In this document: positions 1 through 64,000 of the stretch, piece by piece
How the letters are laid out: every line of letters starts with the position of its first letter
Position numbering within the stretch: the stretch's first letter is position 1
NCBI RefSeq assembly: GCF_036417845.1
Contig: NC_089979.1
Coordinates: 48,244,775-48,308,774, forward strand
Length of the DNA stretch: 64,000 nt
Source: Apteryx mantelli
Taxonomy: Eukaryota; Chordata; Aves; Apterygiformes; Apterygidae
Direction of reading: 5' to 3'
Position numbers and translations under genes: made by a program
Notes under the pieces: model-generated
Told to the model about the DNA's origin: nothing
Database searches by the model: none
What the model saw: only the letters and a program-made list of their open reading frames with translations

Positions 1-392
1 AATACGGGAGGGACGGAGGAGTCAAAGTGCGTTCGCCGCTGTGCTCAGCAGTGGGCCCCTCGGTCCTGCAGCGGAGGCATTACCCCCTCCCGGCATCCTC
101 GGGATGCACGAGCCGCCCCGCAACGGGCGAGAAAAGGATGGAGAGCGCGTCTGCTGTACCGCTGGGCCGGCGAGGAGAACGCGCTTTCCGCCCCCCCCCG
201 AAAGCGTCCGCAGCCGCTGCGCTCTTGCAGGGCACCCGCAGCACCTACGAGCGCTGCGCTGCCCTGCGGGCGCCTGAGCCCACCACGGCGCTGGGCATCT
301 CCCAAGGCTGACTGCAAACGCGGAAAAAAGAGTGCTCAGCACCGCTGGGATTACTCAGCACCTCGCAGGACGGGGCGCCGCGCTCCTGCTGG
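1..392 (+). other. possible non-coding first exon (partial)
   Basis: A good splice donor, CTGG|GTAAGC, lies inside the CpG island with the cut after position 392. No comparably strong donor is seen on the minus strand of the island. If used, the exon would run from an unseen or nearby start to 392, and the gene would extend to the right with a very long first intron. No convincing coding frame joins to it, so it would be 5' UTR. This rests on one splice motif and its CpG setting only. Confidence 0.25.
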
Positions 393-560
393 GTAAGCAG
401 CTTCGCAGCGCGCCTCCGCGCCGCGCCGCCGCTTGGCATGGGCGCTTCGCTGCCTTGCGCCAGGCTGGGGCTGCTGCAGGCAGTCGCGCTCCTGCCCGCT
501 GCCGCCCAGCCTCTGCGGCCGAGCGCAGCACGCCCGGCAGGGAGCCAGCGAGGCGAGGGA
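1..560. promoter_or_regulatory. CpG island, probable promoter region
   Basis: The first 560 bases are strongly GC-rich and dense in CpG, unlike the AT-rich DNA that follows from about position 600. Undepleted CpG of this length in a vertebrate genome usually marks an unmethylated promoter with or without a first exon. I see no convincing TATA box. Several open frames of 64 to 108 codons cross the island on both strands, but they overlap each other, resemble nothing I know, and are expected by chance where stop codons are rare. The island is cut by the left edge of the window, so its true size is unknown. Which gene it serves cannot be told from here. Confidence 0.7.
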
Positions 561-2118
561 GACTGCGACAGGCACTGCTAAATGCACCGCATCTGGGTTT
601 TCCCTCCTCCGGGAAACTGGACGATGTGACATTTGCTTTTTGGGCTAGCTCAGAATAAAGACAGGCATTTTCAGACTTGTCGCTGAAGCAAATGTTCCAA
701 AAGATGCCGGTTTAAAACATTTTTCTGTTTAGATTTTTCAGCTGTTTGGTGTGGAGTTCTACTTCATTTTGTGGATTTTCTAATTTCTTCTTTTTGTATT
801 TTTGTTAACATTTCATACCATGTTTATATTATCATTATTGCAGTAAAACACAAAATAATCCTAACTGCTAATGCAATAGTCAGGGGTTGAAGTGGAACAG
901 TATTCTGGCATTTCAGAGTTAGGTCTGTACTTTCTGTGCAGGGGAAATACATATAATGGCAAACAAGACTTCAAAATCAGTAGTTTTCAAACTCTTTTCT
1001 ACAGACCTTTGGAAGGTCAGGTCAGTAGACAATTTTTGGAGTATCCTTGAAAGAAGACTGATAAAAACAATTTTATTTACATTATCCAGAAATCACTGTA
1101 TGTGAAAGCTATATATGTACATATTCTTTTACAGACCAAAGTATTTCAGGTTTTTGTTTCAATTCTTTTTATTACAACAGAATAGAGATTAATTTGATCT
1201 ACAAAAGATGAAAAAATGTTTCAAACAATAATAATAGTCCAAGGAAAAATGTAAACAAAAACCCCAGCCATTATACCATGTCTCTCTGTGACATAGTGCA
1301 TTATGAAGAAGGATAAATCATTATCATTAAGGATAAATAAGAATGGTAGTTCAACATGAAAACTTGTCACATGCAATTTGAAATGGGATTTCAAAACAAA
1401 TTTTCAAACCTTCCAAAATATAATTTGCACATCAATATTTAAAAAAAATATTTTAGTCTAAGCAAAAGTGACCATAAAGATTGCAGTAGTTTGATCTAGT
1501 TTGAAGAAGAAATCTTAAACCACTGACCTTTGGGAACATTATGGTTAATTTGGCAGAATAAATGGCATTCACTTAGCTGTCATTTTGTGCTCTGGGAGTT
1601 TTTCGTTTCTTCTTTCCATTTGACATGAATTTTTTTTTTTTTTTTTTGTCTTAACCCTTTTAGCATCTTACAGGATGGCAGAGGAAAGGACCTTGGATAA
1701 TTGTGTAACCTGAGCTGTATAATTTGAAATATAATTGGCATATGATGCAGTAAATTAAAAATTCACTTTTCTCTTCATGGTAAGATTTTCAAACCGATTT
1801 TGGTGTCTAAAAATTCATCCAGTCACTTACAGATATTGCAAAGCCAGTTAAAAGTCCAGTTCCTATTCATTTCCATTTGAGGGAGGAAACTAATCTGTCT
1901 GAGTGCTTTAGAAAATCCCCAACAAGGATCCTTTGGCCATTGTGTTGGTCTCAGTACTTTTAAAAGACTGTTCCTGAGCCATTTTTGAAAATCATCCTTA
2001 AGCTCTTAAATCACTAAGATTGCATCATTAGCACCAAGCCTGCAACAGAATTCAAACCTGCTTCACGTATATTTGATAAGGATATGATTTGATGTGGTCT
2101 ACTCTCATGTATACACAC
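561..2118. other. non-coding stretch, no gene seen
   Basis: Composition falls quickly from GC-rich to AT-rich after 600. The stretch contains a poly-T run at 1630-1647 and no recognisable exon or repeat family. If the donor at 392 is real, this is the start of the first intron. Confidence 0.5.
1630..1647. repeat. poly-T run (18)
   Basis: Uninterrupted T tract. No retroposon body is recognisable beside it. Confidence 0.9.
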
Positions 2119-2281
2119 CTGTCACGGGAAGAAGTTTGGTCCTGCACCCCCTCTTGGCACAGTCCCCGTTATGACTCGAGGCTGCCTGCCTTGGCTGCAG
2201 GGCCGGTCCAAGAGGGCACCTGCCCCAGGCCAGCGGCGACTCAGGGTCCCCGGGTGGTCAGCCGCCGTCCTCGCTGTGTAG
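2119..2281. other. small CpG-rich patch
   Basis: An isolated GC- and CpG-rich block of about 160 bases within AT-rich DNA. On the minus strand it is bounded by an AG (…CTACACAG) and by CAG|GTGTGT, so it could be a small exon. The only long minus frame ends in TGA just before that donor, so any exon would be non-coding. It may equally be a fragment of an LTR or other GC-rich repeat. I do not recognise it. Confidence 0.4.
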
Positions 2282-2706
2282 CACATACCCAATGTCTTTC
2301 CAAATTTCAAAACAAATAAATTTGCACTCAGAATGGCTGCTCTACTTCCTGTCCATAAATATAATGTATTTTATTACTTAAAGACATTGGGGAGGCATTA
2401 CTTTTAACATTTTCCGTGATGCACAATATGCAGGAGTGAAAAAGAGCTTCACAGGACCTAGTAAAGAAGAACAAGAAATAACATATAATGGCATGATTAA
2501 ATAAAAACAGATACATTCAGCATGGCAGATCTAGGTGGTTTTTTTTATTCTGAGAAAATTTTGCTATTCTGAAAGTTTTGACATTCTGAGAAAAAATTTA
2601 ATAATGTACTAGGACTGCCCTACTCCGTGAACTGGCCAGGTCTCGCTAACACAAAGGTTGAACTTTTCTCAGAATCTGTTAGATGCTCAATGAGAGGGAG
2701 ATACTC

Positions 2707-2740
<34 letters not shown>
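2707..2740. repeat. poly-A followed by (TA)n
   Basis: Eighteen A residues (2707-2724) run straight into eight TA units. This is a typical decayed A-tail microsatellite, but no element body is recognisable upstream. Confidence 0.9.
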
Positions 2741-4714
2741 GTGGCATAAGATATATACAATGGCAGTAATAATAACAATAATAGGATACTACTCTTCACC
2801 TATGCATTTATTTTCAGCAACAATTTTTTTAATTTTTAGGTGGCTAAGTACAACTGTTTGTGTCTCATATGGATGGCAAAATGTGATGAAAATTTTATCT
2901 TGATAAAAATTCTGGCAGTACTATGTGGTGATTCATTGCATCTCTAAACTAGTGCTCTTCATTGAACAAAACTGGTCAAATAATAGCTGTCATTTGTGAA
3001 ATGCATGAAGATGAAATCAATATGATTTTAGGCTCCTCTTGTGGTTATCCATAAGCCTGTTCTCCCTATAGAGGGGCTGAAGAAACAATATTATCCTACA
3101 GTGTGATATGACTATAAAAGAAAAAAGCTATATGGGTTTTTTTTGCTTGTTTGCATCACAGTAAACAGATGAAGCAGGAAGTAATCACTGATGATGAAGA
3201 GAGAACTGAATTGCACATGAGAAATTGCTGCTGGCACAACTCCAGTGCCATCATTTACCCTGATTTGGAGGCTGGCGAGCACAGAGAAGCCTTGCTCATG
3301 GAGGGGTGATCACCAAGTCCAGAGGCTCCTTCCCTTCAGGCAGACTGTTGAGGTTACCAAGTGGCTAATGACTCAGAGAAATTGGGTTTCAGACTGAATA
3401 CGGTAGCCTAGCTAGTGAATTTCCAGTGTTTTCTTTTTGTAGACCATTTAATTAAGACAAAAAATTTCACAAAAATCACAAAATATTTGTTTCTGTTTAT
3501 CACCAGATACGGTCAGACACTTACGAGTCTCAATCAGATACATGTTGTAGGTGTTTTCACACATGGCTAACACTAATGTTTCTGTGTTTTTAGGCCAAAA
3601 GCTTACAACCTTAAATCAAGAGTGCTATTATAAGGGGAAAACATATGAAAGTACCTAAATGCATCTTTAAAAGGAAGTATGGTAAAGTCTGGGATGACAA
3701 ACTCTGAACTGGCTTAGTCATAAATTCATGATGATTATATTAGACTGTTACAGAGCAGACTGATGTAGATGCCTTAACTGAATTTTTAATGTAAAAGGTT
3801 TGGATTTCTTTAACTGTAGCTGTCACTTTAATTTATCTCATTTAATTCCTCACTTTCATAATATTGATGACATCTTGTAAAGTTTTTCTTTTCTATTACT
3901 TTTACTTTTATTACTATTATTCTTCAATTTAACTCCTTTTTTTTTAATTTTACTTCAGTCTGGTTTCTTTGGAGAGTTTCATTCTGTGGTTTTGGGGTTT
4001 CTTTCTTTGGTCTAGGAGTTTATATTAAATATTTTCACAATTTTTCTTTCTGAACTAAGTATAACTATTTATACAATTTTGTTATTTATTATCCCATGAC
4101 TGCATGAAGCATGCATATACTTACTTGTGCAAGAGACTGCATATAGTTTTCAGATTTCCCAGATGGTTTAAGAACCTGCATTTTTTTAGAGATACTGAGA
4201 GTCCAGAACAAGATGGTGGGAAGGAAGAGCTGAAGGTGCTAAACCAGACACAGAGGGTGGGTAGGACAGACCCTTTGGGCTGTAGCAGGGACTTGGAACT
4301 GCGTGAGATAACCATGAAAACACACCTTAATGTTGCAGTTTGAAGCAGTTTCTCAGACTTAGCCTTGCGTGAAAGTCTCCTGTGTGGGAAGTAAAAGCAC
4401 TTAAATAATTAAACTTTTTTGCTGTAGCCTTACCTTCTGGATTAAAGGAAGGAAGCATGTTTCTCCAGCAGTTCCCAGTCAATCTGTCTTTCCAAAATCA
4501 ATACATTCTGAAAGAACAAGCCAGCCACAGACTTTCCTAAACTGTTTTCTGTGAGGCATCCAGGAACACAGTTTTAAATTATTTTATCACTGCTATATTC
4601 AGACCTCCATGGAAAGTCACATAAGAGTTTTCCTAATAGCACATGTATGCCCAACATGAGGCAAATGAGAAATACCATTAGCTCTATCAAAGCAGTGTAA
4701 AAGGAAGTCAGCAC
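2741..4714. other. non-coding stretch, no gene recognised
   Basis: AT-rich DNA with no known repeat recognised. A 46-codon open frame at 3169-3309, just after a polypyrimidine tract and AG, is discussed in the findings but is not called as a gene. Confidence 0.5.
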
Positions 4715-4801
4715 CATTATCCCTATTTTAACATGAGGAACCTGAGGCACAGGAAGATGAAACGACTTGTCTGAAATAACTCAGCAAATCAGGGGCAGGA
4801 C
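4715..4801 (-). mobile_element. MIR-like SINE fragment (core)
   Basis: The plus strand reads ATTATCCCTATTTTA, then GAGGAACCTGAGGCACAGGAAG, then ACTTGTCTGAAATAACTCAGCAAATCAGGGGCAGG with changes. This follows the antisense of the MIR/CORE-SINE segment coding for 'cctcagtttcctcatctgtaaaatggggataat' and the adjoining 'acttgcccaaggtcacacagc' part. It is old, with many substitutions and no visible target duplication. Confidence 0.65.
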
Positions 4802-7800
4802 CTTCTCTCACCTGCTGCATTTTAAGGTATGTGACAAATGGCATATGCCAGGGTACTTGCCTCTGATATGCCTTATTTTACATTTTTGGAGCTGGAGTTC
4901 TTGGGAATTGCTTGACAGGTAAGGCACAGACATACTTTGCAATGCTTATGATATACAGGCCTGTGGTTCATTGTATATGTTTTATGTTTTGATATGTTTT
5001 GGGAATCTCATTTGTATATCAGCAGGATCACTGTGGTTGCTGATAAAATTTTTCTAGAGTACAGATTTATCCTGTCAGGATTATTTCAGGCTGCTAAACA
5101 TCCATTTCAGTCCAAAAGAAGTTCTCCCTAACGAAAAAAGTTGCTAGGATAAGCAACTCTCTGTTCATACCAGTCTGATTAACAACACCATGCATTCAAT
5201 TGTTGACCCATCAGCTTGGATGAAATTGGATGTTAAAATCTGAATTAGGCAGGATCATGACAGAGGCAATTTTTAAACCTCCTCAGAATAGAAGATGTTT
5301 GCAGCCTATTCATTTCAGCTTACTGTTATTCTTAATAACTGTTGATACTAATAATCATAATGTCATTTCTGAGTTTCTGAAGATGTGCAAACCCAAGGAG
5401 ATAATAAAAAAGACAGCTTTGCACCAAAAATAGAAAAATTAAACATGACATGGAGTAGGGGGTGAGGAAGAATAATGTGATGTGCAGAAATGAGAATGGT
5501 TAGAGCAATACAATCCCACGATTACTCACTCTGAGATGATCCTTTCCCTCTCTGTCAATCCTTTGAAGCGAACAGCCATGGAAAAGTGTTCAGATTTATA
5601 GGTGTCCTGGCAAACAGTGACCTGTTACTTTTGCAGCTGGTTAGCATCTCTTGAGCTCCTTCTTATTTTCCCTATCTGGGGTACAATTTTCCTTTTATCT
5701 TTAATATACAACTACCAAATTTTATCTTTTGGTGAAGCCAGATTCACTGACCCTAGGGTGTTCAGTGTGTCTAGGCTTAGAGGCAAGTTATATAGCCAGC
5801 ATGAGTTCCCCCCACGACTCCGGATGATGAGTCCCACTACTGAAGTTGGTGATCACGCTCTTGCTGTCTGTCTACTGTAACGAACATAGGAGCACGTCCC
5901 AGCTCCTGGGCCTGGCTGCACACCCTAGGCACACTCTGAGATCCATGTGCAAGCATGTCAGTCCCTTCTGTTTTCTGTGTCAGGCAGTCTTTCCTCCACG
6001 TTTGAAGCCACAGAGCACGTATTTCTGGTACAAGAGAGAAAACTCACTGGAAAATCCCCATGGTGGGAGCAGATGGGAAGTGATATCAGAAAGCATATCA
6101 GGTGCTGGCCAATATAGTTCTTCAGACTTATTCAAGTAACATGGTGGATGGCCAAGAAAGTCTTAGAAGCAAATAGCCTCTATTCCCATCTGTCTCAAAT
6201 CCAGAAATTATTTCCTATTATTTCCTGAGGAAGCATTAATTCAAGATGCAGAATTAATCCAGCCCTCAGAGCCCTGAGAGAAAATGGTTGTTCAATATGA
6301 GTATACTTGGAAGACTTATGGAGAGCTTACATATCATACTGTCTGTGGATATGCATTTGGACTCACTTACTACAGAACCATCACAAGCTACCTCACTTTC
6401 TGCCACTGTACCTCTTAGAGGAGAGGAGGAGAAATGGACTATTTTCTCTCACTGAGTTTACTTAGACTATCTTTGGTGTCTAAAAAGAAGGAACCAAAAA
6501 TGGGGTAATAAATATTAAATGAGCTATAGAAAACTAACAGCAGCCAGGCAGGAGCAGAAAAGATCAGAGACCTTTGCTAGGGTGGCAAACTTAATATGCT
6601 GTGGCCACTCTCACAGGTCATCCCTTTAAAGATGGGGTGACAGCTGCCCTCATTTCCTTTTCTGGGTTTTGCTGCCAATTGATGCCTTCCCTCACAGATA
6701 TCCAGAAAGTCCCCAATGCAACGTCTCCCACTCCCTCTGTAAGAAGCAACGGCATTTAGCCTTGGCCTTTTGGGAATCTCAGTCTCGGCAGCAGCTGCAG
6801 CTGCATAGAAGTTGTTTCTGGGATTGTCCACGGTAGATTTTGCTTTTGTTTCTGGTTCAAGAGTATTTGTTTGTAGGGAATGGACTGTGTCTTACTACTA
6901 TCTTGCTTCCACCAGAGAGAGTGACCGAGAGGCCCAGTATCATACTTCTGGGCAGGGCTCAGTAGTTTTTCAACCAGTAATGGGACCACTAATGGCCTCC
7001 TGGCATGGGGAATATTCCTAAATGCATCCATCCTAGACCAAAGCTTAGCCTGACTTTTACTTTAGAATTAAACAAAAGCAGGGAGATGCTTAGCAACTTC
7101 AACACAGGTTTTATTTAAGTATCCCAGAAAATAATAAGGTTAGTGACTTATGTTTCAAATTAATGAAAGATGGATATCTTGTATTTCCAGTGAGATTCAG
7201 CAAAGTCCTATGAATCTTTACTAGCTTCACAGTGTGACACTGATTTTGGAGATGCTGTTTAGGAGATGTTTAGGTATGAAAACAAGTGGCCTGGATACAG
7301 GAGAACTGAGCACAGAAGAGAGGCATTATCAGCTGGTGAGTAGAACAAGGAAGGGTCTTAGTAAGAGAAGGTTAGACTGATCAGCGGGACAACCTGTGTG
7401 CTGTTTCACCACATGTTGTTACTATTGAAGCTGTTGCATGGGAAGAACAAAGCTGCTTGTACAGTAATCTGTTTTTGTTTTTTTTAATTTTACTAAGTAA
7501 ATAAAACAAACTGATAAAAAGTCCTGATTAAAAAGGAGATAGAAAACCTGTTCAATTCAGACAGTAGGCAAAAGTTATGCGAGTGCAAAATAAGTGGTTT
7601 ATATTCCTGCATTTTAATATTCATGATGGTTATAAACATCATTTGCAATGTATAATTAACTTTTGTCTTTTTAATCTAATATATTGGCTTAACCATTTTA
7701 TCTGAAGACTGGTCAATTTATAAATCTATCTCAGCTGACAACTTGTCTGGCTCGCTTTGGGCATGAGTGAAGCTGATGTACTTTCCTGTGCCATGCCAAT

Positions 7801-8979
7801 GACTTGTCAGGAGTTCAAAGTTTATGTACATAATCCAGTCCAAGTTTCTATCTTGATATAGAATTGGAGGCAAAAAAGCAAACTCACAGTACAGATGAAT
7901 TGATTCAGGAGTAAAGGGGACACTCATGTATTTGACTTTTGAAGCATTGGAGAGCAATTAGCTCTATGGGTGCTGTAAACTATGTCTAATTATTTAAGAG
8001 CTATTATGTCCCATGGAGATAGTATGTACATAAGAAGTAAGTAAGAAGCGGTGCAGGGAAGGAATGGCGTATCAGGAATACCGTCCCTTTGTTTCCTCCT
8101 CAGACCTCAGAGGCCATATACTGTTTTCCAACGGTTTAAAAAGACATTGGTCTTATCTCTAAAATGAAGTTTCTATACACATTTGGTGCCAGATATCTTG
8201 CAGCCATTATAGCTCATTAGACCAAAAAAAAGATCTACTATTTATATTAAATTGAAAATGTTTTCACATTATTAGTTCCCCAGTTATTTATTTCATTTTC
8301 TTGAATCATCAGTGTTATGTGAAAGATAATTAGTGATAATTAGATCGACTGCTGGAATTTAAATAATGCCAAAGACTTATATTGTATCCACAGAAGCAAA
8401 AAAAGGATAGATATGTGTGTGTGAGGGAAGTTAAAACTAGGTTTGGGGAACAGTAGGGCTGGTTAAGCCAGTACAGATAAACAAAATTCAGTCCTAATTT
8501 TTGAAATATGTCCTACATTTTAGATTAGGCCTTTCACCTGCCTAAGAGTGAAACATCAATACATGTTTAGAAAATCTGTTCTTACTGTATGTTTTGATCA
8601 ATGAGTCTCATGAGCTATCCAGCTTACAGATAAGGAAGAGAACGTCCATGCTGGGGCAAAGAACAACCATAATCTTACACTTAAGAGAGAAAAAAAGCCA
8701 AAACTCTCTAGAAGCTCCAGCAGCAATCTGGAGCTACCAGAGACTGATTCTGTGACAAGTGAAGCCTCAACTTTGACCAATATTTCTAAGATTCTTTGCT
8801 AAATGCTTGGCCTGTAAAGTCATATCCAAGCATCTAGGCAAGTGGCATGACTTTCAAGCATCACCAGACCAGTGCTGTTAAAAATCAGGCCTGCTAATTA
8901 GAAAACTGAGTTGGTTAAGAGCACCACTTCAAAAGATTAAGATGATTTTAAGAGTCTAACTTCAGCAGCCACTAAACCA

Positions 8980-9016
8980 CCCCCCCCAAAAAAAAAAAAT
9001 AAATAAAAAAAATAAA
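8980..9016. repeat. C-run followed by A-rich simple repeat
   Basis: Eight C residues followed by 12 A residues and an AAAT/A-rich tail. Low-complexity DNA that produces a spurious frame on the minus strand. Confidence 0.85.
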
Positions 9017-9657
9017 ACCCCAAACTTGGCCTGGCATCTAAAGCATGAACCCCTACATTTACATGACTTAAAGGAGAGTCTGCCTTATATGCTACAAAGT
9101 TAAGTGTCACTTTCATCAGGTTTGGCTTCAGATAAGCCAATGTCAAGTTTATGTGAGAGCAGAAGCATGCCATAGCAAAAGGAACAAAGTTATATAGTAA
9201 TTATTTCTGAAGCCCTTCTCCACTGTTTCTCAGCGTGCCTTCCTCAGCTTGCTAATCTTTTGCACCTGGTAAGGAGAACTTTTTCTAGGCTATAGGAATA
9301 AGATCACGGACTCTCTGGCTTCCAAAAACGTGGGGTACTCAGTTGAGACAATAAATTGCAAAATTTAACAAAAAAAGAAAAAACACTCACATTTCACATC
9401 TCTGTAATGTTGATGCTAGTAAGACTCCAAAGTATGTGCATTTGGCCTTCTGATATCAGTTGCAGCTAAAAATTCCCGTCTTACCTCAAACTGAGTTGTT
9501 TTCTGGATGACCTCACACACCTTGCTGAAGTTCTGTTTTCACAGGTGGAGAACGTGCAAGGACACATACCTTTTAAGAAGTGGTGAAGTAAACAGCAAAG
9601 CTAAGGTCTGTGAATAAGCTTGGAAAGCTGAACAATGAGAGGATATTTGGGTTTTAT

Positions 9658-9684
9658 CGATATATATACATATATATATTTATA
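9658..9684. repeat. short (TA)n tract
   Basis: Imperfect TA dinucleotide repeat interrupted by CA. Confidence 0.8.
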
Positions 9685-10522
9685 CATTCTCAAGCACATG
9701 ATCAGCCTCAAATGGGCCTGGAATGTATGTTTAAACTCACACAAGCAACCTTACTATCTTAGTCTAAGTATAGATATTGTACTAAAACACCCATACTGTC
9801 TAATCACTGAGCTGTGTTACATTGCTCTCCAGTCTTACTGCTTTCAGTATCCAAAGGCGGATAAACTAGTGGAATGTAGTGTTCCCATTCTAGTTTTACC
9901 TTTAACTTTTTTCTACTCTTGCCAGAGAGAATGTGATTGAAAGTCACATTTCCATCTTGACTCAAGCAAAATTCCCTTTTTTTGGATGACTATGCTATTT
10001 CAAACACTCTGTAGAACTTTTGCATTCAGATCCTTCCCCCCAAAAGCTGCTGCTGAGGATGGGCAGACAACAGGGTTCTGAAGGCAGGAACTGATGAAAA
10101 CAATGAATCTGAGGAGATCTCTGTGGTAGGGGTGGCACTAAAAGCCAGACACCCACAATGGCACTGTCATGTTTTGCCTCACAGGAGAGTTAACACTGGA
10201 TAACAGCTTAGAGGAGACATCTCAAGGTTTTCCACCTGTGGGTTTTAAAAAGCATGGCATTTTGACTAGTTTGTCCTCTTCTAATATCCACTGCCTGGCA
10301 TAAGACACATTGTTTGTTAAACTTAGCACTTCATGCACACACACTGACCTGTTTATGATTTTGATTAGCAATGAAATTCCTAGTTAGGATATTTGGAGCA
10401 ACAATTCCCTTATCCTGCCTCTCTTTTTAGCATCATTTGAGAATATCCTCCTCTCAGCCTCTATGCCACTCTGGCCATCTGTTTCCAGAGGCCAGCCAGA
10501 TGTGCATGGAGACAGACAGAGA

Positions 10523-10565
10523 CTCTGTCCTCCAGCTCCCATCACAGTGGAGCTGGAGGAGAGAG
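10523..10565. repeat. 17-bp inverted repeat (hairpin)
   Basis: Arm 10523-10539 pairs with arm 10549-10565 over 17 positions with one mismatch (G10527 against G10561), around a 9-base loop. The inner 12 pairs, TCCTCCAGCTCC with GGAGCTGGAGGA, are perfect. The arms are GC-rich in an otherwise ordinary stretch. Function unknown. Confidence 0.8.
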
Positions 10566-12124
10566 AGCAGGAAATTTCATGAGGTGGATGCTCCTTATAG
10601 TGCCTTCATACATGGTGGGAGGAGAACCAATCCCTCTGCCTGCGAAAGAGAAAGGAAGGATGGATGAGAGAAAGGAATGCAGTGTGTTTCCTTCTACCCC
10701 TTAGAACCTGTACTCTAATTAGTGGAGTATAGCATGCCACTGTTGGAGGTGATTACAAAAATCCCGATACAGGCTTTGGGTAGCAATGACTAGATTTGTA
10801 CACTCTGCTGCAGGGAATGGTCAGTGGTCTTCATCTACTATCTTTGCTGAGGTTCAATAAGCATTTATACTTCTATACCACACACAAACTAGGCTGTTAC
10901 AATACTACTGGGAATATGATCCCTTCTTTTGAATTGACTGTACAGAGCAGGTATGTGAGCAACAAGCAAAGCACGCAGTTTCTTGTCTAATCTGACTGCT
11001 CAGTCAGTGATTGTTGTGTGAATTGTATGACTAATGGCACAGAGGCATTCCAAATCTAGCCTTATTCAAGTATGAACTGGGTCCCTGAAGAAGTAGCTGT
11101 TTGCTTGGATTTTTTTTTGCTGTCTTAGTCATCATTCCAGTGAGAATGACTTGATGGACTGCCCTGCCCCTCCAAATTCTTTTGGTACAGATGGATACCC
11201 ATTAATTTTTTTCTAAGTAGATCTTCATGGTTTAATTTGCATCTAAATGTTGAGGCAGTGAGAAAGTAGAAATCATCATTAAAATATCACCATTGGCAAC
11301 AATAACTAGTAAAGTCAAAAGCATCTCTCTAATACAATACTTAATTTAAAATTAGTAATTAGACACAGAAATGACTGAGCTAAAACAAAGTTTATTTTCT
11401 TTTGCTTTTGAAGAGGGAGTAACTGCGGTATTCCAATAATCTATGACCAATGGCAAATACTGAATTTCTACATAGTGACCCCTATTCTCTCCATTTCAAT
11501 AACTAGCTTTTGTGAAATTATCATAAATTTCCATATCACCCACCAGAAAGTATTTTAAGATATCAGCTATTTTTTAGTTAATTTCTAAAAAAAACCAATG
11601 CCCAGGCTTGACCCTAAAATATATATTTTAGTGTTTTGCATAATCTAATATATTTTACATTTTATTTAGATAATGTATTACACATCATCATCTTAATGCA
11701 GTGTCATCATTATTTTCTGTTTTTATATGAGCATTAGTAATGTAGACATCTGAACTGTTCTTATGTCTCAGACAAGGCCTATAAAGCATTTTATCCGGTC
11801 AAAGGTCTTTGCATGTTCTATGCTTCTATACTGAATTTGTGGGAAGACATGCTAATAAAAATGTTAAGTGAAGATAATGACATAAGAATACATCACATTA
11901 CTAGCCACAGACATCAGGCCAAAGTTTCCTCTAGTCTAACTAATAGCCTACCTTTGAGAGTGGCCAACAGCAGTTACTTAGTATAATAGTCAAGTCTAGA
12001 AAGGAACTCCCAAAAAGGGGTCATTGGTGGTTAGGAACTTCATGAGCTGGAAATTGCATGCATATTGCTATGCCTAATCATATTTGATCCACCTTTCTTC
12101 CATTAAATTGTTTTAACACTTTTT
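10566..12124. other. non-coding stretch, no gene recognised
   Basis: AT-rich DNA with no recognised repeat and no coding signal beyond chance open frames. Confidence 0.5.
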
Positions 12125-12300
12125 TACCACCAAAACATCGTCTGGCAATGAGTTCGACAGATTTAGTTATGTGCAATGTGAAAAAGCTCTTCCTTCTGTT
12201 GTTTTAAACATGAAGACTGGTTATTTCACTGAATGCACTCTGTTATGACAAACAGCAGGCAGTCATTCATTAGTCACCTTCTCCAGGTCGTTCACTGGCA
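12125..12300 (-). mobile_element. CR1 LINE fragment (3' end of ORF2)
   Basis: The plus strand carries TGGCAATGAGTT, GTGAAAAAGCTCTTCCTT, TTGTTTTAAACATGAAG and TCACCTTCTCCA in that order. This is the antisense of the CR1 segment ending ORF2, where the sense strand has 'aaacaaacaaaaggaagtacttcttcaca'. It corresponds to part of the better-preserved plus-strand CR1 at 58216-58800. The fragment is heavily mutated and encodes nothing usable. Confidence 0.65.
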
Positions 12301-14664
12301 CCCTACTGAATGATAGGGACTTGCACAACAAAATAAAATGCATACCTTCTAAGAATGACTACTAAATATCTCTTTTAATCAAGATTCAACCTTTTCGGCA
12401 AATGACAGCATCATTATGTGCCATTAAGGATAAATACGGTGAGTTGCTGGAAATAAGGGCTGGCTGGTTTTATCTCCCTAGTGTTCTGGGTTCTGCCTTT
12501 CATCTCTGAGAAATGGCTGGCCCAGAGCATATTGAATTCACAGGAAAGGATGTCTTTGAGTTAGCTGAACTTTGAAACAGGTCCCATGAGAGGAAATATG
12601 CTTCTGTAGGTGAAATGGGTTTCCCTAATATATCTAATCCAGGAGAGCAAGAAGGGCCTCTACAGGTGCCTTGAATACAGATCCATGAAGACAGAGTCCC
12701 AAATTACGTGAATCATGTTTTTATTTTATTCTCCCGGGTCGCCTCAGGTGCATTTGAACACTGTACCAGAAGATCAGAAATAGTCACCCATGCTAGGCCT
12801 TGCAAACCCTCTGTTGAAAAAACAAATGATGGAGATTTCTCACAGCCCTAAATCCAAGAAATAAATCCCCACAAGGCCTGACCTGGATCACCGCAGACAA
12901 AGTAGCATTTAGTATGTTTGTTTTGTCTGCCTGCTTTTGGCATGATACAGTCTGTTTCCCATAGTCTATCAGGCCCGCTCTGTGGACCAGCCTTTCTTTC
13001 CATCCCTCCAAAGCCCAGATTTGTTTCACTTGACCAATTTAATCATCACAGATATATATATTCTACTCTGTAGGGTGTCACCTCCTCAAGACAACTCAAA
13101 GATGAGTCTCCAAGGGATGGCTCTTTCTATTTAGAAAGTTGATGTGACTGTAATTCTAACTTTATGCTTCTTACTTTGGTGCCTTATTTGGGTGGGTGCT
13201 TAGTTAGGCAGCTGGGGTTAATCTCGGCCTGGGTTCCAAATTGAACATGAACTGAAAATGCGGCAGGCCCCTGTATTGGTCACTTAATTATGGCCAAGCT
13301 TACTGTGTGTTGCTCCATTGTTCCTGTGTCAGCTTCTGTTGCAATATGGCCCACAGACATCTCAGACAAGTTGCTGAAGAACATCTAGACTGGGTTGGGT
13401 ACCTATTACAAGTCTAATTAGAAGGAAGCAATTGCTGGGATTACATGTGCAAGTGTGATTCTGTGCAAGCAAATAGCCACTTCGGCATTTATTGAAGCTT
13501 CCCTTTTTAAATACTTCTTACATACACATTTGTCTATTAATTTCCATTAACTGCATACACAATACAGAGATTTAGGTTTTCCATAAATTTCTGTGTTATA
13601 TCTGGGTATTTCTCGCGTTTCAAAATCATACCTTTTTTATTTCTTCATACTTGAATCTCAAATCTAATAATTTTCTAATTTTGGTCACCATAGTATGGAA
13701 GAAAGGCTTCGTCCCTCTGCAAAGTTTCTCTTCCTATTGTTCTACAGTTTAATTAATATATCTTTTACTATGCCTCTTAAAACTCATAGGTCTTTGTTAT
13801 CTATTATCAGTTTTCCCAGATACCACCAGCCGCAGCAGCCACATCTTCAAATGCTCTCAGTGACAGTAGGTTGCACACAAGATGAGACATTTTTCTTGCC
13901 TCAGTTCCTTCACTCACAAGCATCAGATGGGAACTGAAAGCACTCTGACCTCCTGGATTCAGATTCTGGGGCATCAAAGTGATAGGGAATGCAGCTGCAG
14001 GTTTCTGTTGATTTGGAAGCCATCCTCAATCACCCTAAATCCACGAAGCTTTCTCTCCCCTTAGAGATTCACAGTACAAAACAGCTGAAAGTGAGGGGAG
14101 AACTGTCCCCTTTCATAGCACCTCAGGGAATTGCTCCGCTGTGCTCACTCAGCCTGGAGCCCCAGAGCTGTGCTCTGGTTCACAGGCACAGGCAAGGTCA
14201 TCAGAGTCTGCTGCAACAGATATCCTGGTGACCCCTTCCTTGAAAATGGGCAGCAGCTGCCTGTGGTTGCTCTTTGGGTCACCTAATGCTTTGAACCATG
14301 AATGGTAACTACTTTCCCACATGTTCTCCTGAAATTTTGCAATTTCACAACTTTATTCATTCCAGTTGTCTAATAATTTGTTCAATAGATAAAATCTATC
14401 TGCTGTATTTTAACTTTATTTTCTAATATTTCATTTATTGCCACTTCTGAGCACATTGCACTTTTGCACTTTTAAAGAGGTTTTCATTCACATAATAAAA
14501 CCTATGATTTTCCCTCAACATGAAAAAAAAATTGTTTTTTTTCTCTTTCCTTTTTTTCCCTTGGAAGATTTCAATGTATGTAGTATTACAGAGGAAAGAT
14601 GTAGACATGAATTTGTAAATTACATTCTATTATGAGGAAAAAAATGCATCTTTTCATGTAATTC
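12301..14664. other. non-coding stretch with an enhancer-like block
   Basis: No exon recognised. The block 13180-13500 is less repetitive and holds several developmental transcription-factor-like motifs, treated in the findings. Confidence 0.45.
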
Positions 14665-14760
14665 TGAACTACAAACTCATAGAAGACAGAGATAGGAAAG
14701 AGCCATCCCTGACAGCACAGAATTGCCCTTAATATTTTATGAAGAATTATAACAGTAGAG
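14665..14760 (-). mobile_element. possible CR1 3' end fragment
   Basis: The plus strand has ACTCATAGAAGACAGAGATAGGAAAGAG followed by CCATCCCTGACA. This resembles the antisense of a CR1 3' UTR ('atcatagaat…ggaagggac…' and '…ccatccctgacag'). The match is short and diverged. Confidence 0.3.
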
Positions 14761-16434
14761 CAATATAGCTCTAATGAAGGGTCTACAAAAATTTGCAGTC
14801 AGTGGGACTACAAAAATTGATGACCACTCATCCTGTGTATGTTATTTAAAGGGCAAATTAAAATTTTTAAGTCATGCTTACTTTAAACCACTTCAATATT
14901 AATTCTAGGTATCCTTGCAAATCTACAAGAGTGTAATCTCCATGTCTACTATTTTCTTTTTTTTTGCTATTTTCCCCTTTCTGGAGGTTTATATGGAAAA
15001 AACACCTCTAGAAAACCCTTTTAAACCAGCAGATATATATTATTCTAATTTTGTTTGCAGGAAATTTTGGTTAAAATGGTTCAGACTTGATCCAGAAAAA
15101 TCTAAAATTGATCTTTTTTTATTGGTGTCCGCCCTGCTGTGCACCTGCAGTGGCAGTATGCACTTGTAGGGACCAGTGCTGAGCCCCGTAATGTCTCAGG
15201 AACATCTCTCAGGAGGGAAGATCTTGTCATCGTGGTTGCTTCTTCCCTAGTGCACGCAATGGGGGACCTTCACCCCTCAGACCTCCACAGCCCCAGGACA
15301 TGCTTCTAGGGTCCTGTCTGATGACAGCTCCCTCACAGCTATGGAAGATACCTAAGTTATTTTCAGTTGCTAGTCCCAATCATTTTGGATACCTAATGCA
15401 TGCATGAAACATGAGAGAATACTTGAATATACATTCATGAATTAATGAATACAACTTGTATGTATGAACACCTCATTTTTTGCCAAATGATGCTGAAACA
15501 CCTGTAGTAACTTCAGACAAAACTAAATTGTCTACAGTTTGACTGAATTCACATGAAGTTATTTCCTCCCCACCCCCCCACATACATCTCTCAGCTAGGA
15601 ATGTACTTAACTCAGACCTTGAGAGAAAACTGCCTTTCTTAAACAATTAAAGAAAGCATCACTGACCCACAGATTTCCATCCTTGTATACAAAGAAACCC
15701 AAATAGTTTTAAAGCAATTTAGAAGTTCAAAGACAAAAAGTAAGAAAGTGAAGCCAACAAGAAAAAAAAAACGGATATTAAAATCAAGGATAATTTTTCA
15801 AATATTGTGTTCCACATTAGCAGTTTGTTCTGAAAAAATAAATCATTTCGACAGTTTATGACTTTGTGACTACGATGAATAAGGGATGTTGTCAGAAGAA
15901 GCAAAGATTAAAAACGCAAATGTCTTAGTCATTGTTATATGTAAAATTGATGCATCAAACAACAACAACAAAAAAAAGTTGTCATGATATTAGTAAGTTA
16001 TCCACTTGGTTTCTCAAGAGTATGACAGTGCACATATAATTACATGGAGAATGAGAGTGGTGAGAATGGAGAGGTGGGGCTTTACAGCGCACTGAGTGTA
16101 GGCACACGCCTAAGAAAACAACCAGTCACTCAAGAAACTGATAAACAGTTTCTGTACCTCACATCCGAGGTGATAAGCAGAACTCCAGGCTAAACAGAAT
16201 GTTTCTTCCACTCTTTCAGCTGCGCACTGGAGAAATGCAAATCTGCCAAACTAGCTTTAGAAAGATATATGAACCATAAGAACGCTTCAGTGAAGCACTG
16301 ACTTCAGGTCAAAAGAGTGCAGCTCCGAGAAGGTATGCAAGACACACTGCATAGCCCTTATGCAAGACTATGCCACTCTGTTGACAATACACATTCTCTT
16401 TGCCCTCTCTCCCTTGGACTTTGGTCTGAGTTTA
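14761..16434. other. non-coding stretch, no gene recognised
   Basis: AT-rich DNA with a GC-richer patch at about 15120-15340 that I do not recognise. No coding exon seen. Confidence 0.45.
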
Positions 16435-16590
16435 ATTGTGCTTATATTTTTGTTAATTAATAGTAAGCCTCTTGGGAAAGAGAATCTGGTTTTAGTCAGG
16501 TTTATAAAAATTACAGTGCTATATAAATGTTTTGTATTACTAGTAATGGTATTAATAATAGTAATAACAAGAGTGAAAGCAAGAAAACTT
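16435..16590 (+). mobile_element. possible MIR-like or related SINE tail
   Basis: The segment runs GTAAGCCTCTTGGGAAAGAG, then ACAGTGCTATATAAATG, then a run of TAATAATAGTAATAA. Old amniote SINE copies often end with 'agctctttggggcagg…', '…gctatataaatg' and an ATA/ATT trinucleotide tail in that order. The agreement is loose. Confidence 0.3.
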
Positions 16591-17939
16591 TTGTGAGATG
16601 TGCCACAGAGACTTTATTAGAAAGAAAATTTTGTTTTTTTTTCCTCTTAGTGATTGCTCAGTCATTTCAGACTTGAAAGGAGCAACAAACAAAATGAGAA
16701 ATCTGAAGAATGTATAAGAAAAAAAAACTATTTTAAAATAAAGGGGGCTGAAGATTTTGGATAACAGGATTAGATGTCTCAAATAAGCTTATAGGAGAGC
16801 TTTGGGTGTGATGAACTTTATTGGTTATTTGTGTGTAAAATACACGGAACTTTCAAAATACCTAATATCTTTTTTCTTAACAGTTGTCAAAAAAAAAAAA
16901 AAAGCTAAAATAAGGGTAATAAATTAACCTTAGTCTACTGGTACAACTGTATTTAGGAAAATGCTGAGAAAGACAGTGACACAGCCAGTACTTTGGTAGA
17001 AAAATTGTTAAGAAAGCAAAAAGCAGGCAGCCAGTCTCTCCACTGAACATAGTTCTTTCAGTTTATACCAAATTCATAAGTCAGGAGCTGAAACAGGGTC
17101 TCTGTGAATATTTTTTCTAAGAAGCCTGTTAAAATTCAGTCATGATTTATCATGAATAAAAAGCCAATCCTTCCAAAAAAAAAAAAAATCCAGCCCCCAT
17201 GATGGACACTATTTCTGGTCTACTTTGTTGCTGATCACTAGAAATGGCTGGAAAATAATATGTGTTGCATTTATACCTGTTGGCACAATCCTGAGATTTG
17301 ATTTGCTGGAAAGAAACTTTGACATTTTAAAACCTTAAAATTTTATGAGAAATTGGAAATGATTGGATGAAAGGTCATTAAAACCTTCACATTCTTCTAA
17401 ATGGTTTCAGATCTGATTCTTTACCTCAGAAAGGTATGCATTGAAGGTTCAACCAGTTTTCATATAGCAAGAAGCCATCTGGAAAAGTTTGAGGAATCTG
17501 CAAATAAATAATTTGTGGTGACTGTGGTGAGCTGAGTTTGCACCTGTAAGCTTCTTTTTCTTTTGATATGTTTTTCTGGACCCTGCAAGAATGGTGGTAC
17601 TGGGTCTAGTGCCTCTGCACAGACATATCAAACAAAACAAAAGGCTTGAATCATCAGCGTCAGTGGAAGCTTTCCTAAGTCCTGGGTTTCATCCTCAGCT
17701 GTGATTGCACAGATGCCTCTCCTTGTCCTCCTGCCACTGTATAGGGTACTAGTACAGATGGCAGTATAGATGAATCCTCTATTTGTATTGGTCACTGTTG
17801 CCTTTCATTAACCTACTGCACCAATTTCCTCTCAACCACCTTTCCTTTGGGGTGTGGTTTTATGTACAGCAGTGCCAGTTGGTGCAATAAACTCCTTCTC
17901 CCCTCAGCCCGCTGTGTTAAGTTGCTGCGCAAAAGCAAG
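16591..17939. other. non-coding stretch with poly-A runs
   Basis: Contains A-runs at 16889-16903 and 17175-17188. No exon or repeat family recognised. Confidence 0.45.
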
Positions 17940-18290
17940 TGATTCATAGATTTTAAGGCTAGAGGGGACCATTATAATAATTATATTTGCCATCCATTAG
18001 AAACAGAGTACATAATTCAGAAACATATTTTGTCTTGTATTAAAGCCTTTGAGTGCTGGAGATTACATCACATCCCCTAATTATTTGTTTAATATTTATT
18101 AAACTTCCTCCTGAAAAAATTTCACGATGTTTACAGCTGTGTTTCTCTAGAATACAGATTCCGAGTCTTGTTGTGCCTTTGTTTACCAAACTTAAACTGA
18201 AGTTAAGGAGCCCTCTATATCAAAATCTTCTTCTTGTGTACATAATTATGGCACATGTAAAATGCTTATGGACCTCTCTGCTCCCTATCA
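17940..18290 (-). mobile_element. CR1 LINE fragment (3' end)
   Basis: The plus strand begins GATTCATAGATTTTAAGGCT with AGAGGGGACCATTATAAT after it. This is the antisense 3' terminus typical of turtle and crocodilian CR1. Further in, antisense CR1 landmarks appear in the right order: GGAGATTACATCACATCCCC, then TCTTGTTGTGCCTTTGTTTACC, then GGAGCCCTCTATATCAAAATC. The 5' part is missing, as is normal for CR1. This is one of the strongest pointers to a turtle or crocodilian source. Confidence 0.75.
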
Positions 18291-19798
18291 CCATGGCAGC
18301 ACCAACAGCTCTTCATCAGTTTTAGCTGTCTTTCTCTCCTGGAAGAAGATGTCCCCAGTAGCAAGACCTTTTCCTTAGTCTTTGTATGCAAGAGTGGTCA
18401 CCATCAAGAGCTCCCTGTTTTCATTCTCTTTGCAACTGAACTACCCAAATAGATTTAAATATATAGATGGCTAATTACATACTACCATCATCAGATTTTG
18501 AAAGGAGAGAAGTGGGCAACAACCATTTGAAAATTTCCAGTTTCTGGTGGTCTTTGTAAGTGTGATTGGAGAGGGGACATTAGACTCCGTACCCGAGTCC
18601 TGTGCCATTTCCTCTCTACGCTCCACACTTCCACACACGCCAGGTCACAACCTGATTTGCTCTCCCTTCTCCGATCTCCCTCATGCAATCTTTTGCCAGG
18701 AGAACAACCTTTAGGAGTACTGGGACTACTTGTTATTTACTCCTCTCAGGAGAACATAGCCAAAAAGGCAATAAGGATATCTGAGGAGGAGGAGGGGTTT
18801 TGTGTCTTTCAATCCTCTAAACTTGAGCCATCTGTAAGGCCAGAAACTCTAGCTGTAGATGCACCAAGATTATGGCTAGTGAGGCAAGGACCCAGGTGGC
18901 ACAGAATCATTCCCAACACATTTGGGATGAAGGCTTGATGCAGTTCATGAGAATAATAAAAAAATAAAACTTATTTCTATGAGAAAAGGATATTAACCCC
19001 AGCCTGTATCTGCCTTTCTCATATGCAGGAGGGAATACAGATTTTAAATACAAATGTCATGTAACTTACTCTCCAGGACAAAAGAGGAAAAGAGGAAAAA
19101 ATATGTTAGAAGTCTTGTGACTAATCTGGAAGAATCTTTAGTTTATCTATCTTTAGGCACCTAGCTCAGGTAAATAAAATAGGAGCACAGTCTCCCTAGG
19201 ACTTCTGTACAGTCAGTAGAGAAGAAGTCAGCTGCAGCAGATGAATCAAAGAGCCCAAGATCTGAATTGGACCCTGGAGAGCAATTGATCCCTGGAGTTG
19301 CTTTGTCTCTTCTTGGTGACTACAGAGGGAAGACAGGATGACACCACTTAGCAATTCAGACCATCAGGCCTGAAGTGAGTCAGCTTTCTATCCTATGTGG
19401 CTTTCCATCCTGTGTGGCTTTCCCATCATTCCCTCTGAAGAAAAACACTGTACTGATATTCCTCCTTAGTTATAGTATCTAACTATAAAAGTTAATCCAC
19501 AGAGTGTGACCGTAGAAACAGTGCTGTATAGCTTAGGCGACTTGCATGGCAGGTCCAGCTCTAAACTTTGTCTTTAGGTTGTTTAAATAAATTCTTCAAC
19601 AGCCTTTGCAGTGACATATAGATACAGATATACATACAGATAAATGAATATACCATGCTATTATTTTGGATAAATTGAAAGTAAACAAGCAAACAAACAA
19701 ATAAATAAATAGCTCTGAACTCTTGAATAACTTGCAAAAAAGGCTGTTTACATAGAGCATTAGTTGCAGTTTGGTCATTCCTGTCTTGTCTACAGGAC
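18291..19798. other. non-coding stretch, no gene recognised
   Basis: A GC-richer zone at about 18530-18930 has open frames of 65 to 93 codons on both strands, none recognisable. AAAC/AAAT simple repeat at 19683-19710. Confidence 0.45.
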
Positions 19799-19841
19799 AT
19801 GATCTATAGATCTTTGTGTCAGATCTATAGATCTTTGTGGA
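19799..19841. repeat. 21-bp tandem duplication with palindromic core
   Basis: The unit GATCTATAGATCTTTGTG occurs at 19801 and again at 19822 (period 21). The second copy is embedded in the perfect 14-base palindrome AGATCTATAGATCT (19821-19834). Confidence 0.8.
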
Positions 19842-19889
19842 CACTTAAAACAAAGCTGAAGGAGACTCCTAAAAAGAAAGAAAAATGGC

Positions 19890-20060
19890 TCTATGGTTAG
19901 GCTGTACATGTGGTTCAGTTCCCTCTCCTGTCATACTTCCTCTGTGACACAGGGTCAGTCATCTAATCAAATTTCTGCTTCAGTGCTCAACCTATCCACT
20001 AAAGGGAAAATACTATCCTTTTCTACAGTGATTATTATAAATAATTCTAGAGTCAAGCAC
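19890..20060 (+). mobile_element. MIR-like SINE fragment
   Basis: The order TGTGGTTCAGTTCCCTCTCC, ACTTCCTCTGTGACACAGGG, TCAGTCATCTAATCAAATTT, TGCTTCAGTGCTCAACCTATCC, ACTAAAGGGAAAATACTA follows the MIR core in sense orientation ('ggttcaattcc…cttgctgtgtgacctt…gcaagtcacttaacct…cctcagtttc…tgtaaaatgggaataa'). It is old and diverged. Confidence 0.6.
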
Positions 20061-21144
20061 CAGCAGGATGCAATCTGGCAACGTACAAGATAAATTGTTC
20101 ATCCCTGAAAGTATGTTCAATGAAAGACCAAAATTTTGCTCAGTGGTCTCAAGAATTCAAGCAGCTTACATAACTGCAAAATCTCTTACTCCTTTTCAGC
20201 TTCTTTTATCTCTTACAGGAGTCTAGGATCTCACTTTGTAACACTGATTTGTCAAGAAGCACATGTAAACTTTCAGATAAATGAATACCACACATTCCAC
20301 CAGACTTATGCTCCTCCATCTTTTCAGTGTCTTAAACACATGATAGTTTCAAAGCTTTAGCAGCTGGCTGGAAAAGAAGCCTCAAGGCTTATGCTGTATT
20401 TGGATATGTTACCAACCCATTTCTGCATAGCTTGTAAAACGAGCTATAGTGTCTATGCTGCAGCTGAATTGATGAGAAATTCCACAGAGGATGAGAAGAC
20501 AAAAGAAAATGTATCCTATCATTTGCAGATTACAAATTCAGCCGACAAAGAAGCATTCACACCTCTTAATCTCGGAAATTAATCATACAATACACAGCAA
20601 TAGTATCTGAACCTTTTTTGGTCTAGAAAACACATGCGAGTTAAAATATGCTGGCTTTGAGCATGCTTGGAGACATGGGCATGAGAAGGAGGAGCCATCT
20701 CTGAGAGCTGGCGTAATTCAGACTGCACTAGCCAGTGTCGGCAGTAGTCACGGTGCCGGAGGGACAGTTGAGCTCCTGAGAGAGCACTAGGATTCACTAT
20801 GTCTGCACAGCAGCTTGCAGTGGTAAGCAAGGCAAAGGAAGTTTTTGAGAGATGTGCCTGCAACTCCTGCATGTCCAATTGCCACAGCTATACCTTTTAC
20901 AAAGTTATGCCAGTTGTCTGCAGACACCCTAATATATGAGAGGCTGAGAGCACCACATCGCACTGGAGTCCTCTGCTAGGGACTGCAGACACCTCCATAA
21001 CAGACTTCCTCTGGGCTGCATTCTGGTTTAATATGGCAAGGATTAAGCAAGTTTCCCTGTGCAAAACCAGATGTTGCTTTCTTCCTCATATGAGCAGTTT
21101 CCCTGTGTCAGAGGAACAAGCTGGGTGTGTAGATTGTATGGGTA
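20061..21144. other. non-coding stretch, no gene recognised
   Basis: Ordinary AT-rich DNA. A 99-codon minus-strand frame at 20579-20878 has no recognisable product. Confidence 0.45.
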
Positions 21145-21235
21145 TCATGCTCTGGGCTAAACTCTACCTTCAGTTATGCCTTGGTGAACTGGAGTAAGTG
21201 TTCAGCTTTAGTGAAACTAGTCAAACTGGTGGAAC
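21145..21235 (+). mobile_element. possible MITE-like fragment
   Basis: The sequence GGGCTAAACTCTACCTTCAG, TTATGCCTTGGTGAACTGG, AGTAAGTGTTCAGCTTTAGTG follows, with changes, a palindromic non-autonomous element common in sauropsids ('gggccaaattctgccctcagttacaccagtgtaaatc…agtaactcc…'). Only one half is visible. The family name is uncertain. Confidence 0.4.
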
Positions 21236-24200
21236 ATTTCATTGCTCTTACAGAGGAAAGAGGCTTGCTCTAGACCTTTTCATTCATTCTGAAATTTCAA
21301 GAGCATTTTCCTAGTATACCAGCAAAGGACAAAATGAAATATATGATTATTGCTATAATCATTTGGCCATCTTTGCCTTCTGAAACCAAATCTCTGCCCA
21401 AAGATAAACATTTCTGACCAGGTAGATAGCTCTTCAAAACTGAGCTACGTCTTTAAATAATCCTGAAATTTTCTATTCAAAAGACTAAGGAAGCTTGCAA
21501 AGCATTTACCAGATATACTGACTATGTGCAAGTGTTTCATTGAAAAAAAACAAGGTAGAAGAATTTTTCTGCAAGAGAGGTACATTTTTTTCAAATTGAG
21601 ATAAATATAAAATAACACCCACCAGAAGACAGGCCCATGAGGCAAAAGGGTCTGCTGTGAACATTGTGATTTTGTTTGCTTTCCCTAAAGCAAAGATTTT
21701 AATATAATTTCAGATAGACATTTGTAAAAAATATTTCACAGGGAAAGATATGTTAGCAATCATTTTGGCTGAAAAGAATAGAGGAAATCTGCAAAGTAAG
21801 AAACAACAATTCAAGCAGAAACTTAGTTTTAATAAGATCAAGTTTTGCCCTGCCATATTTTGAAACTATCTGGAAGAGCCTGTTGCCTTCCACAAAGAAC
21901 AAACACAGCTAAAATTACTAACGCAATGACTCTACTCAACAAACAACTTAATACCTGCAGACTTTCTAACTGGGCGTGGAGGTGTAATTTGCTCTTTTGG
22001 ATTTTTCTGCTTGAACAGAAGCCAAAGTAAACTCCCAAGCCAAGTAACACTGATTTAAAAATAATTTTCTGAAGCTCTTCGTTCCCATGAAATCCTGATG
22101 TCTATTTACTAATCTGAGATTCAGAAACAATTGAAATGCACCATTTGGAGGATTTCTCTGAGAAAAATCCATAAAAGCAGAAACACCAACATGCTTTACA
22201 ACATATCAATCCCTGTGCAACACACATTGGTCTTTCTATGTTAATAAAATTAAATATTTACAAATTGAAAATACCTATTTACTTGCATTAGATCATCAAG
22301 CACAGACATGTTTTACATTAAAGAGGTTTTCAATATGATGGCTGCATTGTACTTCTAATGCCTTTGTGCACCAGGTGTTGTTTATAATTTTAACTGGAGA
22401 AAATCTCTGTGATGAATTCCGGCCACCTTCATATTGTCCGAACAATATTGTTGATATTTTCTGGATGCACAGCAACCAGATGTAACGGTAAAACCTTTTA
22501 CTCTTAACTGCTTAACTAAAAGATCTTGCAAATTTCTGGCTACAATTTTATAAAACACTCCTGGATGTCTTTAACCTAGGAATGCTGGCAAGGCTCCAAG
22601 GCTCTCAGTCTGCAATTGCATTGGCTTTTTTCTTTTTTCTCCCCCAATTACAGATTCATTTCCATTCGTCAAAATATGTGATATACTTTCATGTGGCATG
22701 TATAAAAAAGACAAAACTTTAAATTAACTTAAAAATACAAGGTTTGAAATCAGTCACTGGAAGAACTTTAGTGGAGGAGGGAATGAGGTGGCCCTTTCTT
22801 ATCATTCAGCTATATCTGAATGCTCTGCAAAGTATTCCTGGTTATATAGTCATAGCCTGCATCACAGCAAGAGGTAGAAACTGGACAAAAAGATTTCTGA
22901 AAGTATTACTCTTTAGAGAAAAAGGAGTGGAAGGAGGCATAAAGAGCTGGGATTCCTGCCTTCTTTGTCTGGCAGTCACCGGAGATGACTGCACATAGAG
23001 ATAGGAAAGAGATGTAAAGACAAACTGCCCTTGCAAGAAGGATGTACAGGAAGAATGGCATTTTAGAGAGATGGCTCTATGTGACCTTGCCTTAGGTGGA
23101 CGTGATTCTGCTTATACAGCCTTTTATACTCAGGACTCTTCTAAAAGACTAAGCTTATTTCAGAAACAGCAGGGAGTCACAGGCCTCATTTCCACCCAGT
23201 CTAACTTTTGTCCTTTGTTATATATATATTTTTTAATCTTGCTGTAATTATTATCAGTTATTTTGTAGATTGTTCAGAATGGCAGGTAAGTAACGCCTTC
23301 CATTACCTCAGGTAATACCACTCAGCCATTTCAGGGTTTTTTTGCAATACACTCTGACATGTCTTCTTGTCTCAGTCTCAGACTACAAGCAAGTTTGGAG
23401 TGCAAGCGGCCCAGGTGAAAAGGAAGCCACAGTTATAATACTGACTATAATGCAACCACACCAGTGACGAGCTAGTTCTCCCTTGAGGGAAGTGGGGCCA
23501 GAGGCAATGCAGTAGACCTCTGACATCTGCATTTTTGCCAGAACCAACTGATAAAAATATTTTTGGAGTGAAATTCTAAAGAAGTTGCATCAGGAACTCC
23601 CCAACAAAAATAACAGACTGTCAGCGCTAGTGTCACTTTATCTTTGCTAATTTTGCAGCTATTGTATATCTACAATCGTATATCTGTTATCTGCAATATT
23701 CAGTAGCAGCTGCCCTGACTTCACTGAGGTTATATGCACATTTTTACAGAGTCGTTAGTTAAAGTCTTCCTGGCTTATCAGGTAAACTAAGGAATGCTTG
23801 CTGTAGGAACTAAAACCAATGAGGGTAAATCCTAATACTAAAATTAAGCAGAAAAAAATCCTTTTGAAGTATTGCCCTGTGGAACTAGCTTAAACTAGTT
23901 TGGTCAGGTTTAGGAAGCTTCAGAAGGCAGAGGACTTGAAAATGCAGAGAATCTCAGTTCTGACATGAGAGAAAAGGCATTTTACCTGCCTGATCGCTGA
24001 CAGATGTAAGACTGAGCAAGACAGAGGCAAACCTTCTAAAGGATTTCTATGTGGAAAACGTGACAAGCAGGTAAGCTAAGTATTATTATTAGTGCTATTT
24101 CAACATTTTAAAACACTTTTTCTCTCAAATGCTTTTTTCTGATTAAATAGTATGTGTTTTATGGAGCTGGCCAGTTACAAGGTACCTCTGAGAAAGCAGA

Positions 24201-25800
24201 ATGCAGGGAGAGTGATGCAGGGAAGCCAGGCCACTCTTGTGAGCTGAACAAGTGCAAAATATAAAATATTAATCTGGAGGTTTCTGCTCCAGGAACCTGA
24301 CAAGCAGAGGCCCGCGTTACAGTGGGTGGGAGAGAGTCCTGTTGAACTGGATAACGTGCTACGTGTTCTAGATAATAGGTAGGCAGAACTAAGGGCTAGT
24401 TTGCAACATTTAGGTGTAGCCATTATTAAGGAATGATGCAAATTCTCCGTTCCAGAAGCACTGAGGAATGTGCCTACATACTGCCTTTACCATTCTGTAG
24501 CTATGCCACCCTACGTGGTGGTTCACCCTGCTTACCCAAGTGTGAAAGGCTGCGCTTACCCTCTCCGAAAAGCTTGCTTTCTCCAAAGAGGTAGGGGAGG
24601 AGAAAGGCTACATTCTTCTGGGGGCAGAGTGAGATTCTTTCTGGCTGTCACAGGAACTTTGCAGGAGTGACCTGTACATCTTCTTTGCTCTCTCTGTTTT
24701 CAGTCTAGGTAAATTAAAGGTTTATTCCATAATTATTAAGCTTAATGGAATATTTTTCTCCCTTTGATTACAATATTGTCTCAATTATTTGCTACCATAG
24801 ACAATTTTAAAAAACTTTGCTTATGTAGAAATACCAGATTTTAGAAAGATTTCTCAAGGTGATTTATGCCTAAATGGGCATCCCTAAATGGGATATGGAC
24901 AGGTGAAACAGAGCAGCTCTTATCCCCCTCTTTTCTGTGATCAGCCTACGCAGACACAACTAGCAACTATGAAGAATAGCACTCTGAAGTGGACTTTAAA
25001 GTAGATAGACTACATTTATATTGTGACTATTTTAATAATGCCTGTGTTATATAAAATGACCTTTGCAAAACAAGGAATCAGGCCAAAAATGTTCCAAAAT
25101 TTACCATTTTTGGTATGTAATGCTTATAATAATTCATGGGGATCAATAGCATGAAATGCTAAAAGGCGTCTAAGGGAAAGGATATTCTTTTTAAATTTTA
25201 TGACTCATGAAAAAAGCACTGCAAATACTCAGTGAAAATCTCTAACCAAATGCCAATACAGAATTATTCTCACTTATCCATGCTCTTAAGTCATATGTGA
25301 CACTACTGTTAAATTAACACTTATAATATCATGGTTATTATTATTATTTTTTTTTTTTTTTGCATTGAAGGCTATATATAGATTTACTTATGATACTGCC
25401 ACCTTCAGGAGTTAAGTTTTATGTAAATTTAAAATAACTGCAGTTGTGATAGAGCAATAACTCTAGAAGCAATCTAAGTTTATCTAATTCACTTAGATAA
25501 ACACTTTTAAACCACCTTAGATCCACACTGGATTCCCTGTTCATCTGACAGATCATCTCTGAATTTAGCTTTCATGGTCTAAGGCTAAGAAATTCTGAGG
25601 CAATTTAAGGCTGGTTCAGTTAATGTGCCAAGGGACCAAATAAGGGTGTGCCATGTTAAGCAGATAGCAAAAAGCTATAGGAAAATGTAAATTAAAGTAG
25701 GTTGACTCCCCTTTTAAATTACACCTGCTCTCTGTTTATATTCTACCAGATGGATTAAAAGGGTTAGGTTCAAATGTGCCTTAGAAGCATGACCTGTAGC
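21236..25800. other. non-coding stretch, no gene recognised
   Basis: No exon recognised. Holds the palindrome AACAATATTGTT at 22441-22452, an ATT/poly-T tract at 25337-25361, and a 10-bp hairpin at 25478-25502 (GTTTATCTAA…TTAGATAAAC, 5-base loop). Confidence 0.45.
25337..25361. repeat. (ATT)n and poly-T tract
   Basis: Three TTA/ATT units followed by 15 T residues (25347-25361). Confidence 0.85.
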
Positions 25801-25823
25801 AAAAAAAAAAAAAAAAAAAAAAA
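25801..25823. repeat. poly-A run (23)
   Basis: The longest pure A tract in the window. No recognisable retroposon precedes it. Confidence 0.95.
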
Positions 25824-28124
25824 GGAACATAAATGAACAAAAGATGTTTTTTTCATCCCTTTAAAATATTCAGAATAAATCCTGTAGTGCACTAGAATGA
25901 AAAGGGGATCTTCCAAAGGTTTAAACACCATTCACATAAGAATAGTGAGTAGCTCCATAGTTAATATACTTTGATAGGATGTAAAATATCCCAGCTTCAG
26001 CCCTTTCTCTGAATAATTAAAAACAGAGATTTGTCACAAAGTCTTTCATATTCCGGGAAAGTAACCTAATCAGCTGGCTATTTTGGACTATGCCTTGCTC
26101 AAGATCTTTTATTAGATCTGATTAACATATGAATGAGTCTGCTATAAAACTCTGTTAACAGTATCACAAGGGCCAGAATTAATTTATCTGACTTTTGGTG
26201 TCTGTGATGTAGATGTCTATATATAACCTAGGTGTCACCTAGTCACCTTTTATGGTCAGTTGAAATAGAATAAAAACAATCAATGCCATACAGGGCACAA
26301 TTCATCTGACCACAAGTAGCATCTAGTTTAGGATGAGACATATCCATCAACTATTAGCTAGATCTCTACTGACTATTAAAAAGAAAAAAAATAAAAATAA
26401 ATAAGCTCACATGTTTGTGTCTGTATTGTAAACATGTATTTAGTTAGATGAATCTCACACAATTCCCCACATTAAATAATCCCATGGATTGGTTATGGTA
26501 CTTACCATGCATGTTTTGGAACAAAATTTAAATGTTTCCTTTACTAGTTTTCTCATATCCTTCTAACCTATCAAACCTGGTACACATTGTAAAAATGATT
26601 AAATACTTACTGGTCAGCTAGCCTGACTCTATGATCTGATTTTGTGGGGTATAGCTTCAGCTTGGGTTTGTAACACCCTGCTAAAGACCCTGATCAACAG
26701 TCTAACAGCTGGCCTGCAAACCTTATTCTAATGAGAAACTCCCTGCTGATAAATGATGTTCTGAAGGAAGAAAAACCTTGTTGGATATTAAAATTGGCAT
26801 TTAGATTTCAGTTCCCGTCCAGAGTTTCAGAGTTGACAAATCAGCCTTTTTTGCCACTACCTTTGTCAGAAAGTTCTTGGCCAGCTTTAATGCAAAACCA
26901 TGTCTCCCAAGAAGTATAATAGTAAATGCATATTATTCCAGCTATGTAGGAGGTAAAGCCTGCATTCTTCATAGAGCTGGTGTGGAGGCAGAGAGCCTGG
27001 AGACACACTACAGTCAGTGAGCCTAACCTTTGCGTCCCTTCACTCCTCTCTCTCAGGAGAGAAGACCTCTTCTTCTAACCATTCAGGGACACTTCACCCT
27101 TTCATGGACGGCTCCTAAAGAAGTCCGGGTTTGTGTGTGAGGCACCTTTCATGGCCTATATATGCAGAGGAGAGACATTCAAAAACTTTTACTAAATGTT
27201 TGGTTTCTAACTTGCTGAGGATGCAAGGATGTGCTCAACTCTAAGGATGAAAGTGTTGTGTTAAGAAGCAGGTTAAGCTTGTATTTAAACGCTCTGTTAA
27301 AGCACAGAAAAAATGGTCTTGCGGTTCCGAATGTGAGAAAGTCTAATTTATTACTCATTTTTTTGCATTTTACCTACTGCCTTAGCTGATGACTGGTGAA
27401 TAAAACTTCCTTCAGTGTCCATTAGGGACTGTGTATATTGACTTAGAAAACCATGTAGAATATTTTTTTGTATTTTCAAAATGTGTTTCCAATCAAAATT
27501 TCCCAGATCTTTTGCTGCCCTTTAAACTATGTTTCATTTGAAATAAAAACATGTATGTATACATTTTATTGTGTAGTTTTCATATAAGTTTGCTTAGAAA
27601 AATTAAAATTTCCTGCCTAAAAATGTGTATATGACATAAAAAAGCCTTTCAGATTATGAAGGCTATTTTTTTCTCATATTAGAAATAGCATCCATCCTTC
27701 CTTACTTTTACTTTTTTGGATAACATAGTATAATGACATTAGTGTATCATAACTTTAAAGTTACTACCATAAGGGAAAAATTATATAAAATAACATGCAA
27801 AAATCATGAAAACAATAATATTCTTTGTTAGACAGTCCCCATCTTATGTAGTCTATATTCCAGATAATACCTTAAACAGAAAGTCACTTATCTGATAGAA
27901 AAAAAGAAAAAAAGAAAAAAAAAACAGCTCTATAATATTCTTGTGTACCCTACAGATTTAATCTACTTCTAACATCTGATGATCTCAGTTCATAATTATA
28001 TATAGGTAGCTAAAATATGACTTTGTTTTGAACTGCCTGAAATACAACATAAAGAATTACACACTCTAAATGCAGTATTAACTTGGCTTGCTATAATATT
28101 GGAAGGTAGAATACAGATAAATTA
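25824..28124. other. non-coding stretch, no gene recognised
   Basis: AT-rich DNA with a GAAAA-type simple repeat at 27898-27924. A pyrimidine tract and AG near 27057 resemble a splice acceptor but no plausible exon follows. Confidence 0.45.
27898..27924. repeat. (GAAAA)n-like A-rich repeat
   Basis: A-rich tract interrupted by single G residues. Confidence 0.85.
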
Positions 28125-28230
28125 ATTATGGGACAGAGGGCTTGTGTCTTGCCCAAGGCTATAACACAAACCCAAGAGAGCCCAATTTAACTTCTTGCTC
28201 AAGCCAGAGGGATTTTTTTCTAACAGCTTC
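28125..28230 (-). mobile_element. MIR-like SINE fragment
   Basis: GGGACAGAGGGCTTGTGTC followed by TTGCCCAAGGCTATAACAC matches the antisense MIR core ('gaggcacagagaggttaagtaacttgcccaaggtcacacagc') with substitutions. The rest is too diverged to follow. Confidence 0.5.
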
Positions 28231-30479
28231 AGTAGTAATTGGACTGGATCCAGAAAAGAGAGGATGCAGTCAGCCATCAACCACTTTGCCTTGATAGGAA
28301 ACTGAGACAGATATCTGTTTGGAGAGTTAGTTTCAACAGCAAGGAAATAGTCTTGCTGAAGTAAATACATGCATGCAGCCTTACCATCAAATACGTGCCC
28401 TTTGGAATCTGAAGCAAAAGGGTTGCAGTATACATTTTCAAATATTGCCCTTTCCTTTATCATTTGACCTCAACTTCTGTTACAGCAGTATTACATCTCA
28501 GGTATAACACTATTTTTCTTTCCTTTTGCATGCAAAAAATAAAGAAAAATAGTGTGAATGAGGGTGAAAATGGCAGCGAAATTCAGATCAGTTGTAAGGC
28601 CTGTGGAATAATAACAATTTTCATTTCAGTATCTTCTAAAAGAGTGAAACATTTTTTAACTACTGGTCAATTTTTTTGCCTTCACCAAAACCAAAAGAAA
28701 ATTTTGATTGATCGCACTTTTCTAAGTCACTGTATTTTATATGATAATCCACAGGAAGAGTATGATAATGACAAAAGCAACAAGACAACCCAGAAAAACT
28801 CCAAAACCAAAAGTTATGTGCATTTTTATAAATAAGAATCTTTCTTCATTTCTATTAAGAATTTGAAAGTTGTGCTAATAAGCTTGAATATGAACTGACT
28901 CATTGAATAAGGCCCTCTGGTTTCACAGTTACATGCAATAATAATAATTTTACTGTGGGAAGGGCTAATTTCTATGTCCAACAGAAAGTAAAGGATCCAC
29001 GCAAGGTACTCTCCAAATCAGAACTGAAACAAGAGGTCAGTGTTAAAGTATTTTCCCCTAAAAATATTTATATTCTGATCCAACTACTCTAGTGGGTTTA
29101 GAAAGAAAGATACCTAAGTTAAAAAAAAAAAGTGAAACCCATTAATTCCCTAATTTAGATACAAATAAAGAATTTACTTCTGTTTCTACTTTCAATATCA
29201 TTTGCATGAATAAAAAGTTCATCTATGCTGGGATACATTCAGAGCAAATTCATAAAATGAGTAATATCCTGAAACACAAAAAGAAGGCAGAAAAAACCAG
29301 AATTTAAGCCAGACTGCTTGTTATAAACACCTTGTTAATCAATTTGTAATGAAATCAGAGACTATGACTAATTTCATTAATATCCACTAAGAAACTGCAA
29401 AAGGCATTGGACCTCCAATATTCGTCTTGTCCCATAGAGTACAGTCAATTACTTGAACAACATGATTTCGCAGTCCCAATATTGTCAACATACGCAATAT
29501 CTCATGCATCAAGGGTTCCCTGATGCAATGCCATCTCCAGTCCATCATCTTTGGAATACAAATATTTCTTCTTTTTTAGTTCCTTCTCTCTCCCTTTGCA
29601 AGAACAGGAACAATCACGTTCACTATAAATAAAAACATTAGAACGAAGAATAAAGGATATTGTTAGAGATTTCATTTTGTATGGCAATTCAAGTTTAAAG
29701 CTTAGATATTTGCAGTCATAACTGAAATGAGTACTGCATTTAAAATGTGAGGAAATACTCATTCTTGCATTCGCCAGAAAAAAAAAAAGAAAAAAACCCC
29801 ACATTTTGCACACTTCTTTAAAGACACAATATGTCTATTAGAAAGCTAATAAAATTCATTCAAACTGCAAAATGCAAAATTCAGTCAAATTCTATATTTT
29901 AGTAAGTAAGTCTTGCTAGTTAAGCCAATGCTAAATAAACAAAAGGATATGGCAGGAAGGTGAAATGGTACATTTAAGTTTATGAATCTCAGAGTGTGTG
30001 TGGATGAACTGCCGTTCAATCAGCATCCAATAGAAACATGGGGCCTGTTTTTGTTTATTTAAAAAAAAAGGGTGATGAATTCAAAAAATAAAGAATTAAA
30101 TTGCATTTTTATGTGGGACAAAATAATTTATTGTGAACAGATAATCTTAATATAGACATAAATTGGTAGAAACAGTTAACGCTGAAATCAGTCCAAATGT
30201 AGAGGTGCTTTAAATAAATCTCTTTTTTATATGAATTCCAGATCTGCTTTCAGATTTATAAAAGTATGGACTGAGTATAAGTCTACCAAATAAGAAAATA
30301 TTTCTTTTTTATAGACAGATGAATTTCCTGTCATCAGTTTAGAAGCCATAGCCAAAAACCAAGACCCAGGAGTGCCAATGTTTTATTCTTTCCCTTGACA
30401 TCAATTACTTTTGTGATCGAAGAAGTGTGGGAAGACACACCGTTTCTCCTTCTAAAAATGAACTGACTGTATAACTGTA
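28231..30479. other. non-coding stretch, no gene recognised
   Basis: The 123-codon plus-strand open frame at 28464-28835 and the 113-codon minus-strand frame at 28122-28463 show no known domain and biased AT-rich composition. I regard both as chance. Confidence 0.45.
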
Positions 30480-30545
30480 TTCGAAAAGCTGTTGTGAGTG
30501 CTAAAGTAGTTAATGTTTCTATAATACTTTAGACTTCCCCTAAAA
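30480..30545 (+). mobile_element. possible MIR-like SINE fragment
   Basis: GCTGTTGTGAGTGCTAAAG, TAGTTAATGTTTCTATAATA, CTTTAGA resembles the MIR 3' part ('gttgttgtgaggataaa…ttaatgtttgtaaagcgctttgaga'). It is short and weak. Confidence 0.3.
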
Positions 30546-31114
30546 CATGCTTGCAAGTTACAGTGTCCTATGGGTAATACGAAGCTTCATTTTTTTGCCA
30601 GTTGTGAAGTCCTTGAGGGCCTTCACACAGAGCTAGTTCAGGGCTTTTGGGAAATATATGCAAAATGCAGTCCCGTGGTGGTGGCTGCGCCAGGTGCAGG
30701 AGCAGGACAGGGAAAAGGGCTGGCAGTGGGGAGGGCTGTGAGGGCTTGGTTGTTCCTGGAGCAGAGGGCTGAGCACAGTGAGGGGATCTGAGAGGGGTCA
30801 CTGCACTTTCGGAGAGCTTTGCCTCTCTGGGAGAGAAGTGATGGGAGAAGTGGTCCGGGATGGTGAAGGTAAGGAAAGAAAGCTAGGCAGGCACACTGCC
30901 CTCTTTGAGGGGCTGTGGGATGTTCTTAAATGGCATGGGAAAAGGTCTCCCTCTGTTTTGTCTCAGACCATCTTACCTCTACACAGGGATCTTCCCAAAG
31001 ATCCTTTCATTTATCTTAAGTTACCTCCCCCCCCTACTCCTGTCTTCCTGCAGCAGCTTTGAACGTGGTTACAGAGCCTTCTTTTAGTCTTCTCCTCCCT
31101 ACCCTAAGCTTTAG
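30546..31114. other. GC-richer unexplained stretch
   Basis: Several short overlapping frames (73 to 94 codons) lie on both strands and a donor-like GAAG|GTAAGG is present near 30870. No product is recognisable and no acceptor pairs with it convincingly. Confidence 0.35.
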
Positions 31115-31185
31115 GCCAAGTGATACCAAGCTTCTTAAGCCTTTGATCATTGTTGTAGCTCTCCTGTAGGCATCTTACAAATGAC
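31115..31185 (-). mobile_element. probable CR1 fragment
   Basis: CCAAGCTTCTTAAGCCTTTG followed by ATCATTGTTGTAGCTCTCCTG resembles antisense CR1 in the region reading 'cttctcaagcctttcatcatctttgtagccctcctc'. Only about 70 bases can be followed. Confidence 0.4.
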
Positions 31186-34100
31186 TCACGTCAGATGAAG
31201 CCTTATCGGAGATTAGGGGGTCAGAAAACTGGTTTGAATGTTTTACAGACAGTGCTTCTATTTATATGTCAGGATTATCAGGATAATGATATTTTTATTG
31301 TTCCTGTCAGTTGTTTTTCTGCAGTAGTTGGAAACACTGGATGCAAGTCAGCTTGTGATTCTCAAGAACTGTTAGAGCCTATTTGCAGATTTGTCACATA
31401 GTCATTCTCCATCTCATATTTATGAAGCTAAGTATTTTTATCTAGAAGCAGTATATTTTGACATAATAATGCCCCCAGGTTTCCACCTTGCTCCTTACTT
31501 GCTCCTTTAAATTTTATAAACTACGTATATTACTGAATAATATTGAGCTGAACCTACTGTTGTTAGGCTGAGTAGAATTTGTTTGCACAAGTACAAGTTT
31601 TCTAGAAATAACAAATGAATGTGTATTTTGTGTTTGCATGTGTTAATGTGGCTTGAGCACGTGGAAACCATGTTGATAAATCACTACTAACATTTGTATA
31701 TCATGATGCATGTGACAGCTTGGTTTTCTTATCATCCCACTAATAGGGATCAGAGCATTCCTTAGCCTTTCCAGTAACTATTAGCCTTGTTTAAGAGAAC
31801 AACACACCTATATGCCTCCGAAAATGAAGAAGAAAGATTGAAAAGAAAGCCTAAACTGGTAAGAAAGCTTTTACTCTCCGCAGTTCTCTGAAGGTGGAAT
31901 ACATTTGCTGTTTAACGTGATTCATTTACAGAATATTGTTTTCATTTGGCTTTTCACAAAAATAGAGTAAGGGTGGTCAAAACTGGCTAAAGGTAGTTTT
32001 GGTTTGTTAAATCATTCCTCCTGGATTTCATTGTACTGCACAAAGGACATCAGAGTGTTTCAGATCTGAGTCTGATTTTACATGGACTTTGAGACTGGTT
32101 ATCTGAAAGTAGATAAACACACCAGGAAAAAGTAATCAAAGGAAAAGGACAAGCTGTCTTCTTCAGGTTTGATGTGGTTTTGGAAGTGTAAATGTGGTAA
32201 AATATGGAGAAATGTATCAGTGAGTTCTAGAGAACTTCAGAGACTGTATATATCCCTGTGGCCTACAGACAGAGGACGAGATACTGCCTGTTGTTCAGCT
32301 TTGATTGAATAAAGCAGCCCAAGAAAATACCAGAAAATAGTCTTGACAAGTTACTCTCTATTTGACTGGAATGCAACCCAAAGTGTTTCATCATGCATAT
32401 TAATATTTTTGAGGAATAGTTAGTAGGATTGTTTCTCAGTTCACTTCATTACTATCAATGCTATCAAGATCTTCTTCATTAAAATCAGCAGTATTATGCA
32501 GACGTAAAAAGGTGCAATGATTAGGAAACAAGGCCCACTGTATTCACAGTTGCTTACAGATGGTGCCATTAAGTAGTAATTCTCTACTACATCTTTCCTT
32601 GCACAATCATTTATAAAGTGAGAAGTAGCAATTATATATTTCATATTACAAGTCTTTATAACTGCACTTGTTTTCTGCACACTTTTCATGGGCAAAAATG
32701 ACTACATAAGCCAGAGTTCTTCATTTTAAAGGGCATTTTGACTGAGTAATAACTGTAGCATTTGGCTGTCCATCAAAATATTTTTGGAAATTGCAAATGG
32801 AGTTAAATTGTTTTGGAGGCATCTTCCTTTTTTTACCCTTCAAAGCATTTCCTGTCTGAAAGACTGTTATGGGCAATGACATACAATGTGATCACGCTTA
32901 TAAAGTAAGTGTGAACAACCGTGCTCCTGGCTGGCTCAAAATTGTTTGATAGGCATTAAGCCAGACAGCTATACTAAAGTAAGGACAAAAATAGCTAATA
33001 TTTCTCATATGGAACGTGTTAGTGAAATTTCAGATGTAATTTACTCTTTCCCAGAAGTCATTTTAAAAATAAAAATTAAAATAAAAATTAAATTAAAAAT
33101 AAAAATAAAACAACTTCTTTGACCATAAACAGAGTTAAATGAAGTATTATATTTATGATACAACCTTTTTAACAGTGTATTATTTCCTAAGATCAGTCAC
33201 GCCTTGCAAAGCTTTAATAATGATTGTGCCATCAGCCATTTTTGGCTTCAACTTGTAGAGAATGTGCTGTGACACTTGGAGAATAATGTTTTGTTTATTA
33301 GTATGATTGGAGCTAAAAGAGATACTACCGTGAGTATCAAAACTGTCCCATGAGACTGAGCTGAGAAACAATTGTAGTTAAAGATGGACAAAAAATATAC
33401 AAACAGGTAAGCACTGAAATACTGCTGGGTGGTAACCAGACAAACACTAAAAACAGATTTAGACAAACATACCTTATCTTTCAAATATCTGACAGGAAGC
33501 AAATATTAGACTTAAAGAGACTGATAGATTTCCTGCAGTAAATGTAGGCTTCACCACTCAGTTCAATATTTTAAAGGTTTTGTATAAGTAGGTTGATCAC
33601 TGAATCTCTCATACAACAGCAAGAATGAATTTGAAAAGGTACTACAGATAAAAAGAGGAGATAGCTACTCTAAATGATCAAAGGTTACTATTATTATACC
33701 TTAAAACAGTGTATGAAGTAGTGAAAAAAGCTACACAAAACACTGCAATTGTGAGCTCGTTTTAACATGTTGTTACCTATTTAGGTAATATAAATTTTAT
33801 TTTTCAGATTTTTTTTTATTACTGACAGCAAATTGAAGTCACATTCCATTTATCTTGGAAGACGAAAAGCCCAGAGAATTTGATGGTCACATTAGATCTA
33901 TCAGGAAAAAAGCACCCTTGTAAATGATATGCACAATGCAAAACTTCACAAAGAGCCACAGTGCTATCAACTTTGCATTTGTAGAAACACTGTAATTTCA
34001 TATGCTGCCTGAATGACTAGCATAATATTCTTACACAAAATACCCAGTCTTCAAAAACAGTTAAATGCTTTGATTATTATTCATATGAATTTTAATTTTT

Positions 34101-35330
34101 GCAAAGTTGGAGTAGTACTGACAAGAGAAACATCCTGTCTCCTGTTTTGCCAAGTGCTCTGTTTTTTTCCAGCTGTCACTACAGAATACCTATCCCTGTA
34201 CATATTTTATGTAGAGTTTTAGTTGTCATAGGACTAATAAAACCATTAGGTCACAGAGCAGCTAAAATGCTCTGAACCTTGCTGTCTGCACCTCAGTTGG
34301 GATAGGATAAGTCTGTGTTGCCTGAAGCCGGATGTGAAAGACATGTACTTCAGTGAAAACATGAAGACTGTGTCTACCCTGGGGAATGGGGTGGAAGGAG
34401 CATTAATAGATATTCTGTTTACATTATCAGTTGTAGTAAAATAATATTAACAGCAAAGACCTTTAATTTGCCTGACTACACAGAAATACTTCCAGAAGAA
34501 GTGATTCTTGCTCAGTAATAAAAGCAGTATTTTTATGATGGTCACATGACTACCAGTGCAATAGCCCTTAAGACTATAATAATAATTGTTTTTATGTGTA
34601 TACAAACATATATTGCATACATGTTGCGCATTTGCATAGAAAATCCAAAACCACAAAAGATGCATTTTCAAACAAATCAAACAAAAGTTATTTCTTATTT
34701 CAGCTAACTTAGATGAACAGTGCACTGTTATTGTCTGAAGGTTATACCACATAAGGAAAGAAAACATTGCATGAACTTAAAATCTTTCATCCCGGGCATG
34801 CTTGATCTGTTTTTAATACCACACAGGTGTAATTTGAGCATCCTATGAATGGTAAAAAGCCAACATTTTGAGCACAGCCTAGAAATCATCTGTGTAATTT
34901 GTTTAAAAAACTGATCTTAACACTGAGCAAAGGAAAAAAGGTAAAGAAGAGCTTTGAAGTGTAACCTAGTTAACCACAGCAAATTATGAGCAATCACAGC
35001 CTTCTTAAGTGAATTTTATTTCAAATGTTATGGACAGAGAAACCAGCTGGGACAAAGAGGCAGTTTAATTAGTTCTACTTTATTTGGAATGAAAAGTAAA
35101 GTTTGCATTGAAGTATGAAAGCTTAATCTTCTTTTCCTGGGTTTTCTCAATCCTGTTGTGCTTTCTAATGTTTGATAGTTCTATAATTACAAGAATCTAA
35201 TACTAAAATAAATGACAAGACATTTTAGAAAGATAGCAGTAGAGATGTCTGCCCCACCTTTTTACTAGTAGTTGCCTCCACGCAGCCAGGCCGCACAGGT
35301 GAATGGGAACCAGTTCCTCAACCACTGCCG
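31186..35330. other. non-coding stretch, no gene recognised
   Basis: AT-rich DNA with an AAAATA/AAAATT simple repeat at 33065-33110. No exon recognised. Confidence 0.45.
33065..33110. repeat. (AAAAT)n-like repeat
   Basis: Alternating AAAAAT and AAAATT-type units over about 46 bases. Confidence 0.85.
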
Positions 35331-35398
35331 TTCACAGCCCAGCATATTAACTTAAACCAAAACCGATGTTGGTTTAAGTTAATGCACTCAGCCGTGAA
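35331..35398 (-). repeat. 30-bp inverted repeat, hairpin-forming
   Basis: Arm 35331-35360 pairs with arm 35369-35398 around an 8-base loop. The inner 15 pairs are perfect (ATTAACTTAAACCAA with TTGGTTTAAGTTAAT). Across all 30 positions 24 are Watson-Crick. Of the six exceptions, four become G·U wobbles if the minus strand is transcribed, leaving two mismatches. The size and shape resemble a microRNA precursor or a very short palindromic MITE. No transcription signal is visible, and I recognise no known microRNA. Confidence 0.75.
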
Positions 35399-35526
35399 TT
35401 ACAGTAGCTGATGCTGGCCCAATTTTGCTGACTCTATGGGAAATCTGAGGTTGAAGAAATTCTTATGTGGTCTGTTGTCTTGTTCCTGTGTTCTGATCAG
35501 AGAAGTTTCTTATCTTTTCCCACTTT

Positions 35527-35528
35527 TA

Positions 35529-35559
<31 letters not shown>
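35527..35559. repeat. (TA)n plus poly-T
   Basis: Twelve TA units (35527-35550) followed by nine T residues. Confidence 0.95.
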
Positions 35560-38162
35560 GCTGACAGCCATCCTCATTCTCAGACCAGTAAAGAACTGTG
35601 AATTGTGTTTTGCTCAGGGTTCGTGTCAGAGAGCGTTGTCATTCTGAAGTAAAAGTTCACAGGCTGGAGGTTTAGCAGAGCAGGGCAAATGAGCAAGAAA
35701 GGAAAAAGTTGTGATTCATGAGCATGCAAGTGAAAAATTAATCATAGATCCACAGCTTTTAAAAACCATAGTTGACATAGAGGGAAGCCCACTGTACCCA
35801 CAGAATGATCAGAAGAATTAAAAAAAAAAAGTGTAGTTTGAGTGGAAATAAGAGTAATTAGGAGACTAACTAGCACACTAGCTCTAAGCTATATATTGAC
35901 GTATTAGTCAGGCCTCTGATTCTGTTGCCACCAACTCAGTTAGCAAATTTTAGAGTGCTTGAATATATAAGCCCCAAAGTAAAAAGCTAACTGAAGTGGA
36001 TTTCAGCACTCTAAAAGCTTACCAGAAGTATTTTGCGTAGGTTTTAAGAAGAAACCATATACTGAGCTTGTTATTTGATATCTCAACATGAAAGACAGCA
36101 TGTAGCCAGACACAAACCACATTCCCCTACTTTGCAAGGCTCCTAAAAAATTTATTGCCCATTTGTTTTCTCAGTCTTCAGTGGAAACCACAGCATTGTA
36201 AACATTGTTGGTGAAAAATGCTGTGTGAAGTTCTGACGAAAGCTTCACTCAGGTGTGAGATTCATCAGACTTTCTCAGAGAACCAGCTGTGAGTTTGATC
36301 ATAAAAAACAAGCCCAGGTAATGAGAAACTAAAAGTATCAGGCTGCTGGAGCTGTAAAACTGCGCAGGTCAAATGTATCTAATGTGGTGATGTTGATTCT
36401 CCCACACTTTTATCTTCTGTCTGCTGGAAGAGGTGAATAAAATGATTAGACTGTACTTCACTGAACAGCATCATGGTCTAAATCAGTTCAGATCTGAGCT
36501 CAAGCTTGAGGACTTGGATATTCAGCCAGGTACAGAAGGGAAGTGACTGATTGCTCACCTGCAGCATGAAGGGCCTCTGTAATTAGCCATGGGGTAAAAA
36601 GGAGCCAGCTCAGCCTTCAGGCAGAGGGAGATGGGGATATCCCTGAACCAGGAGTGCCTTTGGCTCAGGAGGGCTGCAATGAGAATGATTCATAACTTTT
36701 TGTGTTTTGAAAATAGAGAAAGACTTGAAAATAGGGAAATTCAGGACCTCTCTGCATCCATGGGATCAGAAGATCAGTTTCATCCTTAGTAATGTGCTTT
36801 CTTTTTTTGAGATACAAATGGACAAAACAATTGAGTTGGATCTATTAAATAAAGGTGAAACTTAACAAGTTAAAGGAGCATTATCTCTTGATCCCTTTTT
36901 AGACATTTAGCCCGGGCTTAAAATGGAATTTCCTGTATCTGATGTCAGAGAATAAACCAAGCTGGGTTTCTGAAACAGCTTCATAGAAGCTTAAGTGAAG
37001 ATACACACATAAATAGAGCATATTTGTGGTTTATATATATATATAAAATTTATAAATATATATATAAATATATATAATAGGAGTATATGACTCTTTAATT
37101 ATGCTTGTAATAAAAAATAGATTGGTATTTTTATCAAATGCATTATAATATGGTCATTATAAAATACTCAAGAAATGTAGCTAAAAAGCTGTTTCTATCT
37201 GCTTATAAAGCATTTATTTTGCTAAAACTTCTGAATAATATAGAAGGGTAGTAATATTTTCTATCCTAAATTATTCTAACTCTTATACATTTTATGTTTA
37301 AAATAATAAAATAGTAATTTCAAAAATGTGTCAGAATGTGTAAAAAGTCTTGTTCTTTGAATATGCCAATATTGAAAGCAAAATGAGATAAAAGTGTCCT
37401 CCTCTTGAATTTCTCTTTAGGTATGCAAGTAAGCCTGACTCCTTCAGCACTCTAAAAGATATGGAAGAATTGCAGTTCACAGATATTTGGCTACTGATTT
37501 AACCACTAATGACATGGTAACTTCTTATTGATATCAACTGCACCAATTCAATAAATCTGAATATTCATGTGAGGAGTATGACTGAAGCAGGTTCAACAGC
37601 CTACAGTGACATGCAGATATATATTGATGTTACTGAAGAACTGTGGATAGTAAAATTTTAGCACTAGAGAGGGTGTTTCCACAGAAATGGGCCTATTTTG
37701 TTAGCTGAATGCACAATGGTCTGGTGAACTTCTGTGTTCTGTGGGCAAGGAGACCCCGTTTCTAATGATTTTGTGTGATGGCCAGAATAATTTTTCTACT
37801 TGTTCTAGAGTTTTAATAGATAGTTAGCATGTAATTCTTATTTTTAAATAGCAGAATTAATTATTGCTACACAGGATGGAGGAAGCAAAATCTTTTATTC
37901 TTGACAATTTTCCTAACAACATGGGCATATCCAGAGTGTATTTGCAGAACCTAATGATACAAGAGGTCTACTGCAACGTTAAATATGAGGGCAGAAACAA
38001 GTTAGGAGGAACTGGGTTTGATTTTCTCTAAATTACATAGTCACAAATTCATTCAATTAAGGTATTGCACTGGTGTAAACAAGAGAAAAATCAAGCTAAT
38101 AATCTTCAGAATGACAAACACATAACTAATTAATTCTATATTATTATAATTCTTCTTGTATG
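35560..38162. other. non-coding stretch, no gene recognised
   Basis: AT-rich DNA with a TA-rich low-complexity block at 37031-37080. No exon recognised. Confidence 0.45.
37031..37080. repeat. TA-rich low-complexity block
   Basis: About 50 bases of TA/TAAA units with self-complementary character. Likely an unstable microsatellite. Confidence 0.85.
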
Positions 38163-38235
38163 TATAGGATAGACAGAGAAGTTTGCCCAAGGCCACAGAT
38201 AGAGCTGGAAATGCATCAAGAATTAAAGCACAGGA
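38163..38235 (-). mobile_element. MIR-like SINE fragment
   Basis: ATAGACAGAGAAGTTTGCCC then AAGGCCACAGATAGAGCTGG matches the antisense MIR core ('cagagaggttaagtgacttgcccaaggtcacacagctag') well for an old copy. Confidence 0.55.
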
Positions 38236-38664
38236 GAAACTGATTATCATTCAGTTCACGCTTCCTATAGACTGTCCGGTGAAGACCATATGGGGCTGCA
38301 TTAGATACATGAGACTATTTGACCCTTTCACTTATTTAGTAAGATCTGTCTAAAAAGGATATGATGTGCAAAAATCAAACTAATATACAAATGTTGTAAG
38401 TAGTGAATTAACTTTTACTACATTTTACAGTCTTTGATAAAAGTGTACCTACTAAATAGGTCATGTAAAGACTTTGCATTGTCAGCACACTGATTATTGT
38501 ACATATCGTTCTTATAACTGATGCTATCAAGAAAGAATGTGTCACTGAGTTTCATCTTTTAGATGGAACATGGAAAAAATAACAAATCAAAAAAGCGATT
38601 AAGCCACACTAAAATGAACAATGGGGAAACATTACATTTTCAACATAATTAAATGGTGAGTTTA

Positions 38665-38727
38665 ACATATGTATATATAACATATACATGCTATATATAT
38701 ATATTATATATACATGCACACGTATAT
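38665..38727. repeat. TA/CATA-rich low-complexity block
   Basis: Repeated ATATACATG and TATATA units over some 60 bases. Confidence 0.8.
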
Positions 38728-39250
38728 TTGCTGCAGTATGTATGCAATAGTAATGATTTTATCGCCTGCAACATCAGGATAATGCACAAATTCTATAACG
38801 TGGTTCTAGCTGTATAAAGACAGATCAAAGATTCAAACCAGGTGTGGCTCCAGAGTTTCATTGCTCAAGGCTAATTATTCACAAAAAGTCCCCACCTTAG
38901 AAAGTTGTCTAACAGGTTTGCCTTTCGGCTTGTAGACATTTTACAGAAGACACTACCTAAGCTCAGCTATTTTGTGTGACACACTACAGCATCTGAAACA
39001 ATTTCACAGGTTTTATGAGATATTTGACCAACTGCAGATTACACATTAACATAGCTTTCTTTCCCAGAAGCGAATAGGAGTTTCCATAAACTTTAGCTCA
39101 CACTGAGCTTTCATTAAAACTAATTTCTATGAATGGGCAAAAAACAAAATAGCATAGAGCCTACTGAAACTCCTACCTTCATAAAAAGCAAACCTACTAA
39201 ATAACATATATTCTGAACATCACCAAGAAATGTGAAGCATTACACTACAT

Positions 39251-39265
39251 ACAACAACAACAACA
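39251..39265. repeat. (CAA)n microsatellite
   Basis: Five ACA/CAA units. Confidence 0.8.
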
Positions 39266-40084
39266 GAAGTCCTTTAAGAATGCATCAAGTGTCATTATAG
39301 GTTAAAAGGTATATCTTTTAGAGACCTTTTTTAAGGACAGGCTATATCTTTATTTGCTTATAACTCATCAACTGTGATCAAGACTGCTCCAGTGTGTCCC
39401 CCAAAAAAACCAAAAAAACCCAGTTATTACAATCATCTATCTTTGTCATAGCTAAAAGGATTAGCAAGGAAAACAATGGCACTTTATAGAGACAAAAACT
39501 GTCTGTCATGGGCATCAACTTAAGGCTAAAGTAGAAAAGACAGTCCCGCTTCCTGTTGCAGTGCTCTGGATCTGTTTAATGTTTTGTTCCAGATTTTTTT
39601 AATTGGACGATTCAGGAGCCTTGCTCAATTATTTGAGCAAGAATTCTATATAAAACACTAACCTTATTTCTCAGTAGTAACATCGCATTTATTAAAGTAG
39701 TTTTCAGTAGTTTATTTAAATAGATTTTTTTTTTCCCTAGCAGTAGAGATTGTGGGGATACTGGTTCTGCCTGCCTCTGCTCCTTTGAAACACTGCATTT
39801 TTTCTCCTCACTGCACAGGTCCTTCTATATCTAGCTCTTAGAAAAGTCTTGATAGTGTTGAAAAGTACTAGCATCTGTCACATAGAGAGTTTTCAAGAGA
39901 TAAATGAACAGTCAATTTCCATGGATATTTGAATTTAACAGTAAAAGATAAGATTCTTACTCAGTAAAAATTCTTCCAGAAGATAATACAATTTCCACCT
40001 GACTCAGAAATGAGTAGCAATTTCACACAAGAGGACATCTGAAGAGCTTTTCGTCTTCAAATAATATTACAAACATCAATTAAT

Positions 40085-40175
40085 TAAATACTCTTGTGAG
40101 GAAGGTATCATTATGCTTGTTTCAGGATGCAGATACTTTATTAGAGGAAAGAGAAATATATATGAGTGATTATAT
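40085..40175 (-). mobile_element. MIR-like SINE fragment
   Basis: CTCTTGTGAGGAAGGTATCA, TTATGCTTGTTTCAGGATGC, AGATACTTTATTAGAGGAAA follows antisense MIR ('ctctgtgaggtaggtattattatccccattttacagatgaggaaactgag') with substitutions. The preceding bases also resemble the MIR 'cacaacaacc' side. Confidence 0.5.
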
Positions 40176-42889
40176 AAGCCCTTACCGGGACCAGGAAGGC
40201 TGAGTTTTTAATACTGTGTTCAGTCCACTAACTACACCTGCCATAAAATAACATGTCCACTTATTAAGGGCTACCCTGGACAGAGACACACTGACTGGGT
40301 CATTGGACAGGATGCTCTTGTAAGGCCACAGACCACCAAAGCCTGGCTTCCTCTTTAAGGCAGGCAGGCAAGTATCTCTTTCCCTCCGCAAAAACAATAT
40401 TTTAGCCACTTAACTTTATTAGGTGGTTATAACACCCATGAATAGGAAAACAGAAACCATTTCTGTGTTATGTGACTTCACAGGATTCAGCCTTTTGAGA
40501 AGACAGAATCTGTGTCGAAATGTCAATGCATTTAAGACTTCTGACATCAGTGAGAAAGGTTTGTGTATACATATATATATATTTTTAACAGAGTAAAAAT
40601 AACGTTGTAATAAATTAAATTACACTTTTTCAGGTCATTCTGATTCAGGGCTTGATTTTTCCCTTTGTATTTGTATCAGATTAGAAGACCACAAAGATCC
40701 CTTCCTACCTACGGATGAATTCATTTCTTCTCAGATTCCCAAAGTTAGAGATCTATGCATTGTATAATTGGAAAAATACCATATTACTGAACTTTGGATG
40801 ACACTTTTTGAGAAGACCAATGTATCTTTATATTCTTTTTTTTTAGTTCAATTATATCATACAAAAGAACTCTTACTTAATCTCCCTCCCATTTTTACAC
40901 ATACGTTTATGTACACACTCACTTCACCATGCTACAGCTGAGTTTTTGGCGAGAATACTAATTTGTTGAAGTCCTCTGGAAAACACGTTCAAAAAGATTC
41001 CTCATGATTTTGTCAAAACTTTTTTTGTTTTGTTTTGTTTTTTAAGTGACAGCAGCTTGGACAATGAAGTTGCCTGAAATTTTAAGAAAAGGTGCATGAG
41101 ACTAGCTTGATTCATCAGATCAGGGTTCCATCCAATCAAACACAGTCTTGGGTTAGATAAATAATATTATTTGAAATCAACAAGAATTTTGAATACATGA
41201 TTGTGATATCATTAACTTGTTTTTAACTATTTGGGTCTTGTGAGTGAGGTGAGACTTGTGAGCGGTGGATGCTTAAGACAGATTTAATCACTGCTGTCAG
41301 GAGGTTTCATAGTGACAATGTAGGTTGTTACTGTGGATTTTGATGACCACCTGCAATTCTCGATGTTTAAAATACAAAGTCTTGTGAAGAAGTCATATGG
41401 ATAGTGATCTGAAATTTGATAACAGACTATTAGTTACTTTATATTAATTAATAGTATTTTTTTATTCAATAAAACCTACTCACTTAAAAACTGTATAGAA
41501 GGAGTTGCTGTCACTTGTTGTCATATCATCAGTGAAGGCTTTTATTGATATTATCTAGCAGCATAAGGCTGGACTAATTTGTAGTGCATGCTAAGTAAGG
41601 AAGCTAGATATGAACTACCTGACTTTGGGCTCACATACATGTGGAATATTGTAAATTGCATCCTGGTAACACCACTGAGATGGGTGGGAATTAAGTAAAC
41701 ACTAAATAAATAGTTTTTATAATAGCATATACATTATTTAGTGTAAATAACTCTAAATAAACAACATATAAAACAGCATAACAGTATGACACAATTTGCT
41801 ACTGATGTTGTCCACAGCACATACATCACTTCTTCCTCTGGGAAAAGGGAAAGGAGGGAGGGGAAGAGGCAGCAGAGAGCTCTCTCCAGGACACAGTGCC
41901 TCCTGAGGGTACCTTCAGGTGAGCTGTAGCTCACTGGCCATCCGTGGCTCAGAGATCTGACCTGAAATGTTTGTCAAACTCATATGGAAATGCTAACAAG
42001 GAGCCACTGATGTAATGAGTAAATATATGGGCATGTATAGCTCACTTGTGCATACATGACATTAGAGACAGAAAATCAAACTGTGAGGAATTTTGAACAC
42101 TGAAGTCTTCAAATATGACTCGAGATTTCTGATTTTCTTTTAAAATTATGTATTTGGCAGGGAAGAGGAGGAAAAAAGCTAATGCAAAAAGAGAAACTGT
42201 GGGCTATATGAACACAAACTTAGGGTTTTCAGGAACTTTGCAAATATTTAAGAAGTTAAAGCTGGTAAATAAGAACCAGAACGTTAATTTTTCATGAGCT
42301 TCTGCAGATGACACACCTTATTTTACCTGATTATTATACAAATCATGAACTATGAAGATAATTGCTTTCCTGGCCAAATGACAAAGGAATTCTTATTTCC
42401 AGTATATGCCTTGTTGAATGCCTAAGGCATTGTACATGCTAAGGCTAATGCTTTGTTGTATAATAGACACCTACCGATTAGTAGTTCTCAAGCTTAATTT
42501 GGTTATGGTATGATAAATTAGGGAGTGTCTTTCTTAGTAAAACTGACATAATGCTTTTTCTTTTCCACTGAAACTAAAATAAATCTGAATTTCCAATACA
42601 GAACCTCCAGAAAATTTAATTAGATTGAAATTAAATCACTTCTTGCATTCCATATACTTGACAATTTTTTAAACGGTTCTGATCTTCTCATGCTTCAATG
42701 CTGTGCCCATCTGACGGTTTTCCAAGTTAGTTACATTAAGCAACATGGCTACCCGGTTCATGTGTGGCTCCTTTGTCTATACTTTTCCTGGGGGTAAATT
42801 ATATATTTTTCTTTACATTCTGCTAATGTTTTTATTTGCCCTTAATGATTTGGCCTCTGTATGGGATACATGCATTTCTCTAGTGTGAA
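40176..42889. other. non-coding stretch, no gene recognised
   Basis: AT-rich DNA with a GTTTT repeat at 41020-41043. A 16-base hairpin, GTGAGCT-GT-AGCTCAC, at 41919-41934 may be a scrap of a common turtle repeat. No exon recognised. Confidence 0.45.
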
Positions 42890-43560
42890 CCCTAGCAAGG
42901 GGGAGGAAACCAAACAGTGGATTTCCTTGAGGGAGGTTTCTGAGAAGGCTGAGGCAGGAGTGTCATTCATTTTTAAAGGGGGTGGATGGTGGTTATGTTG
43001 ATGGTGTCTCACTGACAACTAGGGATGAGAAAGAGCACAATGTCTGCTGCTGGAGTGGGCCAGGACTCTATGTTTCGGGAGAAAGGTCGTTATAGAGGGA
43101 GAGGAAAGAGCTTTACATCACCTCGGACCTCAGTCCAGCAGCTGCCCAGCAATTAAGGGATAGAGGTACATGTAGGTGGCTGTTGTTTTGTCTGGATATG
43201 TCTATCATGCTTATGCTTGATAAAATAAAGATAGATGAGTTTTTAATCCTTATTAAAAATGTACCTGCTTTCTCCAAATCAAGTCTGCCCTTTAAAAGAG
43301 GAGCTATACAGGCCTTAAAGCCTTTGAGATTAAGGCTCTGAGAACAAGCAAGTATTTGGGAACCGGGTCCAGCTTAATCTGGCTGGGCTAGGAAGTCCCA
43401 TATCCATAAACCTGTACCAGTCAGGAGTCTGTGCTGGACAGGTGATCACAATAAGGCCCTGAGGTCTGCCCAGACGAGTGGATGCTGAGAAACTTGGTGG
43501 ACCCCCATGACCACACCCAGCGACGTGGTATAAAAAGTTTTGAGATTAGTGGTTTGATAC
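42890..43560. other. GC-richer unexplained stretch, possibly LTR-like
   Basis: About 670 bases richer in GC than the surroundings, lacking long frames, with TATAAAAAG at 43529-43537 near the right end. The layout recalls a decayed solo LTR, but I could not find the TG…CA ends or a target duplication, and I do not recognise the sequence. Confidence 0.25.
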
Positions 43561-46500
43561 ATAACTGCAACTATCAGTTACCCCTGGACAGGGCTAAATA
43601 ATTTGATATGTAATGATCTGCCTAGAGGACACTGGACAACTTTCTTAACTAATATGTGCAGATGGCATACTCAGTTGTTACCTGGCAGCTCTGCTTTGGT
43701 GGATCAAGCCCCAAAGGACACTATGACTCCATGGCTAGAGTTGTGATTCCCTGCCTTGTTTTTGTGTCACTACAGTAAAGAAAAAAACAATATCAGTTTT
43801 CACTTGCTGTCATGCTGGTAGCTATTTCTCAACCTTGCCCATTTTGTGCTGCCCACTTGCTCAGTGGTACATCATATAGAGTCTGCAATCCCTGTTGTAA
43901 AAAGCATCAGGAGCAAAAAACTATTTATTTCCTTTTCCCTGTGCTGGTGTGCTGGATAGGACCCAAATAAGCTCTGAATAGCCTCGCTAAAACATAATTA
44001 ATGAAATACAGGAGCCAAATTGCTACAGAAAATATGCAATATACGTGCCAGAGCAAATGCCTGTAACATGCAAAAAATATTTGTGCAGGCAAATAAGGGG
44101 CTTTATAGGCATCAAAGCACTAGGAGGGAGAAACTTTACACCATTCTCTGCGACATGTTTGCACTGTGGTGTTTATGTGGGAGTAGTTACCAAAGATCAA
44201 AGGTCACATTTCAAAAGAGGAAAAGGATAGCATATTCACACACAGCCTTATTATTCCCACTTAGCTAAAAGATAAACATAACTGTTATTTATATATTTTA
44301 TGGATTGTTTCTTTATGTCTGTGGGTCTCCCACTCAAAACCCACAGGCATTACATGACAGTCTCCACCTTAAATCTAATATCTTGTGAGGAAAGTAAGGC
44401 TCTTATAATGGAAAGAAGGCATTTATTAGGTGTTCCTACCATTGCTGGCCTAATATTATAAGAAGATCAAAATCAAATTGAGTCAATACTTAAAGTGGTG
44501 ATATTCCTGTAAAGGAGATGGTAAATCATACCCTAACATGCACATATGTCTATATATATTTCATACTGGCTTCTATAAAAGACAAGCATTGGATCAGGGA
44601 AGATATCAAAGAATTATCTGAACTATTTTTTAGTTATTAATATGTGAGTGATTAAGAAGAGGGAAGGAAAGAGACAAGCTCCTACTACCCAAACAATAAA
44701 TATATGAAAAGCAGAGTCCTTCTCCAGTCTTATGCTAGTTACTTAACTTTATCAAGAAAACATGATTTCCCCCTATATTGCATCTATTCAATCTTTGACT
44801 TAATTTCTTGTAAGACTAGAAACTATAGGTGGATATTAGGAAGAATGTATCATCTACTCTCTCCAAGTACAAACCAAATACCTTCTGTCATTATTTCTAA
44901 ATAAATGTTTTAAATCCTGAAAGTGCCATTACAAATGCTCAGACAATTATCCAGTTTTACCCATTAAGCAAGAAGACAGTTTCTACAGCTGACTTTCTAA
45001 AATCATCACGTGGCTGAAGGCCATGGGACACACTTAATGAAGCCTGAATAGCCAAGAGGCAGAAGAAGTCAGAAGTGTTGCTAATAAGCAGGATGTGACC
45101 ATGCACCCCAGCTGTCCACGATCCCATTTCAGGGGCAGAACTGGTGTGGCCGTGCAGCCGAGCTGAGAGGTCACCCAGAGGCCCCTGCTGACTTGCTTCC
45201 ACCTAAATTGTCATGCTGAGGCCAGCCCACTCCTTCTTCCTTCACTTTGGTACCCAAATGTAATGGAAGCCATTAAAGAATTGCAGTCATTCAAATATTT
45301 ATTAGAGGTTGAAGAAAGAATGGATAGATCAGGAAAGGCTGCAATGAGGAAGGGCAGGGACAATTTGCTGTTTCAAACAGAGCTTGCATACAAACAAAAC
45401 AAAACAAAACAGCAACAACAACAACAAAGTTTTGTATGTCTATAACACCTGGATGCCAACGGTCTCCAAGTATTAAATAACTATTTATTGACTGAGAAAG
45501 ACTTGCAACATAATCTGGGTTTGTTAGATTCGTCTTTCTTGACAAATACAGAAAGAAAACAGAACCCAAAACCTGGCTTCATTCAATATTTAGACAAACA
45601 TGTCAACAAGTGTCTACTATCTTATCATCAGTACTGCTTTCTTCACAAGCCACAAACAGTTGTACAGTTCTTCTTCCACAAGAGCTAATTCTCACTTCTC
45701 AGCACTCTCCTTAAGTGGTGAAGATAGGATACCTGAAATGCCCATCATCTGCTGTCAGAAACCATTACTGATACTATTTGTTTAAAATGTATCTGAAGTA
45801 CAGACTAATGAATCAATCCTGATAGAAGTGAATATCTGATACTTTGTTTTATGTATCAGAATGTTGCACCAAGTCTATTCAGCACAAAGATTCTGTACTG
45901 TTTTGTTTAAAATTTAGAAAACTTACCTGATAGCATGTGTGATGCAATGCAGCATGTGTGGTGATACCTGAGCTAGTACATGTGTTCATGTGCACATGAC
46001 AGCACCATGAAGAAATACTAGATAAAGTTTTGAAACTGCATAGCTGCTTTTCAGCTAATTAGTCTGAATGCAACGTGCCGCTGATACAGTTATCAGTGCT
46101 AGCTGAGTCATTACTAGTCCACATTTCTGTTGTCTTGCATAGACTGCATAGACCTCCCTTAAATGTTATGCAGCTAAATTATTTGGGTACTTTTCACAAA
46201 TTTTCCAGTTCTATATACAGTTGCATATAATACCAAGCAGATTCATGTTGAATAAATGTGAAAATAGTTTTTGTGTGAAGAATATGTGCAGAATAAATGA
46301 GTAAACTATAGATCTGCTGCTTGGTCTAAGCAAGGTTGCTTGCAGAGACAAAGTTTTCGGATTGAGGTCATAATCCCAGGGCTGTACCAAGAGAATTTCT
46401 TGTACCCCTTCTTTGCCCCTTCACTGGATGGAGGGCTGGAAGATGGAAAGAATAAAAGAAAAGAAGTTTCCCATTACTTTCCTTGGTTTGAGTGTGGTCA

Positions 46501-46719
46501 GGCTCTGCATGTTCTCTTGTGACTTGAACTGGGACCCTTGATGGCAAACATTTCTTAACCATTTGGCACCCTTGTTAGAGGACACTCCAAGGCACCCTGG
46601 TGCTCTATCCATTCTTCAGAAAAAAATAAGTTTTAATGATGACTGAGATATAAACTACAGTCAAATTATTTGGCTTGAATTTATCTTTCTCCAATATTTT
46701 AAGAAAGATGAGGATTGTA
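43561..46719. other. non-coding stretch, no gene recognised
   Basis: Holds a CAAAA/CAA microsatellite at 45391-45428 and imperfect GCATGTGTG repeats near 45935-45965. No exon recognised. Confidence 0.45.
45391..45428. repeat. (CAAAA)n and (CAA)n microsatellite
   Basis: CAAAA units change to CAA units halfway through. Confidence 0.9.
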
Positions 46720-46905
46720 GGCTGGACTAGGATCCAGCTGACCTGACTCTTTTCCTGGATCCTTCTAGTATGGTCTGCCTCCTTGGAGAAGTCCCTTCAG
46801 AGCTCTGTACTTTGGTTTCCCTCCCTGTAGACCTGGCTACAGATATTTCTACACCTTGTGAGATGGTTCAAGGAAGTTTCAGGAGAAGGATGCTATATAA
46901 TACAC
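46720..46905 (+). mobile_element. MIR-like SINE fragment
   Basis: GGAGAAGTCCCTTCAGAGCT, CTGTACTTTGGTTTCCCTCC, CTGTAGACC and later GATGCTATATAATACAC follow the sense order of a MIR-type amniote SINE ('gggcaagtcacttcacctctctgtgcctcagtttccccatctgtaaaa…gctatataa'). It is the longest MIR-like copy in the window. Confidence 0.6.
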
Positions 46906-47074
46906 AAAGACACACAAGAAAGTAAGTAACCTTATATCAAGATTATTAATAGATGTCCATCATCAGTAGTCACAGTTATCAGTGTGATTATATGAAGAAG
47001 ATCCAGCAATGCTTGTCTTTATGACTGCTTTCACTCACATTTTATGATGAATGCATTAACCTGGCATTTTTAAC

Positions 47075-47091
47075 TTTTTTTTTTTTTTTTT
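47075..47091. repeat. poly-T run (17)
   Basis: Pure T tract, possibly the tail of an unrecognised minus-strand retroposon. Confidence 0.9.
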
Positions 47092-50000
47092 CAAAACAGT
47101 TAACCTCTTTATTTGTCTGCTCGGATGCAAAAATGAGACAAACAAATAAAAATGGTCTAGTAATAATTCATTTGGGGTCTGGGAACAACAGAAGTGAGAA
47201 AACAAGCAGCATTTCTTGATGTTTATCACCACTTGGCCCTCTGCTTCTTTTCCAACAAAACCAGTCTTGGTATGCATGTATCTCACTGTACCTGCTCACC
47301 TCTTCATTTGTTTATACTATTCTTATCCCTATCTTCCCCTCCTATGTATACATTATTATATAAATAGCTGTGAGTTAGTGACTTTTCTGTGATCTACCCA
47401 TGTGCTTTAATAGTAATCTGTTCAAGTTCAAAAGTATCTAGCTGATATTAGAAACAACAACAAAACTCTCCCAAAATAAGAAATCACAAACATTTAGAGA
47501 GTGGTCTCTGGAAGCAACTTTAAGCATGGATTGTTTTGAGCATTTACATCCCTTCAAAAAGGAACTCATGCTTCAAAGCCATGTAATCTCTTACAAGGTT
47601 GCTGGGAAAAGTTAGCAAATTCACACTGTTAAATAATTGTGGAGAGATTGCAAAGAATTACATGAAAATAAAAATTTTAGAGGGAGTGATGCTGTATTAT
47701 CTGTAGTTATTACCCATAAAGACATCAGCAAAATAATCAGTAACTGTGCTCTCCGTAAAGAAGCAGATGAAGTAAACATGTGCCAACAAACATGTTAACC
47801 TTCCATAATAATCTTGCAAAGAATGTAGCAGCAGTAAATGGAACAGAGAATGTGTAAAACCCAGCTACATGGAATGGAATTTTTCAGGGTATAACACATG
47901 GCAGTGGAAATGAGATTAATTGCTATTGCTCTATTTAAAGGTTATATTGAGAAAGACACATTGTTTTCTCATAAATACATTCACAGGCATATGTGGTTTT
48001 GACTATCAAGTAGACTGGCCCAAGGGGAGCTAATTGCAAATTGGACTATTATCTGCATTTCAGTGATACAATTTCTTTAACATTTTTATCTCAACTATTC
48101 ATTTTAATTTAATTTATTTTAATAATTTATTTGAAATTTTCATTTTGATATTTGAAGATATTTATTTTATTACTTCTAGTGAGATCTCACATCAGATTTT
48201 TTAAAAGTGTTGCTTTAATTCATCTTACTATAAAAGAGAATGCCACCTTTCTGCATAAGAGACAAATACAAGCTCATTCTCTAATAAAAGAATATTTCTG
48301 AAACATATTTCCTGATATTAATATCCAAATTATACTTGCTTTTCCACTTTTTTTGTTTGCAGGGTGAATTTCTTGAAGGGCATCATTGTAAGGTTTTCCA
48401 CAATTCTGCACAAATAGAAGTCTTCTAGGAGTCAGATTTCAATCACTACTGAGGAAATGCTGAAAAAAAAATCATTTAATTTTGTAGTATATGTTCTTCT
48501 AAATATTTTATATGAGGAGAACACACATTCAGAAATATTGATTTCCCATAGAAAAGGTAACAAAAAAAAGACAAATGTTCTTTTCTCTAAATTGGTCAGT
48601 AATGACAAAATAATGAGTTTTGCCAAAAAAGAATAGTATTAGTCAAAACTAATTTTTGAAAATGACCACACTGTTGCTTATTCTATAATAACATGTTTTT
48701 ATACGTTTAGGGCAAAATTTTTAGGACAAAATTTGTTTAGAGCACAGAAAAGAAAATGACAGGTAAGACAAATATATTTAACATCAGCTACTTGGAATGT
48801 GTAAAAACTTATTTTTTTCTTCATTATATATAGAGCATACTAAGTAGAAAATGAACAACATATGATATATAAAATGAGGTATACCATTTGGTGATAAGAA
48901 TGTGGAGACTGACCTTTCTACTTTAAATCTGTGGGAAATTAAAAACAAAGGCTGTTTTTGGCAGTATATTAACTTCTTTGCTCTATAAACACGAGACATT
49001 GGTTGATTTCCAACTTACCTCCCCACAAACCTCCTTCTGTGAAGAACACATATTATTCAAAAATAATCAAAAGCCCTTAGATCTCAGTACTATCTCTGTC
49101 TTCTCTCTGTGTGGCAATGTACTTAAAATGTACAGAAATCATTTCCAGCTGGTCTGTCTTTTGTCATCTCAATCTCATGCTCAAGGCACTGTTAGTTGTC
49201 CCTTATACATTAATTAATATTTCTATCTGCTCCGTTTTCTCTACCAACTCATGGTGAACTTGCCAGACTCTTGGCCTCCTGTTTGTCTCATAATACAAAA
49301 ATGACTCTAAATGGTTAGGATGCACACAACAAAAACACTTTCCTAAAGTTTTCACATGCATATTCCTCATCCTATGAGTTACTTCTGGACTTTCTTCTGC
49401 AGTTCTTATTATCATTCCTTTAAAGGTCTTTTGCTGATTCTTAATTGCTACCTGACTGATCTTCTGACTGATGCTTAATGACTAGGATTTTTCAATGTTT
49501 CTGATAGACCAGTGACTAGTATATTTTGGTGGGGTCTTCATGGTGGCTTTGTCTCTCTCCTACCAACAGAAAAGCTGGGAAAGGATCCTGGAATGCAGGG
49601 ACCAATACTCAATGGCTGCTGGGGAAGAGAAGGACAATTATTCTCTTCTTGAGCCATCCTTCAGTCAGAGCAGCAACACAAGGTGATCCTAGCAAAAAGC
49701 AGGGATCAGCAGCTCGAGCCATATCAGCTGCTGGAAAAGTCAATCTCCTTACTCTCGAGTCCACACAAAGCAGTTGCTGGCACCTGCCAGCAGTGTGATT
49801 ACTTGACAGTCCACTGACCAGACAGTTTCCTGTTTTGCCTAAGCCTAAAGCCATTCCTGGATCCAAATCCCCAGTTTGGCAGATGATGGGAGGAAGAGGT
49901 ATGACAAAAGCTCAGTGGCATTATAGACAGGCCTAGAGTCAGGCTTTTGGGTGCCTATGGGTCTTTACTAGTAGTAATGTAATGGCAGAGGAATGTAGCT

Positions 50001-52324
50001 ACCAACATCATATGCAGCAAGTGACAGAGAGCTTGAGCATTCTGTGTATATACACACAGTATCAATTATTTCCTACATCCTTCTGTGACTGTAGCTGTAA
50101 GTAACTTGTCTGTGTAACTGGAATGCAACTTTCTTTAGCTGAAAGCACTTACGCCTAGTGCATCGATCCCAGATTTAGCTGAATGAAAACTAACCTTAAA
50201 AACATAGTAAATAGCACTAAATATTCATAAGTATTTTAAATTATTGATAAATAATTGATTGACAGACAGGAGGAGCATACAGAAAATAAATTCTTCCTAA
50301 GAAGGTCCACATTTCAAATGGTCAGGAAAAGGTAGTAAACTTCTCATGAAGTTCTGATCAATACCCAGAGAGTGGCCACATATCTATAGAAAACAAAACA
50401 AAACAAAACAAAACAAACAACAAAAAAAAAAGCTCATTCTTTTCTCTCTCACCCTAATAACCATCCAGTCTGAGCTTAGAAGCAGCAATGAATTTTAGCG
50501 TCCGTTGTCAAGCCAACTTCCTTGCTCACTTGTAACCTACAGGGCTCATGGAAATCATTTCAATGACACACCTAAAATATAGGAAATCTACCATCCACAA
50601 TTCTTCACTTTCTTTCCCAGTCTTCCCCTTCCCTTCTACATAAGCACCTACTTCTGCTTCTATTTTCCCTGAAGAGCAAAGCTGAGAATAAGAAATGAGA
50701 CTGCTAAGAGATGACATAGATAAAGAAAGGTAAGTTCATGTGGCTTGGCCCTTCAGAACTGATTCCAAGTTTAGATGTAATCAAATCTATAGACCTTCTT
50801 ACAGCATCCATTACATATTGCACCAGAGGATAAAAGATTAAAAAAACCCAAAAAACTATTTCTATACTTTCTATTTATATAAATTTCTTAAATTGGGCCC
50901 GAGTTTTCCTGGAGGTATGAGGAGATATATTTGGAGAACCTTCTCTCTAGAGAAAGGTCCCTAGAGTTTAGACAGTAATTTAAAATTTAAGAAGTCCTGG
51001 ACAGTGTCACAGCTGATATACATGTTTCATATGAACTGTAATCAACGCAGGCTTTTTCTCTAGGGGCAGGCTTACATGTCCATCAAGACATGACAGAAGA
51101 AAAAGCAGAAAAAAAAAAAAGATTTAGAGATTTCAAATTGCTTATAACTACTTGGTCACATTAAGCTGTGATAGCTAACAAAACAACAATAGGAACATAT
51201 TTCTATTGTTATCTTTCTTTCCCTTCTCTTCTTTTGGTTATTTCATTTGATTAGGCCCAAATGGCCTAACTCTAGCAGCAGGAACAGCATTTCTGTGCTA
51301 TTGCTTTCTTTTACCCGACCTATTTAGCTGTACCACGCTTCAGATTACACTGTACGTGCTCCTACTGAGGGGCTGTGTTTATCCAGGAGTTTGTGCAGCA
51401 GCAGTCCAAGAGCCTTGATACGTACAAGGGACTTGAATTTACTTAGTAAAATAAATCATTGTGTATAGGTCAATATTTTTTTTTGAAGCATTCAGTCTAC
51501 AGTGTTTCAAATCTAACAATACTGTGATGAAAAGTTATTAGCACCCCAATCGTTGTGGCTGGGGGTTGATGAAAGCTAGTTTGGATGTGGAAAGACAAAT
51601 TATTAGGACAACATCCAGCCCTGAGAAAACTCTGAGTCAGGTCTGTGAGGTCCTATCTGAGGTCTCTGTAAGATTTCTTGGCAAACAAAACACAGATTTG
51701 GAGGAGGAGTGGGTAGTCTCCATTTAACAGTAAACATTTAAATATTTTATGTTGTGTTCTTTGGAACAGGGTTTCAAAGTTCAGTCTCCCACCTCCCAGC
51801 CTAGTGGACAAAACAACAGTCTTTTGGAAAGTAATTCTTAACCTCTCTCCGCAGATGGTTAATAGTAACACTGGGCACTCTCATAAGAAATGCAGAAATG
51901 AGCCAGAAGATGGATTTAAATGCGTATTCCCCTCAACTAGAGTAAGTACTACAGCCAGTAGATGGTTGGATTAAACTCTACCTTCAAGAGTTTTGTGAGA
52001 AAGGACTGGTTTAAGTATCAAACTTCAACAGGAGATTCAAATAGCAAATAGATGGCTTCTCAATCCTCTTCAGAGCCATGGAATAATCTATAAGCTTCCC
52101 TCCTAAATATTGCTGAGTAGTCAGGTTAGGCAGCTCCCTGGTTCTAGTGCTGGTTCTTCAGGATCCTCATGTAAGCTCTAACCGTTTGTCTATACATGCT
52201 ATGGGAAGCTTAAGCATTGAATTTAAGGATTATGTGTTCTATTGCTGATAAAATGGCTAAAAATGAAGACCACCACCTTTTATGCAATTTGTGTTACGTG
52301 AGTACATTTCTTGTATTTCTGGTA
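47092..52324. other. non-coding stretch, no gene recognised
   Basis: AT-rich DNA including an AAAAC microsatellite at 50390-50431 and an A-run at 51109-51120. The portion 47600-47950 has few repeats and could be regulatory. No exon recognised. Confidence 0.45.
50390..50431. repeat. (AAAAC)n microsatellite
   Basis: About six AAAAC units followed by an AAC/A-rich end. Confidence 0.9.
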
Positions 52325-52400
52325 GTTAGGAACTGTTGCTAACTTTGTTGAAGTCCATGGCAGAACTGATGCTGACTTCAGAGGTGCAAGGTCAAGTCCC
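52325..52400. mobile_element. possible MITE-like fragment
   Basis: TTGTTGAAGTCCATGGCAGA, then CTGATGCTGACTTCAGAGG resembles a very common sauropsid interspersed sequence ('cattgaagtcaatggcaaaactcccattgacttcagtgg'). The match is short. Confidence 0.35.
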
Positions 52401-55400
52401 AGAGCCACATTTGCTTGAGTTTTCCACTGAAGCATGTCCTGAGATGCGAGAACTTTCATGGAGATTATGATTAAATGAGTACAACAGACTGCTCAGTTCC
52501 TACAGAGTCTGTAGGGCTTAGCCCACACAAATCACAAAGTAAAGAAAGAGTAAATGAGCCTCACTCATCAAGTGTTCCTTTGTAATGATATGGCTAGTCA
52601 AGTCTCATTTGACTAAAAACTTTATTACAGATTGTGTACTATTTGTATTGACCAGAAGGCAGGAAAGGTCTTCTATTTAGTTTGCTGTGATTGTTTACTA
52701 TAGGAATCTTTGCTGTTACCTACAATGATCCCTTCCTGAGGAAACAATAGCAGAGTAGGACTGGTGATCAAAATTAGCTGTAGTGTAAAAATTAGAGAAA
52801 GACAAAAAATGACACAATAAAATTAAACATTTTATGGATCCACACTTTAATTTCGTAATTAAAAAGCATCATTTAATCATTAACTCTTGATAAAAATCAG
52901 TTTTCCACAGGCCAGCTTCATGGGGTAGAACAGTTCAGAGGCCTGAACACATCTGGTTTAAGTGCAGGAGGCATAGTACTTCTGTCACCCAAGCTGTGAC
53001 ACAGAACAGAGATCAGTAAAATCTGGGCGATCTGCTGCGAGCTACACCCCCCTGAAGAAGCTTTTATTTTTCCCACATGGATCTCTTATTTTTCTGTCAT
53101 GGAGCTGGCACCACTCACATTCCTGCTATTGGGCAACCATAACCAAACTGCGAGAAACACAACTATGGCACTGGGCCCTGGGTATAATATCAGTATATCA
53201 CATTACTGCTGTGCATCTGAACTATGGATTTGATTGTAGATATCCTCATGGCACTCATACTGTAGACAGCTGGGTAACTTCAAGGGATGATGTCTAGTTA
53301 TTCACTAGGTAAAACTGCAGTAGGGTTAGCCCTTTCTTAAGTCACACTGCAGTGAGCTGATCATACGAAAAAGATGTGTGATTTCAGTGTGATAACTACA
53401 GCTCATTCCTTAACAAGGAAGTTAGAGCTTCAGATGATTTCACCTACAGCTTGTCCAGACCTGTCAAGTCACATGTGCTGAGTAAAAGGCTCACTCACCC
53501 TTTTGGTCCCCACCTCAAACTGTCCCGGTGCAGAGACTGCCTCTGGTTTTGGAGTGCACCCCCTGCACCACATGTGGCTGACAACTGTTATGAGCTCTTC
53601 CCCCGGGGAACAGCCTGCTGTGCAGGTCATGCCTTATCACAAGCTTCTCCAGCACAATTCCAGTATCTTGCAAAATCCCGTTGCAACACATTCAACAGCT
53701 CCTCTTGCTGCAGTGCTATTTACCTTCCTCTAAACAGACACAGCTTGAGTTGGGAAGTAAATGCAATCCTGACTCCATTTAGTCAACTTTATGTCTGTCT
53801 TGGGAGGCCACTCATGTCTGAGAGGAATGTAATGTGATTATTAAACTCTAAAATGTTAACCCCATCCTCAAAGCATATAGGGAAATTCAGGAGGTTTTTT
53901 TGCTGATTCAAGCAGAATATATATTTTTTTATTGTTCTCTCTGTGACTCTCTACCCACAAAGCAAACTTGACTTAAATGACATATCCTTACTAATTCATT
54001 CCTAGCTTGTATTTTCAACATTTTTTTCATTGCTAATCTTTCACATATGCATGGGTGGAGTACTCATGGCGTCTCAAACCTGTTTAACAAGAAAGAATCT
54101 ACTGCATAAAAGAAGTATATATCTCCATTACCACATTTAAAAACTATAAATGATAACATATTCTGGAGTTTTAGACTGATTTCAAGAACTTTTCAATAAA
54201 TTTTCATTAAGCTCTTTTATTTAGAGAAAATTTGTTCATTGACACTGGATATTTTTGAAGAAGTGTGTCAATTTGCTAAAATTTTGTCAGGTACAGGATT
54301 TGGTCTCTTATACTGAGATTGCTGTGTTGGATTAATTTACTGATCCAAAATAAAGAAATTCAACCATTTCTTGCATTGCCTAAATAATTTCTTCCCTGCT
54401 GAGCATGCAGGTTAGGAGAAATATTGCAGTTGTCATAGCAGTGTGATAAAAGACATAAATAGTCCAAGCAGAAATTCATATGATAGGAAATGAAACTTTA
54501 AGCTGCTTTACTTTGTGTTCAGATTTTCATCACAATGTTAAACTGACAACATTTTTTCTCATTGTTTTCCTTTCCTGAATAATGCACAGAAATAAATGAA
54601 CACTCATTGAAATATATACTCCTTGTGGACTCCCTGAATGAATTTTTAATCTTTCTATGGACTTCAACTAAGGAAAAAAAGCAAATAAATACATGCCATA
54701 GCTTTAATATTACAGAACAACCCATCAGTAAAGCCAATAATCACAACAATGTCTGAATTAAAAACACACTTGTAAAATATACGCAGCATTCAGTTTTATT
54801 CAAGCAGGATGTGCTTATCTTTGCTGAAAATTCTCTATACAGTTGAGAAGGTCATGCAATATTATGATCTAGAATGAACTGACTAAATTAACTAAAGCAA
54901 TCATGGTTAGGACAAGCATATGAAATATTTAATTTAAAAAGAATAGTGTAGTTTTGGGGACAAATCTCTGTTCCTCGAGTAAAAACTGAAATAGAATTAT
55001 GTTATAATTATAGGACAAAAGTAGGATAAACTCTGTGTGCTCATTATAATTCTAATAGAATTATAGAAAGCTTAATAAAAAATGGAGTGAAATTCTCCCA
55101 TCGTTCTCCCCACACGAAGAGTCAGTTCAAGATAGTTTCTCCCCTATTGACATTCACAAATGGCCTGTCAGATATCTAGGCTGAAACTCCACTAATAACT
55201 TTTTGAATAACTGCCCCAAAATATAGCAAAGTGACATGGTCAGAGGCCTTTTTATAGAGGTGTTCTCTCATTGCGTGCCTTGCTCTCCTGTAGCCCATGC
55301 AGCAAGCAGGCCCAGCTGAGCCATCACCAGAGCACAGTCTGCTTTGGCATGACATGACTCCCTCACACTGCTTTTTGCAGTTGGACTACTCTGGTCTGTT

Positions 55401-55797
55401 AAGATCTATGACTCACTTGTGTCTATGCCCCTTTTTAATATATCTTATAAAAAATTCTTTAGTGAGCTGGAGCTGAACTGTTCTAGACAGCTTATATTAG
55501 CATGACTCATTATTATCTAAACATTCAAAGGTAGAACTGGATCTATGTTGTCTGGTTTCAGCACAGTCAAACTCAACTTGCAAACATATGTTTGCCTGGA
55601 GATGTATATAACTTAAAAACAAACCTGAATATGCTATGCCAAAAGTAGTATTAGCTGGTCAATCCTGAATTTCAAATCCTATCTTATAATAGGAAATAAG
55701 AAAGAATTAAATGTTCTATTAAATTTAAACTCTAAATTTATTTCAAAAATATTTGTTCTGATTATCAGAGTCCTGCTTTGCCCCTGCATAATTAATA
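52401..55797. other. non-coding stretch, no gene recognised
   Basis: The longest non-transposon open frame of the window, 128 codons on the plus strand at 53451-53837, lies here in a GC-richer patch. It has several cysteines but no recognisable domain and could be a decayed repeat. The rest is AT-rich. Confidence 0.4.
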
Positions 55798-55810
55798 CAG
55801 GCATACCTCG
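55798..55810 (+). repeat. Tigger left terminal inverted repeat
   Basis: CAGGCATACCTCG, preceded by the TA target duplication. It is the transposase-binding end downstream of the gene. Confidence 0.95.
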
Positions 55811-55999
55811 GAGATATTGTGGGTCTGGTTCCAGACCACCACAATAAAGTGAATATCGCAATAAAGCGAGTCACACAAATTTTTTGGTTTCCCAGTGCAT
55901 CTAAAAGTTATGTTTACACTATACAGTAGTCTATTAAGTGTGCAATAGCATGATGTCTAAAAAACAATGTACATACCTTAATTAAAAAACACTTTATTG

Positions 56000-57789
56000 C
56001 TAAAAAACGCTAACCGTCATCTGAGCTTCAGTGAATTGTAATCTTTTTGCTGATGGAGGGTCTTGCCTCGATGTTGATGGCTGCTGACTGATCAGGGTGG
56101 TGGCTGCTGAAGGTTGGGGTGGCTGTGGCAATTGCTTCAAATAAGACAGCAGTGAAGTCTGCCGCATCGATTGACTCTTCCTTTCACAAAGGATTTCTCT
56201 GTAGCATGTGATGCTGTGTGATAGCATTTTACCCACAACAGAACTTCTGCCAAAATTGGAGTCAATCCTCTCAAACCCTGCCGCTGCTTTATCAACTAAG
56301 TTTATGCAATATTCTAAATCCTGTGTTGTCATTTCAACAGTGTTCACAGCATCTTCACCAGGAGTAGATTCCATCTCAAGAAACCACTTTCTTTGCTCAT
56401 CCATAAGAAGCAACTCCTTATCCGTTCAAGTTTTATCATGAGATTGCAGCAATTCAGTCACATCTTCAGGCTCCACTTCTCATTCTAGTTCTCTTGCTGC
56501 TTCCGCCACATCTGCACTTACTTCCTCCACTGAAGTCTTGAACCCCTCCAAGTCATCCATGAGGGCTGGAATCAACTTCTTCCAAACTCCCGTGAATGTT
56601 GATATTTTGACCTCCTCCCATGAATCACCGATGTTCTTAATGGCATCTAGAATGGTGAATCCTTTCCAGAAGGTTTTCAATTGACTTTGCCCAGATCCAT
56701 CAGAGGAATTGCTATCTATGGCAGCTGTAGCCTTACGAAATGTGTTTCTTAAATAATAAGACTTGAAGGTCGAAATGACTCCTTGATCCATGGGCTGCAG
56801 AATGGATGTTGTGTTAGCAGGCGTGGAAACAACATCAGTCTTGTTGTACATCTCCATTAGAGCTCTTGGGTGACCAGGTGCATTGTCAATGAGCAGTAAT
56901 ATTTTGAAAGGCATCTTTTTTTCTGAGCAGTAGGTCTCAACAGTGGGCTTAAAATATTCAGGAAACCATGTTGTAAACAGATGTGCTGTCATCCAGGCTT
57001 TGTTGTTCCATTTATAGAGCACAGGCAGAGCAAATTTAGCATAACTCTTAAGGGCCGTAGGATTTTCGGAATGGTAAATGAGCATTGGCTTCAACTTCAA
57101 GTCCCCAGCTGCATTAGCCCCTAACAAGAGAGTCAGCCTGTCCTTTGAAGCTTTGAAGCCAGGCGTTGACTTCTCCTCTTTAGCTACAAAGGTCCTAGAT
57201 GGCATCTTCTTCCAATAGAAGGCTGCTTCGTCTGCACTGAAAATCTGTTGTTGAGTGTAGCCACCTTCATCAATTCTCTTAGCTAGATCTTCTGGATAAC
57301 TTGCTGCAGCTTCTACATCAGCACTTGCTGCTTCACCTTGCACTTTTATGTTATGGAGATGGCTTCTTTCCTTGAACCTCATGAACCAACCTCTGCTAGC
57401 TTCAAACTTTTCTTCTGCAGCTTCCTCACTTCTCTCAGCCTTCCTAGAATTGGAGGGAGTCAGGGCCTTGCTCTGGATGAGGCTTTGGCTTAAGGGAATG
57501 TTGTGGCTGATTTGATCATCTGTCCAGACCACTAAAACTTTCTCCCTATCAGCAATAAGGCTGTTGCGCTTTCTTATCATTTGTGTGTTCACTGGAGTAG
57601 CACTTTGAATGTCCTTCGAGACCTTTTCCTTTGGATTCACAACTTGGCTAGCTGTTTGGCACAAGAGGCCCAGCGTTCGCCTATCTTGGCTTTCGACATG
57701 CCTTCCTCACTAAGCTTCATCGTTTCTAGCTCTTGATTTAAAGTGAGAGACATGCGACTCTTCCTTTCACTTGAACACTTAGAGGCCAT
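56000..57789 (-). pseudogene. Tigger1-type transposase (broken)
   Basis: The gene starts at ATG 57787-57789 (protein MASKCSSERKS…) and spans about 1.79 kb, matching the roughly 590 residues of human TIGD1. The order is an N-terminal psq/CENP-B-type helix-turn-helix, a second CENP-B DNA-binding segment ([14 protein letters not shown], encoded near 57370-57390), then a DDE_1 catalytic domain. The catalytic aspartates are present in ADEAAFYW (57230-57232), LLIDNAPGH (56885-56887) and QPMDQGV (56786-56788), a DD32D spacing. An acidic and glutamine/proline-rich C-terminus follows. Lesions: an apparent 1-bp deletion near 57680 shifts the frame after residue 35 or so; TGA at 56480-56482; TGA at 56426-56428, which may also occur in other family copies; and an apparent 1-bp loss near 56023 at the very end. 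The 394-codon central block is intact. The enzyme would bind the inverted repeats and catalyse excision and insertion at TA in the nucleus, but this copy should be inactive. Confidence 0.9.
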
Positions 57790-58202
57790 TGTGGGCTTAT
57801 CAATTGCCCTAATTTCAATGTTGTTGTGTCTCAGGGAATAGGGAGGCGCAAGGAGAGGGAGAGAGATGGGGGAACGGCTGGTCGGTGGAGTCGTCAGAAC
57901 ACACACAACATTTATCGATTAAGTTTGACATCTTATATGGGTGCAGTTTGTGGTGCGCAAAACAATTACAATAGTAACATCAAAGATCACTGATCACAGA
58001 TCACCATAACAGATATAATAATAATGAAAAAGTTTGCAATATTGCGAGAATTACCAAAATGTGACACAGAGACATGAAGTGAGTACATGCTGTTGGAAAA
58101 ATGACACTGATTGATAAAATTGCTCGACGCAGGGTTGCCACAAACCTTCAATTTGTAAAAAATGCAATATCTGTGAAGCACAATAAAGCGAGCACAATAA
58201 AA

Positions 58203-58215
58203 CGAGGTATGCCTG
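58203..58215 (-). repeat. Tigger right terminal inverted repeat
   Basis: CGAGGTATGCCTG, the exact reverse complement of the left end, followed by TA. The adjoining CAATAAAGCGAGCACAATAAAA contains subterminal copies of an ACAATAAA motif that also occurs inside the left end. Confidence 0.95.
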
Positions 58216-58586
58216 TACTTTATGTAGTCCTGTTCCTCCCACACCTCAAAAGGGATGTAGTAGAGGTGAAACAGATCCAGAGAAGAGCAATAAAGATGAT
58301 CAAAGGTATGGAACAGCTTCCAGGGGAGGAACAATTACATGGGCTAGGAATCTTCAGCTTGGAAAACAGACAATTGAGGGGATATATGATAAAGTCAAAA
58401 AAAATGGGGAGTGGCATGGGAAGGGTGAATAGGCATAGGTTGTTCATCCTTTCATTCAGTACAAGAAGTAGTGACATCAGAGGAATTTGCAGGTGGTTGG
58501 TTCAAAACAAACAAAATGAGGTGCTTCTTCATGCAACATGTATTAAGGTTAAGAACCACTTGCCAAAGGTGGCAAACCTTTTGTGA
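58216..58586 (+). pseudogene. CR1 ORF2 (reverse transcriptase protein) C-terminal remnant
   Basis: An open frame running out of the Tigger end encodes the C-terminal tail of CR1 ORF2 downstream of the reverse transcriptase domain. The stretch QIQRRAIKMIKGMEQLP and then GLGIFSLENRQLRGYMI is the family's typical 'Q.RATKMI.GLE.LPYEERL..LGLFSLEKRRLRGDLI' segment. It is followed by RLFILSFSTRSSDIRG and ending PKVANLL. The catalytic domain and endonuclease are absent, so this is a dead 5'-truncated copy. Confidence 0.8.
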
Positions 58587-58800
58587 AAGCTAAAGGTTTA
58601 CACAGGTTGAAGGACAAACTGGAGAAGTTCATGGAAGAAAAATCCACAAGGTCACAGAATACACAGAGCTTACGGAGTCCCTAAGTTGCAAATAATCAGT
58701 CTTATAATACTTGGGAGAAGTATCACTACATGTTTGCCCTGTTTTTATAATTTTTCATAGGTATCCATTTTTGTCCACTGTCTTGGTCTGGTCCAGCACA
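58216..58800 (+). mobile_element. CR1 LINE, 5'-truncated, ORF2 end and 3' UTR
   Basis: Sense-strand CR1 landmarks appear in order: ATCCAGAGAAGAGCAATAAA, GGTATGGAACAGCTTCCAGG, TTCAGCTTGGAAAACAGAC, AACAAACAAAATGAGGTGC, then 3' UTR pieces (ATCACTACATG, TTGCCCTGTTTTTA, GTCCACTGTCTTGGTCTGG). The wording is that of turtle and crocodilian CR1. The visible left boundary coincides with the Tigger end, so either the Tigger landed in the CR1 or the upstream part is too decayed to see on the other side. The 3' end near 58800 is approximate. Confidence 0.85.
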
Positions 58801-61800
58801 GCTCTTCTCCTGTTCTTTGTTCATTAATTGACCATCATTAATATGTATATAGTACATCTGTACTTTTGGGGTTCATTCTCAATAATTATAAACTTCTCTC
58901 TCAAGATTTGTTCCCAAAGAACATTGCAGAAAATTTGACAGAGCATAAACAAAATATGGATGAATACAGTGTGATCTGCATTTAAAACAAAATAGAATAC
59001 AAAATATTAGTCAAAATATCTATAGCTTAAATATACTCCAATATTTTTAGTGTGTCTTCCATTACAATATAAAGCATTAAGAGATTTTAATATTGCTATG
59101 GAAATACATTACAGGAGTATCTTTCACCATCAATGACATCACATGCTAAAACACATTTTAAAAAAATTATCTGCTATAGCCACGAATGTATCTATTTAAA
59201 AGAAAAGGAAAATGCACAAGGTGCATAATAAGGAATGAGATGGCAGACAATTATAGACTGAAGAATCTGACCTGTAACAGAGGTAGTATTGTTAATTTTT
59301 ATATGGATCTCAATGAGAAACTATAAGATCTATGAAACTGCTTTACTTTTAGACTGCAAAATAGATAGTACTTTTTAACTCATGGTTAATTTCATCTCTG
59401 TGGTCAGATGATTTCATATTTCCTTGGGAGATTTAGGATGAAAAGGAGACAGAATATACGGACATTTTCTGAGTAATATAAGTGGGTTACTGGTGTGGGC
59501 TCACTGCAACACTAAGCAAGACTGTGCGAACAAGTGTGAATCCAGCCAGCAAAACATGCAGATGTCAAAGGAGAGGTTCTGAGAGTCTTCCATAAATGAA
59601 AGTAAAGAGCTTATGCCTCTTTCACACCTTGCTTTCTTTGAGGAAGTGGGAAATATTTGTCTCAGGAACAGTGACTAAAACTCAACAGTAGCAAACAGAT
59701 ACAGACAGATTTATGCAAACAAATGTATTCAATACAAATGGAATACTTGGAACAGGATGTTGGCTGTGCTTTTTCTGTACTTTGCTATGCAATTGATGGT
59801 GGTTTCTTTCCTGTCACTTATTATACCATTGGGCCACATATCATTGGGCTCCAAATGACCCACTGTGAAGTATCAAAGAAGTCTGACTGCACTAATCGGA
59901 GACTCCTGATTGCTCCAATAAGTGGGAAGGGACAGTGTATCAGTTGTTCTGGGAGGACCGGGGGGCAAACGGCTGCTCAGTTCCCAAAGTAACTGCACTT
60001 AAACCTCATGTTTGAGGAGCGGAGTCACTGTATGGAGTCTCTTCCCTAACATGCCTTTTCTTTTCTAGTAGTTCGCTTATAGCATGTAACTGTAAAGGAA
60101 GCATTAGATGAGACGCAGCTTACTTACTATAGAATAAAATAAATTAACATGAAAGGGAATCAAAAAGTCATAGCTAGCTGCTGAGTACCTCTATTCTGAA
60201 GATACTGTGATACAGGTTGTAACTTACTTCAGATTATATGTAGACTTGTACACCAGTAACTGTCATGATAACATAAAATAGGAAAACACAGCAATGAATT
60301 TCTGAGGTATAGGTAGTTTGTTTTGTTTTTATACATGTATTTGGCAACATCTTCATGTTACTTTCTGATTTTAGTCCTGGACTGTGTCTTGTGCAGCTCA
60401 GAAAATAGCCTTTGTTTTAGCCTCACCAATAATTTTTAAAAACTGAGGCAGGGTGATGGATTAGTGCATAGTTCTACTTCATGAGGACATTCCACTCTCT
60501 GTGAAAAAAAGGGATTTTAAAAATAAATATCTAATTAATAACATTTTCTAATAAAATTATTTTTACTATATCACTTCACCGTTTTCTGTGGGCTTTCATC
60601 ACATCAAAATTGAAAGAAATGAAACAATTGACCAGCTGTAATGCAGCACACTGCCTCAAACTGGCCAACAGAATATACTACTGTCATCAAATAACCCATC
60701 AACAATGAATGGCATCCTCCATTTTGTCTTAAGTATATCGTTCATCCAAAAAAAAAGTGTGTGTGTGGGGGGGGAGGATGGGGACAGGCAGGGAGGGAAT
60801 GGCACCAGGCATAAAAATGGATGGTAAATTATGTGAGTACTGGAGGAAGCTGGAGTTCAATGCAATATGGAAAAGGGAGTTATAAAAAGATTTCAAGAGA
60901 AGGGAAAACAGCAAGGAGGATTCAGGAAGAGGACTTCAGAAAGTTGGGAAATAGGTGATCAAACCTGTCTAAAAGTTTGAAATGAGGAATAAACATGACT
61001 GAGTACATATAAAGATAATACTGAAATGGCACACCCTGCTCCCTTCAGATTGAACTAGAATTGAATAAGGAGAAAAGCAAGGGGAAAATACAAACCAAAG
61101 TGATATTGACTGGGAGACAAGCCAGATCATTGACTTTCTATTTTAGAAGGACCCTTGCAAGAGCACTGAATCATGGAAGCCAGAAGTGAGAATTCTTTGT
61201 TTTTGTCCCCTTCTGGTCACTTTGAGGTACCCCACAGTTGTCGTACTTTATGCCCTAACCATCACACAGTAGAAGTCTGCAAGTCTGCTACTCCAAGACA
61301 GTCAGGTCTGTGGGACATAATACACTTATCTGGCCAGTCCAATTGAAATCAGAACCAACATTTCTTTCCTTTAGGAGTCTCAGATTTCTCAAAATCAAGC
61401 TACTATTGCTACTAACACTCAGAAAATGTATTTTTAGAGGAAAACAAATGGACAAAAAAGAGTGCTTATGTATCCTAAATCATACTTTTCCCTGATGTGG
61501 ACCCTAGAGGACTAAAGTTCTTCAAGGATTGCTGTGTGTATGTGTGTGGCAGAGATCCCCTGAGCAACACCTTCCTCCCACCTGGAAAGGCAGTTCCCCT
61601 TTAAATCTGACTACTTTATATCTGGGGTCCAAGGGCATGTTGCTACATTTTTCTCATAACAACCCACAATAATCTGTGGGGAAAAAAATATTAAGAATAA
61701 AAAGTCATTCTTTTGTCTTCTTGTTTGTATTTCTTTACAAAGACCTATTATAATAAGTCAGTATCCTATTCCAGTAAATGTTTTAATTGCTGATCATATG

Positions 61801-61984
61801 CTGTACCCACAAATTATAACACAAATCCTACAGCCTTGTAACGTGTATTTTAACTACATCTTATTAAAGTAAGTACAACAACGAAAGGAGAGGAACCTGT
61901 GCAGGCCCACCCAAATGTGTACTACCTTTCAATGAATTAAAGCAATGCAAACAAAAAAAAGGATCAGTTTTCTGCAGTGTCACT
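58801..61984. other. non-coding stretch, no gene recognised
   Basis: AT-rich DNA with a GT/G-run simple repeat at 60748-60775. No exon or repeat family recognised. Confidence 0.45.
60748..60775. repeat. poly-A, (GT)n and G-run
   Basis: Nine A, five GT units and a run of G residues in succession. Confidence 0.85.
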
Positions 61985-62140
61985 GAGGTTATAATTAAAG
62001 GACAGCAAGCAACACATCTAATTATCAGAAGATGTGATCTGGATGACTTTGTGGAGGATATCTCTGATGTTTTTGCTTACTACAATAAGGGGCTGGACTT
62101 AGTGACCCTGTCAAGGTCTTTTCTAGCCCTATATTATGAA
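61985..62140 (+). mobile_element. CR1 3' end fragment
   Basis: AGGGGCTGGACTTAGTGACC, then TGTCAAGGTCTTTTCTAGCC and CTATATTATGAAAG matches the CR1 3' terminus in sense orientation ('aggggctggactagatgacctcctgaggtcccttccagccctatgattctatga'). The upstream GATGACTTTGTGGAGGATATC may belong to the same copy. Confidence 0.6.
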
Positions 62141-64000
62141 AGTCAGTCCTGAAATGATCATTTTATTGACAGTCAGACTGGAGAGAATGAGGACAATGAT
62201 TTGCTTGAATGTATCAGCCTTTTGAATGTCAAGTAGATACTAAGTGCTTATTAAATCCCTGGTACTCTTTTGCACTTTCAGAAAGATTTCAATAGTTTTA
62301 CTGGGTTATGTAATAATCATTACTAAAAAAAATATATAGCTGCTACCCTGGGTTACCTTAACTCCATTGTGATCTGCTTTGTCCATGTTATTGTTCATTT
62401 CCAGGCCTACTAATACCTTTTCAAAACAAAAGTTAGTAGAGAAGATTGTATGGTCTTAAAACCACATTTAATATACATGGAAGTAATACAAAAAATACTC
62501 CTTGCTAGTGAGCCAGTGGTAGCTCGCATAGGTGGTTTGAAAGACTGAGATTCCTATTTTCAGTGTTTTAAAACTGAAAACTTTGAAGCATGATGCAATG
62601 TAAGTATCATTCCTAACCTGGATACGTCCCTGAGATATCATTAACTACACAGTCTTGCAAACTCATAAAATGTTCAAGCCAATGCAGCTGTGGACATCGT
62701 TCAGTACACAAATCAAACACACTTCATTGACGTTGGTCAGCAAATATGCCTTTTATGGAGTGAGGCTGACTTTGGAAAGATGGCATCCCAAACGCTGACA
62801 GAAGGAGCAAAGTGCTATATGAAGGGATGGTTAATGCAAGCTTCTAAAATTAATTTTAAAATTCTGCAGAGTTGAAGAAGGCTGATAAAGTGTATATATA
62901 TTTAATGATATATTGAGTACAGTGCCATGCACCTCAGAGACTCATGCCAATAGATGCTAACTGAAGAACTAGCATTTGACAAGTAGCATTTGCCTTCTGC
63001 AGTTTACTGATTAACAGAATCAATGTAATGAATGGACGGATTTCAGATTCAGAATTTCAGAATTTCATCTTCAACATAGATAAAACTACAGGAACACTTT
63101 TTTGCTTTAACCATCATATACACTTAAGAGCTGAAAAGTTTGGTATCAGAGGGAGCCCACTCACCATAGCAGGTTTTGCATATACTTTTTCATTTTTGCT
63201 TGTCTACACCAGTCAATCTCTGGTCTCTGGCACTGAATTTTATTTGCTGCTATTAGCTCTCTGTCTCTCTGAATTAATTACATTATCTTCAAATGGCAAG
63301 TACAGAAGACTTCTAAGTGGGATTTGCAAAATGAAAATCACATTTAAACAAAAGAGTAATCATTTCCCTCTGGATCAAAAAGAAGGGTTTTAAGGCTCCG
63401 TTGAATGGACCATTCACCTTTTCCACAGCTTGATTCATAAAAATAAAATGCAACCTTTGGAGGGAAAAAAATCCTATGAGAGTAATAAAATTACTGGCTG
63501 GAATATCTATTAGAGTATGTAAGCTGATTTTTGATTCCATTTGGCATTATTGTTTATGTGTATTACCGGAGAGCCAATAACGTATGAAATGCTATAAAAA
63601 CAAAAATACATTCCCTCTGCTGAAAAGCTCTGGAGCGTGGTGTTAAACAAGGCAAAGGTAGTGAGGCAGTCAGAGACCAATCTTTGGGGAATTCCTTCAG
63701 AGCATATCTTACTTTATAAAGTATGTTTTTTATGTTCAAGTTGAAGTAAAAGGATGTGAATGACAGTGACAGAAAGTATGTGGAAAACGTAGGTCTCAGA
63801 GGATTTCTGGCTTTTACAACTTGTTGCTTTGAAAAATGAACATGTAAATGCATCAAGTTTCATCTTGTACAGAAGATAAGGCCCTAAAAGCTATCACAAG
63901 GAGTAGGAGGTGTTGACGAGTGATATCTACACCGGTGTCACTGGGAGAACTTGTATCCCGATTTGATTTGGACAGTGATAGGGAAATGTAATTTTCCTCA
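62141..64000. other. non-coding stretch, no gene recognised
   Basis: The 121-codon plus-strand frame at 63028-63393 lacks any known motif and looks like chance. A palindromic ACACCGGTGT at 63929-63938, close to CACTGGGAGAAC, may be a scrap of a sauropsid MITE. Confidence 0.4.

What the first reader, a model, noticed from the sequence alone, without database searches (positions are those of the whole stretch)
55798..58215. Near-complete Tigger1-type transposon in a sauropsid-looking genome: candidate horizontal transfer
Seen directly: a 2418-bp element with 13-bp inverted repeats, TA duplication and a transposase with all three DDE aspartates and few breaks. Known: Tigger1 was described from human and is associated with placental mammals. 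The flanking CR1 and the CR1 at 17.9 kb are of turtle/crocodile type. Inference: a copy this close to mammalian Tigger1 in a lineage split over 300 million years ago is hard to explain by descent, so lateral transfer, a shared donor, or an under-described sauropsid Tigger1 radiation are the options. Assembly contamination is unlikely because CR1 is contiguous with it, but it is not excluded.
Basis: partly seen in the sequence, partly recalled or inferred. Interest (0 to 1): 0.75.

Follow-up and report, generated by a model that had tools for sequence, protein, structure and literature searches.

The report
Mammal-type Tigger1 transposon in a bird
A dead jumping gene best known from mammals sits in hundreds of places in what is probably a kiwi genome, which points to an old transfer between distant animals, and neighbouring copies seem to have overwritten one another.

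Summary
55798-58215 is a full-length, 2418-bp Tigger1-type (pogo group) DNA transposon with 13-bp inverted repeats, a TA duplication and a broken transposase.

It belongs to a large family. A 27-base mammalian Tigger1 end, recalled before I saw the window, matches 455 sites in this 1.5-Gb genome, against 0 for a reversed control. Thirty fetched copies lie at 30 different sites and have decayed independently by about 4%. That makes contamination very unlikely. Contig sizes look avian. A 2016 paper already reported Tigger1 in brown kiwi and left transfer versus contamination open. Kiwi is my best host guess; the opsin test did not complete. Near-identity to mammalian Tigger1 (98.9%) rests on a consensus recalled from memory, so horizontal transfer is likely but not proven here.

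New: the window copy is identical over 2306 bp to an inverted copy 76 kb away, then differs in the last 112 bp, with unrelated flanks. Four pairs under 0.4 Mb average 0.9% divergence, against 8.6% between contigs. Ectopic gene conversion that fades with distance fits better than recent transposition. Only 30 of 40 scored copies could be compared.

The parts
55798..58215 (-). Full-length Tigger1-type DNA transposon, 2418 bp (strand given is that of the transposase)
55798..55810 (+). Terminal inverted repeat, 13 bp, perfect
58203..58215 (-). Terminal inverted repeat, 13 bp, perfect
55796..55797 (.). TA target-site duplication, left copy
58216..58217 (.). TA target-site duplication, right copy
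57637..57918 (-). Transposase piece 1, CENP-B_N DNA-binding domain
   Evidence: E 1.1e-07
56480..57706 (-). Transposase piece 2, 408 aa, HTH_Tnp_Tc5 and DDE_1 with the three aspartates
   Evidence: E 9.5e-09 and 1.6e-49
56000..56425 (-). Transposase piece 3, C-terminal open frame of 141 aa, no Pfam match
55798..58103 (.). Stretch of 2306 bp with zero differences from the inverted copy L010, 75.7 kb away: read as a gene-conversion tract
58104..58215 (.). Last 112 bp, 23 differing alignment columns against L010 (17 substitutions, 6 gap columns): read as the unconverted end

Best explanation
The element is one of several hundred full or partial copies of a Tigger1 family that entered the ancestor of this bird (probably kiwi) by horizontal transfer, from a mammal or from a third party that also supplied mammals. 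A DDE/D transposase cut and pasted it into TA sites in one burst, after which copies decayed without selection. Copies lying within about 1 Mb of each other have since exchanged sequence by ectopic gene conversion, and the window copy and its inverted neighbour 76 kb away did so very recently. Shown: anatomy, TA sites, dispersal, star-like near-neutral decay, and the distance-dependent identity. Inferred: the horizontal step and its direction, the host, and gene conversion as the process.
For: Anatomy and domains. A recalled mammalian Tigger1 end matches 243 + 212 sites, control 0 + 0. 25 of 30 copies have TA on both sides. Star-like tree; mean non-CpG K2P 0.041 to the majority; codon positions 1, 2, 3 and non-coding at 3.7, 3.9, 4.1, 4.2%. 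Recalled Tigger1 consensus 98.9% identical to the majority, in line with PMC4971623 (passages). Zero differences in 2306 bp with L010, then a divergent end. Divergence by distance: 0.9% in 4 pairs under 0.4 Mb, 5.6% in 6 pairs at 0.4-1.2 Mb, 8.5-9.1% in 60 pairs beyond, 8.6% in 365 pairs on different contigs; 0 of 10000 shuffles as low in each of the first two classes. No significant flank likeness in 4 of the 5 close pairs; a 16-bp match in the fifth.
Against: Near-identity to mammals was not measured against a database. The host was not identified. No related genome was searched, so absence in other palaeognaths or reptiles is untested, and PMC9219625 reports Tigger elements in 20 reptile species and 1 bird (passages), so a wider sauropsid presence is possible. 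Of 5 close pairs one (L034/L036) shows no excess of differences at its ends. Pairs share copies, so the 6 pairs at 0.4-1.2 Mb are not independent. Only 30 of 914 candidate places were compared, chosen by likeness to the window copy. Slightly lower divergence at codon position 1 than in non-coding DNA hints that decay was not entirely neutral.
Confidence: 0.7

Rival explanations
1. Vertical descent: Tigger1 was in the amniote ancestor and survived in this lineage as an active element until its burst.
For: Tigger elements of several clusters occur in reptiles and one bird (PMC9219625, passages), and TIGD genes are old in vertebrates (PMC7325037, passages).
Against: About 99% identity of consensus sequences including non-coding parts (recalled consensus) cannot survive more than 300 million years of separate descent; copies here are only about 4% decayed.
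Confidence: 0.07
2. Contamination of the assembly or sample with mammalian DNA.
For: PMC4971623 could not rule it out for the earlier kiwi draft (passages).
Against: 455 end matches across the genome; 40 scored copies on 11 contigs, most of them chromosome-sized; different sites and independent decay in 30 of 30 fetched copies.
Confidence: 0.02
3. The close, nearly identical copies are recent local transpositions, not conversions.
For: Nearby copies are expected if transposition is local; the neighbourhoods at C1:107-111 Mb form a supported group in the tree.
Against: A moved copy carries both ends with it, yet L009/L010 are identical for 2306 bp and differ in the last 112 bp. Four of 5 close pairs have an excess of differences at the ends after correction for faster ends (p 5.5e-11, 2.3e-6, 3.6e-7, 6.5e-4; the fifth 0.35).
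Confidence: 0.12
4. The identical tract is an assembly or polishing artefact.
For: Zero differences in 2306 bp is extreme, and I do not know how this assembly was made.
Against: Mis-polishing should borrow from any similar copy in the genome, not from chromosomal neighbours; the effect is graded over about 1 Mb.
Confidence: 0.08

Closest known systems
Tigger1 (TIGGER1) of placental mammals, pogo group of Tc1/mariner
   Same: Length about 2.4 kb, ends, TA target, DD32D transposase of the same domain order; 98.9% to my recalled consensus.
   Different: Host has bird-like chromosomes; copies here are about 4% decayed against about 14-16% for TIGGER1 in bats (PMC4971623 table, passage).
Tigger1-like insertions in brown kiwi (PMC4971623, 2016)
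   Same: Tigger1 near-identical to mammalian Tigger1 in a bird; very possibly the same family in the same or a sister species.
   Different: That report rests on BLAST hits in a draft and left contamination open; here chromosome-scale context, target sites, decay and conversion are described. Host identity not confirmed.
Ectopic (interlocus) gene conversion between dispersed repeats
   Same: Identity tracts bounded inside the homology, unrelated flanks, decline with distance (general knowledge, recalled).
   Different: Between 2.4-kb DNA transposon copies 52 to about 1000 kb apart. Two searches (20 of 279 papers listed; 3 of 3) listed no such case by title or abstract start; I opened none of those papers.

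Membership tests
Tigger1 (pogo group) | TA target-site duplication | tested here: met
   Window copy TA/TA; 25 of 30 copies TA on both sides, the other 5 off on one side
Tigger1 (pogo group) | Short terminal inverted repeats with the Tigger1 end sequence | tested here: met
   13-bp perfect repeats; the end recalled from mammalian Tigger1 matches 455 sites with up to 3 mismatches; the reference end itself is recalled
Tigger1 (pogo group) | Transposase with CENP-B_N, Tc5-type HTH and DDE_1 domains | tested here: met
Tigger1 (pogo group) | DD32D catalytic spacing (given for TIGD1 in PMC7325037, passage) | tested here: met
   Hand count on the translation
Tigger1 (pogo group) | High nucleotide identity to the Tigger1 consensus over its length | tested here: inconclusive
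   98.9% over 2419 sites for the majority and 94.3% for the window copy, but against a consensus recalled from memory
Horizontal transfer | Patchy distribution: absent from intermediate lineages | not testable with these tools
   No other animal genome could be searched
Horizontal transfer | Element divergence well below host neutral divergence | tested here: inconclusive
   Copies 4.1% from majority and majority 1.1% from the recalled mammalian consensus; no database or host-gene comparison
Host is kiwi (Apteryx) | Kiwi-specific OPN1MW Glu134Lys (PMC4511969, passages) | not tested
   Requests 63, 91, 108 did not complete
Ectopic gene conversion | Identity tract inside the element with unrelated flanks | tested here: met
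   for the window pair
Ectopic gene conversion | Excess of differences at the element ends in close pairs | tested here: met
   4 of 5 close pairs, not in L034/L036

The most novel reading that the evidence does not exclude
Copies of a horizontally acquired Tigger1 in a ratite-like bird are in continuing concerted evolution. Any two copies within roughly 1 Mb convert each other by ectopic recombination over much of their length, often sparing only the terminal hundred or so bases, so the family is a natural assay of how gene conversion falls off with physical distance. The window pair was converted within about the last 1.6% of the family's age (95% bound).
Probability: 0.65. Interest if true: 0.6.

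Novelty: new member of a known kind. Interest (0 to 1): 0.5.

Why it matters
If the host is kiwi, this largely removes the contamination doubt left in 2016 and makes a mammal-bird transfer of a DNA transposon directly testable. PMC7070016 (abstract and passages) counts only 24 transfers involving mammals and birds among at least 975, so each secure case counts. The conversion pattern also warns that identity between nearby transposon copies cannot be read as recent movement, and it offers a measure of conversion against distance in a vertebrate genome.

Tried and rejected
Rejected: contamination. Rejected as less likely: recent transposition of the window copy. Rejected: segmental duplication for the 76-kb neighbour, because its flanks share nothing significant with the window's (best E 0.033; none at E 0.01 or below).

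Led nowhere: six peptide patterns of the transposase found nothing in viral contigs, and an exact 22-base element end found nothing there, so no viral vector is indicated; these scans see close relatives only. No solved structure at E 0.01. No Rfam match at gathering scores in the window. A look for copies inserted inside a repeat shared with other flanks or with the window found none, but covered only the 15 of 30 copies with TA at the BLAST-called ends. Open frames in the window were listed and not searched for host genes. Tigger1 in kiwi: the search for kiwi and Tigger terms listed 11 papers; PMC4971623 and PMC5629816 hold all four terms, and the second was not opened. Other paper searches: 20 of 54 listed; 20 of 279 listed. 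The single bird named in the supplement of PMC9219625 could not be seen, and may be kiwi. Pace and Feschotte 2007 is not held.

Full report
What is there. The window holds a complete 2418-bp element at exactly the stated place, with 13-bp perfect terminal inverted repeats and TA on both sides. The transposase lies on the minus strand in three open pieces. Pfam finds CENP-B_N in the first, HTH_Tnp_Tc5 and DDE_1 in the second, and nothing in the third. The catalytic aspartates are present in the translation, and my hand count gives 32 residues between the second and third. PMC7325037 gives DD32D for TIGD1 (passage). No other Tigger1 piece lies in the window.

The genome. The window is G000:C2:48244775-48308774 of a 1.504-Gb assembly in 408 contigs. 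Of these, 12 lengths were seen: 222.9, 173.4, 141.1, 90.8, 88.5, 88.1, 43.9, 33.5, 30.2, 28.6, 20.1 and 4.3 Mb. That looks like a bird with macro- and microchromosomes (inference from general knowledge). PMC4511969 gives 1.595 Gb assembled and 1.65 Gb estimated for brown kiwi (passages). PMC4971623 reports more than twenty Tigger1_MNa-like insertions in brown kiwi, at least 97% similar over at least 92% of the element, and says that contamination of the kiwi genome could not be conclusively ruled out (passages). Kiwi is my best guess for the host, at about 0.8. The direct test, two opsin substitutions described as kiwi-specific in PMC4511969, could not be run because the genome machine gave no further answer.

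The family. The whole element as query gave 42 rows, which I read as 40 copies on 11 contigs, 38 of them covering at least 2365 bp; 914 candidates were seen and only 40 scored, so the true number is larger. Thirty full copies were fetched, the window's own among them. All sit at different sites, 25 of 30 with TA on both sides and the other 5 off on one side (with BLAST-called ends the count was 15 of 30). Two fetched short copies, L001 and L002, are internally deleted and keep about 170 bp of one end and 140-160 bp of the other.

Age and decay. Against the majority of the 30 copies, non-CpG K2P divergence averages 0.041 (range 0.029-0.053), and the window copy is at 0.043. The tree is star-like with short inner branches, apart from copies that are neighbours on one chromosome; the copies at C1:107-111 Mb also form a group. 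Divergence at codon positions 1, 2, 3 and outside the frame is 3.7, 3.9, 4.1 and 4.2% over 25 copies, after one of each of 5 close pairs was dropped. That is close to neutral decay after one burst; the small deficit at position 1 may mean a little selection during the burst. The majority has an open frame of 593 aa from its first Met, and 2 of 30 copies still have open frames above 600 aa. With assumed bird rates of 1-2e-9 per site per year (recalled, not calibrated), 4.1% is about 20-41 million years.

Likeness to mammals. I could not reach Dfam, Repbase or any mammalian genome. A Tigger1 consensus recalled from memory is 98.9% identical to the 30-copy majority (27 differences in 2419 sites) and 94.3% to the window copy. 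The recall came after I had read the window, so it could have been coloured by it. As a check, the window copy differs from the majority, which was never printed, at 126 sites; the recall agrees with the majority at 117, with the window at 6 and with neither at 3. The recall therefore carries information of its own, but it is not a database result. It agrees with the published statements that kiwi insertions are at least 97% similar to bat Tigger1 and that the bat and human consensus sequences share almost 97.5% (PMC4971623, passages). One point fits less well: none of my 30 copies reaches 97% to its own majority (best 96.35%). My set was picked by likeness to the window copy out of 914 candidates, so better-preserved copies may exist.

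Horizontal transfer. With near-identity in non-coding as well as coding DNA and a burst far younger than the bird-mammal split, transfer is the best explanation. The direction, donor and date are not shown. PMC9219625 finds Tigger elements in 20 reptile species and 1 bird and reports turtle-mammal and crocodile-mammal transfers (passages); which bird is in a supplement that I could not see. PMC7325037 lists a pogo transfer candidate between a manakin and a butterfly (passage). PMC7070016 counts 24 transfers involving mammals and birds among at least 975, and the words kiwi, Apteryx and Tigger do not occur in its main text. Viral contigs gave no relative.

A second, unexpected result. The best match of the window copy lies inverted 75.7 kb downstream (L010). 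The two are identical over 2306 bp, and then 23 alignment columns differ within the last 112 bp. Their flanks share nothing significant, so these are two separate insertions of which one seems to have overwritten the other. Among all 435 pairs of the 30 copies, the 4 pairs under 0.4 Mb average 0.9% divergence (0.7-1.2%), the 6 pairs at 0.4-1.2 Mb 5.6%, the 14 pairs at 1.2-4 Mb 8.5%, the 13 pairs at 4-30 Mb 9.0%, the 33 pairs beyond that 9.1%, and the 365 pairs on different contigs 8.6% with a minimum of 6.1%. Shuffling positions gave 0 of 10000 as low for each of the first two classes, and 4304, 8970 and 9887 of 10000 for the others. Pairs that share a copy are not independent, and L011/L013 (2.8%) pulls the second class down; 3 of its 6 pairs lie below the between-contig minimum. 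Residual differences in close pairs pile up at the element ends. Ends evolve faster in general (15.1% against 8.2% in 430 other pairs). After correction for that, 4 of 5 close pairs keep an excess (p 5.5e-11, 2.3e-6, 3.6e-7, 6.5e-4) and one, L034/L036, does not (p 0.35). Flank comparison found nothing at E 0.01 or below in 4 of these 5 pairs, and one 16-bp match in L011/L013. Transposition would carry both ends along, so gene conversion fits better. For the window pair, zero differences in 2306 bp bounds the event to the last 1.6% of the family's age at 95%. Three of the 4 closest pairs are inverted and one is direct.

Verdict. The proposed transfer is probably right, but not new as an observation and not proven here. 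What is added is strong evidence against contamination, the decay profile of the family, and a distance-limited conversion pattern that changes how the window copy should be read. That pattern rests on 30 copies; three further close pairs are known by position and would test it.

Noticed in passing
L015 with L017, L034 with L036, L019 with L020, L011 with L013 (genome places): Four further same-chromosome pairs of Tigger1 copies, 52 kb to 1.03 Mb apart, are only 0.7-2.8% diverged although other copies differ by about 8.6%.
   Followed up: partly
L001 and L002, middle of each locus: Short, internally deleted Tigger1 copies with only the two ends left, MITE-like.
   Followed up: no
window 58218-58690: The 3' flank of the transposon looks like a CR1 retrotransposon fragment; recognised from recall only, not tested against a repeat library.
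   Followed up: no
window 1-700: Several overlapping open frames of 90-131 aa on both strands crowd the first 700 bases, as in a G+C-rich stretch; not examined further.
   Followed up: no
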